From: Siphonodentalium dalli
Lineage: Eukaryota; Mollusca; Scaphopoda; Gadilida; Siphonodentaliidae
Length of the DNA: 64,000 nucleotides
NCBI GenBank assembly: GCA_032622095.1
Contig: CP136067.1
Coordinates: 60,336,893 to 60,400,892 of the forward strand
Direction: 5' to 3'
Shown here: positions 1-64,000 of the stretch, in pieces
Position numbering within the stretch: the first letter of the stretch is position 1
Layout: every line of letters starts with the position of its first letter
The notes under the pieces: model-generated
What the model was told of the DNA's origin: nothing
What the model saw: the letters and a program-made list of their open reading frames with translations, nothing else
The model's database searches: none
Made by a program: the position numbers and the translations under genes

Positions 1-393
1 TCTACACATAGCTGGAGATGGATTTCATTTAGTATATTGATTTTGCAATGTTATGTGTACACAAATATGGATCTATCATAAAACTTGAAAAACCATATAA
101 TGACATAAATGTTGTTCCACCCTCCAAAGGGTTAAATACTGAAGGCGATATAGAAAGATTCGGGAGCCATATTCTGCAATGCTTGTTGAATGCATTCACT
201 TTTTCCATATATAATTCAGGGTCTTGAAAATAAATTTTAAAATGCCATGAATTGGCCTTGAATAATCTTGAATTTTAAATTGAATTCCTTGACAAAACTT
301 GAAGATTGTTGAGAAAAGGCCTTGAGTGGCTTTGAAGTTTCTTACACCTAACCTGTGGGAATCGTGATACATCTTAAAATGTTATAATTTCAG
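1..393 (+). other. Intron upstream of first terminal exon
   Basis: This stretch is non-coding and AT-rich and ends in a splice acceptor (TTATAATTTCAG) just before the exon at 394. It is read as the 3' part of an intron whose 5' exon lies outside the window. A short AAAGGGTTAA stretch near 128 resembles the end of the TTAA-type MITE found elsewhere here, but it is too short to call. Confidence 0.5.
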
Positions 394-965
394 AGCATTA
401 TGATCTGACATGCAGAGCCAACAAACCAAAGCCTACCTATAAAATAGAACCACTACCATCACCCATTAATAACAGATCACCCGTCAGCAACTCACCCTTC
501 AGCAACATAAGATTAGAGAATCCCACGATCCTCAACCATCTGCTCAAACCGACTGAGATACCCAAAAGCCCTGTGTTGAAGATCGAAGATAATATCACGG
601 AGCACCTACAGGACAAACATCTGGTGGTGAAGAGCGAAGATAATATCACGGAGCACCTACAGGACAAACATCTGGACAAACTGCAGTTTCAAAGTCAAAA
701 TGGCTCCAACTATTCGGAAAATGATAAATCTGCTGAAAAACCTGTTGATGAATTGAATGGAGGAAGCAAATGTCACGATGATGCTAGCAGTGAGGAAAAG
801 AATGCCGAAAACTCTGATAAGCATCAGGATAAGTCGAGCGATTCTGGTGTTGAGGAATGTCCTTCATGGACTTTCGTTACTGTAAAGGATGAACCGATCG
901 ATCCTGAAGATATATATCACGAGGGAATATCTATCAAGAAAGAGCCGATAGATGATACTGATTGA
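394..965 (+). CDS. Terminal exon of an acidic protein with SUMO-site-like motifs (5' part missing)
   Basis: An open frame of about 190 codons runs from a good acceptor (TTTCAG, ending at 393) to a TGA at 963-965. The first two bases finish a codon begun upstream, so the intron is phase 1. The peptide is low-complexity, acidic and Ser/Asn/Pro-rich with no recognisable fold. It carries several psi-K-x-E motifs: YKIEP near its start, LKIE and VKSE in a 17-residue duplicated unit, and VKDEP and IKKEP near the C-terminus. Such motifs are typical SUMO acceptors in transcription regulators, so a nuclear regulatory role is inferred. It shares phase and K-x-E-P style with the exons at 20641 and 23239 but lacks their C-terminal domain. 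No internal ATG is a plausible start, so the N-terminal exon(s) lie left of the window. The gene is not recognised. Confidence 0.6.
584..675 (+). repeat. In-frame 51-bp tandem duplication inside coding exon
   Basis: A stretch of about 41 bp beginning CGAAGATAATATCACGG occurs at 584 and again at 635, a period of 51 bp (17 codons). The copies are almost identical, so the duplication is recent. Being a multiple of three, it keeps the frame and doubles a peptide with a psi-K-x-E motif. Confidence 0.85.
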
Positions 966-1324
966 CTCACATTCACTGAGAAATTGACTCACCAATAATA
1001 ATTCAGGAATTCCAGTCTCAGTAAGACATACAAAATTCTCCAGTATGCTCTTAAAATCTGGTAATTCTGTCAGAATTCGGAAAATATTTTTTCTTTATTC
1101 TGTCAGAGGATAGTTTTGAACTAAACCACACTCTGAAAATTGGAGTCTAAATTCACATCATCAATGAAATCTCAAAATCTATCAATATTCTCGAAATTCA
1201 GAAAGTAGTTATTGATTGTAGAGCTGTTTATCGTTGAACTAAATCGCATTCTGAACATTTGAGTAACAAATCATTAGAGTTTCCAGAACTTTTAGATATC
1301 TGATTGTTTTCAAATTTTGTATCT
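966..1324. other. 3' flank of terminal exon
   Basis: AT-rich DNA follows the stop codon and probably includes the 3' UTR. No canonical AATAAA lies close to the stop. Imperfect copies of a GAATTC-rich phrase recur around 1010, 1070 and 1195. Nothing else was recognised. Confidence 0.3.
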
Positions 1325-1910
1325 GGATTACCCACATGAAAATACAGTTCAAGTTTTGGTTTGGCCTGCCAATTTTTGCCGGTGTTATGGTCCTTGCCAA
1401 TTATTTTGGTTTCCGGGTTATAACTTTAGTTTTTAATAGTTATCTGATTGTTTTCAAAGTGGTATATTACGGTAGAGGGGTAATGTCGCAAGAGCTATAC
1501 TCGTCCTTGACCTCGATCAATGATATACTAGTAGGGGCGCGCATATATAATCTCAAATTGACTCCACCGCCCAGCAATTTGACTCATATATCAAGATGTT
1601 CCACCCACTTTGGTGTTCTAGAAACTACCAGAAAGAGACCCATTAATTAGTTGAATATAACGTGACTGCCAATTCTGAGGTGAAGGTCGAGTATAGCTCT
1701 TTATGACATTACTCCTCTACCATGGATTACTCATATGACAATACAGGTCATGTTCAAATTTGGGTTTTGTCCGCCTATTTTACCAGAGTTATCATCCTTG
1801 TCGATAATGTGGGTCCAGTTCGAATCGGGCCTATGTCCGATGAATTTTGTGTGACGCCTTATAATTTCCGAAAACATCCGATTAATTTTGCGTCAGTCAT
1901 TGCATGATTC
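1325..1910 (+). repeat. Decayed tandem-repeat units of the Helentron-like type
   Basis: Two diverged units (about 1325-1450 and 1710-1860) share a phrase meaning 'monomer starts at a TGAAAATACA-like box and ends at an AGTTATGG/ATCATCCTT-like box'. The same ~150-bp monomers are better preserved at 5640-5800 and 6570-6730. The open frames here are by-products of the repeat and are not called as genes. Confidence 0.4.
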
Positions 1911-1984
1911 AGAAATAGTTAACATAGACAGCTCAATGAAAAGTTAGATCCAATAGTTATTCCCAGAATCAAATTTTCTTTCAT

Positions 1985-2170
1985 TTCTAAAAAAATTAAA
2001 TAAAGCCACCTTATTCGGGGGACATGTGGCTTAGCAGCCATATATTTCTGAAGTGTTTTGATAGTAGGCATGTAATAATTACCCAGCTGATGTCGGTCTT
2101 GATTGTGATAAACTTCGGGGGCTGGAACCTGTCATAATTTGCTCAAAATGGCGGCAACATGTCTCACATC
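1985..2170. repeat. Dispersed repeat with TTCGGGGGAC box
   Basis: The phrase AGCCACC-TTATTCGGGGGAC followed by GTGGCT-type bases at about 2008 recurs at about 21672 (AGCCACCACTCGGGGGAC) with a similar downstream stretch. A related box forms the right terminus of the element at 54104-55031. It is probably a fragment of the same repeat family. Confidence 0.35.
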
Positions 2171-3280
2171 GAAGTGAGTATTGATCGTTTTCATATAATA
2201 ACTCAACCAAAAATGATAGCATGTAAGCTATGTATCAGTTATTGCTAGCTCACAATGAACCCTGTCCCCATATAAATATGATAAATACAATCTAAGTTTT
2301 CAAGTGACTTCGGTCACTATTTTTAGAGGTTGTAAAATTTGAATGCTGTAAAAACAAACCTATTCAATATCTGTTTCTTCCAGTATCCGAGATAAGTTGT
2401 TGGGATAGCATATTAGTCTAAATAGCTTGCTAATATCCTTCGGAAATATTGAACAAATGTTGAAATTTCCAGTTGTGATATCTTGGCGCCATTTTCAAGC
2501 AAATTATGTGGGTTCCCGTCTCTTAATTTAACATTGAACATGATAAGTCACTTTGATATAGATTGTCTTCCAATAAGTTTTTATCTATCATTTGTGCTTC
2601 CCACTTCATCTTTGAAACCTCCATAAACCTCTTTGAAACCTCCATAAACAGTGTCTAACTTTTCTGTTCAATATGGAGACATGTCCTGTTTAATTAATAT
2701 ATCGTACCACCACAGAATTATGGTTCTGCCATCACTGGGAATAAACAAGAAGGCAAATATTATTGGTTCATGCAACTTGATAAAACAAAAATAATTTGAA
2801 AACCATTTATTCACGTATTTATTTGTATAGAGTCATAATAGTGCTAACTTTCCTCCGTCCTTCTCTTCCGTATCTTGCATTGCTGTCCATCTTGAAACAT
2901 ATTCTCATTAAATATATAGCAGATCCTATATACAATATACAGTTCTGCAGTTCAAGCTGGTTCTTGCCTTCCAACCACAACACCTTTACTTCATTTTCTC
3001 TCACCATTTCTTCAATTCTTGCACATCAACTCTTGAGTTGTCTATCACTTATCCCTTTTGATATGTGTAGAGTTTCTCTCAACAAGGCATTGTCTGTGTA
3101 ATACTCCAATGGTGGTAGAGATGGTAAACAAACCTGTACAAGTGCAGAGATTAAGAATTAAGAATTTGCTGCTCACCAAAATCGAAACTTGTACATAGTT
3201 TTTATTGTTTTTAATGCTAAAACTACTCTTTTATTAATAGTATAAAAAATACAAAAATTCCAATCTTCACCAGTAACAGT
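2171..3280. other. Intergenic, nothing recognised
   Basis: AT-rich DNA with a short direct duplication (CCTCTTTGAAACCTCCATAAA, first 20 bases shared) near 2610-2650. No gene, RNA or terminal repeat could be supported. Confidence 0.3.
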
Positions 3281-3349
3281 TACAGTAATGCTCTAAGTAA
3301 TCGACTTCTTAACCACAGCAGAATTATGGGGAACTTTTCAGGATTTAGT
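3281..3349 (+). repeat. Single arm of pogo-like terminal inverted repeat
   Basis: TA followed by CAGTAATGCTCTAAGTAATC begins a 67-bp stretch nearly identical to each arm of the foldback at 16160-16337. Only one arm is visible here; no inverted partner was found between 4250 and 4556. Its inner edge adjoins the Gag-like remnant, with the same junction as in the loop of the 16160 element. Confidence 0.7.
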
Positions 3350-4252
3350 CAGAAATATGGCTTGTTGCCATTCATCGGAAAGCTCTCCCAAGAGTTTCTT
3401 GAACATAGTCCGATCTGGGTTTGAATTGAATAGTCATCTGCACTTGTTGAATTTGTAGATGGTCTTTCCCAAGGATGAGGACAATTCTGAGTGAGATGTT
3501 TGGTAGAGTCACAATTAAAACAACGAAGCACTTTATCATCTCTATCAACTGGATTTGTATTGCTAGTTCTTCTACCGAAATCAGCTGTTGGTTTAGACTT
3601 GTTAAAGAATTCTCTTCCTCTCCTACACCAACCATGGCTGATGTGCCGGTTTTTACTTCCACTCCTGTTTCTCTGGTATCCAGTTGTCCGATATGCATGC
3701 TCTGTTTACACTGAGGGAACTCTTTCTCAATTTTATCTTTTATTACCATATCTTCTGTTTCTTCTCCATCATGTTGCCATATGTCAAATCACCAACTGTA
3801 GCGCGAGCCAGTTTTTCATTGTCCTCGGACACATTTACCACATTAAGAAGAAAAAACGCATGAACTCTTTCTGGGAGCTTCATCTCGAACTGCCGTAGCT
3901 TATGGTACAGAAACTCAAATATCACGATGAAGTCAATAATACTCACTCCAGATGGTAGACGATAATCATAGAATTCTTTGAAAGCTAGATACACCCGAGT
4001 ATTCTGATTGTTCGGTTAAAATGAATTGAGTTTATGTATTATCTTGTTGAAATCTGTATCAGAACTAATCTCTTCTGGGGTCAATTCTCGGACACACTCC
4101 TGAGCTCTCCCTGTCGATGTCAAATACAATGCAATCCTTGTTTCTTCTCATTCAAGTCTGTTAAGATCTGCCAAATTTTCACATCATTGCTCCACTCATA
4201 GCTGTCCTTGTCCACCAAGACTGGTGGCATTTTTAACTGCTGGGCCATTGTT
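3281..4252 (-). pseudogene. Gag-like retroelement remnant with CCHC zinc knuckle
   Basis: On the minus strand a broken Gag-like reading frame runs from a start near 4250 to about 3349. The N-terminal part is WxxD/W-rich. The middle part (3994-3743) contains F-K-E-F-Y, L-P-x-G and A-x-A-T-V-G-D-L-T motifs typical of Gag proteins of LTR retroelements. Near 3530-3488 a CX2CX4HX4C zinc knuckle is complete (C-FN-C-DSTK-H-LTQN-C). The frame is broken at least twice, once near 4140 and once between about 3560 and 3530. No protease, reverse transcriptase or integrase was seen nearby. The 3' end of the reading frame passes directly into a terminal-repeat sequence (3281-3349) that also makes up the arms of the foldback at 16160. 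The piece is therefore a dead fragment, possibly captured by a DNA transposon. Confidence 0.65.
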
Positions 4253-5244
4253 TATTTGAAGAAACAGTCCTTATGCCTCTGTCTTTCTTACATCCACAGA
4301 ACTTATTGTCGCACAACTGTCTTCAATCTGCTATCATGTTAGATACCGTCGTAGATGGTAGTTAACGCTGTCAGCCTCTGCAAGCAGATACATGATAGTA
4401 CTAACATTTATGACAATATGTGAGATTGATTTGGTTTTGTAGAGGGTATGCTTTTTGTGGAGGTTTTACTGTATAAATATTGATCTTATAACTATTGAAT
4501 ATCATCAATTTTATTCACTGAGATACATTGCCATCTTTCAAAACTGTTAAATAAACCCTTTCTTTACTGAACGGATTCTCCCAGTTAAAAAAGTATACAT
4601 TGGAATGGTATATAATTCATATGATGGGATGTGGAGGAAATATAAGCAGACGACAAGTAATAAAATTATCGAAAGATTCGTATTCATTTGTGGGAAATGT
4701 TCATATATTAAAGATACGGGCAGCCTTCGTGGTGGGTATAGGTGTTAAAATAGTCACATCCGCTAAAACCGCCATAAACAGAAAGAATATTATAAAATAA
4801 TAGACAGATGTTGTTCTTATATCAATCATACTTATCGCATACATTGCATGTTATTTTCAAGTTTGTACGCTCTGTTATGTAACCAAACATCAAAAACATT
4901 ACAGAACTATTTGTTTATAGACAAACACTCGGGACTACCCAATCGTCCAATCAAATTGTTCCTATTAAACCTATATACGGTAATACATACCAAATAAGAA
5001 TTTTACTATGATAGTATTGTAAGTTGTAGATGCACCAAATTAGAGGATTTACAACCGACATATAATGCGGGCAAATCTAAATAAGGAAATGACGCAATAT
5101 CGTGACACTGCTTATAAACAATTCACTGCGCTTTTTGTGAGAAACTGAACAACACTCGACCTGCATTTTCTGCATTTCTCTGATGCAAAGTGTGTTTTGT
5201 GAATAATATCGCATTCATATCATCATTTATATGCTATATTATTA

Positions 5245-6900
5245 TGCCCCCGACTTGAAGTCGGCGGGTATATAGTCGACGTCTCCGTCCGTCCGTCCGT
5301 ACAAACATTTTGTATTATTGTTCAGCAACCGCTGGGCAGATTTAGCTGATATTTGGTATGGTGATAGAGCAGCATGGGGGAACAGCTACATGCATAGCGT
5401 GGGTTTCGTTCACCCATTTTCACCAGAGTTATGGCCCTTTTTTTACTTAGAAAATTCAATTTTGTCCGTCCGTACAAACATTTTGCATTATTGTTCAGCA
5501 ACCGATGGGCAGATTTAGCTGATATTTGGTATGGTGATAGAACAGCATGGGAGAACAGCTACATGCATAGCGCGGGTTTCGTCCACCCATTTTCACCAGA
5601 GTTATGGCCCTTTTTTTACTTAGAAAATTCTATTTTTCTCTTGTTTTTTGGCTTTCCAGATGATAGCGTGAGCTTTGGTGGCACGATTGCAAATCCCGTA
5701 TTTTTGTGGATCGGTTGTATGAAAATACATGTCAAGTGCGAATTTGGGTATGATCTGATGATTTTTGCCACAGTTATGGCCCTTTTTTCAACTTAGAAAA
5801 TTTGAATTTTGTTCATCCGTACAAACATTTTGCATTATTGTTCAGCAACCGCTGGGCAGATTTAGCTGATATTTGGTATGATGATAGAGCAGCATGGGGG
5901 AACAGCTACATGCATAGCGCGGGTTTCGTCCACCCATTTTTACCAGAGTTATGGCCCTTTTTATGTTTACCCATACCATAGTATGGTAAACATAGTGTCG
6001 TTGTCCGGATTGACCACTCGTCGTTAGTCCGTCTGTCTGTCTGTCTGTCTGTAGACACTTTATGCATGGTGCGATAACTGAAATATTTTCTATCTGATCG
6101 GAACCAAATTTTGTATATGAATTTCTCGGCACCAAATACAGATCGAGTTCGAATATGGGTTTGATCCGAGTTTTTTTTACGGAGTTATGGCCCTTTTTTC
6201 GACTTAAAATTCATGCATGCTGCCATAACTCAAAAAAACATTATCTGACCGGTACCAAATCTGGTATGCGAGTTTCTCAGCCCAAAATACATATCGAGTT
6301 CGTATATGGGTTTGATCTGATATTTTTTAATGGAGTTATGGCCCTTTGACATTGAATTCATGCATGCTTCCATAAATACACCATTTCTCAACTGATAGGA
6401 ACCAAATTAATAAATAAATAACAACAAAAAATAATAAAATTGTTTTTTTATAATAATTAAAAAAAAAGTAGTAACAGTAACAGAGTAACTTACTATCGCC
6501 AAGGGATGGGTTAACATCTGCCGATCGTGATCGCCCTCTCGTTTGACTTAGACAATTAAATTTTTCTCTTGTTTTTTGGGGTTTCCAGATGATAGCGTGA
6601 GCTTTGGTGGTACGATTTCAAATCCCGTATTTTTGTTGATCAGTTATATGAAAATACATGTCAAGTGTGAAATTGGGTATGATCCGATGATTTTTGCCAG
6701 AGTTATGACCCTTTTTTCAATTTGAATTTTTGCTTGTTTTTGGGTTTCTGGATCGCATATTTTTGGGTTTCGGAATTTCTAGTACAAACTTCTTTTGGAA
6801 TGGTCATTTAGACCTCCTCGGATATCCGCAGTTTCGTCCATGCTTAATCCGAATTGCTACGGTCGGGGGCAAATGCCACGCGACAGCGTACCTCTTGTTA
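5245..6900 (+). mobile_element. Helentron-like tandem-repeat element
   Basis: The element starts near a hairpin CCGACTTGAAGTCGG (5250-5264), followed by a GTCCGTCCGTCC run. Three copies of a ~165-bp unit follow at about 5301, 5466 and 5818. They share a TTGTTCAGCAACCG box and a terminal AGTTATGGCCC box. A second unit type is at 5640-5800 and again at 6570-6730. Hairpin start, internal tandem monomers and poly-T tracts fit Helentron-derived non-autonomous elements (pearl-like elements in bivalves). The array is broken by 5963-6544. No coding gene is supported inside. Confidence 0.6.
5963..6544 (+). mobile_element. Small Helentron-like element inserted in the array
   Basis: The start is a long hairpin around TACCATAGTATGGTA. 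~150-bp monomers follow, with ATAACTCAAA, CAGATCGAGTTCGAATATGG and AGTTATGGCCC boxes. The end is a hairpin CCGATCGTGATCG plus CCTCTCGTTT. On both sides the host monomer (AGTTATGGCCCTTTTT ... ACTTAGA) is cleanly split within its T run, which defines both ends. A 3' hairpin and insertion in a T tract are Helentron features. Related copy: 33277 onward. Confidence 0.65.
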
Positions 6901-7076
6901 GTATATTCTTGAGGAAATTATCATAATTTGATATATGTTTTTTCAAAATTATAACCTACAACGAAGGCTGCCCATCCCTTTAAGTTCAACAAACGGTGTA
7001 TGGTTATTTGTCGAATTTATTATTTGAACATTTCCCAAGGAAACTACTCATCGTTAAGTATTTAGCAAAGAAAGGG

Positions 7077-9061
7077 TTACACACCATTTTCACAATATAA
7101 AAATCAACTAAATAAAATACATATGTAGCTTATGCCATGGTGCGTGTTTCTGGGATATCATGTCCATACAATTAATAATAAATTCCTTTCTTCCAAGTCT
7201 TCCAGAGATTGCCATAATTCTCCATCTCATCACATATATCATCTCATTATATCAGTCCGGAATCACATGGTATCAGTTGAGTACTACAAAATGTACCAAA
7301 AATGAGGTGATTTTATATAAATCCTCACACTTGTAATTTTATGGTGAATGGGCATATGACCAATTATATTCTGAACACACTGACACCCAGTCTCGATAAA
7401 AACTGATGATAATTTGATCAGATTTTAATATGTCTCTTGAACTCTGATCAGATTTGATTTCTAGGATGGCACGGCTTTATCAAGATGATGTTTTAAATTG
7501 TTTTCAAATATGGAGTGCATGCCTGGTATAGTAAATGTTAGTGAGAATCGTAGTATCTAGTAGTATTTTTTTTAAAACAGGATGGGAAAAAATAATTGGT
7601 AAAAAATATCAAAGATAATGTCTCTCGATTGTGATGAGTATAATGAATGATGAATATGTCGCCTATATTCTGTATTATAAAATTGTTTTTGTTTCATTAT
7701 GCATGGAAAAAATGTCAACACGTCATTGACCTCAGATATCGCAATTTAAATATAACCAATCACTAAGCTGTGATTGTAATTGTTAACTTTTTTTTTTAGA
7801 CTGGATACCGCCTTGCAATGAGTGTTTCATGCACAACCAATAAGCCTTTTTACTGGTTCGCGATTTTCAAGATGGCCGATGGTTCCATATGGTCCGATTC
7901 CTAGCTTTTTATCCAACCCACCGGTAAAAGCTGGTAAAAGGTCAAAGTTGAGAAGTAGCATCCATTTCGACCATTTGTAAACATTCGACAGCTGAGTGCG
8001 AGAATTTTTTATCAACATTTTATGGCTTAATTTCATTTATTCTGAGTGCAACTACGTGTTTAAGAATTGTTTTGTGGCCATATCATCTATAGAGTTAGGA
8101 TCTGGTGACGATGCAGACATTCAGACGCCCTTTTTTGTCAACGAACTTCCCATAACTGGCATAAGTTACTGATAAATAGCGAGTTCTTGCGTTAAAAAAA
8201 TAACTCAAAAAGATACGTGATACATCCAATCCATCTACTGTGCGAAACCTATGTATCGTATGTATCCAGGGTGAGTGTTTAAATAGTTTTATGAAGTTCT
8301 CGCACCTGCGATACGATAACGACCTGTTGCCATTTTATTTTGGGAATTCCCAGACTGGAGTCATATGAAAAACATAGATGCTACTTGTTAACTTTGACCT
8401 CCGGAGACCAAATGGCGGATTCGCCGCGAGTAAGTGAAATCACTTATGAAATAGCGCCAAGTCTGACCAATGGAATGAAGGGAATCCCATCAATACCAAA
8501 ATCGAACTAAAATCGCAGTTCCAGGAACATAAATCTGATTAACGGCAGCTTTTAAAAGAGACTAGGTGATGAACAGGGCAGTTTTCTGTAATATTGGTAC
8601 CAAAGATTCCAATCAAAGGATCACATATAGGCATGCATGTTGGGGAATATAACTGGTCATATGCTTGTCACCATGACATTATTGTGATCTGTGCCTTTCT
8701 AAAGTTATCTCTTTTTTTTCATGTATATTTTTGATTATAATGCCATATTATTCCAACTTGAGACTATGTGATTCATATCGGCATTATGTAATTGTCCACC
8801 ATCTTGCCTGATGTTAAATGAATATATAAGAAATTTTATGCATTTTGTTGTCAAATAAGGATTATTTTGTTTGTAAATTTTGGTAGCAGGAAATCTATAT
8901 ATATTTTTATTATCATTGTACACAAACGTTCATTATTGTACAGAGATTATTGACCAGAAATTATATATTCAACATAGTGCCGCTGAAAAACCTCACTTTC
9001 GTAGGGTTTGTAGAGTTATCTAAAACTAGCTGATTTTATTCAGTGGCCCCAATAAAAAAAG
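7077..9061. other. Intergenic, no gene recognised
   Basis: AT-rich DNA with scattered short frames that look random. A polypyrimidine tract plus AG near 7790-7800 could mimic a splice acceptor, but the sequence after it shows no recognisable protein. Confidence 0.3.
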
Positions 9062-9078
9062 CCCCCCCCCCCCCCCCC
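9062..9078. repeat. Poly-C run (17 bp)
   Basis: Seventeen C in a row. Its length should be treated as uncertain because such runs are error-prone in sequencing. Confidence 0.8.
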
Positions 9079-9169
9079 TTTGTGTGCTGTGGGCCTATTT
9101 TGATCTTTTAAACATTTTGAAGAAAAAAAATATTAAATTTGAGATTGTTGCTTGCTGAATTAAATTTTT

Positions 9170-9280
9170 TTTTAAATTAAACTAATTATTTTTTTTTAAA
9201 CTAGTGACGTGATAACATCCAAGTCATCACAACAAATTGGACGTACAGACAGATCCTACTCTTTTATATATATAGATAAC
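9170..9280. repeat. Dispersed repeat ending in CAGACAG...TATATATAGAT
   Basis: A poly-T/A-rich lead, a GTTATAAC/GATAACATCC box, a GGACAGACAGA box and a terminal TTTTATATATATAGAT match 27655-27830 in the same order. This looks like the 3' tail shared by one dispersed element family. Confidence 0.5.
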
Positions 9281-9639
9281 AAATGAATGTGATAAAATGA
9301 CACAAATGTGACAGTAAACTGGTTTATTCCATAGAAGACATGTTTTGTCAAACGAAAGAGATAATTTAATGTGAAAAATATATCTTATCACAATGTTGAC
9401 ATAATTTTAAAAGAATACAAACTCATTCGACCTCGTGAAGTGACCATGGTGCAGTAAACAATGTGTGGTTACTCTTAATTACACGACATATATGACCGAA
9501 AATTTAGCATTCTGTATTGATTCGTATGATAAACTCAATTAAATTTTATGAAAAATCCCACCACTGGATATATAAGAAATGTAAACCCTGCTAAAGAAAG
9601 GTATAGGCAGTATCTATCCCTACCGATTTCACTAACTGC

Positions 9640-9691
9640 TTCATGTCGAAGTAAACTTGGGACTACTCATCAATGAATAGTACTGAAAGGG
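9640..9691. repeat. Right end of the TTAA-type MITE
   Basis: GACTACTCATCAATGAATAG followed by TACTGAAAGGG and TTAA (9692-9695) matches the right end of the MITE family seen intact at 61333-61580. The left part is not clear. Confidence 0.45.
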
Positions 9692-9695
9692 TTAA

Positions 9696-10887
9696 ATACG
9701 ATGATTGACTTCAGTCCTATCTTATTATTTAAAGATGGTTGATCACATCCCTGAAGGCTTTGTGCAGGTTCAAGGGTATAACAAAATACATTTGAATCAG
9801 AATCCAGGCAATAAGAGCTTCAGTGACAAGGAAATAAATATTTGTCCATATTATTTTCCATTAACTGGGACAGAGCACGACAGAGCAAAACTGTCAATTT
9901 AAAACAGATTTAGGTGATATATTTCAAACACCAGATCTGTCTTTTTTTGGAACACCAATGCAAATGTGCCTTCTGAACAAATTTTGTAAATATTCTGCTG
10001 TTTGAAGTGGTGTCAGTAAGAAATAGCATTTCTAATCGTACATGTATTGTTTATTTTGCACAATAATATGGGGAATATACAGATCTTCCATATCAAAGCG
10101 ATGAACATATCCATAGAAACTAGTAAATAAAATGCGCACAAATAGGATAAGACATTTAACTCTTTAATTTACCAGGGTAGATAAATGTGAATTTTACGAA
10201 AGTGAGATCTTCAGCTATAGTGCCTTGCAGATGTTGGTATTGTCCTTAAATTGTTTTTCGTTTACAAAATATTATTTAGATCTAGTGACTTTAAGTTAGA
10301 ATATCATGAAATTTGGCATACATATGTACTGTGTAGATTTATTATAACATATATTGGGACAACCGAATAGGAAGGGAAAATGAAAGAGAGATTGTAAGAA
10401 AGCAATAGAGATCCCATCATGATTACTGTATGTTTTTGCAAAGTGAATTTTTTTTTTAAGTTTGTCATGCTAATAACTTAATTACTGTATGGTGCACACA
10501 GTTATTTCTGAGTTGTTGTGCACATGAAATTTGTTGCAAACTATGCCATTGTAAGAGTGTCATTTTGTTTGAAACCAGAGACTTTTTATGATCAAGAAAT
10601 CTCTATCTTTGAAGATTCTGTCATTTACTTCAGTTGATAATGATGTTACATGCATGCCTTTTAGTAGAATTTAGGCAGTTGAGACACTAGTCAATAATTG
10701 AGAAGATATTTGATCTGAGTTGTGTATTTCTTGGGCAGTATACTATAATAGGAAATATTTTGCACTTTCGGTTATTGAGACTGCCATATTAATTTTCATT
10801 TGACATCTCTCTAATGATACAAGTGAACAACAGTCACATACACTAGTACATTACCTATTAAAAGATGTATTCATGTCTCAACTTTTT
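9696..10887. other. Intergenic, nothing recognised
   Basis: AT-rich DNA. A 65-codon open frame at 9705-9902 has no recognisable motif and is not called. Confidence 0.3.
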
Positions 10888-11310
10888 AGCTCACCTGAGA
10901 CGAAGTCTCCGGTGGAGCTATAGTCATCACTCCTCGTCCATCGTCTGTCGAGCCATCCGTCCATCCGTCAACAATTCTTTAAACATCTTCTGTCTGGATC
11001 CAATAGGCCGAATGGGTTCATATTTGGTGTGGATGTTCCCAAGGTGACTGGTATTCAGATTTGTTCAAATGAGGTCACTGGGTCAAATAGTTCTGAAGTC
11101 AGGGCCATAACTCTTTCCCTCCATAGTAATTCTTAAAACGACTTCTTCTCAAGTAGCATCGGGCCGACTGGGTTCATAATTTGCATGAAGGGTCCTTGGG
11201 TGACTGGGATTCAGATTTGTTCAAATGAGGTCACTGGGTCAAATATGGGCGGAGCCAGGGACATAACTAAAAAAAAAAAAATTATTTAGATTGAGCTCCT
11301 TGCTCAATTG
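10888..11310 (+). mobile_element. Helentron-like element, AGCTCACCTGAG family, copy 1
   Basis: After a T run the element starts AGCTCACCTGAG and carries CTCCGGTGGAGCTATAGTCA and a GTCCATCCGTC run. Two ~165-bp monomers follow, each with CAGATTTGTTCAAATGAGGTC and AGGGCCATAACT-type boxes. The end has a hairpin TTGAGC-TCCTT-GCTCAA and an A-rich tail. Copies at 13683 and 55537 share the same order. Confidence 0.65.
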
Positions 11311-11724
11311 AAAAAAACAAACAAACAAAATTTTTAATATTTTTTTTATTTATTTCAATAATATATATATATTTTTTAAGTTAATTATTAAAGACACAAA
11401 TATTAAAGAAGCCCTCACCCTTGCCCATTGGTGCTTCTAGCATCCCTGTTATCAAACACTTGTTTCAAATTTATTTCACAGTCACAATACAATACACCCT
11501 GTGCATATGCTATCTCTTACAGTGAAATTAATACTACAAGTCAGCATACCAGTCTGCTCTGTTGATAATTATCCACATGTCAAATCTGACAGTGCAGTAT
11601 CAACAAGCGCACAGCTCTCTAGCCAGACCAGAGAGGTTTTGTTTTGGTATTTAATTTTGAAATTGACTGTCAAATGTATTCCCAGGAGCCTTCTGTCTCT
11701 ACTCATATAAACTATTACTGACAT
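11311..11724. other. AT-rich spacer, nothing recognised
   Basis: Low-complexity A/T tracts (11320-11400), then plain sequence up to the TTA target site of the next element. Confidence 0.3.
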
Positions 11725-11727
11725 TTA

Positions 11728-13466
11728 GGCCGCGATTTTATGATTTTGTGGTTTACGGATCTGCCGACCGAGTGGAAAACCCCCCGACCTAAAAAAAAAA
11801 ATTATTTTATATTTTCCGCCGACCCACATATTTGGGTCCAAACGTACATATTTTTATTGAAAGATTGACGATAGGAACACCAAAAAGTGGCTCGAATATT
11901 GAATGAATAAATCGCTTATTGATTGTCAAAATTATATTTGTACAACCCCTTCCCTGGTGACAGCCTCCCATCCTTTCCAATTGTCGAATGAAAACAATCG
12001 GCGGAAATGTTCCGGCGCGTGTTTTTATATACCCGTTTATTTAATAGTGAGTTACCTCCCTTCCAAACCCGGAAGTATTTCTGTAAATCCAAAATCGTTT
12101 GTCGTTGACATTTATACAAGCGGCAGCTTGTTTGTAAAAGAAATCAAGGGTAGAAATTAAATGTCCCATTGATAAACCCGACATACAAACGTGTATGTAT
12201 CCCTTCATTGTATTAAAACGAATTTGTGACATGTGTTTTGTGACTTTTGTCCCCAAAATAGCCAATTATTTTTCACACTTTTTTCAGTGGATGTGTTTTC
12301 ATGGTGGGGAGAAATTAAAGAACAAGCCCCTGTGGCATTGACATTAGATGGGAAAGAGTGGTTTTTGCCACACATTGCAACAAACATGGCCACCGGTGGC
12401 CATCCTGGAATATGCAGTTTAAAAACAGTCTGGGAGACATTTAGTCCGTAAACCTGACTTTTATTATCAGAGCGAGAGCGTCTAGCTCTGTTTGATTAGT
12501 TGGGTCCACCAACTAGGAGCATTTATCCATTCATCGTGAAAATTGTTGTATACCATTAATACATTTAAAATATGTAGATCTGAAAGAGTACTTGTGGACA
12601 TTTCCATGGAAAAACATGGCTTTCGCCATCTTGGGTTTAGCATATTATTCTTTAGAACATGCATGCTCATCAAGTTAATATTTATAGCCTAACTTGACGA
12701 ATGTGTACATTGAAATGTAGATGGGAAATAGTCATTATGGTCAAGCACATTTTCATTGACATGTAGGTAGGAACGAGTGATTTTGGCCACACCCTTTTGA
12801 AACATGGCCGCTGGTGGCCATCTTGGACTTTTCACTTAAATCCTTTAGCACGGGCTACAGCCCACATTTGTCATCCAATATTCATGACATTTGCTATGAA
12901 CATTGACACATAGATGGGAACGAGTGATTTTAAAAAAAACATAGCCACCAGTGGCCATCTAGGATTTTGCACTTAAATCCTTTAGCACGGACCACAGCCC
13001 ACATTTTCATCCAATCTGTTTGAAATTTGCTGTGTACATTGACACGTAAATGGGAATGAGTTATTTTAGCCACTCCCATGACAGGGTATCACCTAGTCAA
13101 AATAGCATGAGAAAGTGAGGCCAAACTTTGGTTTATACCGATATATACAATATGGGGTGTGGCAATCTATTTAATAAGAAAGCCCCATTGTCACATCAGT
13201 CCTGCATATATTACTCTCAGTGTATCTGAAATAAGATAGTTAAGGGACTATTGAGCGGTCACCTTTTCTAAGGATACCTAAAAGTGATGGGTATAACTCA
13301 CTTGAATCTTCGTCTTTAAAAAGGCGAGCTAAAATTGAGTTTACAAACCAAAAAAAATAAAATAAAAACACATTTTTCAGTTTTTTATTTTTTATTTTTT
13401 TTCCTCCTACCCAAGTTGATTATGGCAGAAAAAATCTGTAAACCACAAAATAAAAAAACCGTGGCC
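11728..13466. mobile_element. TIR element with TTA target duplication (Harbinger-like?)
   Basis: The left terminus GGCCGCGATTTT and the right terminus AAAACCGTGGCC begin ~33-bp imperfect inverted repeats that share TTTTGTGGTTTAC. TTA flanks both ends (11725-11727, 13467-13469), which suits the PIF/Harbinger class, though a 3-bp match is weak. No transposase is visible. The interior contains a decayed tandem-repeat element (12443-13345). Confidence 0.6.
12443..13345 (+). repeat. Decayed tandem-repeat element (ACATGGCC type)
   Basis: Monomers of about 150 bp recur at about 12600, 12790, 12930 and 13050. Each has a GATGGGAA(C/T)GAGT box, a GGCCAT-CTTGGA box and CTTTAGCACGG-CTACAGCCCA. They match the better-preserved monomers at 27946-29930. 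The segment ends near AAGGCGAGCT. It is an older member of that family. Confidence 0.55.
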
Positions 13467-13682
13467 TTATACAGTTTTAACACTTCCTTTCAGTGAATTA
13501 ATTTCTACCCTATGAATAGTTCTGTAGTTTGTGTGGACCATCTTTTGTTGATTGAGACTCTTTCTAATAGAGACAGCTTTATAAGTTTAAGAATCAGCCA
13601 CTCACTCCAAAAACTTTAACCCCTTCCATAAGACAAACTATTTGAGTTGTTGAGTTCAAGTTTGGTACTGATTATAGTTTTA

Positions 13683-14325
13683 AGCTCACTTGAGGCAAAG
13701 ACTCGGGTGGAGCTACCGGGTATAATCATCACTCCTCTTCCATCCGTCCATCAAAAATTGTTTAAACACCTTCTCCAGACAAATAAGACTAAAATGGGTT
13801 CATATATGGTGTGGATGTTCCCTGGGTGACTCATATTCAGATTTGTTAAAATGAGGTCACCAAGTCAAATAGTCGGGAAGCCAGGTGCCATAACTTTCCC
13901 TCCATAGTAATTCTTAAAACAACTTCTTAAGAACCATTTGGCCTATTAAGCTTATATTTGGTATGGAGGGTCCTTGGTTTACTGGGGGTTCAGATTTGTT
14001 AAAATGAGGTCACCATGTCAAATAGTTGCGAAGCCAGGGCCATAACTTTTTCCCTCCAAATTAATTCTTAAAACAACTTCTTCAGAACCATTAGGCCTAT
14101 TAGGCTTATATTTGGTATGGAGGGTCCTTGGTTTACTGGGGTTCAGATTTGTTAAAATGGGGTCACTGGAGCAAACCTGGGCAGAGCCAGGGTAAATGAT
14201 CTTTAAAAGAAAAACTAAATTTTAGATTTTTTTTTAGATTTAAAATCTTTCTCAATTTAACCAAAGAAAACAAAATTTAAATGAGAAAAAAAATAAAAAT
14301 TACATTTTACTCCTTGCTCAATTGT
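13683..14325 (+). mobile_element. Helentron-like element, AGCTCACCTGAG family, copy 2
   Basis: This is a diverged copy starting AGCTCACTTGAGGCAAAGAC. Three monomers carry CAGATTTGTTAAAATGAGGTC-like boxes, and the end is CTCCTTGCTCAATTG. One more monomer than the 10888 copy shows that unit number varies within the family. Confidence 0.65.
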
Positions 14326-15650
14326 TTTTGTTTATGATTTTTTTTTTTTTAATTTTAGATTAAAATTGAAAATTAATTACGTTATAACAACATACTGACT
14401 ATTGTAGTCTTCAGAGTCCCAGTCTTCTCTGTCTTTACAGTCTGGTGAGCGACACCACAGTCATTGACTGTCTTGTTGTATATTGTCAGGTAATTCAAAT
14501 AACAATTTTGAACTCGAAGCTCATGTATAGATTGGCAATTCATGAGTAATTATGCCTGCCAGCATTGACTAAAATGTGGTTGTTTAAGCTATCAGGGTCA
14601 TGTTGCCAGAACAATCTCATTCTTGAGATATAAAGAGATTTGTGTGTTTCATTTGCTTTGTTTTATTTTAATTTTGAGATAAAAAGCAATGTCTTGAAGT
14701 AAAATAAAAAACTTGTGACTGTTGTCATCCTATTGATTGGAACCCTGAATACATCTTTGATTATCAAGTCTCTCTTACCAGCTTAATTTACACATAAATT
14801 ATAATTCATTGTTGCTTAGGACTACAAAAAAAGACCTTTGTTTCCACTAATGGATTGAAAACTAGGTCCAACTTTTGTTTTTAATATCTTCCAAATATTC
14901 CAATTATTTCAATAATATAGTGCCCACCCACAACTTTTAACCCCCAAGCACCAACATGCTGGTAAATACAGTGTATAAATAAACAATAAACTCATTCACA
15001 AACTAATCTGTCCTTATTGGAATAATACAGTTATAAGATAAAGTAGGGACATAGTCACATGGGACAATTTAAATCATATCAAAAACATTATGTTCTTTTA
15101 TTGGACATGTTATATCACTCCCTTTCCTACAAATCAGATCTTCAGACATGACCAAGGTCATTTAATTTTCTCAAAAGTTAAATAATGCTACATGTATAGA
15201 CAAAACAATTCAAGTTCCATGTTCCAAGTTTAACTTCAATTAAGTGCATGTATTCAGAATACACAATAAAATGTGCAAGCTCAGCTGTTAGAAAGGATAC
15301 AAAAAAGCGGAAACAATAGATTCTGATGTTTTAATTTTAAATCTAAGCCATAAGCAGGTACATAAAACTGGCATCTAGGAAGTGGAGACACTATCGTAAA
15401 ACTTATTTTTATATTGCCGCATCATTCCCATTCTGAGTGAACCCAGACTAATGAACAGCTACGTGTTCAGTATAGTCTGAAACTTTCCGATATCCTTTGT
15501 GTTACCACTGTTATTTAGAGCAATATATATATTATATTGTCACCTCCCACATTTCTCATTAAAAATTCCACGCGACTATTTTCTGATTGGTATTGAATGC
15601 CTCCAATCGTGATTGGTGGTTGTCGGACACTGACTGAATACTTTTTTGAA
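14326..15650. other. Intergenic, nothing recognised
   Basis: AT-rich DNA without a supported gene. The first ~70 bp (poly-T, then AATTAATTACGTTATAACAA) resemble the internal part of 27655-27830. Confidence 0.3.
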
Positions 15651-16033
15651 GAATGAGGTCCCCAGAGGGTGAATTTCATAACTCTATCCCGCACGCTGGG
15701 CTAGCATCACCAAATTCACCCTCTGGGAACCTCATTCTGCTTAGACCTCAACTGCTATGGGAAACCTAGGATCAGATTGAAGTTCCCCAGTTAAAGTTGG
15801 GGTGGTGTTCACCCATTAGTCACCTCGATTATGCATTTTATCTTCTGCTCATTAGGGAATATAGAAACTGAACAGATGTGACTAAAACAATGTTATTTTG
15901 AGACTATAGATACTTCCCAGAAGATGAGGCCTAAGGCTAAGCAGAATGAGGTCTCCAGATGGTGAATTCGGTGATGCTAGCCCAATGTTCAGGATATTGT
16001 CACTAAATTCACCCTCTGGGGACCTCATTCTGC
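15651..16033 (-). mobile_element. Foldback MITE (GAATGAGGTCCCCAG family), copy 1
   Basis: Each end of this ~380-bp element is itself an inverted repeat: GAATGAGGTC-CCAGAGGGTGAATT pairs with AATTCACCCTCTGGG-ACCTCATTC about 60-70 bp away. The two end blocks flank a core with TTTCTATATTCCCTAATG-type and CACCTCGATTATGCAT boxes. The core lies in the opposite orientation to copies 22841-23190 and 60481-60893. No coding capacity. Confidence 0.7.
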
Positions 16034-16159
16034 AAATGACAGACACAGTATTTCAAGGCATGTTTGTGGTTGTTGTGAATGCATCTTTAAAATACAGATT
16101 TGTGAAGGATATATTGTTTTTAACAACAATACCACTATTGTTTGAGGCCGTCCAACATG

Positions 16160-16337
16160 TACAGTAATGCTCTAATTAATCGACTCCTTAACCACAGCAG
16201 AATTATGGGTAACTTTTCAGGATTTAGGGCGAGAGCTTTCCGATGAATGGCAACAAGCCATATTTCCGACTAAATCCTGAAAAGTTACCCATAATTCTGC
16301 TGTGGTTAAGGAGTCGATTAATTAGAGCATTACTGTA
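16160..16337. mobile_element. Perfect 67-bp-arm foldback MITE (pogo/Tigger-like TIR)
   Basis: Arms 16160-16226 and 16271-16337 are exact reverse complements over 67 bp and surround a 44-bp loop. Taking TA as the target duplication, the terminus reads CAGTAATGCTCTAATTAATC, which resembles pogo/Tigger termini of the Tc1/mariner superfamily. The loop is the extreme C-terminal coding piece of the Gag-like remnant at 3349-4252, here without its stop codon. Perfect arms imply recent origin or gene conversion. Confidence 0.8.
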
Positions 16338-17127
16338 GCTGTTCAATAGTCTTGGCTCACTCAGACTTCATTATTCCAAGAGTGTCTTGCAAAATGATTA
16401 TCATACAAATCATTGTCATATAAATATATATATTTTTCTCATTCACCACACAGAATATTTTAATAGCATGTTTGCATACTAACAATTTGTAATAAGTTCT
16501 TCGTCTGAACCAAAATTAATTTTTATTTTAAGTCAATAAATTGTATTTTACTTCTTGAATCTTGGTCCGTGATACATGGATGGTATTGGGTATCTTCCAT
16601 AACGGTTAATGGACAAGTGACTGGACATTTGTTAACTAGAATATCACGGCCCCTCTGGAAAGAAACATTTTTGTGCAAAATGTCCAGTCATGAGGCTTAA
16701 TGGATTTCGAAGATCCTGGGAAACTTGTTCCATGTTTTTGGAGGCCATGGGTAACCTGTTGCATGGGACCAAACAACAATGACCATTTCAACTTAATTTA
16801 ATCAATTCTCAAAGAGTTCATTGCTAGGGGTACTGCATCAACTCTTGTCTTTTTGTCCTACATCCATCTGGCTGTCCTGAAAACTAAGACATATTGGCCA
16901 TAGGTTATCATATTTCTTTGCAATTCACTGCAGGATGTTGCTTATGCATGGGCTGCATCTTCAAAGATTGTTAGATTATCTTGTTTTCCCATCATGCAGT
17001 TAACTGCCTTACCATTTGGCCTTTAAAACTGAAAGTATAGAAGGAATCAGAAGCTCCGAGAATGAGTACATGTATGAGCTATGTCATTCTAAGCAATCGG
17101 ACCGGTTTCGTTACTAAAATAACTCAT
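16338..17127. other. Intergenic, nothing recognised
   Basis: Ordinary AT-rich DNA with no supported gene or terminal repeats. Confidence 0.3.
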
Positions 17128-17668
17128 CAGTGAGCTTCTTGGTGAATAGACCAAGTCTTCTCGGTCCACAACAGCTTGGAATATCAGTTGGGATAATGCT
17201 GTTTTTGGACCAAGTCCCGCCCCGTTTCTCTTCCATAATGGACGTTCATTCAAAAGACGTACTATATGTAAATGTGGAGCCCGGGCATTCACGTAAACCC
17301 CTGAATGTGATTGATCACCTGACATGTCTGATTAATATTTCTTCAAAATAATATATCATCTACCATGATAGAAAAAGGTATAGTGATGATACGATCATTT
17401 AATGCTTTGTTTACATGCATTTTCTGCATTGCTTTGACGTTTAACTGACCTCTGATATATGCATGTTTGATACCATCATGTTTGGAAAAGGCTACCCTCT
17501 ATGTTCATATACGCAAAGCTTCCACTTGACCTAATCCGAAGACATTCAAGCAATATAACTCCCACCCACAATCCATTATAGAAGAGCAACGGGACGGGAC
17601 TTGGTCCAAAACAGCATCATTCCAAGCTGTTGTAGACTGAGAAGACTTGGTCTACTTGGTGACGTGAG
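17128..17668. repeat. Inverted repeat with ~100-bp arms
   Basis: The left arm (17128-17245) and right arm (17571-17668) are inverted copies sharing GACCAAGTCTTCTC, ACAACAGCTTGGAAT and GGACCAAGTCCCG boxes. The left arm has about 12 extra bases in the middle. The ~325-bp loop has no gene. This is probably a MITE or the paired ends of a deleted DNA transposon. Confidence 0.6.
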
Positions 17669-18185
17669 AATGAATAAACAGTGAATATGCTTTATATAGA
17701 CTTCCTATATAGCCGATAGCAGGTTTTATATGTCTTTGGTCAGTTGTACAGCTGGTAGCTGCTTTTATAGCTGTTGGACAGTTTTGTAGCCAGTTTAATA
17801 ACCGGTAGCCAGTACTTTTAGCCTGTTGTATAGCCTTGTAGGGCTTTGTTCATTCACAAACATTGGTGTTTGTATTTATACCATTAATGTTTGATTACTT
17901 AATGAGCAGTAGGCCTGTAGAGATTACTATCAGGAAGACTTGCAAAATGGGCTCATTTGATACTTGCTGTGGTAGTTATCTTGTGCTAGTAGTACAAATT
18001 GATGCTAGTGAGAACCATTACATATATCATCAATACCTAATCATGAAATTTAAATTAGTATAGCTTGTGTCCATTGGGAGGAATTTTAAAGGAGTTTCCA
18101 CTTGATACATCTAATGATAAATAACCTGAGCAAGCTATTGTATTTTTGATTCTTTGTTACCTGCTTTCTTTTTCATATTTATGAG
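17669..18185. other. Intergenic, nothing recognised
   Basis: A run of TAGC-rich phrases (17705-17840) repeats GTAGC(C/T)-type words imperfectly; otherwise plain sequence. Confidence 0.3.
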
Positions 18186-19717
18186 TGTGTATGAGTTAAC
18201 TGGGTAATTAGTGTTGGACAAATGTCACCGACCTTCTCACTGCATGTGAATATTCTGAGCTTGACCAGTCATAATGCTGTGGTTATTTAGAGGCTTGATT
18301 TTTAACCACCCCGATGTCTGATCCACTGCATTTACTCTTAAAGTCACCATGCCCCGCATGTCAGATCAAGATAGGGCTGTTGCCATCGGTCTACTGCATG
18401 GAAGGAAACATTCCGGTTAAAGAGGTCACCTGTACGATGGGTATTTCACCAAATGCAATAAGAACGTTGAGGTCCAAATTTGAAAAGACCGGTGAAGTAG
18501 AAGACCACACCTGAAGCGGACGACCAAAAGTAACAACTGCAAGGCAGGACCGCCTAATGACTACTGTCGCGCTGAGACAGAGTTTCGACAGGTGAGACAA
18601 AATTTGTTCGGAAAATCATCATTCAAACTTGTTTATTCAGATCGTGCTTCAAATTAAAAATAATTCAAAATCCAAACCAATTGACACAATTATATTCCTA
18701 TTTGTTTCAGCACAAGAAATCCGTGGACAGATTCATGCAGTGAGGGGAGACGGTGCCTGACCAATTAGCGGCCAGACTTTCCGTAATCGACTACATCCAT
18801 CAACTTGTGAAGAAATTTTTATTGCTGGCATGCCATATAGAAGTGCATTTGCAATGGGCCAGGCAGCATGCACATTTGATCAGACATCAATGGGCCACAT
18901 TCTTTTCTCTGACGAGTGTCAATTAAGTTTGCCTTTGCCATGTCGATGGAAGAAGATGTGCGTGGTGGCGATGTGGAGAGCAAAACGCAAAGTGTTGTGT
19001 GCAGCCTGTTACAGCATTTGCCGGTGGTAGTGTGCTGGTATGGTCTGCGATCAGTTCGAATTACAGATCCAACATGGTCCAAATCCAAGGCAACCTGAAT
19101 GCTCACCAGTATTTTGATCGGGTTCTGCAATTGCATGTCCTTCCCTGTGCAACTGCGGCTGGTGAGCGTTTTGAGTTGATGGATGACAACGCCATGCCAG
19201 TTGAGGCAGAGTTGCCAATGAATTTCTGGCAAACCACGACATAGTAAGGATGGTATGGCCTGCTAACTCTCCAGCTCTTAACCGATTGAGCACCTGTGGG
19301 ATCAGCTGAAGTGGGCTGTGTACAAATGTGACAATGAACAAACCAGGTTAGGAGTCTTGAACAAGTTGCTGCAACTGGAGTGGGCTGCTATACTGCATCG
19401 ATGCATCAATCGACTAATCAACAGTATGGTATCACGTTGTTGCAAAGTTTTGCAGCGGAATTGTGGCTACACTCACTATTGACAAACAGGATGTATCAAA
19501 GAAAATTCAGTCTGTAATCTAAAGGCTGAGTGTTGTTTTTGATAAAGCCAAATTTGCACACACAAAATGCCAAAAATCAGATATGGGGAAGGGGTGGTTC
19601 AAAATCATGCCTCTAAATAACCATAGCATGACGACTGGTAAAGCTCAGAACAATTGCACGCAGTGAGAAGGTTGGTGACCATTGTTCAATAATAATTACC
19701 CAGTTAATCCATACACA
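18186..19717 (+). mobile_element. Dead Tc1-like transposon with ~125-bp TIRs
   Basis: The ends are long inverted repeats, about 18186-18313 and 19589-19717. They share TTAACTGGGTAATTA, CCTTCTCACTGC, CTGAGCTT-ACCAGTC, GGTTATTTAGAGGC and AACCACCCC boxes. The interior is a degenerate Tc1-type transposase. A clean TA duplication is not evident, so exact ends are uncertain. Confidence 0.8.
18300..19490 (+). pseudogene. Tc1/mariner-type transposase pseudogene
   Basis: In pieces of different frames the + strand shows a helix-turn-helix segment (M-G-I-S-P-N-A-I-R-T-L around 18440), a SGRPKVTTARQDR-like hinge, and an FSDE catalytic stretch near 18905-18920. Further on come GGSVLVWSAIS near 19025, NLNAHQYFDRVL near 19096 and a decayed DDNA box near 19185. 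A WPANSPALN-IEHLWDQL-like end lies near 19255-19310. This order matches Tc1-family transposases of about 340 residues. Frameshifts and stops occur throughout (for example about 18511, 18594 and 18757), and ~100 bp of unrelated AT-rich sequence (about 18605-18705) interrupts it. It cannot make an active enzyme. Confidence 0.8.
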
Positions 19718-20640
19718 AGCGATGCTATTGATCGTCGGAGTAAACGAACTCCACTAACGTAGTGCATGTTTTCACTTCGTTGAAAATTTCAATATGATCG
19801 TATGAATAGTATAGGATATATGGGGTATTGTATGAAGGGGGAACTAACTTCTTTTTTGAGGTGTTTATTAAAAAAAAAAATATAATTTTAATTTTTTAAA
19901 TAATTAAAGAAAACAAATGTTGTTTTAATTTAATTTAGATTGAACTCCTTTTTTTTTTCTTTTTTTTTACATAATTTAACACTTTCTTGGTGGGAGCATC
20001 ACTGATGCAGCATTACAGATCCTGTGCTAGTGCATTATCTTATGCGAGTCTCCCTATTTGACCCATAAATTATAATAATTTGTTTTATTATGTACATTTG
20101 TCTATAATAGTACATAACAGTATACTCTAAAATTCAACATAAAAACTCTAAATTATGATTCCGATCATAGTAATTTAGTATCGCCAATAATGGGTTAAAC
20201 AACTGCCGATCGTGATCGACCTCTCGTTCATCCTGGATTTATGCCTTTATGTAAATGGTTGAAATATTTGGAATGATTTATACCGTCATAAAATTTGGCA
20301 TGAGTTGGCTTATGTACAGCATCCTAGTTTGTTCCTCTGATAAACATCTCTGTATACATGTTATGCAAAACATCTTTTAAAATGAGGAGTGTCCATGCAG
20401 CTAACTGCAACATCTTGTCGTCCTGATTGTGAGATGAATATTAGTGAGGAAAATGTTACAAATTTGGTGCATGGTCTCAATTTAAGAATGTGCAGATGCA
20501 GAATGTGGCTATAGGGTTTCCATTGGGTAATAGACCAAAATTTCCCCACTGGTATCACAAACTTTCCAACCTACTGTGATAACCCTGAAGAATCGTCTTG
20601 GCTTCAAACTGACTCATCTTTCTATCTTTGTTCATTGTAG
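19718..20640. other. Intergenic/intron upstream of exon 20641
   Basis: This stretch contains low-complexity A/T tracts (19868-19975) and a 3'-end fragment of a Helentron-like family at 20170-20232 (TATCGCCAATAATGGGTTAA, then CCGATCGTGATCG and CCTCTCGTT). The last ~50 bp is a pyrimidine-rich tract ending TTCATTGTAG, a good splice acceptor. Confidence 0.4.
20170..20232 (+). repeat. 3'-end fragment of the CCGATCGTGATCG-hairpin family
   Basis: About 60 bp match the 3' terminus of the element at 5963-6544: TATCGCC, GGGTTAA, the hairpin, then CTCTCGTT. Nothing upstream matches the 5' part, so it is a solo end or a truncated copy. Confidence 0.55.
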
Positions 20641-21176
20641 ATGGTGACAAAGATGGAATGGTGGTCAGTCTGAAACAGAATCCCACTCATAATTTGTCAG
20701 ACGTCAAAACAGTAAACAAGATGAAAATTAAACAGGAACCCACCGGCTCAAAATCTATTGACACTCCAAATGTGAATAACTCATATGAGACAGATATCAA
20801 GGCATATGAACAAGTACCGGGACCTCCTGTTCTTACTAAAGATTACTGCAATCAGTTTCTATCAGAGGAACTCCTATCCAACAAATGTGTACATGGGAAA
20901 TACAACCATGCTCAGCTTGCTTTCCGATTGCTAATCAAAGAAGGGCTGGTTCACATCGGTTTGTGGTTTAACCCTCCTTGTCCTAGAGACATTAACCAGG
21001 ACCAGCAGATTAAGTTCTTTGATTTTGTGTTGCACTTCTCGCCTTGTTTAGAGCCATATAAGGATGTCGTTTGGAAGAAGGTTTGTCGCTCGATATTGAA
21101 TCGGAGATCCAGATTGCAGATTTCTAATGTGGCCAATTTGGGTAGGCCGACCCAATTTGTTGCTGATTTCTGTTGA
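20641..21176 (+). CDS. Terminal exon A: K-x-E-P motif plus unrecognised C-terminal domain
   Basis: An open frame of 178 codons follows an acceptor (TTCATTGTAG) and ends at TGA 21174-21176. Its first two bases complete a codon, so the intron is phase 1, as for the exons at 394 and 23239. The N-terminal third is polar, with a SUMO-acceptor-like IKQEP. Residues ~60-160 of the exon form a conserved domain. It starts L-T-x-x-Y, has L-L-S-N-K-x-V-H-G-K-Y-N, then G-L/M-W-x-N-P-P, F-D-F, L-E-P-Y-K and L-N-R-R-x-R-L-Q. It is about 58% identical by eye to exon B. The pattern (F..E.LLSN..V.GK, then a W..(C/I)R..L..R.R.L helix) faintly recalls BEN DNA-binding domains, but this is weak. A nuclear regulator is inferred; no function is assigned. 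The 5' exon is not in view. Confidence 0.7.
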
Positions 21177-21988
21177 TTCATGGTCAGTGCCTCAAAGTAT
21201 ACCACTGAAAAATACAGTTTCAATTGCCTTCATAGGTTGTTTGTTGAACTTATTGTTCGGAACATTTCCCTCCACTACTTCTGTACTTGTATTATCTGTT
21301 GCCTGCTTATTTTTGTCCTGAAAACCCCTCCGTATGAATAATAGACATTTGCAATGTATTCTTTTATAGTGGGAGAATCCATTTAGTATAAAAATGGTTA
21401 AGGTTGTGCAGAGATCACTTACTTCAGCATTGAGAGTCATGACAAATTTCTTAAAAACTTAGAGGGGTACTGTACACTAAATCCAGCCATTTATGGGACC
21501 ATCTCCTTTTATACTCAACAGAATATATGCAACAAATGAATGAATTTGAGCCATGAATTAGTGCAAAATACATTCTTGTGCTCTATGAACGATGAAAACA
21601 ACATGGCCATTATAATGAAAATGAATGCCCTGTTGATTTATTTCTAAAATGCCCCTGCCCCAAATGAAGCCACCACTCGGGGGACACTGGCTGAGCGGCT
21701 TTTTATTTTCTTTTGAATATACATATTCAGGCACCAGTATTACTGTCGAACACTGGACTTAATAGCAATAATTATACTGTGACAAGTTATAAATTGTTAC
21801 TATTCAACCAATTTGCCCCAATAAAATAAGTCATGGTTCCGGCCTTCAACATCTTGAAGGCCAAAATATCGGGGAGGAAGGCGATGTTAATTGGTAATCT
21901 ACATAGGGGCTTGTCTTCAAGCAAAACTAGCATTGTGCAAGGCTATCATGCCACATGTATGACAGAAAAAAATTGAAGTGGTATTCTT
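21177..21988. other. 3' flank of exon A with repeat fragments
   Basis: This contains a MITE fragment (21222-21401) and a CGGGGGAC-box repeat (about 21655-21890). No AATAAA close to the stop was noted. Nothing else was recognised. Confidence 0.35.
21222..21401 (-). mobile_element. Partial TTAA-type MITE
   Basis: Read on the minus strand, the sequence matches the 61333-61580 MITE from its left end inward: a decayed CCC(T)TT..TACTAAATGGATTC start, then CTATTATTCAT, a GGAGGG box, and AAATGTT. It then carries on with AAGTTCAACAAAC, as at 6981. The distal end is missing. Confidence 0.55.
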
Positions 21989-22341
21989 AAAGACATATTA
22001 TGTACTTGTTCGGGTGCGTGAAACTGATAAGTTAGTACTCAGCGCTATGCCAACTGTGGGAATGTAACATTCTATTAACATCGCTGAACATCTCAAAGAA
22101 AAATCGATGAACTACGTATAATTATAAATATTTACATCTCGATTCGGGACGCAACAATCAGCAATAAACTAATGGAAATGATTTCGCCATCGAGAGTCAT
22201 TGAATTTAATTAATATATAAGAATGACGGTGTGTGTGCTGGAAATTTGGATTAATAGTCGTAAAATTAACTATTTTGAGCAAGATTAATCCCCATTTCTA
22301 ATTGATCACCCAACCGGAGTGTTTCACATCACTTAATTTAA
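21989..22341 (+). repeat. Segmental duplication, copy 1
   Basis: About 350 bp are repeated in direct orientation at 22445-22810, with shared words such as TATGTACTTGTTC, GTGCGTGAAACTGAT, CGATTCGGGA and GATCACCCAACCGGAGTG. Divergence is clear, so the duplication is not recent. No gene is apparent in either copy. Confidence 0.75.
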
Positions 22342-22444
22342 ACCAACTTTGCAAGTGCATACTATAGCTATGTAATCATCACCTCCTATGAGCATTTGAA
22401 GTGGTCTACTATATGCTAAATCAATAATTAACCAATTAAACTGT

Positions 22445-22810
22445 TAAAGACATTATGTACTTGTTCTGGTGCGTGAAACTGATCAGTTGGTATCCAGGCA
22501 CTATGCCAACTGGAAGAATGTAACATTCTACTACATTGCCGAAAATTTCAAACAAATCGACCTTACCACTTCACAGAAAACATCATCTGAACTACGCTCA
22601 ATTGTAAATATTTACTTCACGATTCGGGATGCAACTATTGCCGATAATGTAATGAAAATAATTATGCCATCGAGATTCACTGAATTTAATTAATATATAA
22701 TAATGACAGTCCTTGTTGTCAATTTGGATATAATATTTATAAAATTTACTACTTTGAGCCAGATTATTCTCCATTTCTATTTGATCACCCAACCGGAGTG
22801 TTTATCATCA
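22445..22810 (+). repeat. Segmental duplication, copy 2
   Basis: Direct copy of 21989-22341, offset by about 456 bp. Both copies lie between the two paralogous exons A and B. An open frame of 74 codons here is disrupted in copy 1, so coding is unlikely. Confidence 0.75.
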
Positions 22811-22840
22811 CTTTAATGATGACAAACCTGCTAATAGTCT

Positions 22841-23190
22841 CATTTGCAGAATGAAGTCTCCAGAGGCTAGTGTTACCGAACTCACCCTCTGGGGACCTCA
22901 TTCTGCTTAGGCCTCATCTTCTGGGATGTATCTATAGTCTCAAATTAACACTGTTTCTGTTACTTTTCCCCTCTGTTCAGTTTCTATATCCCCTAATTTT
23001 CAGAATATAAGATGCACACTCAAGGTGACTAATGGTGAACATCACCAACTTCAAAGGGATCCCATAGTATTTTGAGGCCTTAAAAGAATGAGTTCCCAGA
23101 GTGTGAATTTGGTGATGTTAGCCCGATTAGTAGGATGGCATCACTAAATTCAGCGTCTGGGGAGTGGGGATCTCATTCTGCAATTGACAG
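22841..23190 (+). mobile_element. Foldback MITE (GAATGAGGTC family), copy 2
   Basis: The element has a CATTTGCAGAATGA start and a CTCATTCTGCAATTG end as terminal inverted repeats. Each end carries its own inner inverted repeat (CCAGAGGC/G...CTCTGGGGACC). The core has TTTCTATATCCCCTAATTTT. It ends about 50 bp upstream of the acceptor of exon B, in the same orientation as copy 60481-60893. Confidence 0.7.
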
Positions 23191-23238
23191 ACACATTATT
23201 TGCAGGCTTGAATAATTACTGGCTTCTTTGTTATTCAG

Positions 23239-23981
23239 ATGTGACCATTGTGAAGAAAGTTGGTTCCAACATTGCAATCAAACAAGAGACTGTACTCAGC
23301 ATGAGCGACTGCGATATGGGTGAAAGTGCAATCAGGAAATCTAGTCGAAGAAAAGGGATTCCAATAAAAAAGGAACCTAATTCTGGGGAAGACCTCGATG
23401 ACTTCAGTCAAAGGGCACCATCAATAAGCAACAAATATGATCTCGAGAATAGCACAAAGTCTGGGATCAGTTACATTGATGCTCAGGAGTCTGAATTTTG
23501 TGGGATTGATATTGTTAAGAAAGAAGTTAAAATTTGTGAGAGTTTGAACACCCCTCCATCAAAACTAAAGGACAGTCACTATGACAACCAGGACAGTTAC
23601 TATGGAAATGTTTCATTCCTACCAACAACATTAACACAAGAATATGCCAGCCAGTTCAGCCCCGAGGACCTGTTATCCAATAAAAACGTTCATGGTAAAT
23701 ATAACACCGCTCAGCTGCTATTTCGTATGCTGCTTAAGGAAGGCATGGTGCATTCTGGGATGTGGAATAATCCTCCGTTGCCACGGGAGATGACAAAGAA
23801 TCAAGAGTGTTCTCTGTTTGACTTCATTTTCCACTATGCCGCACAGTTAGAGCCATACAAAGAAGTGTTGTGGATTAAGATAAGAAAATCCTTGCTGAAT
23901 AGACGAACCCGACTCCAGATTGCAAGTCCAAGAAAGTTTGTCACATTACAGACTGATGAACTCTCATCCAATTCAGTTTGA
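23239..23981 (+). CDS. Terminal exon B: SUMO-site-like motifs plus the same C-terminal domain
   Basis: An open frame of 247 codons starts after TTTGTTATTCAG (acceptor at 23238, phase 1) and ends at TGA 23979-23981. The N-terminal ~145 residues are polar, with AIKQE, IKKEP and VKKE motifs resembling SUMO acceptors and basic R-K-S-S-R-R-K. The C-terminal domain (about 23620-23940) mirrors exon A: L-T-x-E-Y, F-S-P-E-D-L-L-S-N-K, V-H-G-K-Y-N, G-M-W-N-N-P-P, L-F-D-F, L-E-P-Y-K and L-N-R-R-T-R-L-Q. Some 57 of ~98 domain positions match exon A by eye. It may be an alternative 3' exon of the gene that uses exons 394 and 20641, or a paralogue. An earlier AG (TTTGCAG, 23205) gives a TGA shortly after in one frame and is less likely. 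Weak BEN-domain resemblance only. Confidence 0.75.
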
Positions 23982-24653
23982 TACATGGCTGTGTGATTTA
24001 TAGACATAACATGAATGCACATCTCATTTGAGTTGCCGATGGCATAAAGATATATTTCACGAGATACGAGTGCTCACATGATTTTTAACTATATGCCATG
24101 TGCAAAGAAAAATTTGAGGTTCTTATTCTATAACTTATTCCACAGCCTTGTGAATGTGACTTTCATTGATTACATAGTTGTCACAGTGTGAAGTCCCAGA
24201 AGCACTTTTTGACTAAATATGTTGATGTTTGAAAGGGAATCAAGGCACTTGTAGTGGGTATAAATGTGCCCAAAATTTAAAAGTTTGTAAAACGTCACCA
24301 ATATCAAAGAAAAACATGGAGAAATAATAGATCAACTTTGTTCTTATATTCATTATTGGTAGTTCTCCAATAACAAAATTTCGCATGCTGAACCAATTGT
24401 TATGTAAACAAAACTGTTACAGTGATTTGTTAACAAACATAGCACATTGTGTAGTAAGTTCAGATATTTTAGTCTGAATATGATTTTCACAATATTTTTC
24501 AATGATTTGACCTTTTCCAATGTTTACGTCAAGTTCTGTTAAAAACTTTGGTATCTTATTGGACTAATTGAACTTTTGTTGGTAATTCCACTATAACAGT
24601 AATGTTTACATAACACTGGTTTAGGCATGTGATATCTCATTATTGGAGAGTTA
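23982..24653. other. 3' flank of exon B with a dispersed repeat
   Basis: Probable 3' UTR comes first; an ATAAAGATATA stretch near 24045 is the nearest polyA-signal-like sequence. From about 24240 to 24640 the sequence is a dispersed repeat, related to 4730-5220 and, inverted, to 35180-35480 (shared TTGTTCTTATAT, CTCCAATAA and GTTATGTAAACAAA-like words). Confidence 0.4.
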
Positions 24654-24657
24654 TTAA

Positions 24658-24979
24658 CCTCTTCGCAGCTAAATGACGTTATGATGCCGGTGCTGGGCTC
24701 TTGACGTTATTGCCATTTTCCAGTGGAAAAATATAACGGAAATATCACAAAAACCATAATACTGACTCAGTTGAAAGGCTATTTATCATTAACAATCATG
24801 GAACATCATACACGATGTGAAACTTCGAAATACAGTTATTCCGATGCACCAATCTCTGAGCTATCGATAATGGTCTACTAATGGTGTGCTGAAGTAGGTC
24901 AGTAGGTACTACAGTCCTTATAGCACACAGCATGCACTTTTAGGTCTGTAATATTACGGACGTCGTAGCAGCAAAGAGG
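24658..24979. mobile_element. TTAA-flanked MITE (piggyBac-like)
   Basis: TTAA at 24654-24657 and 24980-24983 flank a 322-bp segment. Its inverted ends are CCTCTTCGCAGCTA and TAGCAGCAAAGAGG, followed inside by GACGT on both sides. It lies directly at the end of the 24240-24640 repeat. No coding capacity. Confidence 0.8.
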
Positions 24980-24983
24980 TTAA

Positions 24984-26127
24984 TATTGAAAATAATAACA
25001 AATTCAATCTATTTTTTCATGTACTTGTTGATGATAGTTGTTTTACAGACATTTATGTTATTTTGCAGAACCCACTTTGAAGCCCTTGAGTACCTTTGAA
25101 ATCTATTTTCTCAATACATGTCTGGAATAATTTTTTTAATTTATAATGTGATTTTTGAGACTGTGAAAATATGAATCACCAATCAGTTGAAAATTATATG
25201 CGTGCATTCCATACTTTTATGGCATGAAAAATCCTTTAAATTTCACTGTATTCAGGTCCCAAGAACTTGTAGAAAATGAACTTCCCTCAAATGTAGTTTA
25301 TAGACATTATACCACTTATGTAAACTATGACAGGGGATTTTTTCTTTATTCAAGACATTTGTAATTATTTTCATTTAGAAATACCACCACCCATAAATAA
25401 TTTTCAGAAATTTTAGAATTTCGGCTGATTAATGAAAATGTGGCTGAAATTGATGCTACATCTACAACCAAATTGTACAAATATCAGCCATGACTTCAGC
25501 TGGCTGGCACTGTGTCCTTTTGTCCAGTCAATTACTGCTTTTTCAGTGGGTTGAAATATTTTATTTTATTCTTCAATGTAATATATGGGATATGTCACAT
25601 CATGTAATTAAAAAGTCAAGTTAATATTTTGATTAAACAAAGCTCTGAGTCCCGTGTCTAAGACAATAATCTATTTTATTTGGTGGTTATGTAGCTTGTT
25701 TTGTTAAATCAAGATACAGTTGTTATTTTTTAGCAATTCTTGATATCTAAAGAGTCAAAAAAGAAAGAAAAAATCTTAACCACTCAAACTGACTCAAATG
25801 TATAAAATCCATTTTTGGGTCTTATTTAATAAGATTTCCAATTCAGAATACAATGAAGATTAATAATGAATAATAATTCAAGCATTTCGCTGAATACTTC
25901 CAGAAAATCTTTGAGGAGAATGTCTTGCATTTATTGTCTGCCTGGATATAAGCAAAACATGCATCGAGGCCTGATAAAAAGTGTAAATTATTCAGAAATC
26001 AGCATCACTCCTGAATCCTGATCACTGCAGTAAAAAGGCAAAAACATAATCATAAAATAGTTCTGGCTTGTGGTGGTGATTCAGTTGAAAATTTTACCAA
26101 TCCTTTCAGATGACGCAGTTGCATTTG
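24984..26127. other. Intergenic, nothing recognised
   Basis: AT-rich, ordinary sequence with no supported gene, RNA or repeat boundary. Confidence 0.3.
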
Positions 26128-27140
26128 CGTTGTATGATAATTTATATGAAAGCATGGCCCGACCATGTTTTTGTGACAAATTTGTTTTCAGGTGGTGAAA
26201 AACATAAAAAGTCAAAAGGGACATCCAGATGTTCCATACTCCTATTACAGGACGTGACAACAGGGTCTCGAGGTGTCCTAATTCAATATGCCTAAAATAA
26301 CTGATGTGGGAAATGGGTTGAATAGATTTATACTATTTATTAGTTTTCCAACTAATATATATTGTATAATGTAAGTCGTCCAAGGGTTGAATAATTCCCT
26401 ACATTCAGCTATTTTGATTTATTCAAATGGCTGTCAGTTGGAAAAGTTTCAATTTTGTATCTAAATATAGGCTTGGTTTCAATCATAGGCAGGTACCAGG
26501 TTGGAATTTCAAACATCTGACTAATTGAAGACAAAGACAATTTGAAGTACACTACATTTGGTGAAATACTTGGACTGAAATTCCCAGAGTGCAATTGGAA
26601 TTTTCTCCTAATGTGGGACTTTTGTGGTCTGGATCAATCAAGGGGGGTGGTACTGATGGAAATTAATTCTATGTTGGATGTCCCACCAACGAGAGAGACC
26701 CTCAAGCCATGTCCCTGACTTTGAGATCAAATGGTGAGGATAAATTTTACAATACAGTAAATTTAATACTGAATGGATTTTCCCTTTCAGTTTTAAAAGT
26801 GTATATTGGAATAGTGCATTCTTCATTTGTATTGAAGTTTAAATGATATTAGCAGACAACGGACAAAGAAAGACTAAAAATTCTTTTGTAGGGATGTTCA
26901 TACAAAATATTAGTTGGAAAACTAATAAATAGTATAAATCTATTCAACCCATTTTCCAGTCATAGTATTTCCCACATCAGTTATTTTAGGCATATTGAAT
27001 GAGGACACCTCGAGACCCTGTTGTCACGTCCTATAAGAGGAGTATGGAACATCTGGATGTCCCTTTTGACATTTTATGTTTTTGACCACCTGAAAACAAA
27101 TTTGGTCGGGCCATGCTTTCATATAAATTATCATACAACG
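26128..27140. repeat. Inverted repeat with ~225-bp arms
   Basis: Arms 26128-26357 and 26917-27140 are inverted copies with only scattered differences, including GGTCTCGAGGTGTCC, AACTGATGTGGGAAAT and TTATTAGTTTTCC boxes. The ~560-bp loop contains a MITE-family fragment (26757-26910). Just outside the right arm (27148-27255) lies a direct copy of 26803-26907, so the right arm interrupts a duplicated MITE fragment. Confidence 0.75.
26757..26910 (+). repeat. Fragment of TTAA-type MITE, duplicated at 27148-27255
   Basis: TACTGAATGGATT, AGTTTTAAAAGT, TATTGGAATAGTG and GTAGGGATGTTCAT follow the order of the 61333-61580 MITE. The second half repeats almost exactly at 27148-27255. Confidence 0.55.
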
Positions 27141-27283
27141 AAATTTTTTATATTGGAATGGTGCCTTCTTCATTTGTATTGAAGTTTAAATGATATTAGC
27201 AGACAACGGACAAAGAAAGACTAAATATTCTTTTGTAGGGATGTTCATGCAGATTAGAAGATCAACAAATAGCTTTAGCAAAA

Positions 27284-27640
27284 CATCACTCTTTGTCCGT
27301 CCATCGGGTGTCCATCTGTCTGTCAACATCTTCTTCTCCAGAACCATAAGTCAAAATTGAGTGAGAAAAAATTATACAATATGTCTTAAAGGTGTTACCA
27401 TTTATTTCAACCCAACTATATATTATAACAGCTGAATATATACTAACTCCCTTTGGGAGCCTTTATTCAGCATCGGAGGGGCCTGTGGTCCCTGCACAAA
27501 GTGGCCACAGGCCCCTGTGTACACTGTGCACATATTTTGATTATGTCAATTTTTTGTTGTTTTTTTTTAATTAAATAAAAAAAATTTTTTTTAGATTGAG
27601 GTCCTTGCTCAAATTAACAACAAATATTTTTTTTTTTTTT
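27284..27640 (+). mobile_element. Diverged Helentron-like element, AGCTCA family
   Basis: It starts AGCTTTAGCA and has a GTCCGTCCATC run, CAACATCTTCTTCTCCAGAA, then the 3'-type GATTGAGGTCCTTGCTCAAA before a 27-bp T run (27627-27653). It matches the plan of the 10888 and 55537 copies, but the core monomers differ. Confidence 0.45.
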
Positions 27641-27654
27641 TTTTTTTTTTTTTC

Positions 27655-27830
27655 ATTAAATTTTTTTAGATTAAAATTTAGAAAAACCAACGCCGTTATA
27701 ACCTCCATCAGTGTACCTCGAGTCACCACACCAACTTTGGTCAAAATCGGTCTTGGGGTCTGGGAGAAAAATCTCCGAACAGACAGATGGACAGACCGAT
27801 CCGTCTCTTATATATATATAGATTCCTAGG
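27655..27830 (+). repeat. Dispersed repeat tail ending TATATATATAGAT
   Basis: Same order of boxes as 9170-9280: GTTATAACCTCC, GTCACCACACCAA, then GACAGATGGACAGACC and a terminal TATATATATAGAT. A tail of the form 'assess value/hypothesis ... GACAGAC' is also seen at 50690-50735. Confidence 0.5.
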
Positions 27831-27842
27831 ATTTTAGTTTTT

Positions 27843-30046
27843 AGCTCAACTTACTTTTGTAAGTTTGAGCTATTGCCATGGCTTGGCGTCCGTCGTCCGT
27901 GTGTGCGTGTGTCCGTGTGTCCGTCAACAATTTCCTTTGGCGTGGGCTACAGGTCGTACCTTTGGTCTGATCTTTATGAAATTTTGCATGAATGTTGACA
28001 TTGACATGTAGATGGGAACGAGTCATTTTGGGGTCATTCGGCCAAAAAAAATGGCCGCTGGTGGCCATCTTGGATTTCAAAATTCAATCCATTGGCGCGG
28101 GTTACAGGTCGTACTGTTCGTTTGATCATCATGAAATTTGTCATGGATGTTAATATTGACATGTAGATGGGAACGAGTCATTTTGGGGTCGTTCGGCCAA
28201 AAAACATGGCCGTCAGCAGCCATCTTGGATTTTACTCTTTGCATGACTAAATCATTTGGCGCAGGCTACAGGTCGTAGTTTTGATCGGAACTTCATGAAA
28301 TTTGTCATGGATGTTAACAATGACATGTAGATGGGAACGAGTGATTTTGGGGTTGTTCGGCCAAAAAACATGGCCGCCAGCAGCCATCTTGGATTTTACT
28401 CTTTGCATGACTAAATCCTTTGCGCGGGCTACAGGTCGTACCTTTGGTCTGATCTTTATGAAATTTGTCATGAATGTTGACATTGACATGTAGATGGGAA
28501 CGAGTCATTTTGGGGTCATTCGGCCAAAAAACATGGCCGCTGGTGGCCATTTTGGATTTCAAAATTCAATCCATTGGCGCGGGCTACAGGTCGTACTGTT
28601 CGTCTGATCATTATGAAATTTGTCATGGATGTTAATATTGACATGTAGATGGGTACGAGTCATTTTGGGGTCGTTCGGCCAAAAAACATGGCCTCTGGCA
28701 GCCATCTTGGATTTTACTCTTTGCATGACTAAATCATTTGGCGCAGGCTACAGGTCGTAGTTTTGATCAGAACTTCATGAAATTTGTCATGGATGTTAAC
28801 AATGACATGTAGATGGGAACGAGTGATTTTGGGGTTGTTCGGCCAAAAAACATGGCCGCCAGCAGCCATCATGGATTTTACTCTTTGCATGACTAAATCC
28901 TTTGGCGCGGGCTACAGGTCGTACCTATGGTCTGATCTTTATGAATTTTGTCATGAATGTTGACATTGACATGTAGATGGGAACGAGTCATTTTGGGGTC
29001 ATTTGGCCAAAAAACATGGCCGCTGGTGGCCATTTTGGATTTCAAAATTCAATCCATTGGCGCAGGCTACAGGTCGTGCTGTTCGTCTGATCATCATGAA
29101 ATTTGTCATGGATGTTAACAATGACATGTAGATGGGAACAGGTGATTTTTGGGTCGTTCAGCCAAAAAACATGGCCGTCAGCAGCCATCTTGGATTTTAC
29201 TCTTTGCATGACTAAATTCTTTGGCGCAGGCTACAGGTTGTAGCTTTGGTCTGACCTTTATGAAATTTGTCATGAATATTGATATTGACATGTATATGGG
29301 AACGAGTCATTTTGGGGTCATACGGCCAAAAAACATGGCCGCTGGCAGCCATCTTGGATTTCAAAATTCAATCCATTGGCACGGGCTACAGGTCGTACTG
29401 TTTGTCTGATCATCATGATATTTATCATGGATGTTAATATTAACATGTAGATGGGAACGAGTCATTTTGGGGTCGTTTGGCTAAAAAACATGTCCGCCAG
29501 CAGCCATATTGGATTTTACTCTTTGCATGAATAAATCCTTTGGTGCGGGCTACAGGTCATAGCTTTGGTCGGAACTTCATAAAATTTGTCATGGATGTTA
29601 ACAATGACATGTAGATGGGAAACGAGTCATTTTGGGGTCGTTCAGCCGAAAAACATGGCCGCCAGCAGCCATCTTGGATTTTACTCTTTGCATGACTAAA
29701 TCCATTGGCACAGGCTACATACAGGTCATACCTTTGATCAGATCATTATGAGATTTGTAAAGGCTGTAGATGGGAACAAGTCATTTTGGGGTAATTCGGA
29801 AAAAAACATGGCTGCCGGTGGCCATTTTAGAATTTACTCTTTGCATCAATAAATCCTTTGGCACACCATAATCACCACATCCCTGATCCGATCATTATGA
29901 AACCTGTTATGAATGTTGATATTGACATGTACATCTAGTCTTACTTAGACATTTCAATTAGCACTTTTCCTATTCCTCCATTTACTGTCGACCATTAAAT
30001 TATTCCCCTACCTAAGTTGAGCTACAGTGTCATTGACACTTTCATT
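27843..30046 (+). mobile_element. Helentron-like element with ~13 tandem monomers
   Basis: The 5' end AGCTCAACTTAC forms a hairpin with GTAAGTTTGAGCT just inside. The 3' end has the inverted partner TAAGTTGAGCT (30014-30023), then a hairpin AGTGTCATTGACACT (30026-30040). It lies in a T run. Between them are about 13 monomers of 153-166 bp, each with ATGGGAACGAGTCATTTTGG, a GGCCAAAAAACATGGCCGC box and GGCTACAGGTCGTA. Three monomer types alternate, giving a higher-order period of ~482 bp (27961, 28443, 28926). Short terminal repeats, a 3' hairpin and central tandem repeats are known from Helentron-derived elements such as Drosophila DINE-1 and bivalve pearl elements. The last two units are more decayed. 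Confidence 0.75.
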
Positions 30047-30658
30047 ATATTTTAGATAATTGATTTAACACATGCCAATATGGCTCAATAGATAGTGTTA
30101 TAGTCTGCATATTTAAGCTATCAACAATTTCCATCTATGTAATAAGGTTTATATCTATTATGATGATATCTCAGGAGTGCCATGCTGATTGACCTTTCCC
30201 TTCATAAAATTTGTTGCTACCTTTAGGGAACATGGTATACTTTTACAAGTGATTTTGACAAGTATTGACTACAGTCTTATCAGTTTTTACAGTCAGTTGA
30301 GCGACTCAATTGTCATTGGCTGTCTTGTTGTTGAACTCATTAGCTGAACATTCCTATAAATGACCCGATGTGAATTGTGTAATCAAGCAAGTTCTCAGCC
30401 AAAATGTCAATTAAATCACATTCCAATGTGTGTTATATATGTCTAACCCAGATTATATTTTACAATTATATTTTGTTTGTAAAATTGATTACTCTTTTGT
30501 AAACAGGAATTTTCATTTTGATACAATTTTGGTTTGTAGTTATTTTTTCTTCCTGTGCATGTGTGTCTGAGATCTGCATGTCGTCTCATGTGTAGGTGGT
30601 GGGGCTGCATGCCCCCTTGTCCTCCCAAGTTGCCACGGTGTCAGAAAGTACCATTTTC
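30047..30658. other. Spacer between two arrays
   Basis: AT-rich DNA. 'TGTTGTTGAACTC' and 'TTACAGTCAGTTGAGCGAC' words near 30290 recall 14440. No gene recognised. Confidence 0.3.
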
Positions 30659-33276
30659 AGCTCAACTTAATTACTTTGTAAAGTTTGAGCTATTCCCTTG
30701 GTTTGGCGTCCGTCATCTGTCCGTATGTCCTTCAACAATTTTCTTTGGCTTACCCTACAGGCCTGATCCCTCGTCCGATCATCACCAAACTTCATATGGA
30801 TCTTCGGGGTGACCCTAGATGGGAGCCATCAATTTTTTCTGAATTTTTTTTAAAAGCATGGCCATCAGCAGCCATTTTCGATTTCAAATTTGAATCCATT
30901 GGCTCACCCTGCAGCACACATTTATTGGAGATAATTTTTGAAAATTTACAGGCATATTTAGGATTACCTCTGGATGGGAGCTATCAATTTTTAGCAATTG
31001 TTTATTAAAAACATGCTACCGGCACCCATCTTGAATTTTACTCTTTGCATGACTAAATCCTTTGGCACAGCCTACAGACCACTTTCCTCATCTAATTACC
31101 ACCAAGCTTCATTTGGATCTTTAGGGTGACCTATAGATGGGAGCCATTGATTATTTCTGAAATTTGTTACAAAAAACATGGCAGCTAGCAGCCATTTTTA
31201 GCTCAACTTACTTTGTAAGTTTGAGCTATTGCCATGGTTTGGCGTCCGTCGTCCGTGTGTGCGTGTGTCCGTCAACAATTTCCTTTGGCGCGGGCTACAG
31301 GTCGTACCTTTGTTGTGATCTTTATGAAATTTTTCATGAATGTCTACATTGACATGTAGATGGGAACGAGTCATTTTGGTGTCATTCGGCCAAAAAACAT
31401 GGCCGCTGGCAGCCATCTTGGATTTCAAAATTCAATCCATTGGCGCGGGCTACAGGTCGTACTGTTCGTCTGATCATCATGAAATTTGTCATGGATGTTA
31501 ATATTGACATGTAGATGGGAACGAGTGACTTTGGGGTCGTTCAGCCAAACAACATGGCCGCCAGCAGCCATCTTGGATTTTACTATTTACATGACTAAAT
31601 CCTTTGGCGCGGGCTACAGGTCGTACCTTTTGTCTGATGTTTATGAAATTTGTCATGAACGTTGCCATTGACATGTAGATGGGAACGATTCATTTTGGGG
31701 TCATTCGGCAAAAAAACATGGCTGCTGGCGGCCATCTTGGATTTCAAAATTCAATCCATTGGCGCGGGCTACAGGTCGTACTATTCGTCTGATCATCATG
31801 AAATTTGTCATGGATGTTAATATTGAGATGTAGATGGGAACGAGTGATTTTGGGGTCGTTCGGCCAAAAAACATGGCCGCCAGCAGTCATCTTGGTTTTT
31901 ACTCTTTGCATGACTAAATCCTTTGGCACGGGCTACAGGTTGTAGCTTTGGTCGGAACTTCATGAAATTTGTCAGGGATGTTAACAATGACATGTAGATG
32001 GGAACGAGTCATTTTGGGGTCGTTCGGCCAAAAAACATGGCCGTCAGCAGCCATCTTGGATTTTACTCTTTACATGACTAAATCCTTTGGCGCGGGCTAC
32101 ATGTCGTAGCTTTGGTCAGAACTTCATGAAATTTGTCATCCAGCAGCCATCTTGAATTTTACTCTTTGCATGACTAAATCCTTTGGCACAGGTCAGACAT
32201 TGCAATTAGCACTTTTCCTTTCCTATATACTGTCAACCATAAAATTATTCCCCTACCTAAGTTGAGCTACAGTGTCATTGACACTTTCATTTATTTCAAA
32301 TTTTAATCCATAAGCACACCATGCAGCCCGCATATATCCAAGAAATGTTTTGGAAATTTACAGACATGATTATAGCATCACCTCTAGATGAGAGCTATCG
32401 AATTGGAATGATTTTCGATTAAAACGTGGCTGCCGGCAGCCATCTTGTATTTTACTCTTTGCATGACTAAATCCTTTGGCACCCTACAGACCACAATCCT
32501 CGTCCGATCATCATCAAACGTTATATGCATCTTCAGAGTGACCTCTAGATGGAAGTCATCAATTGTTTGTGAAATTCAAAAAACATGGCTGCCAGCTGCC
32601 ATCTTGGATTTTACTCTTTGCATGACTGAATCCTTCGGCAAAACCTACAGACCACATCCCTCATCCGATCGTCACCAAACTTCATAAGGATCTTTGGGGT
32701 GACATCTAAATAGGAGCCATTGATGTTTTCCGAAATTCGTTAAAAAAGGCTGCCAGCGACCATCTTAGATTTTACTCTTTGCATGACTAAATCCTTCGGC
32801 ACAACCTGCAGGGCACATCCCTCATACGATCATCACCAAACTTGATGAGGATCTTCAGAGTGACCTCTAGATGGGAGCCAACAATATTTTACGAATTTCA
32901 TTAAAAAAACATGATCGCCAGCGGCCATCTTGGATTTTACTCTTTAAATCACTTGGCGCACCCTATCTGTCACATCATTCATCCCTCATCCAAACTTCAT
33001 ATGGTTCTTTGGTGTTACCTCCAGATGGAAGCTGTTCAATTCTTCCGAAATTTATTAAAAAACATGGTCACATGGAGCCATCTTGGATTTCACATTTGAA
33101 TCCATCGGCACAACCTGCAGCCTACATTTAGTGAAGAAATGTTTGAAATGAAATTAATTTAATATAATGCACACAATACAATCCATTTATTGAAACATTT
33201 TGACTTTCCATCTTTATCATTCTATTGACTGCTCAGCATAAAATTATTAACACCTCCCCAAGTTGAGCTACAGTGT
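30659..33276 (+). mobile_element. Older Helentron-like tandem-repeat element, split by an inner copy
   Basis: Starts AGCTCAACTTAATTAC with GTAAAGTTTGAGCT just inside and ends CCAAGTTGAGCTACAGTGT, the inverted partner. The 3' hairpin is cut short where the next repeat begins (33277). Monomers (30740-31195 and 32292-33125) are clearly more diverged than in the 27843 element, with CATCATCCGATC and GATGGGAGC boxes. The element at 31200-32291 interrupts it. Confidence 0.7.
31200..32291 (+). mobile_element. Young Helentron-like element nested in the older one
   Basis: A complete short copy of the 27843 type. It has the 5' AGCTCAACTTACTTTGTAAG, about six monomers, CCTAAGTTGAGCT and the 3' hairpin AGTGTCATTGACACT (32271-32285), ending TTTCATT. 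The host monomer reads GCCATTTTT before and TTTCAAATTTTAATCC after, so the insertion fell in a T tract with at most a tiny duplication. This fits the T-T target of Helentrons. Confidence 0.75.
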
Positions 33277-33830
33277 GTACCCATACCCATTGTATGGTAT
33301 ACATACTGTCGAATTCGAGATTGACCACTCGTCGTTCATCTGGTCGTCTGTCTGTCCGTCTGAAGACACTTTTAATATGCATGGTGCGATATAACTCAAA
33401 CAATTTCTATCTGATCGAAACCATGTGTATGTGTTTTCTCAACCCAAAATACAGATCGAGTTCGAAGATGGGTTTGATACAAGATTTATTTTATGGAGTT
33501 ATGACCCTTTTTATATTTAGAATTCATGCATGCCGCGATAACTCAAACATTGTTTTCATCCAGTCGGAATCAAATTTGGTATGTCAGTTTCTCATCCCAT
33601 GATACATATCAAGTTCGAATATGAGTTTGATCCGATGTTTTTAACAGAGTTATGGCCCTTTTTCGACTTAGAATTCATGCATGCTTTGATAACTCATGTT
33701 TTTTTTCTCTCTGATTGAACCAAATTTTTATATGAGTGTCTCAGCCCAAAATACAGATTGGTGTTCGACGTTTTTTAGCAGAGTTATGGCTCGTTTTCGA
33801 ATTAGAATAATCCAGAATTGAGGTTTCCTG
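33277..33830 (+). mobile_element. Helentron-like element of the GTTTACCCATACC family
   Basis: It starts with a hairpin-like GTACCCATACCCATTGTATGG. GATTGACCACTCGTCGTT and three to four ~150-bp monomers follow, with GAACCA-ATTTGGTAT, CAGATCGAGTTCGAA and AGTTATGGCCC boxes, as in 5963-6544. Its 3' terminus is not here. A matching 3' end lies at 34930-34990, so the whole element could span 33277-34990. Confidence 0.55.
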
Positions 33831-34929
33831 ATAACAGACAACACACTGACAGTGATACTGTAAGACATAAGAGAAACATTATCTCCTAGAGACAAATCTG
33901 ATTTATTGAATTTAAGCTATTTTTAGCCATCATAGATTATAAGCTGTATTTCCTTAATACTATAATAGTATGAAGCATTGCTATATTAAAGTGAAAACAA
34001 ATTCCTCTAGTTTAAGATGGCAGATGTTGTTACTACTTGGACTACTTGGTATAGATTATTACAAGGAACCTTATTTTCCCATGTGTTCATATTGTCATGG
34101 TTGATTGAATTTTAGGGGCACTTAGCACAGAGCGCTTAGAAGATTAACATTGAAAGTTATGGATTTTAGCATCCAAACTACTTGTAAAACATATTAATAT
34201 GTGAAACCATTTGATTGGGGGATACTTACTTGCTTTTATATGAACTATGGTAATCTGTTTCGATTTAGGGTCATAGGGACCAGCATCCTCATCATATTAT
34301 GGCTGTATTGCATTATATAGATAACACTTTTATATTGTTTTAACTACACATATTTTTGAAAAACATACACCCCTGTTATGATTTATGAAACACTAACTCT
34401 TGCATGTACGTAACAATATAAGTATTCCTTATCACACAGGTCGTATCTTATCTGTCTGACATACTTGATAAACAGATAGCAACTGGGGAGAATGGCGGGG
34501 GGGGGGGGGGGGGTCATTCAAGTTTGATTTAAATATGATATGGAATCCCATATGTTGCTCTAAGCAGTCTGGATTGTCAACAAATTATAATTTATCTTTA
34601 GAAGTGAATGAGATTTGAATGTCTGGCAGGTCAAAAATGTCAGAGAGAGGGATTTAACACTTTTGCTTCCAATGATTTAACACTTTTTCTTCCAATGATT
34701 TAACTTTAACTCCTAAACATATCCTTCGAAATCACTAAACCATTGGAGCTCACAGTGAGATGTCCTTGGATGATGTGAATAGGGACAGAGTTATGAGATT
34801 TAAAACTTCCTCCACCCACCACAAATACTTTAACCCCTTCTTAAGACAAATTATTTGCGCTTTTGATTTCAAGTTGGGTACTGATATTTGGATTCCTGTG
34901 ATCATATCTTTGATAAATTATCAGTTATA
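33831..34929. other. No gene recognised; poly-G run
   Basis: AT-rich DNA containing a run of 17 G (34497-34513). It may be the interior of a Helentron-like element whose ends are at 33277 and 34990. Confidence 0.3.
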
Positions 34930-34990
34930 GCTAATCGCTATCGCGAGTTATGGGTTAAACATCTGCCGATCGTGATCGGCCTCTCGTTTG
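34930..34990 (+). repeat. 3'-end fragment with GCCGATCGTGATCGGC hairpin
   Basis: TATCGCGAGTTATGGGTTAA, then the best-preserved hairpin (GCCGATCGTGATCGGC) and CTCTCGTTTG. It matches the 3' terminus of 5963-6544. Confidence 0.55.
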
Positions 34991-36279
34991 CTTCTTATAA
35001 TGACAAGGAAAATCTTAAATATAAACATGAACAGAACAGAAATATACATGAATAGAAATGGTATTGTCCTGAGAGCGATGTTGAACACAATACATAATTA
35101 TCTGGCGGATCGGCTTGGAATTTGTTGCATTAAAAAGTTAGTGTATTTATTTTTGAATTTGATATTGATTTTTTAAACTAGATGAAGTTTTTGTAATTCC
35201 AGAACAAAATTTATTAACTTTTGTTTGCATGGAAATCGATCCCCATTCAAATTGGTCACTTGACGTCCCCCATAATCAAAACGTGTCGGTAAACATCATA
35301 TTAATAATAAGCATTGAAACATTATTCTGAATATCATTTACAGTCTAAATATTTGAACTTACTGCTGCTTACTGCACGATTAACGATGTTTGTCGACAAT
35401 TAACTAATAGTTTTGTTTGCATAATGAAATTTCCTGACTGGAGAACTATCAATAATGAATATAGGACAAAGTTGATATATTTCTCCATGTTCTACTTAGT
35501 GCTGACATTTTGCAGACTTGTATACTGTTTTGCCCATTTACCCACTGTGAGTACAATTTGTCCCTTTGACATACGAAAATCGACCATATGACAAACTCAT
35601 TTACGGTCGTCGGCAACAGCACTGTAATATGTACGGTGTTCGAGCCGACTAGAGCATTGTGTGATTTCTCCTTCACCCCACCCGACTACATGTACCTTAA
35701 AACAACGTAGGCCTATGTATACACTACGCCAGCCATTGTATTCCCGGGTTGGTAAGTAACTTACCAACCTGCGACAAGTAGATGGTAAGCTACTTACTAA
35801 CCCGTGTTGAACGGTCGTGCTGAATAAGTGGGATTAGTCTTCGTGAGTGAGATAATCCCCAACCAGGGTGAACTCATTTCAGGTGAATTATTTGCAACAT
35901 CTGTCAACTATATATCATCAATGATCCAACCACGACAAATTTTGTAATGCGAACCAATATGAATATTGTCTGATTGTGGTGCCTCCAGTTTAGGTCAAAA
36001 TTCTCAACAATACAATGACAGTAGGTAGGCCTACAATTTGAAAATAATCTTGGCACGGAAACAGTGAGTTGCTATAATGTTCTATATCTATTTTTTGTGT
36101 GGGAAACTCGATTTGAAAATGTGACCATCTGCATGGTTTTCTTATATGTCTGCTTTATTTTCTTTATGTTGTTTTCATTTTATCCTTTGAAACGAAAACG
36201 TTGAAATTGTTTTGCTTTAATTGTCAGTATTATGCATGTAATTGAAAAGTAATTCGTTGACATGATTGTGTTTGGAGAT
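34991..36279. other. Intergenic with one dispersed repeat and a palindrome
   Basis: 35180-35480 is an inverted relative of the repeat at 24240-24640. At 35744-35766 a perfect palindrome GGTTGGTAAGT-A-ACTTACCAACC is followed by a weaker copy near 35785. No gene recognised. Confidence 0.35.
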
Positions 36280-36345
36280 AGAACACTTTGCTGAACAATT
36301 TGGCTTTTTTCGAGAACACTTTGCTGAACAATTTGGCTTTTTTCG
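36280..36345 (+). repeat. Tandem duplication, 33-bp period
   Basis: Two adjacent, identical 33-bp units begin AGAACACTTTGCTGAACAAT. Exact identity indicates a recent event. Confidence 0.9.
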
Positions 36346-36846
36346 TGAGTGCTAAAGTGTTTTTTATGGTTTCAAATCATTCTAAAGTACAACACTCGCA
36401 CATTATGCCATTTTCTGTGCTATTTTAATCAATGATTTCAGCTAGAATTAAGATGTTCATATAAAAGAGTACGAAAGCGCGATTTCCAGTCAATCATAAT
36501 GACGTCCATTAGTTCCCATTTCTTACCATTGTCGGCTTCAGATAGAACATTATATATAGAACTGGAATGTATGCGATCACGTGTTACAAGATAAATCAAG
36601 ATAACTGTTTTCTATATATATAATTATCAATGTGATGTTCCGTTCTTTCGTTCAAATAAATATTCTTTACACTATAAGATAAATCAAGTAGGTATATAAC
36701 AATACAGCACTGACATAAAAACTAATTCGAGAGATGGAACATATTGCGTAGCCTCTCATTTATATCTGCTATATTCAATATCTTGTGTTTTTCGGACAGA
36801 AAATACCGCGCAGAATCGAACGGTACCGTTGTCTCTATTTCCCGCC
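36346..36846. other. Intergenic, nothing recognised
   Basis: Plain AT-rich DNA up to the TTAA target at 36847. Confidence 0.3.
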
Positions 36847-36850
36847 TTAA

Positions 36851-38305
36851 CACGTTGAGTGCCACTATATATATACGAGTTATCTCGTAGTTCGCAACCG
36901 TCGCAGGTTGCCACTACGAGTTATCTCGTAGTGGTTTCCATGTCGTGTAACTGACAAACGGAAGCAGTGGAATAGGTCAATACACCACGAAAACCCGCCT
37001 CGGAACATCAGAACAGTGATTTTATCAAATAAATAGTGTGGCTCCCCTTACATCGTTCAACTGAAGTGAGCACCATCAGCACATATATTCTACTCAAAAT
37101 GGTCCAGTTGTGAGTGAATCATGTACCTTTATTTCCGGATTAACGTACTTGAGTGAATACAGCTGACACTGTCTCACTGAGTGACCACCGTGCACCCACA
37201 CACGTCACACAGGCCTGCCAAATCTGTTCCCTCTCACTCATGTGCGAGTGGACGCATCCAACACAAGATAAGCGGATAATCCATGACGTTATATGCCCGT
37301 TGATGCACTGGTTGATGCTACCATTATCTCATTAGGGAACACAGCAGTTGTTTTTGTATACACTGTGCGGCTCCATTTGGGGGCTAGGTATTTTATTATT
37401 TATAATACAAGTAAAGCGGAACAAATATTCCCCAAAACTACATTTTACCCTCTTCCGAACGTGTTGGACAATGGAAAGCGTAACAATTACCGTACTTTAG
37501 ACGTCATGCAGTTTGTCGAACTGTTCTACGTACGTAGGTACGGATAAATGGTTTTGTGTAGCAAAGAGATTTACAGTAAAGGGTGACTTACTTCCAGACG
37601 GATGGATTATATGGAATCGTTACATGTAGCACACTCCTGAGTGTGCAGGGATCTATTTGGCTACTGCTGCATGGTTGTTTTAATTTTGTGCTGACAATTC
37701 TTCCAACACTATTATTTTGGGCTGTACTTTGGAACCCTATAGCATAGGCCTAAATCAGGCTAAATGAGAGATAACGTACAATACCCGAAACATCAGAAGA
37801 TGCATGCTCGTAGTCATTACTGTATGGACGAAATAAACTCATCCTCACAGGAAACAAGTTCACCCGATTCCACTTCGGATTCGCCGTCTGTAGCCATGCA
37901 TGCTTATATATATATGTAATTTGCTCCGCCGTGCATCAGCCAAAATTTAACTATATAACGAGCTATAACCACCACAAGGACTCCCACACCTCCATAAATA
38001 TGCTTACCACCAAAATAACTTGATTGGGTTACATTCTACTTCATATTTGTTGCTCAAACGTGTCCAATTGTGTCTACGAGATAACTCGTAATTGGTACTG
38101 GTGGTGGGAATACCCAAATTCCTTCCGCCAGTGCCGGCTATGAGTTATCTCGTAGTACTATCAATCGCCGTTTCTGTCATCTAAAGTCGCGACGTCATCC
38201 AATTTTTGCTTCATTGAAGCCAAATTATGGTCTACAAAGGGTATCTATCTTGCCACGATTTGGCAAACTGGCGAGATTACTAATTGATTTCCGGCACTCA
38301 ACGTG
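36851..38305. mobile_element. TTAA-flanked TIR element with CTACGAG...CTCGTAG subterminal repeats
   Basis: TTAA at 36847-36850 and 38306-38309 flank 1455 bp. The ends, CACGTTGAGTGCC and GGCACTCAACGTG, are perfect 13-bp inverted repeats. Near each end the stem-loop word CTACGAG-TTAT-CTCGTAG or its near copies occur (about 36871, 36917, 38074, 38145), a likely protein-binding array. TTAA duplication suggests a piggyBac-like element. Open frames inside (37153-37335, 37293-37547) show no transposase motif, so it is probably non-autonomous. Confidence 0.8.
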
Positions 38306-38329
38306 TTAAATGGATATAGAACATTTTAG

Positions 38330-39240
38330 CACCGATGCGACGAAATTTGGTTGGTCGTCCGTGTGTGCGCGTCCTTAAACAATTTCCTTTGGCACATCCA
38401 ACAGGCCACACCCCTCATCCAATCGTCACCAAATTCCAAAAGGATCCTCGGAGTGATCTCTAAATGGGACCTTACCACCCCTTCGAAATTCGGTAAAAAA
38501 CATGGCAGCCAGCGGCCATCTTGGTTTTCACATTTGAATCCATCGGCACGGCATGCAGCTCACAATTATTGGCGAAATGTTTTGAATTTTACGGACATGT
38601 TTGGTATCTCCTCTAAATGGGAGCTATTAAATTTGAACGATTTTCGGTGAAAGATATGCATGGCCACCAGAAGCCATCTTGTAATTTACTCTGCGTCACT
38701 ATTTAAATCCTTTGGCACACCCTACAAACCACATCCATCATCCGATCGTCTCCAAACTTCACATGGATCCTCGGAGTGACCTCTGGATGGGAGCTTCCCT
38801 TTTCTCCGAATTCTTTTAAAACATATGGCCGCCGGCGGCCATCTTGGATTTTACTATGTGTATGAATAAGTCCTTTATATAGCACACCTTACATGTCATA
38901 TCTCTCATCCGATCGTCAACAAACTTCATATGGAACTTCATGATGACCTCTAGATCTATGGGAGCTTAACATTTTTCACGAATTCTGTTAAAAACATGGC
39001 CGCCAGCGACCATATTGGATTTCACATTTGAATCAATCGACACACCATGCAACCCAAGATTATTGATGAAATGTTTTGAAAATCTACAGGCATTTTTGTG
39101 ATCAACTCTAGACGGGAGCTTTCGAATTTGAAATTTTAGCGATTTTCGACGAAAAATATGGCCGCCGGCAGCCATCTTGGATTTTATTCTTTGCATCACT
39201 AAATCATTTGGCACAGGCCGCATCCCCGATCATCCGATCA
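38330..39240 (+). repeat. Old tandem-repeat array (ACATGGCC monomers)
   Basis: Five to six diverged ~165-bp monomers share CATCCGATCGTC-CCAAACTTC, CCTCGGAGTGACCTCT, GATGGGAGCT and ATGGCCGCC-GCGGCCATCTTGG boxes. They belong to the same superfamily as the 30659-33276 element. Clean ends are not visible; the right side passes into plain sequence near 39250. Confidence 0.6.
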
Positions 39241-39891
39241 GAACCAAATTTGGTATGTGATCGATTTTCGCAGCCTTTATCCTTACTCTAATTAACCCCA
39301 AAAAAAGTTATTTAAAAAAAAAGAAGACTTATTTAAACATCATCTGGGGAACCACTAAGCTGAATAATCGGACATGTGTGGTAGGTATTCAGATTGTTAA
39401 AATGTGACCCACCTGTCAAAAAAAACCAGAGCTGGTGTTAGGCCCTACACTTTCCAAATCCAGATCTCGTGTTACGCTCTCCAAGTGACCATCTCACGGG
39501 GGTCACTCCTATACCCACCCTGCTCGTCATACCATCCCATTCATATCATCCATTTCCCTACCCCCACTGCAAATTCTTGTCAAAGTTATACTGTATCTCC
39601 TTCTTGCTATGAGAACAATACCCACAATTAATCAACTGACCAAATGCTATGCCAGGTTTGATCTTATCTGACATTTGAATGAAGTAAACAAAAGTTCCAC
39701 AGATCAGGCCTGCTATTTTTTGCCTTTAGAAGTGTGTACTGTTAAAACGTCCACCACTTAGTCAGGTGAATTTATTTAATTTGTGTTATTATATACATTT
39801 GTGTGTACTACTACGTAGACCTACATATTTTACTCAGACGCCTTCGATTTACTGAAGATTATCTACTTTATTAGATAACAGTATATGAGGG
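39241..39891. other. Intergenic, nothing recognised
   Basis: Ordinary sequence with an A run at 39298-39325. Confidence 0.3.
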
Positions 39892-39896
39892 TGACG

Positions 39897-41488
39897 ACCC
39901 TCCCCATGGAATCCGGCATCCGGCTTAAAACTGACCATAGCTGGCATCCGGAATACTCCATAAAAGAGAGACCGCAACTGGAATAATCTTTAACTAAATG
40001 GAGTGAATAATGAAGCAAAACTGACACGATGCATTGGAATTTGTCTCCATAATGGCTAGTAAAATTATCTGATTTAGCAGCTTGGCTGATGATTCAACTT
40101 TATATACTGAAGTTATAATCTGACAACACATATAGGCTTCACTGGTATAGGATTATGTTGAAACATGCAATGGAGTGCGATTGCAAACCGGTGAGAATAT
40201 TTTTGTGTAGAAACAAGCCATTGAATGTTCGGTTATATCAGTTACTTGTCCCTTATTGGATATTGGAAAACAAAATAAATTCGGTTCGATTTTCACGGAA
40301 TAAACCATTATTAACGGCATTGTAAACGTAGTGTGGCGTCGACGAATAATTGTTTTAGATTTCACCCAAAAAATTAACATCCCACTGGGTTTCCATATCG
40401 TACGACCCAAAATGGCAAAAATCGTATTGGGGATATTACCAAAAAAAACGGTATACCATGGTTCGGGAAAGTCTAGCTGTAGGATATCGCATGCAAAAAG
40501 AGCAACTAAATACCCAACTTTGGACTATTTAAAACCCTTTCCATTTAGGGAGGGTCTTGTCGTCCGAATACCACCCCTCGATTTGGATTAGTATTCCAAT
40601 ATAAATAATAAAGAATTTTCAGAAACAAATCGATGTAGTTATTAATCCTCTGAGTTTTGTAAGATATTTGTCCCAATTCTGATCATGCAGTGTCCAAAGT
40701 TTGACAATTTTGACATGCAAATTCTTCCCATTCAAACAAATTCCATTCAATCAATGTAAATATTCCACTATTCTAGTGTATGGCGTACTCAGCATTACAA
40801 TCTAATTATCAACGCTGGACCAAGCTCCATGCAGAGTTCAGACCCCTACGCAGGACTTACCGCTGCCAGTACCTACGCCGGCGGCGGCTACACATAATCT
40901 GAAGAAATCGCACATTCATTTATTTGAGACTTTTGTAGGTTACAATTCATTCTGCATTATTATGAGAAACTGAACTGTCCATGTTCATTCGAAAATTGTC
41001 CAAATCAAGCCAGAATGAATAATATTGTAGATTTAGTTAAGAAAATACACGTGCCAGCAGCGGTCAGACATATATAGTGTAGCGAAGGGACGGAACTCGG
41101 TTTTGTAGCTTACGTTTTGACATGTCAAGAAGATGTCAGGTGGGAGACAACTCTATCGGGGGATTATAACAAACCGATATCGCAGATCGGCATTACGATA
41201 TATTTAAACTCTATATATACTATTAATTAGCGCTAAATATATTATGTACGATAACGAGACCTATATAAGGAGCTAAATTATGGATAATATTATATCCGAA
41301 CAACGAAATATAATACGCGGACGGAATTTGGTTATTTTTCGGTGTTAAACGTCAAGAAGGAATATCAATGGAAGCATCCGGCATCCGAAGTATGAGCCCA
41401 ACGGCATCCGGCGTACGCTGGTCTGGCATCCGGAATACGCCATAACAGACCCCGAATCCGGCGTCCGAAAAGGGGGGTCGTCACCCTC
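39897..41488. mobile_element. TIR element with TATAT target duplication and GCATCCGG repeats
   Basis: GAGGGTGACGACCC at the left and GGGTCGTCACCCTC at the right are perfect 14-bp inverted ends. TATAT flanks both (39892-39896, 41489-41493). Inside each end the word GGCATCCGG(A/C) recurs: near 39915, 39925 and 39953 on the left, and near 41368, 41392 and 41424 on the right, often followed by AATAC(T/G)CCATAA. No transposase frame was recognised in the 1592 bp. Superfamily unassigned. Confidence 0.75.
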
Positions 41489-41493
41489 TATAT

Positions 41494-42359
41494 TGCACAT
41501 CTAGATTATAATTTCGATCATAGAATTTACTATCGCCAATTAAGGGATAGGTCAAACCATCGACGTATATTATATTAAATGTAGATCGATGGTTAAACAT
41601 GCCGATCGTGATCCCTTTGAGATGGTAACTTGTGCACATTCTGGGACAGCATAGCATATTGTGAAAGGCGAATGTGATTTTATTGAACTTACACAGATGA
41701 ATTTAAAAAAGAATTTAGCATCATAATGATTCCATGGTTTTTGTGCATCCACTATACAAATAATGTACGGTACCGGTACATTACGTTCATGCGCCTACCT
41801 GGATGTGCATAGTGATCGATAGGGTATTGTGGTGTCTCATGAACCACAACACCATTTTTTCTGCTGTGTTATGTTCGGTCTTTAGTATAACGACGTTGGC
41901 CTATATGGTGGTCTAGCCACTGTATATAAGTAAAATTAAATTTTAAGTAATAGTATCCCAACATAATTAAAGCGAATACAGTGGCGAATATATAACTTAA
42001 AAAAAAAATAAAACCGCCCAGCTTGTCTTTTAGTCACCGCCCCCAAAAAATCCGGAAGCTTGGCGCCAAGCTTGGCTATTAGTAACTCTCAAATTCGGTA
42101 CCAGAGCTCTCATTCAGCAAACAGTGAATAGTGGATGACAACAACAACAACAAAAATAAAAATAAAAATTAACAAGATCGTAAAAAACGGGTTATTTTAT
42201 CGACACTTTTCTTACAACTATGTAAGTCACGAAGAAGAGCTATTTTAGCTTATTTTAACAATACGTGTTAATGTGAATGTTTCCCGTTACTATGTTAAAT
42301 TTACGAGACGCTTAGATTTTCAAAATGGCTCACCTATATTCGTCGTATCACTATCACTG
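41494..42359. other. Intergenic; decayed 3'-end fragment
   Basis: 41523-41616 shows TACTATCGCCAATTAAGGGA and later GGTTAAACATGCCGATCGTG, a CCGATCGTGATCG-family end. A ~45-bp hairpin interrupts it (ACCATCGA...TCGATGGT). Near 42058 is a palindromic AAGCTTGGCGCCAAGCTT. No gene recognised. Confidence 0.4.
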
Positions 42360-42709
42360 CTGCTAATGCCATGGGTTTTTGTCGTAATGTTTTATACATA
42401 GATGCACACCTTGTGTATTTCTGTATACATAAATGCACACAGACGTCAGTCTTGCATAGTGTCACGTGACAGGGTCATTGTTTTCCACATAAATCATGCA
42501 CGCTTCTGGGTTCTAGACGTTTCGTACCATCTGGTCGTTTCGTACCATATTTTTTGGTCGTTTCGTACCGTGTGTTGTACCATGTTGGGAATGGGGGAAA
42601 ACAGTATTAATTTCATACTTTATTCTTTATTTTAAAATAACAATAACATATTAACATTAACAACATTATTTTACACAACAATATTGAATATGGGACATGA
42701 TATTTGATA

Positions 42710-45120
42710 TTAACAATCAGCCGACTCGACAGCAACGACAACAACTGTTGGCGCAAACAGTTTTGAACATGCCTTCAACAGACCACTGGTGGAGATGCCA
42801 CCATTTTCGTAGTTACTCCACAAGCAGAATAGTTGCGCCTGGTTCTCCCGATACTGGAGTTTTTGGTACCTTTTCATCTTTTTTTCACCAACCAACTTTA
42901 CTGTCATGTCTGTCGTTGCTAGGGCTGGGCGATATTGGCCCCAAAAAATATCGCGATATTATGGCGACAACATCGCGATACACGATATTATCGCGATATT
43001 ATTTTGGTATATTACAATGGGTAAGTACAATGTACAATATATGCAATATTTCATGAATAAAGTTTGCACAATACATCCCTACGTTTTATTTACGATTTGT
43101 GGGTCATGAGAGGTCGAGTAAATGTGTATTGAACAATTATCAGTAACATCACAGTATACATGTATATATAATTGACAGTTTGCCGACGGAGAAATAATAA
43201 CTTTGAAACAAAGGGATATAATCATATAACACGGCCCACGTGCGTTTTCGCATACATTTTTTAGAGTTATACCCCTTTGACCATAGCGCTCAACGCCATG
43301 CACACATTAAGCACCGCATTCGATTTCAAATTGCCATTTTATTAATTTGTGAGGAATTGGTTGTTTGTGAGACTATTAATCAGTGGTAATTGGTAGTTGG
43401 TAGCACCGTGGGACTTCAATGTCCATATACGACAGCCCTGGGAATTAGCGTCGACAATGCCACAATGGGCAGTGCCGAAGGCAAAAGCCGACGTGAAATG
43501 AATTTGCGTCGGCATTTTTTTAGCTGAGGAAAATAATATAGACAATCATGTTCAATTAGTTTGTGAATTTGACATTTGTTGAAGCGATAGCAATGCCATG
43601 ATCCGTACGGCACATGTCCACAAAATCATTTTACTCGCAATTTGCACACATTGAGACGATCAGCTAGACTAAGTGTGGTCAATATAAAATCTGACACCGT
43701 AATCCGTCTCCAAACAACCGGTTACGGTTGATAGAGCAAGCTGCACCAACTTGAAAGGAGGTCATTGTGCCAGTCGCATGCGCGCGACATACCAATCTCA
43801 CAGTGTAGCCAACTGATGCTACTAGTATCTCTTTGATGTTTCCGACGAAGCATATCCAACTTGACAAGCACGTGCTCCGATGTTTTAAAACGTTTTCGAC
43901 TGCGTATTTCCGGGAAGTTTGGGACTATTATACTTACTCTAACTTCGCTGTTTGTTGGGACCATATGATGGGTTTCAACCTACATGGAGAATATTACAAC
44001 TTGGGACGGTATTACGATATTTTTATTTCAGACGATATTATTGACGATATCAAAATTAAAACCGGGTATACCCGATATATCGTCATACCGCCCAGCACTA
44101 GTCGTTGCCGATTCCTTCTTGAGCATTGGAACCAGGATGTAATATGGGATGTTTGTTGCCTTGTTTTTGTATTGGATGCGTCTGTGCCATCCCTCAGTGT
44201 CGTTGTTTGTTCGGATGGAGCGCCCGTTGACGCACCACGATTCCATTGGTAGACATCGGGAGTCCAGCCACTGTGATTCCACATACTCGTAGATTAACGG
44301 CATGTTGCCGATTTTGGCTGTCGGGTGATCTCGCATCCTGGCAAATGCTGGTCGGATGTGTTCGGCTGGCAGAAGTGGCAAAGCATAAAGCTTTCGCAGT
44401 TGCCTACAAAAATGAAAAGAAGATATAAACATAAATAAGAAAATTTCAGTTTGTTATATATATTATTCTAATTATACCCTTATTTCTGCTAATTGAAATA
44501 ATAGCATTATTCTACTTTATATATAATTGAAATAAAAATAATAATCATATAAGTTATATTTATTTAATCATCATACAATTCTATTATTTTATTCATACAA
44601 TTCTATTATTTTATTTTATCTACTATTTTATTTTATGAGAACAAATATTTACCTGTATTCGTCTCCTTTTTTGTTGTACAGCCCTTTCTTTTGAATCTGC
44701 CTATTCACGGCCTGGGTCCAGTGAAATAACAACCACGTCTTTCCACCTCTGGTAGTAGCTTGTGTATGGACTTCCATGTTGCCTTTTCAAAATCCATTGT
44801 CACTGTCTTCACTGCAAGTTCATCTGGTAGTAGTTTGAGCAGTGATTCGAAGACCTGAAATGACAAAATATCATGTTGTAATATTTAAATGAAATAAATA
44901 TCATGTTATAATTAAATGTCATATTGTAATATTTCCAATAACAAACTCCTTTTATTTAGTTAATAGTAGAATTTTTTTTTATTGCATTGATACATAAATT
45001 ATATTTAAAACTATTATCTTGAAAACTCATAATGTATAAATGATGCGTACCGTATCATAATCTTTTGCCTTTTGACGACTCATCAGAACATAAATTACAA
45101 TTAACGTCGGAGAGAAAGTC
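42710..45120 (-). pseudogene. MULE transposase, truncated and interrupted (minus strand)
   Basis: Three exon pieces are visible. 45051-~45120 encodes the TLIVIYVLMSR...DYDT part of the catalytic core. 44653-44854 carries the second catalytic aspartate in T-M-D-F-E-K-A and then an FHWTQAV-type stretch. 44403 down to 42710 carries ALPLLPAEH, the GRSIRTNNDTEGWHRR motif and a C-terminal R-Y-Q / LWSNY / LLKAC helix region. Donor and acceptor sites (CAG|GT at 44652, TTTGTAG| at 44404, TTTCAG| at 44855) define introns. A one-base frameshift lies just before the WTQ stretch. The N-terminal part with the first aspartate is absent. The last exon is split by the hAT-type insertion 42920-44100 and its duplicated GTCGTTGC. 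The family is clear; the gene is dead. Confidence 0.8.
42920..44100. mobile_element. hAT-type element inserted in the MULE transposase exon
   Basis: A perfect 8-bp duplication GTCGTTGC (42912-42919, 44101-44108) flanks 1181 bp. The termini are TAGGGCTGGGCGATAT and, inverted, TAGTGCTGGGCGGTAT. Subterminal TATCGCGATAT-rich blocks occur at 42950-43005 and TATCG words at 44020-44085. The TIR and 8-bp duplication are classical for hAT. No transposase was recognised, so it is non-autonomous. Confidence 0.9.
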
Positions 45121-45700
45121 AGACATGATTGTGAGATGAATGATGAAATGATGGGGGATCTCATGTTACTTGTAGGATTCCAACAAAAACAACTCACGAA
45201 AAGGTGTGATCAAGAAGCCAGGTGGTAATTAGTGGTAATCAGTAAGAGCTCACCTCTTGTTTATACAGCGTGATTACTATTAACACTTGTTGTAAAAACA
45301 TCTCATAAGATCTTTCCCGCAGTCAATCAGATGAATACTATTGTCAGCGTGATTGTTATTCACATTCGATGTAAGCAAATCTCATAAGATCTTTCGCCGC
45401 ATTCCAAAACATGAATAATTATACATACATAATATAAACATAGATATAAAATACCGTGTTTTCCCCATTTCCAACACACGGTACGAAACGACCAATTGAT
45501 TTTCTACATGGTACGAAACGACCAAAGAATGCGGTACGAAACGACCAAACAATATGGTACGAAACGACCAGATGGTACGAAACGACCAAGTACGAAACGA
45601 CCATGGTACGAAACGTCCTGTACCCACGCTTCTAGATATTTTTTGTAAGTTCATTTTCTTCCAAGTTCCATTCATCGATCAAACAACATCCAGTTCTTTC

Positions 45701-48185
45701 TCAGATAGCATGACATGGTTGGGCCAACGTTGGCACAACCACCCTCTGAATGGTTGGGCCAACGTTGGCAACCAACATTATTTTTGCTCATTGGGTCAAT
45801 GTTGGGCTAACGTATTGGGCCTTCGTTGTCGTTGGGCCATGCCTTGCCAACGTTGATATCCAGACCACATGGTTGGCATAACGTTGGCCCAATGTTGGAA
45901 ACTAAACCCATTGGTTGGCATAATGTTGACCCAACGGAGGGACAACTTTGGAACCTCAAACTGAATTGGTTGTCATAACGTTGGGGAATTCTATTTTTTT
46001 TCCTTTTTTTTGGCATCCAATAATCCGTTCATAATTCAGTTACCACCGGCAGGGCTCCACCATTTCACTATCTGATGCAAGTTTCTGAGAAACTACTATG
46101 CATATCAGTGATGTAAGTATTCTCCGCTATAACTTATATAGGGACCTGCGAATATTCGAAATTCGATTCGATGTCGACATCGGGCACCCGATTTGAGATC
46201 GACACCGAATCGGTCCGCTGATTCAGATATTTTCGAAGCGGTGATTGGTGTAGTCTCGTTTTTTGGGCCTAAATAACACATGCTAAATTATCTGAACTCA
46301 CAAAAATTGAAGCACAAGGTTGCCAAGTTAGCCAACGTAGGTAATTTTGAATGCATACCGTTCAGAGTAGACGTGCATTATGCAAATTATGTACTTCGAT
46401 CGCGCAAACCGTGACTGTGATCAAGCGCCGCATATATTTATAATCGGTATCGGCACTATGTAAATTGTCTACACGGTGCGTGATCGCTAGATGCGGAACT
46501 CAATTGATTACCTTATGTTTAGAACTTCATATATCCAATTCAGATTATATGAATAAAATTCAATGTCAGCCGCCGTTATGATCGACAAAACATAGATTGG
46601 AATGATCAGAAACGGTGAGAAACCTTAGAACAATCGGTCTATTACGTTCTTAAATGGATGTCATCGTGTGCGACCAGTTATCTGCGACACTGCAGTCTGC
46701 CGGTAGAAGGCCTATAAATTCCTTCTCTCAGTTTCTGTTTCCCCGAGAAATTGAGGGCGTTATACCAAGTTTCGATCCTTTGAATCTTGTTGATAACATT
46801 TAATACTTGTAACTTGTGTCTGTTTTATGGGACCCCCCTCCGTGAAGACAACTACAATGAATATGTGATGTAGGTGTTTGATCTATTGTGGGGTGAACAA
46901 TTTAACAGATAAATGCCAATTGTATCGGACTACAACAATTATACAGCTGAACGGTGTACACATGTCCAATTGTGTCAAATATTTATTATCTGTATTAAAT
47001 AATGTAAACAAGTGACTTCCATTCCATGGGGTCTGTGATACGTTGATTGAACTGTCTTTAAGTGTTCTACTGTCACTTCTTGTGTCATGTTCACCATGAC
47101 ATTTTGTCAGATAGAAATTCAATGCAACATATCCCAAACCCTCCATGAAACTGAGAGTAACTTGCCTATGTCATGATTTTCCTAAAAGAAAACACAAGAT
47201 CCAATGGATGTTTAAGGAGATTAACATTATTATATGGTATCTAGTGAATTTTGCAGTTTTTTGTCAGTGACACCGAAATACACAATGGTAGACAATGTTA
47301 ATCACTAGCTGATTCAATTCGAGATTCGATTCGATGTCGATATCAGGAAGGAGATTCGATATCGAGATTCGATTCGATGCAAAATCCCTGATTCGCAGAT
47401 CCCTAAACTTATATGTACCGTACGCTGTGCAAACATTCAGGACTTGGGAAAATAATTAATTAATTTTACAAAAAAGAGTAGTTTCTCACAAACGTAAACC
47501 TACCTCTGATAACGACCCGATGACCGATGGTGGCATCTAAAGAACGAACAAATCCTTGAATTCCAAATTAAAGAAACTGAATCCTTTATTTGCTAAAATC
47601 AGTACCAGCAGCAACACTGAACGAGAACCAGAACAAAGCGCGCAATAAGAAGTTTGACGTCAGAGCTTTCTACGTCATTTACGTTGGCATTACAACGTTT
47701 GGCCAGCGATATACCAACCGACACCAGCCAATCGTTGCATATATTGTGTCAGCAATGATTGTATACGTGTGCATGTTTACGGAACATTAAGTATCGGCAT
47801 ATCGTTCAGATGTATCACATGTACGCTAGGCCTATATATTTAATTGGACTGCCATGAAGCTGTTAGCGTTGGTCCAACATAGGACCAACGTTATAATTCC
47901 AACTGTTGTCACGTAAACCCAACCAATACGATGTGCACAGTAAATTCCATTTTCATGTTGGCGTTGGGCCAACGTTATAATTCCAATGGTTGGGAGGAAT
48001 ACGTTGGGCCAACCACACCAACCGAACCAATTTACTGCAGATAATTCTGTTGGCATGTTTGCGTTGGGCCAATGTTGGGCCAACCTTATATTTCCAACGG
48101 TTGGGAGAAATACGCCAACAACATCAACCCAACCAAACCTATGGCAACCGTGCAGACATTATGCCAACGTAGTCATGCTATCTGG
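45701..48185. mobile_element. Unclassified TIR element with arrays of GGGCCAACGTTGG palindromes
   Basis: The ends are inverted CAGATAGCATGAC (45702) and GTCATGCTATCTG (48172-48184). Flanks GTTCTTTC (45693-45700) and GTTCTGTC (48186-48193) could be an 8-bp duplication with one mismatch. Both subterminal zones (45718-46000, 47865-48165) are filled with words such as GGTTGGGCCAACGTTGGCA. The self-complementary core CCAACGTTGG is repeated every ~30-60 bp. Without its own insertion (46139-47405) the element is ~1.2 kb. No transposase was recognised. Confidence 0.75.
46139..47405. mobile_element. hAT-type element inserted in the GGGCCAACGTTGG element
   Basis: A perfect 8-bp duplication AACTTATA (46131-46138, 47406-47413) flanks 1267 bp. 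The termini are TAGGGACCTGCGAAT and, inverted, TAGGGATCTGCGAAT. Subterminal TTCGATTCGATGTCGA repeats occur at both ends. It has no recognisable transposase and differs from the 42920 element, so it is a second hAT family. Confidence 0.9.
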
Positions 48186-48214
48186 GTTCTGTCCCTGTTA
48201 AATACCGGTACTAA

Positions 48215-48595
48215 GTGAACGTTCAGACGACCACGATACAATCGTAAGTGGAAAGATTTCCATCATAGGAAGTAACCGGTAGTTGGACTGTGCATGCTCA
48301 CGTCAAAATCGTAGGTAAAAAAATAATATCAAGCACTGTTTGATTTTAGATGCGAAATCGTGGCGTTTCCTTAGTTACCCCCACTTGCGACATAATCGCA
48401 GTCGTATGTACGTAAAAATCGCAGCTGGAAATCACCGTAGGGTAGTCAATCACATGTATGCTTTTAATAGGAACAACCTACGATATCATAATGTACGAGT
48501 ACGACGTCATCGCAATCGTGTGAACAAACTATTCACGATCTCGTCGGGTCCGATTCCTCCACTTCCGATTGAATTGTGGTCGTCTGAACGTTCAC
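48215..48595. mobile_element. 381-bp MITE with TAA duplication (PIF/Harbinger-like)
   Basis: TAA (48212-48214, 48596-48598) flanks inverted ends that begin GTGAACGTTCAGACGACCAC; the arms match over ~35 bp with a few differences. The right arm of the foldback shows the unoccupied site (GGTAATAAGATC). A 3-bp TWA duplication is the Harbinger signature. Confidence 0.8.
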
Positions 48596-49566
48596 TAAGA
48601 TCAATATGCGACCGATGATCAATTTTATTGCAGTTTCGTCATTGTCTTTATCAGAACTACGGAAGAAAAATATTCTGAATTGAAGCAGACGGCAATTATT
48701 TACGGCAACATTTCAATCTGGCGCCGACTGAGACTGGTGTGCATTTATGTATACATAAATGCACACGGTGTGCAATTATGTATAAAACATTACGACAACG
48801 ACCCCATTAACATCACTGCCATGGTCTCGTACCTGGCTCAGACACTCCACTCACTGTTCTGTCCAACTGCACGACGTAACGCTTCCACCGTCAAAGTCCA
48901 GTAAGTGCCACCATCTTAGGGGGCGGAATTCCGCCCCCTAGTACAATTCCGCCCCCTAGTACTATTTTCGGATACGACGTCATGAGCTAATGACATAGTA
49001 AATATACTGCTTTCCTATGCCCTAGTACACCTGCGTGCTGGTTTCCTGGGGATTTCTGGTGACGTTATATATATCAACGACATAATCCAAAGAAAAGCTA
49101 TGTCGGCACTTACACTAATGGGGTCGTTGTCGTAACGTTTTATACATATATGCACACAGTGTGCATTTATGTATACATAATGTATATGTATAATGTATAT
49201 ATACATAAATGCACACCAGTCTTAGTCGGCGCGAGATTGAAATGTTGCCGTAAATAATTGCCGTCTGCTTCAATTCAGACTATTTTCTTCCGTAGTTCTG
49301 ATAAAGGAATTCTTTTATAACAATGACGAAACTGCAATAAAATTGATCATCGGTCGCATATTGATCTTATTACCAGCATTAAACAGGGACTGAAAGAACT
49401 GCATGGTTGTTTGATCGATGAACGGAGGAATATGAACTTACAAAAAATATCAACTCGTGTGCATTTATGTAGAAAACACAAATGACAATGACCCTGTCAC
49501 AAGACACTACACGAGACTGGTGTGCATCTATGTATAAAACATTACGACAACGACCCCATTAGCGGC

Positions 49567-50439
49567 ACTTACATGTTGTTGTCTTCCGTTCTTCACTGTA
49601 AGTTTTATTTTAGCACTTACTAGTCGCTACACATTCCGGAACGTTGCGCCTAAGTAGCGTAGAGGAGGCTGAACGTTGGTAGGCGAGTCCAATCACTGCC
49701 AGTGCCGCTGAAGGTTGGCGATTATCGCAATACGATAAGGGGACACACCGACTTTCGTACTCAGATATCACCATTTTTGTTTTTACATAGCTTGCCTCTC
49801 TGAAGTTTGGGGTGGGGGGGGGGGGGGGGTTTGTGTATTGTAACTTCTAAGTCAACTCATAGTAAATTTAGACAATCACCTTTTTGTCATTTAGATGTGT
49901 ATATGTGGTTAAAATTGGAACATTGGTCAGAAGTTAATGTGAGATGTTATGCACGGGATTTAAATTATTCACTGGCCCTCCCAGAGTATGACATGAATAT
50001 TAATGATAGTGCACATTGAACTGCACTACTGTAGAAATCATGGCCAATAGTAAAAAAGCTGTTAAATTATCAACAGGCTCCGCCCCTGAGTGGCCTACAA
50101 TCTGTCAATTTAAGATTGATTCATAGCAATATAAAATTGACGTTCCTTGAGTTACAGGTCAGAAGTTACTGTTCTTTGTAATAATTTATGCCTTCCTTTC
50201 TGTTTGCCAAGACAAAGCTTTTTGTTTGATATAAGAATAGGACTCCTCACAAAAGACATTATCTAATTTTTTCGTGGTAGAATCAGTTTCAGTACATACT
50301 TAAATCGGGTTTACACAGTTTCAACTTCAATGTTTATTACTTTTTATACATAGTACACACATTCTAGCAAACTTTTGTTCTGACAGCCAAGTATGCTTAC
50401 CACTTTTAGTTGCTTTATTCTATTGTAAAAAGACCCGAC
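49567..50439. other. Intergenic, nothing recognised; poly-G run
   Basis: A G-rich run at about 49809-49829 and otherwise plain AT-rich DNA. A 70-codon frame at 49807-50019 begins in the G run and is not called. Confidence 0.3.
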
Positions 50440-50735
50440 AATGCGCGATTTGACCTTGAATTTACCATTTTGAAGGTCAGGTCGGGGTCACGATTTGACC
50501 CGTCAAAAACACTCCCTGGACAAAAGTATCCCCAGGTATAAAATTTCGTCGAAATTGTCAGTTTTACATGATTTGCCTTGAATTGGCCATTTTGAAGGTC
50601 AAGGTCAGGTCGGGGGTCATGATTTGACCCGTCCAAAACACTCCCCGGACAAAATTATCCCTAGGTATCAAATTTCGTCGAAATCCGTTCGGCAGTTTTC
50701 CCGGCCATAGCTAACAGACAGACAAACAGACAGAA
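50440..50735 (+). repeat. Two-unit repeat with GACCCGTC boxes and AGACAGACAAACAGACAG tail
   Basis: Two ~145-bp direct units share CATTTTGAAGGTCA, GATTTGACCCGTC, CACTCCC-GGACAAAA and AAATTTCGTCGAAAT boxes. A CGTTCGGCAGTTTTCCCGGC box and an AGACAGAC tail follow. The plan is like the tails at 9240 and 27780, so this is probably a fragment of a dispersed element. Confidence 0.5.
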
Positions 50736-52450
50736 GTTTTAAGATGTGTGTTATCTCAGTCATGATGGCCTAATATTAGTGATGCGTTTGAATTTGAAGT
50801 ATTATGTGTGGAGATTGAGCATATTTCTGTATCTAGAGTTTTCAGTGGAGGGACCAATGCTGGCCATGGCAAATTACATAGGTGCACTGGGATCGAGTAG
50901 ATCCGCCACCCAATTTTTCCAGGATTTATTTTACGTATCAGTGACTTCTAAAGTTCTTCATCACAGTAGGGATCTTTAACATGTGCAAATTGTTGCCCAT
51001 GCAGCCTAATGTCATCCCTGGTTATAACATGAGAGGCGCAGAGGTAAGAAATTTGCCTCGTACTTGTTTTTTTCAAATTTTGTCTGAGATTCTTTTGCTT
51101 CTGGAATTGCTCTCAGAGCACTGATGGTGGCATCGATGGATGATATTTCCCCACCTACCTACCATAATTTTTTCACTCTGTTAGTGGGAACATACAATCT
51201 TTCTTTTTTTTTGGCCGCATCTATATTCAGAAATCAGAACTCTGAAATTTTCTCAGTCAAATGTCAATTCTCTCAAGCAAGGAGCAAAGTCTAACAATTT
51301 ATAATCCACTTCTTTAAATTAATCACAGCACACAAAAATAGTGTCAAATTTTCAGTGGAGAAAGCCATCTAAAATGACCCAAAAAAATTGGAATTTACAT
51401 TTATTGCCATTTGGAACTTTTAATCAAGTTTGATGGGATGTAGTTGTGAAACTGTTTTTATTTTACAGATATCAATTAATTTATTCTTTCGTGCAAACTA
51501 ATGCTGAAACGAATATTCATTTGTACACACATGCTTAACTATTTCAGTGCCGGTGGCCGATTATATCGGCCCTGATGTTAATAAGTTGCATAAAGTGTTT
51601 TAAGACCGTTTATTTTTGTAATAACTGCATGACATCGCACACAAAATTGATATTATGAAAAATTAATAGCTTCACTACACGAAATATAAGAAATAGGTTG
51701 GTTACACTCTGTCAAAGCAGGTAGTTTTTCACACCAAAATTACATAGGTCATCTGTATTGGTAAGATGTCATTTAATTCAATCTCGATAAAACAATCTCA
51801 AGCAAAATAAACCTGTTGCCATACAGCATAATGAGGTGGCATTGTATATAGAAACCAATTAGTACACATGCCAATGCTAAAATAAAAAATTATAGGGCAT
51901 TATACTTTCTAAAGTTGGGGATAATTTCTGGTTTAATAGTATATTCGTTGGTTGTCTGTTTGGCTTACAGGCAGATGCGTCGCATTATTTTTGTAAAAAT
52001 CAGTAAAATTAAAATGGTCAAGGGTGTCTGGAGAGAAGCAGACCGGTTCCGGAAACACAGGTCCATTTTTGGTCTTGTAGACCTGTATGCTTGTAGATAT
52101 ATATTTGGCTTTGAAAAACTTAAAAATCTAAACTATCACATGAATGTTTTCAAAGACATTTGAGGTTGCTCTGAAGGTCATTAATAAATAAATAGGTGAC
52201 CAGAAACAGAATAATTTATATATTTTTTGGCCTTAACATCAATAAATGCATATTGGTCTTGCATTGAATGTCCATATTTTGAAATTTAAATCCACTTTGA
52301 CGTATATTATATTATTTAGATTCAGCATACATTTGATGGCAACAGAAATAGATTAGGTTAAAAGTTGCATGATGAATGACATTGGAAGTGGATCTCACTA
52401 AAACCTCGCTGTACGACACATGAACTAGGAATCATGATGCGACCTTGCTC
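50736..52450. other. Upstream region of CSTPP1-like gene
   Basis: No coding or repeat structure could be supported. Open frames at 50746-50979 and 51915-52163 show no known domain. The sequence directly upstream of 52482 is likely promoter. Confidence 0.3.
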
Positions 52451-52456
52451 TATATA
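52451..52456 (+). promoter_or_regulatory. Possible TATA box of CSTPP1-like gene
   Basis: TATATA (within CTCTATATAGAGG, a palindromic context) lies 26 bp before the ATG at 52482. If used, the 5' UTR would be almost absent, so it may be fortuitous. Confidence 0.2.
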
Positions 52457-52481
52457 GAGGACAGTCTGCTCTGAAAGAATT

Positions 52482-52533
52482 ATGGCTGAAAACAAAAGTA
52501 ATCATTACAGCATATCAGCCGATAAATATCTAG
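52482..52533 (+). CDS. CSTPP1: CSTPP1-like gene, coding exon 1
   Basis: ATG at 52482 opens 17 codons ending ...DKYL and a first base of the next codon. The donor is G|GTGAGC (52534, phase 1). CSTPP1 (C11orf49) is a centriolar-satellite protein that regulates the tubulin polyglutamylase complex. In vertebrates its N-terminus is a short variable leader, then a Y-L stretch and a helix of the form (E/Q)DA-x-QLLE. Here the leader MAENKSNHYSISADKYL is of matching length and is completed by exon 2. No other ATG lies upstream in frame before a stop near this position. Confidence rests on the joined exons. Confidence 0.75.
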
Positions 52534-53558
52534 GTGAGCATTAAAACTCTTGGTATTATATCTTTGAAAAAGGAATTTATATAAAATTATTTTTTTTCTA
52601 ATAAATTCTAAGTTGAGATGCACAGTATTATCCTTTTAAATATCATAATTTATCTTACAATGAATTGGTGACATTTCTTAACTTTCCTTCAGAAAGTGAT
52701 ATCATCGTATTACTCAAATTCATTTACAATCTGCCCGTTTTATTTCTAAAGTTTCATTGAGACAATCAAAACTTTCGAAAAAAAGGCAAACGTACATATT
52801 AATTTATGTATAATGTAATATGCTTTGTTAAAAGTGAATCATTTGTCCTATAGACCGGATGTTACCAATACATATGTTTATACTATATAGTGAATATATT
52901 CATATTATAAAAGTTTCCGGTAATGGTTGCAATGTAAAATGTTATGGTTGGTATATAAAAGGGATTGGGGTGTTTCATAGAAAATGCACTGCTGCATTAA
53001 TCATTGCAAACAACCATATGGTTTATTTTATGGTTTATTTTTCACAAAAATATGGTTTATTGAACTTGTTATCTAACTATTTCCCACCAATTAATAGCAA
53101 TCCTTCTGCAATTGTATTATCTTTTTGTATGTCTTTCATCTAATATTTGCTGAACATCCCTCCAGATGAATAATATACAGTTTATTTTGTATTTTTATAA
53201 CTGAATCTATTAGTAAGTAAAGGGTTAACTGCAGCTGAACAGTCATTAGACAGGTGCAATTGTTATCGCACCCATTGGCAAATAACTGTGCACTTATTCA
53301 TCCAATAGTCATTGACTATAATCAACTAATGAACTTTTAGAAATTATGTTCTGCCCCAATCTATTGGATTATTAGCCAGAATTATCTGTGTATATGAATT
53401 TTTTTCTATGGTACTAGCAACAAACTTTTTTTTCTCCTGTTTTCATGAAACTTGCTTGAAAGGTTAGTTTTATTGTGATGTAGATTGCAATGAGTGTTGG
53501 GTTATATTTTGTTTACAAAAAATCTGATAATCATAAAACCTTCATTTTCCTTTTTCAG
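52534..53558 (+). other. CSTPP1-like intron 1
   Basis: A 1025-bp phase-1 intron, GTGAGC...TTTTTCAG. Its 3' part holds a reversed TTAA-type MITE (about 53045-53223). Confidence 0.7.
53045..53223 (-). mobile_element. TTAA-type MITE in intron 1, reversed
   Basis: On the minus strand, after TTAA (53224-53227), CCCTTTACTTACTAATAG is followed by boxes in the order of the 61333-61580 copy: TTCAGTTATAAAA, TATTATTCATCTGGAGGGATG, GCAGAAGGAT and GGTGGGAAAT. The distal end is unclear, so its left edge is approximate. Confidence 0.6.
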
Positions 53559-53661
53559 GAAACCATCATATTGAATTTTATCTTCAAGATTGTATTGCTC
53601 AGCTGCTAGAACATAAAGATGATAACACTAAGGTTAATCCAGCTAAATTTTTCAGTGAATA
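53559..53661 (+). CDS. CSTPP1: CSTPP1-like gene, coding exon 2
   Basis: The acceptor TTTTTCAG|GA completes a Gly codon. The exon reads NHHIEFYLQDCIAQLLEHKD, then DNTKVNPAKFFSE plus two bases of a Tyr codon, and ends at the donor |GTAAGT (53662). This matches the conserved CSTPP1 segment with E/QD-A/C-x-x-QLLE, a variable linker, then A-(R/K)-F-F-x-E-Y. The region is predicted to be helical. The exon is 103 nt, entry phase 1 and exit phase 2, and joins in frame to exon 3. Confidence 0.88.
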
Positions 53662-54103
53662 GTAAGTTTTTAGTTAATCAAGATAAGGACATTAGGTGAG
53701 TTATTCCTTGCTTTTTTAACCATAAAGTATGTTTACATACAAGCAATCTTACAATACAAGTTAGCAGATTGGATTGAACAACAGGAGCACTGAGTATACT
53801 TATATTGATTGGTTCTGGTGCGTATTATTTCTGATTTTGTCTCTGGCATTAGGTGGTCAGGTGCAACTAAGTGAGCAGTGCATGGTGTCTTGATGCTGGC
53901 ATTGATTTAATGTCTGACAAGTGTCCGATCTGACTCAGTATGGAGTCTTGCTTGGGGAGGGGCATGATAGCCATGGTTTCTTTCAAGACTGGTTACTGTC
54001 ACTGGAAAATAATTTAATCTTAAAATCGTCACAGATGATTAAATCTTTATTGACAAAATACAATTCAAATTTCCATCGCTTAGCAGACAGCAGCCTCCTT
54101 TTT

Positions 54104-55031
54104 GTCCCCCGAATAATTTCGGAAGACTTATAATCAGCATGTCCATGCATGCATCTGTCCATCCATCCTTGTCCGCATGATAACTTGAGCAATATTCAAC
54201 ATAATTTTTTGATATTGGTCACATTTGAGAAGATGCAGGCCAAGTTCCAATGTGGTCACGGTCCGGTGATTTTTGATGGAGTTATGCCCCCTTTTCGACT
54301 TATAAATCGCTGTTTTTGGGTTGTCCACATGGTAACTTGAAAAAAATTCAACAGAATTTCTTGATATTTGGTATGTGGTTCAAACTTGAGAGAGAAGACG
54401 CAGGCCAAGTTTGAATGTGGTATCAGTCTGATGATTTTAGACAGAGTTATGCCCATTTTCGACTTAGAAAACTTGATATTTGGTATGTGGTTCAAACCGA
54501 TTTTTGATGGAGTTATGCTTCTTTTTCAACTTAGAAATAGCTCTTTTTGTGTTGTTCGCATGCTAAAATAAGTTTTGACAGAGTTATGATCCTTTTTTAC
54601 TTAGAAAGCACTGTTTTTGTATTGTCTGCATGGTAACTTGAGCACTATTCAAGAGAATTTTTTTATATATGGCAAGTGTTTCACATTTGAGAAGATGCAG
54701 GCCAAGTTCGAATTTGGTGATGGTCCGATGATTTTTGATGGATTTATGCCCATTTTTGGACTTAGAAATTGCTGTTTTCACGTTTCCTGCATAGTAATTT
54801 GAGTAATAGTCAACCGAATTTCTTGATATTTGAAGTTTTATTTTGTTCCATTTAGAAATAACATTTGTGTTGTCTCAATAATAAATTGTGCATTCTTCAA
54901 AAGAATCTCTTGATATTTGGTGTGTGGCTCACTTTTGAGAAAATGCAGGTCATCATCTAGTTTGAGTCAGATTTTGCCATAATTTGAATTGTTTGTTCTT
55001 AGTCCCAAATAGCCACCTCAATTCGGGGGAC
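54104..55031 (+). mobile_element. Array element with GTCCCCCGAAT inverted ends
   Basis: GTCCCCCGAAT at 54104-54114 and ATTCGGGGGAC at 55021-55031 are perfect 11-bp inverted ends. Between them are five to six ~150-bp monomers with GGTAACTTGAG(C/A), TTCTTGATATTTGGT, GAGAAGATGCAGGCCAAGTT and TGATGGAGTTATGCCC boxes. These are related in style to 5963-6544 and 33277-33830. Some units are internally deleted (54460-54500). This resembles another Helentron-like family, with the CGGGGGAC end also seen near 2018 and 21684. Confidence 0.65.
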
Positions 55032-55240
55032 CTGTGACCTTTTATATCAATTGAAAACAAGAATCATCATGACACATGTGCTTAATTACCATAAGGTATG
55101 TGTTACGGTTTGTTCAAAATAGAATCTTTCTGTTGTGTGCATATATGGATACAGATGAATCGCAGCCATCTAAACACCTTAATGCTATGGTCCATATTCC
55201 AATTTCAACGCAATGCAATGGATGCAACAGATTTGTTGGA

Positions 55241-55474
55241 ACATTCCTTTAGATTCATCGTAACACTCCTTTAGATTCATCGTAACAATCATTTTGATTT
55301 GTCAGAACACTCCTTTAGATTCGTCAGAACGTTCCTTTAGATTCATCAAAACACTCCTTTAGTTTCATCGTAACACTCCTTTGGTTTGTCAGAATACTCC
55401 TTTAGATTCATCGGAACACTTCTTTAGATTCTTCGGAACACTCCTTTATATTCGTCGGAATACTCCTTTAGATT
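55241..55474 (+). repeat. 22-bp minisatellite (~10-11 copies)
   Basis: Units of the form ACACTCCTTTAGATTCATCG + 2 bp are repeated head to tail with point changes (GATTTGTC, TTCTTCGG variants). The locus is likely length-polymorphic. Confidence 0.85.
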
Positions 55475-55536
55475 GCACAAGGATTGGTTATTCCAGTATT
55501 GACAATTTTTCGAAAACTTCCAGTTATGTTGTTTTT

Positions 55537-55955
55537 AGCTCACCTGAGACAAAGTCTCCGGTGGAGCTATAGTCATCACTCCTCGTCCATCCGTCGAGCC
55601 GTCCATCCGTCCGTCAACAATTTTTTAAACATCTTCTTCTCCCAATCCATAAGACCGATTGGGTTCATATTTGCTGTGGATGTTTCCTAGGTGACTAACA
55701 TTCAGATTTGTTCAAATGAGGCCACTGGGTCAAATAGTTGCGAAGACAGGGCCATAACACTTTCCCTCCATAGTATTTCTTAAAACTACTTCTTCTCTTG
55801 TACCATCAGGTCGAATGGGTTCATATTTGGTACGAAGGGTCCTTGTGTGACTGGGGTTCAGATTTGTTCAAATGAGGTCACTGGGTCAAATGTGGGCGGA
55901 GCCAGTGACATAAATAACAAACAAAAAATTCAGATTTAACTCCTTGCTCAATTTA
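55537..55955 (+). mobile_element. Helentron-like element, AGCTCACCTGAG family, copy 3
   Basis: After GTTTTT it starts AGCTCACCTGAGACAAAGTC, with CCGGTGGAGCTATAGTCATC and a GTCCATCCGTC run. Two monomers follow with CAGATTTGTTCAAATGAGG boxes, and it ends ACTCCTTGCTCAATTT. It is nearly collinear with 10888-11310, making this the best pair for defining the family's ends. Confidence 0.7.
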
Positions 55956-56166
55956 ACATGCAAAATTTTTTATTATTAAAATCATGTTATTAAATTTGAA
56001 AAACTCTTCACCATTTTAACATCCTCAGAGTAATGAAACTTTAATCTTTAATGAAATCACAGAAACTTTCCATCACCCCCCTCCCCCACACATGACCCAG
56101 GCCCCCACCCTGCCCACAACCAAAGCCCCTTCACCCCATATATCACAACTTACCTCTCACCAGAAG

Positions 56167-59100
56167 TAGTGTGGTCGTCGGAGGGTTAGACCCAGAAGAA
56201 ATTGGTAAAGAAGCGGTTTTGGTGTCATTCGACGCGGGAGAATCTCGTGTATAACATATCAAAAATCCGCTAAAATCCGCTTTGGGCAAAATTCAGGATT
56301 CAAGATGGCGTCCAACATGGCTGCCGTTAGTCAACAGATACTCTGCAGTTAATTTGATAATAGTGAGAACATATGTTGTCATATGTATACAAATGTATAC
56401 ATTTTTGCAAAGGTAAAATATTTTGCCACCTGTTTATGGCAAAAATGGAACCCCTCGTCCCAGATGGCCGCCAAAATGGCGGCCTAAACTCGAACATTTG
56501 AAGTTTTTGCCTAATATCTTAAAGATCAATTCCTGTTGTTTGATAATGGTTCAGACTGACGACCTTGATTAGGCTTATTCATGTTAATTCAGCATTGGAG
56601 CAATGAAAGATACCATAAATGGGGTCCCAGACTCATCTACACCCTCAAACATTCGATTTTACAGAACGCGGTATAAAATTTCACAAAACTCGCCATTGTG
56701 ATTACAGTCATATATCAACAAGAAATGGACAGAACTGTACAATGTAAGTTGGGCATACCAATATCTATGAATACTCCAATTCAATGAAACCATAATTGGC
56801 GCTTTGTCTCAAAATGGATGCCAAAATGGCGGTCAAAATATGGAAAATGGCGGATATTGATCACAGTGTCATTCAATCCATTATAAGTAGTGGTTGATGA
56901 ATAAAATTGACTAAATAAATACGAATGTATACCCCTTTTTGATGCCATTATGCTAGCTCTATGTAAAACTTAAAAATCAGTACCAAAAATGGCTGCCAAA
57001 ATGGCCACCCGATGTGAAAAATACTATTTTCTATCACTTCTGTTTATCACTTGTTTCTGTCTGAATTGGGAAACAATGGGTATATTCTTTCAATGGTCGT
57101 GTCAACTGATCATTACAGCAATGACATGTCTAATCGATTAGATCATAGTTTACTCCGGTCCTTCACTAATAAGTTATTACGAATGCGGTATGAAATTTAA
57201 CCAAAATCGACTTTGGGGTTCTGGTCACATTTGATATTTAGGGATGAGCAGATCTTGTCTACAAAATAATTGATCGTTTCTTTTATTTGTGAACATTCCA
57301 TCTCAAATAAACCAAAAGAAACAATAAATTTGATCTAATATGGCTTCCAAAACGAAAATGGTAGACTCTGCCCAGCTTATCATATAATGGAAGTTGTGAG
57401 TGGTGGATGCAGTTGATAGTTGGCTAATATACATGTATGTGGCTCAAAACTATTTATTTTCAATCTTTTGGTGGCTTCCCGCGGGTTGACAAAATCTCGA
57501 CGCACTAGTGCTATAATGTCGTAACTCCATTATGGCGGGAAATGAGTATTTGATAACATTCGAATCGTGAGAAAAAATCCAATCCGATGGGCCAAACTGT
57601 CTTTGCATTTGGATGACAAATATTCGCACAAACCAGTGAAGCAAATGTCGTATCTCCAGCGATCTTTACAATTATTCGTGCTATAAGGTCGATAAGCAGC
57701 CAATCGGACGCTTCAGGTTGTCCACGTGACATCTGTTTTGTGTTTGTGAATTCTAAAATGTGTGCTATATGGTAGTATCTCCATGTTAGTCACGTGATCA
57801 TTTGGTGATTTAAATTTTGTGATTGTTCCACACATTTCTGTATGATGATGCACATGGGTGAATTTTCATAGTGTAGAATATGCACTTTTTAGTTCATAGA
57901 CACATGCGATTGCCACCATATTTAGCTTAATCTGCATTTATTAGCACAAATTCATTATAGCACGGAAACGAATCGTCGCTGGCATACGCAAAATGTCATA
58001 TCTCCAAGCAAGCTATTGCTTTTTAAAAGAAAACGAGGGAGTAAACAGAAAACAATATGTGGTTCAATGAACAGCTAATATCAGTTTTAATTGGGATAAA
58101 TAGAACAATACGTCATGCTTTGTCAACATTAGGAGAAATGTTGTCTAAAAACGTCAACCTTCATTTGCTTGGAAAGTTGAAAATGTGGGTTACATTATAG
58201 CACTGATGCGACGAAATATTAACTATTCGGGCTCGGCCATCATTTTCAAGTTTCAAGCTGGAACTAAATGTAGTCCATGGATTCCCCATTTCGACATGTA
58301 AGAAAAGTAGTTTTACTCTGATCTCTTCCCAGATATCAACTCTCCGGTAAATGGTGATCTCTTATGTTCTAGAAAATACGTGTGCCAAATACATATATGT
58401 ATGAAGAATCTATCCCCATACATTGTTTACACATCGACTCCGTTAGTATGTGGAGGTTTTCTTGGACAAGCGGGATTTTCAAACCTCAAAACCGTCCGTA
58501 CAAACAATAAAAGTTAATAGGAAATGACATTGGATGTAGGTCTAGAGTACGTCGTCCGCATGAAAGTTTTCGTGTAATTAATTTGCACATATTTCGTGCT
58601 CTGATGAGCATGGATGGACGCCTTATATGGCAGTTTGATTGTCTAGCATCCGGAAAATAACATTTTCATTGTTCACATTTCTTAGACAAACATGTTGTTA
58701 ATCACCATGTTCATGTGGCATTTCTATCCAATGACAACCTTGAAATACCAGTTCATCAAGCTAAATGGTTGATACCTTTACGCATACGGGTCAGATTCAG
58801 CCGTGGCGCACATTGTGTCTACATATCATTGATGAAATTCACTAAATGTGTAGAAGATATCGGTGCGTCTATATATTTACTAGAATGTTTATATCCACAT
58901 GTATATACCCACAATCGCATGACACGGAATTGTCACATGGAGTGTGAAGGGTATACAATGTACGTGCGAATTTTCATTTTTCCTCTTGATATTGAAGAAA
59001 ATAATTTTACTTTGAAACTCCACAGCTCCGATAACCAACTTGCCCACCAATTAAATACACCCCGATTATTCGCTTTTCCCTCCTGTCCTTTTCACTTTCG

Positions 59101-60288
59101 CCACCACTGGAAAACCCGTTATAGCCTGATGCTTCCGGATTAATAAGTGGACATCGTGTTGGATCCTGCAGTAGATACTGCTTAGTTGGAACATTACGGG
59201 CTGAACTGATTGTGGTAGTAGATTATTGGCAACATGTTTAATAGGTCTGTCATCGTTAGCTCACAACCGAAGTGTTGTTTCGGCTTTCCTCTGAGCAGAA
59301 CTTAAATTTCGACAATACCCACAAAAAACATTGATTTCAATCAATGATGTGTATTGGTGCCGAATTGGCGTTTTGTCGAATGGGTTTTCGTGATAACTAC
59401 ATATTTGCCATTTTCATTATTATTGGCGACCATGTTGTACGCCATCTTGAATTCTGTATTTTCCCCAAAGCGGATTTTAGCGGATTTTGGATATGTTATA
59501 CACGAGATTCTCCCGCATCGAATGACAACAAAACCGCTTCTTTACCAATTCCTTCTGGGTCTAACCCTCTGACGACCATTCTAAATATCTGCCATTTTCC
59601 ATATTTTGACCGCCATTTTGGAAACCATTTTAAGACAAAGCGCCAATTTGGGTTTCATTGAATTGTAGTATTTATAGATAATGGTATGCCCAACTTACAT
59701 GGTACAGTTCTGTCCATTTCTTGTTGATATATGACTGGAATCCCAATGGCGATTTTTGTGGAATTTTATACCGCGTTCTGTAAAATCAAATTTTTGAGGG
59801 TGTAGATGAGTCTGGGACCCCATTTATGGTATCTTTCATTGCTCCAATACTGAATTAACATGAATATGACTAATCAATGTCGCCAGTCTGAACCATTATC
59901 AAACAACAGGAATTGATCTTTAAGATATTAGGCAAAAACTTCAAATTTTCGAGTTTAGGCCTCTATTTTGGCAGCCATCTGGGGCGAGGGGTTCCATTTT
60001 TTCTATAGATATGTGGCATAATACTTTACCTTCGCAAAAATGTTTACATTTGTATAAATATGGCAACATTTGTTCTCATTATGTCGAATTAATCTCAGTC
60101 AGAATCTCTTTTGACTAAAGGCGGCCATGTTGGACGCCATCTTGGATCCTGGATTTTGCCCAAAGCGGATTTTAGCGGATTTTGGATATGTTGTAGCAGA
60201 GATTGTCCCGCGTTGAATGACACCGAGATCGCTTCTTTACCAATTTCTTCTGGGTCAACCCCTTTTTTTGTGTACCGCGACCACACTA
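56167..60288. mobile_element. Giant foldback element (4.1 kb, ~700-bp arms)
   Basis: The left arm (56167-~56880) and right arm (~59585-60288) are inverted copies from TAGTGTGGTCG / CGACCACACTA inward. Shared boxes include GACCCAGAAGAA, AATCCGCTAAAATCCGC, CAAGATGGCGTCCAACATGG, GACTCATCTACACCCTCAAA and GGCGCTTTGTCT. A third, partial copy of the outer part of the arm (~59425-59577) sits at the inner edge of the right arm. The loop (~56880-59425) has one sizeable frame (58715-59143). No clear target duplication. Similar in build to Foldback elements or long-TIR MULE-like elements; unassigned. Confidence 0.75.
58715..59143 (+). CDS. Hypothetical 142-residue frame in foldback loop
   Basis: ATG to TAA gives 142 codons inside the loop of the foldback 56167-60288. 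The peptide has several Cys and His (HCVYISL, ECLYPHVYTHNR, CHMECEGY, CPFHFRHHW) but no known spacing for a zinc finger and no transposase motif. It is the longest frame in the element. In DNA with ~35% GC a frame of this length can arise by chance, so it is kept only as a candidate. Function unknown. Confidence 0.2.
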   Translation: MAFLSNDNLEIPVHQAKWLIPLRIRVRFSRGAHCVYISLMKFTKCVEDIGASIYLLECLYPHVYTHNRMTRNCHMECEGYTMYVRIFIFPLDIEENNFTLKLHSSDNQLAHQLNTPRLFAFPSCPFHFRHHWKTRYSLMLPD

Positions 60289-60480
60289 AAGCAGTTATTA
60301 CTAGTATACCTGCCAGTATTATAACTGCAAGAAGACTCAGTCTGGTAGAGTCAGAGAGACGAAGTCAGGTCATTAATTGAGATCAGTATGACAGATTAGA
60401 GATTATAATGTTGTTGGACAGGTTTGTGTAACAACACTAGCACTGGTGCTTGTTATAATCAAATTAAAATTTAGTGTGTG

Positions 60481-60893
60481 ACATTTGTAGAATGAGGTCC
60501 CCAGAGGGTGAATTTAGTGTTCCTACCCTGTACAGCAGGCTAGCATCACCAAATACACCATACAGGGACCTCATTCTGCTTAGGCCTCATCTTCTGGGAA
60601 GTATCTTGAGTAACAAATTGATATTTTGTTTTAGTTACTTTTTTACTTTTTCCCTTCTGTTTAGTTTCTATGTCCCCTAATTTGCCATATATGTAATTTG
60701 CAGAAGATTAAATGCATAATTGAGGTGCTCAATGGGTGTGCATCAGCAACTTCAACTGTAGAACTTCAATCTGTTTCTAGTTTTCCCATGGCAGTTGAGG
60801 CCTAATCAGACTGAGGGTGAATTTGGTGATGCTAGTCTGCCTTGCGGAATAGTGTCATTAAATTCACCTTTTGGGGACCTCATTCTGCAAATG
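60481..60893 (+). mobile_element. Foldback MITE (GAATGAGGTC family), copy 3
   Basis: ACATTTGTAGAATGAGGTCC at the left and GGACCTCATTCTGCAAATGT at the right are the terminal inverted repeats. Each end has inner inverted blocks (GAGGGTGAATTT / AAATTCACCTTTTGG). The core has TTTCTATGTCCCCTAATTTG, collinear with 22841-23190. Confidence 0.7.
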
Positions 60894-60984
60894 TCAGACA
60901 AACTAAATTCAGACTTGGCTGTTTCATATTATTTTCTTAACCACCACTTATCCAGGTGAAGAAAAATTGGGGTGTTTGTATTTG

Positions 60985-61200
60985 TCTTCTGTCTGTCATG
61001 CGGTCCTTCTATTCCTATCTGTTGGGATGTCTATCCATGCGTCTATCAACAATTGTTTTCTTCTCCATATTAATGACCGAATGTGTTTATATATTTTGGT
61101 GTGCATGTTCCCTTGGTGACTCACAATCAGATTTGTTCAAATAAGTTCATCAGATCAAATAGGTGCAAAGCCAGGGCCATAACTCTTTCCCTCCAATTCT
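60985..61200 (+). repeat. Decayed AGCTCACCTGAG-family monomers
   Basis: CAACAATTGTTTTCTTCTCC, GGTGACTCACAATCAGATTT and AGCCAGGGCCATAACTCTTT follow the monomer order of 55537-55955. Ends are not preserved. Confidence 0.5.
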
Positions 61201-61332
61201 GGACATTCAAAAATTAAGTGGGCCTTTAGCAGGTTCTTAGAATAAATCTCTTACCGTATGTCATAAAACTTAATAGTATTACTGTATTTGGGCTTATACA
61301 GATGTAATCACTCTTCAAATGGCTGCATTTAA

Positions 61333-61580
61333 CCCTTTCTATTCTGAATGGATTCCCCCATTCAGTTATAAAAGTCTACATTGGAATGGTCTATTATTCA
61401 TTTAGAGGGATGTTCAAGTAATAAAAGTAGATGACAGTTAGTGGAAAATATAACAGAAGTGCAGAAGGATACATATACATTGGGGGGAAATGTTCAGATA
61501 ATAATGTTCAAATAATAACTTATTACCTGAACATTTCCTGAGGTGAACTACTTGCCAATGAGTATTTAGTATAGAAAGGG
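61333..61580 (+). mobile_element. Intact TTAA-type MITE (reference copy)
   Basis: TTAA at 61329-61332 and 61581-61584 flank 248 bp. The inverted ends are CCCTTTCTATTCTGAAT and AGTATTTAGTATAGAAAGGG. The centre has an inner inverted pair GGAAATGTTCAG / CTGAACATTTCC. CCCT termini with TTAA duplication suit piggyBac-like elements. It lies ~95 bp before exon 3 of the CSTPP1-like gene. Other copies: 4556-7076 (split), 21222-21401, 26757-26910, 53045-53223 and 9640-9691. Confidence 0.85.
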
Positions 61581-61675
61581 TTAATAGTGATCCGGCCCCC
61601 ACATAAAGTTGGAATTTTGGATTGCCATTTTAAATGAGCATTATACACAAGTTATTTTGTTTTTAGTTTTCACAG

Positions 61676-61797
61676 TGTAAAGTCAGGATATAATACCATG
61701 TTTCGGGAATACAGCTACATACATGAGACACCACTGAATAGATCGTCATTTGTTCATTTGTTCTTGAAGTGCTACAAGGAAATTGGAAAGAAAGGAG
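61676..61797 (+). CDS. CSTPP1: CSTPP1-like gene, coding exon 3
   Basis: After TTTTCACAG the exon completes a Tyr codon and reads VKSGYNTMFREYSYIHETPL, then NRSSFVHLF, LKCYKEIGKKG and one base before the donor |GTGAGT (61798). The strongly conserved CSTPP1 core has the same spacing: F-R-E-(F/Y)-S-(F/Y)-(V/I), then TP-x-NR-x-SF, then a C(F/Y) helix ending GK-x-G. One difference is a gap of two residues just before VKSG. The exon is 122 nt and entry phase 2. It exits after one base of a codon (phase 1). Downstream exons lie right of the window. Confidence 0.88.
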
Positions 61798-62485
61798 GTG
61801 AGTTTCTTTGTGCCTTTATATTTTTTTGAATCAGCTATCCTTTGGAGTGGTGTCGGATATGTGAAAACTAGTAGGTACATTAAAACTGATTGTCTGGCAA
61901 TTTAACTGCACAATATACTTTTACAGTTACCAAATATATATGAAGCGAATATAAATGATGTGAAAAATGATGCTTTTAGGTCATTAATGTATGCATTTAC
62001 GCTGAAATTTTGTCGTGGTTAATATACCAACATATAGCGTTGAATTTTGGACAGGAATAGATTGACAGCCATGTGGCCAAACTTCCAGTGCATGTTATAG
62101 ATACATGTTATACAGAAAACAATCTTCACTTTGCAAATTAAAAAAAATCTAATATAAATGATTGGTCTATAAATATAAATGATTGGTCACCTTCTAATTT
62201 CTCAATTAAATGTTAATACAGGTTTAAAGGCAAGAACTGAACCCAATGTATGCACGTGTAGGCACGGTTTCTTTTATGTTGATCATCAAAAACATGAAGT
62301 GTCACTGCCGACTGAACACTGTCTAGTTCGATGTGACGCAATTGACCAGTGATAACTTCTCACTGTGGCACATGTAATACTAGAGTAATGATGCAACAAA
62401 ATGGCTTCAATGATATACGCAACATAATTCGCGACAAGTCAAGCTGGTAAAGTCAACTCAGTAACTGAATAGATTCAAATACCCA

Positions 62486-62488
<3 letters not shown>

Positions 62489-62545
<57 letters not shown>
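62489..62545. repeat. Poly-C run (57 bp)
   Basis: Fifty-seven consecutive C between AACC and GCGAC. It is far longer than the other homopolymers here (17 C at 9062, 17 G at 34497). It may be a genuine G-quadruplex-forming tract or a sequencing or assembly artefact. Confidence 0.85.
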
Positions 62546-62546
<1 letters not shown>

Positions 62547-62884
62547 CGACATGAGGCGCCTATTCAGAGAGACAATAGAACACACCCGACATCGACATCT
62601 CGTTAGCGAAACTTACGAACGAGACTCGCCTATTTATTTCCTGGTTATCGGCGACAATTTTGTTTAAATAAAATGTTTTTATTACCTGCATTCCCCAAAC
62701 CGTGAGATTATATGGAGGTTGCAGGAGAGCCGGGTTTAAGACATCAAATTGGGAGACTCGCGGGCAAAACGGGAGATTATATAGTTCACATGCTTTCCAT
62801 TTGAACGTTCTGAAACGAAGAGTTGGATACTCAAAACTGCGATGCCACATGGCCCATTTTATACGTCATATGGGCATAGAAACG

Positions 62885-62985
62885 GGAACTCTTAGAAGCA
62901 GTCCGACTAGTCGACTAGTAGTCGATTACGTCTGGTGACTAGTCGATTCCTTAAAATCGCTAATCGTTTCAACACTAAACTGAGG
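62885..62985. repeat. Possible end of a hAT-like element
   Basis: A cluster of ACTAGTCGACTAGT-type palindromes (62907-62950) is followed by AATCGCTAATCGTTTCAACA, a layout seen at termini of some animal hAT elements (terminus reading TGTTGAAACGATTAG on the minus strand). The opposite end and a target duplication were not found. Confidence 0.35.
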
Positions 62986-64000
62986 AAATAAATATATCTA
63001 ATGAATTACAATACCAAAAGGAAATATTAACCCGAAAGGCCACAGACTATTCTAATTTAGACTTAATGGTGATTGCGAATTCACATGGAAACGGGTCTGA
63101 TTCCTAGATAAAATAATGTGACCACTATTCCGTTGCATTGAATATTATTATGTTATTATCAGTTGATATATTGTAGGCAGTAATACCCATCCTACCTCTA
63201 TAATTTATATTATAACCACCTCTGAAATTCTGAATGACCACGTTCATCACCACAGGTGCAGACCTACTAGTATATATATGATCCAATTTATGTGGGTTTA
63301 AGCAGGGATGTTGCATTTTATTTGTCGCATCTGCTACATTTTCTGGTGTTATGTTCAGACATGGTCTATGTGCGCCATGATTTGCCACTTTTGACAACCC
63401 ATAGTGTTTTCATGGTCATGGGCCCATCTTGAATTTGCACTTGCATGTCTGCATTTCAGATATATCCAGGCTTACAATGGAACAAATGGTAAATTTTGTA
63501 TGTGGTTGCTTTTTGTATTTTGTTTCAATATTGCTAATAGGTGTTGGTAATTGATTAGCACAGGACATGGCTGATCTTCTTATGACCATCTTTGAAAAGG
63601 TCACACTCACACAACCACTGACTCCTATATGTATATTTTCATACAATATGTCTACCAAGCAACTTTCCTAGTCATGACAATTTTGGTCTGTCAGAAATCC
63701 AAAATCAAAGAAATAAGCTTGTTTGAACTGGTATAACTTCAAACTATCCACCCTAGAAATTGTTTTCCAGTATTGCATGTTAACATAAACCCTCCCATAG
63801 GGTTTCTGCTAGGGTTGGGGGAATGTGTCCGTATTAGGAAAGTACATACCCGGTGCTGTGTCTGGAGAAAATTTGGATGTTTATTACTGAAAATTAGCCA
63901 TTTCCTTGCACTTGAGACAACAAGCAGGAACATTGAAGCTTCATGTAGAAACCAAATTAAAACAGATTGTCTTTCTTTGATCTCATGTTAATGAACTAAA

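Follow-up and report, generated by a model that had tools for sequence, protein, structure and literature searches.

Two inverted copies of one MITE family within a probable nest of eight DNA transposons in Siphonodentalium dalli

The segment at positions 42353-49700 of the window (the whole 64,000-nucleotide stretch of S. dalli DNA that was analysed), equivalent to C7:60,379,245-60,386,592, is most probably (about 94%) a nest of eight DNA transposons, each derived from its own cut-and-paste insertion. All eight elements are of the DNA-transposon type, in a genome of 2.2 Gb. One copy of the M1 family (M1-R) lies in element S; the other (M1-L) contains a MULE-like element, a palindrome-rich element and a TAA MITE; and one hAT-like element lies inside each of the MULE-like and palindrome-rich elements. 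The first-pass annotation had described a single foldback in a nest of at least six elements, two of them hATs. Both hATs are present and the order of nesting holds, but the count is eight rather than six because S and a second M1 copy are now recognised. The "loop" between the arms is most of S, the host of the right M1 copy, and the structure therefore extends to 49700, beyond the earlier end at 49566. As ordinary nested transposons, these elements form a readable, ordinary piece of genome history. Their limits, their TSDs, the family to which each piece belongs and the host–guest relations are as follows.

42353-42361, unstranded: left TSD of M1-L, ATCACTGCT, equal to 48812-48820 at 8/9 bases
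42362-48811, minus strand: M1-L, left copy of the ~450-bp M1 MITE (9-bp TSD), inverted relative to M1-R; own pieces 42362-42507, 45634-45699, 48189-48214 and 48599-48811 (minus strand), interrupted by three elements
42508-45625, unstranded: TACGAAACGACC-type MULE-like element; TSD ACGCTTCT at 42500-42507 and 45626-45633
42920-44100, unstranded: hAT-like element 1, nested in the MULE-like element; TSD GTCGTTGC at 42912-42919 and 44101-44108
44109-44453, minus strand: segment of ORF 44028-44453, an open frame that in the window is interrupted by hAT-like element 1
45700-48186, unstranded: palindrome-rich element (TTGGGCCAACG repeats), left end CTCAGATAGC, right end GCTATCTGGG; 2-bp TSD TT at 45698-45699 and 48187-48188
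46139-47405, unstranded: hAT-like element 2, nested in the palindrome-rich element; TSD AACTTATA at 46131-46138 and 47406-47413
48215-48595, unstranded: putative PIF/Harbinger-type MITE (TAA MITE), TIR GTGAACGTTCAGACGACCAC; TSD TAA at 48212-48214 and 48596-48598
48812-48820, unstranded: junction ATCACTGCC, common to M1-L (as its right TSD) and S (as its left TSD)
48821-49691 (start 48821/48822), plus strand: S, putative MULE-type MITE, split by M1-R and a ~39-bp filler; TSD ATCACTGCC(A) at 48812-48820(1) and 49692-49700(1), 9 bp long, or 10 bp if the following A is counted
49105-49113, unstranded: left TSD of M1-R, GGCACTTAC, also native S sequence
49114-49563, plus strand: M1-R, uninterrupted M1 copy within S
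49564-49572, unstranded: right TSD of M1-R, GGCACTTAC
49573-49611, unstranded: ~39-bp filler, followed by a third 9-mer copy, AGCACTTAC, at 49612-49620

Each arm is a complete M1 copy with both termini and its own 9-bp TSD, and the two TSDs differ (ATCACTGCT/ATCACTGCC for M1-L; a perfect GGCACTTAC/GGCACTTAC for M1-R). The arms, previously placed within 42360-49566, are corrected to 42362-48811 on the left and 49114-49563 on the right. Elsewhere, M1 occurs as solitary copies flanked by 9-bp TSDs (71 loci examined; in the repeat search, 40 of 1145 first-look candidates were scored). Both ends were recovered in 56 of these 71 loci, M1-R (L001) included, and no end pair in the other 15. With boundaries allowed to move by up to 2 bases, TSDs match at 8–9 of 9 bases in 47 of the 56 two-ended loci (43 of them distinct) and more weakly in nine. 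The target motif, read on both strands, is the palindromic GTCASTGAC, which contains CACT. On its 9-bp TSD, M1 is a putative MULE-type MITE.

The same class is assigned to S, on sequence features that comprise a 9-bp TSD and terminal inverted repeats (imperfect TIR TGG[TA]CTCGT, by eye). S is 335–340 bp long elsewhere, and its TSDs are 9 bp in four of five aligned copies, perfect in L033 and L035 and matching at 8/9 bases in L032 and L036 (by eye); the fifth copy, L034, sits among clustered S pieces and was left unscored. The ~39-bp filler is present in none of these five copies. Together with a third GCACTTAC it adjoins M1-R, and the nest reading gives no account of it. A 26-nt inverted match (42121-42146/49574-49599) was considered as an outer TIR and set aside, its right half being the filler in S. 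A search of 41600-42352 returned non-self matches covering about 41612-41768 and 41953-42095.

In the collinearity check proposed by the first-pass annotation, the three insertions and one TSD copy of each were excised, and the two arms (left, 451 nt; right, 450 nt) then align throughout, giving 369 identities, 30 mismatches and 103 gap columns (369/399 aligned bases identical). The local score of 511 compares with at most 35 when the right copy was shuffled 200 times, and the largest gaps fall in repeated TIR-like blocks (by eye). M1-R acts as a paralogous empty site by virtue of being a second member of the M1 family, not the other arm of one element, and in substance its sites correspond to the excised sites of M1-L. 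At the palindrome-element site the excised left copy reads CAGTTCTTTCTGTCCCTG, the right copy CAGTTCTTTCAGTCCCTG and the majority of 24 other copies CAGTTCTTTCGGTCCCTG; at the TAA MITE site the excised left copy, GGTACTAAGATC, equals the majority of the 24. The unoccupied sequences named previously are right in substance at these two sites, and the fit at the MULE-like site is only loose (ATGCACGCTTCTAGATATTTT vs ATGCACACGTGTTGATATTTT). All three primary hits are indeed in M1-L, but this says nothing: if both targets are equal, a 3:0 split arises by chance with a two-sided probability of 0.25 (calculated by hand) and is not significant.

MULE elements have TSDs of 8–11 bp. The TSD of the MULE-like element is 8 bp in the window and in five of six two-ended relatives (of seven), and 9 bp in the sixth. 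By eye, its frame at 44109-44453 resembles a longer frame in the relatives L048, L049 and L051; neither this frame nor the longer one of L049 has a Pfam match. A FLYWCH zinc finger (E 4e-6) is encoded in another ORF of L049, a locus where the second element end was not found. Both hAT-like elements have 8-bp TSDs in the window and in 3/3 relatives, those of hAT-like element 1 having one common flanking sequence and counting as one. Such TSDs mark both as putative hAT elements, for which PMC4482050 gives 5–8 bp. The 95-aa frame in hAT-like element 2 has no Pfam match.

The palindrome-rich element has a 2-bp TSD in the window (TT) and in all four two-ended relatives (of nine looked at), namely CT in L045 and AT in L039, L040 and L044; a TSD of 4 or 8 bp was replaced by 2 bp once the relatives were read. 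The TAA MITE has a perfect TWA in five of six loci, the window included, and TAA/TAT in L058, which makes it a putative PIF/Harbinger MITE, a group with TWA as its TSD (PMC4482050). Four frames of the nest gave no Pfam match, and the window gave no Rfam match at gathering scores; among L069-L072, only L070 gave Rfam matches, four in number, which fell on two microRNA families and scored far under the gathering thresholds.

It is very improbable that the inverted arms and loop moved as one foldback whose left arm was later hit by three elements. The arms are inverted, closely alike at the identity given above and ~300 bp apart, and Tm1, a Mutator-related element, is a known case that combines foldback-like composite TIRs with 9-bp TSDs (PMC3169594). 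However, a foldback has one outer TSD without inner TSDs, and here inner TSDs are present, both M1 termini and a separate TSD occur in each arm, the outer TSDs are unlike (ATCACTGCT vs GGCACTTAC) and the loop belongs to a different transposon, S. The further foldback copies for which the first-pass annotation had suggested a genome search did not appear: neither of the two M1/S junctions recurred at any of the 39 other places scored for it (in one search the best 40 of 1497 candidates were scored, in the other the best 40 of 1153), and S with an inverted M1 was seen in 0 of 29 other M1 loci (~1.5 kb either side, matches >60 bases). The single foldback is rejected on the inner TSDs, the junction searches (39 other places scored in each) and the absence of a shared derived base between M1-L and M1-R (against 19 and 15 private ones). 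More generally, an inverted MITE pair in which each member has its own TSD can mimic a foldback, and a check for inner TSDs separates the two.

The derived bases also bear on a local inverted duplication or gene conversion, by which the second arm would have been made from the first. The proximity of the inverted copies agrees with such an origin, as does the greater likeness of their facing halves (11 differences in the inner 212 aligned bases vs 24 in the other 187); yet no derived base is common to both arms, a perfect 9-bp TSD of its own flanks M1-R, and the arm distance (0.088) exceeds the mean among 24 other M1 copies (0.071), 80% of whose pairs are closer. This distance set omits L001 (M1-R), L030 (whose TSD duplicates that of L029) and four loci lacking an end pair, and retains L027 (TSD same as L026). 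Duplication or conversion, just as improbable as the foldback, is rejected on the lack of a shared derived base and the distance above the family mean.

In the nest of eight separate insertions, the target of S would have been ATCACTGCC. M1, the second family of MULE-type MITEs here, would have contributed one copy at one of the duplicated S target sites (M1-L) and another, oppositely oriented, within S at GGCACTTAC (M1-R). The left copy would then have received the palindrome-rich element (2-bp TSD), the PIF/Harbinger-type MITE (TAA) and the MULE-like element (8-bp TSD), and one hAT-like element would have entered the palindrome-rich element and another the MULE-like element. We infer which transposase was responsible for the movement of each element. 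The nest also allows several of the genome's DNA-transposon families to be placed in relative order.

Distances to family majorities, which were built from the 3 to 24 copies per family that matched best, a non-random sample, mostly decrease with depth in the nest: S 0.086, M1-L 0.052, TAA MITE 0.045, palindrome element 0.042–0.045, MULE-like element 0.022 and hAT-like element 1 0.012. With CpG masked, M1-L falls to 0.032, under the unmasked values of guests, and the margin is not robust. Against the age order, hAT-like element 2 differs from its sampled relatives (three copies) by 0.068, more than its host palindrome element, an excess explicable by sparse sampling or by an old subfamily. From divergence only, S was probably earlier than M1-L; the reverse order fits the TSDs equally, because the two elements share one TSD.

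M1 and S resemble MULE-derived MITEs (non-autonomous, Mutator superfamily), which likewise are short and repeated, with terminal inverted repeats and 9-bp TSDs, a size common for MULE transposases (PMC3169594); M1 differs in its palindromic target motif GTCASTGAC. Tm1 of root-knot nematodes (Mutator/Foldback) is like the M1 locus in its mostly 9-bp TSDs and repetitive TIRs, but it is one element in one TSD, whereas here there are two elements in two TSDs, and that paper reports Tm1 without a clear TSD consensus whereas M1 has a motif (PMC3169594). Transposons are likewise stacked inside Mutator-type elements in coding MULEs of maize and rice, where nested insertions and one TSD copy are also excised before alignment; many of the guests there are LTR retrotransposons (maize) or a MITE (rice), in contrast to the eight DNA-type elements here (PMC3903597). 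CMC and ISL2EU have 2-bp TSDs, as does the palindrome-rich element (CMC, 2–4 bp; ISL2EU, AT in A|AT|T; PMC4482050). The TT in the window and CT in L045 do not agree with the ISL2EU site, and with TSDs of AT, CT or TT and ends of CCCAG neither group is established.

Additional to the nest of separate insertions, and not in competition with it, is a possible though doubtful target preference of M1 for the 9-mers of S (GGCACTTAC), which would produce M1–S–M1 clusters above chance. L073, another place on the same contig, likewise has M1 lodged in an S copy; the insertion is at the mirror copy of this 9-mer, and its GGCACTTAC TSD is perfect. In L033, S carries the 9-mer twice, inverted (0-based offsets 79 and 266), and CACT lies within the M1 TSD motif. 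However, L073 surfaced because the junction search showed S beside M1, and M1 lies within S at 0 of 69 loci not so chosen (L002-L030 and L074-L113, with flanks of ~200 bp in the latter), one of which (L011) has S ~60 bp away. It is less likely still that M1 re-uses target sites made or carried by transposition, namely the S TSD ATCACTGCC and the twice-held 9-mer GGCACTTAC; on this reading, GGCACTTAC would have been used by M1-R, perhaps once earlier (the filler and third 9-mer) and again at L073. If so, each S copy would be a portable landing pad for M1, stacked MITE clusters would seed themselves, and M1 and S would form a small test case for MITE cluster growth.

The inverted repeat in this nest, annotated on the first pass as one foldback with three insertions in its left arm, consists of two inverted copies of a MITE of about 450 bp, M1, around most of a third MITE, S, and the single foldback is rejected. 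The left copy (M1-L) is interrupted by three elements, and the right copy (M1-R) lies within S. The features, in window positions, are as follows.

42353-42361 and 48812-48820: flanking duplication (TSD) of M1-L, ATCACTGCT and ATCACTGCC
42508-45625: MULE-like element in M1-L, TSD ACGCTTCT
42920-44100: hAT-like 1, in the MULE-like element, 8-bp TSD
45700-48186: palindrome-rich element in M1-L, ends CCCAGATAGC, with CTCAGATAGC at the left end in the window
46139-47405: hAT-like 2, in the palindrome-rich element, 8-bp TSD
48215-48595: TAA MITE in M1-L, TWA TSDs
48821/48822-49691: S, with ATCACTGCC(A) on either flank
49105-49113 and 49564-49572: flanking duplication of M1-R, GGCACTTAC

Segments 42362-48811 and 49114-49563 are genuinely similar in inverted orientation. 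After removal of the three insertions and one TSD copy per insertion, they measure 451 nt (left) and 450 nt (right), and their end-to-end alignment has 369 identities, 30 mismatches and 103 gap columns, the biggest gaps lying within repeated TIR-like blocks; the local score is 511, compared with at most 35 among 200 shuffles. The arms are thus collinear once the insertions are excised, and the first-pass argument that the right arm gives the empty sites was correct and its sequence reading careful.

The claim that the arms form one unit fails because each segment has its own termini (GCTAATGGGGTCGTTGTC... at one end and its reverse complement at the other, with few changes, in both copies) and its own TSD, the sequences flanking the two copies on their outer sides differ from one another, and the loop is S. 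The genome searched is 2.2 Gb in nine contigs, with the window at G000:C7:60336893-60400892. With the right segment as query, 1145 candidates were obtained and the best 40 scored; the M1 sample comprises 71 loci (L001-L030 and L073-L113, L001 being M1-R itself). Both ends were located in 56 of these, with no end pair in 15. Of the 56, 47 have TSDs that agree at no fewer than 8 of the 9 bases and nine have weaker ones, in a search whose tolerance of boundaries displaced by as much as 2 bases slightly flatters the match. The motif from 43 distinct TSDs, read on both strands, is GTCASTGAC. The 9-bp TSD and long TIRs fit a MULE-type MITE.

Copies of the proposed foldback were also sought. The S spacer lies between inverted M1 copies at none of the 29 other M1 loci L002-L030 (about 1.5 kb on each side, hits over 60 bases); L011 has part of the spacer sequence nearby, and L023 has a second M1 in direct orientation (L023:1500-2926, about 550 bp apart), so that close M1 pairs occur elsewhere too. 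Neither M1/S junction is repeated at the 39 other scored places of its query (M1-L/S, 48620-49020, best 40 of 1497 candidates; S/M1-R, 48920-49320, best 40 of 1153), these being the best-scoring places only, among which a whole-unit copy is expected to score highest. For M1-L/S, the M1 match stops at the junction or at most about 10 bases beyond, and S was undetected by BLAST at the examined places except C7:192860210-192860751, in locus L073, where M1 and S are both present but joined at a different point. For S/M1-R, matches to S reach into the TSD and go at most one base beyond it, and those to M1 begin at the junction or up to 13 bases ahead. Gene conversion between M1-L and M1-R could be favoured by one sign, namely 11 differences in the inner 212 aligned bases versus 24 in the other 187, but this greater inner likeness comes without common derived bases: judged against 24 other M1 copies, the two share none, M1-L has 19 private ones and M1-R 15, and one more column differs in both, differently. 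Their distance is 0.088, and the mean among the 24 is 0.071.

The limits of S were obtained with 48821-49104 as query (380 candidates, best 40 scored). Five copies aligned to the window place its start at TAGTCTCG (TGGTCTCG in the window) and its end at GAGTCCA, with a length of 335-340 bp and imperfect TIRs. By eye, 9-bp TSDs are present in four of the five (perfect in L033 and L035, one mismatch in L032 and L036); L034, which sits in a cluster of S pieces, was left unscored. As ATCACTGCC(A) flanks S on both sides, its left TSD coincides with the one to the right of M1-L. The M1-R site, GGCACTTAC, is present once at this point in each of the five S copies, with one base changed in L035. The right TSD of M1-R does not adjoin the remaining S directly: about 39 bp of filler and a third GCACTTAC intervene (49573-49620). 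A 29-base piece of the filler occurs at 12 genome places, the window included, with at most 3 mismatches (reversed control, 0), and the match spans just 26-31 bp at three other places inspected. Our guess is that filler and third 9-mer may have been left by an earlier insertion, then lost, at the same site. In L073 (C7:192859900-192861200), M1 lies in another S copy (L073:118-854), where it occupies the mirror counterpart of the M1-R target 9-mer and has a perfect TSD GGCACTTAC. This locus surfaced through the junction search and was not independently chosen, and of the 69 M1 loci picked otherwise none lies within S, with S about 60 bp away at one of them (L011); use of the site is therefore seen twice, which does not establish enrichment. 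Site re-use by M1 is a mild question in an otherwise ordinary nest.

Physical nesting places M1-L before the MULE-like element, the palindrome-rich element and the TAA MITE, these first two before hAT-like 1 and hAT-like 2, respectively, and S before M1-R. Distances to the family majority with CpG unmasked are 0.086 for S, 0.052 for M1-L, 0.047 for M1-R, 0.045 for the TAA MITE, 0.042-0.045 for the palindrome-rich element, 0.068 for hAT-like 2, 0.022 for the MULE-like element (right part) and 0.012 for hAT-like 1. They fit the nest in five of six host-guest pairs, the exception being hAT-like 2, whose majority comes from three copies. With CpG masked, S is at 0.095, M1-R at 0.039 and M1-L at 0.032, so the margin of M1-L over its guests is not robust. 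The larger distance of S, by itself, suggests that S may have inserted before M1-L; the TSDs are compatible with either order.

Relatives of the MULE-like element show both ends in six of seven cases; the TSD is 8 bp long in five of these six and 9 bp long in the sixth. Frames of the window's element have no Pfam match; an ORF of a relative whose second end was not found (L049) encodes a FLYWCH zinc finger (E 4e-6), a domain common in animal MULEs. An 8-bp TSD is present in 3/3 relatives of each hAT-like element, although those of hAT-like 1 have one flanking sequence in common, which occurs in either orientation, so that the three are taken as a single case. The palindrome-rich element has a 2-bp TSD by eye (TT in the window, AT in L039, L040 and L044, CT in L045; five further relatives lack one end). 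An AT TSD within A|AT|T is the defining feature of ISL2EU, and CMC elements have TSDs of 2-4 bp (PMC4482050); the TT and CT duplications do not conform to the former rule, by which the element is not ISL2EU, and with 2 bp it may be CMC. TWA TSDs, perfect in five of six TAA MITE loci, agree with the PIF/Harbinger rule (PMC4482050). Insertions nested in MULEs have been described before, as have Mutator/foldback elements (PMC4482050, PMC3903597, PMC3169594), and the locus is one of ordinary nested transposons.

To the right of the nest lies another dispersed repeat of about 610 bp (49830-50443); the query 49701-50500 gave 2551 first-look candidates, of which the best 40 were scored. Elsewhere in the window, two open frames on the + strand (20613-21176 and 23148-23981), neither with a Pfam match, are identical at 61 of 114 aligned residues and are possibly tandem paralogous exons.
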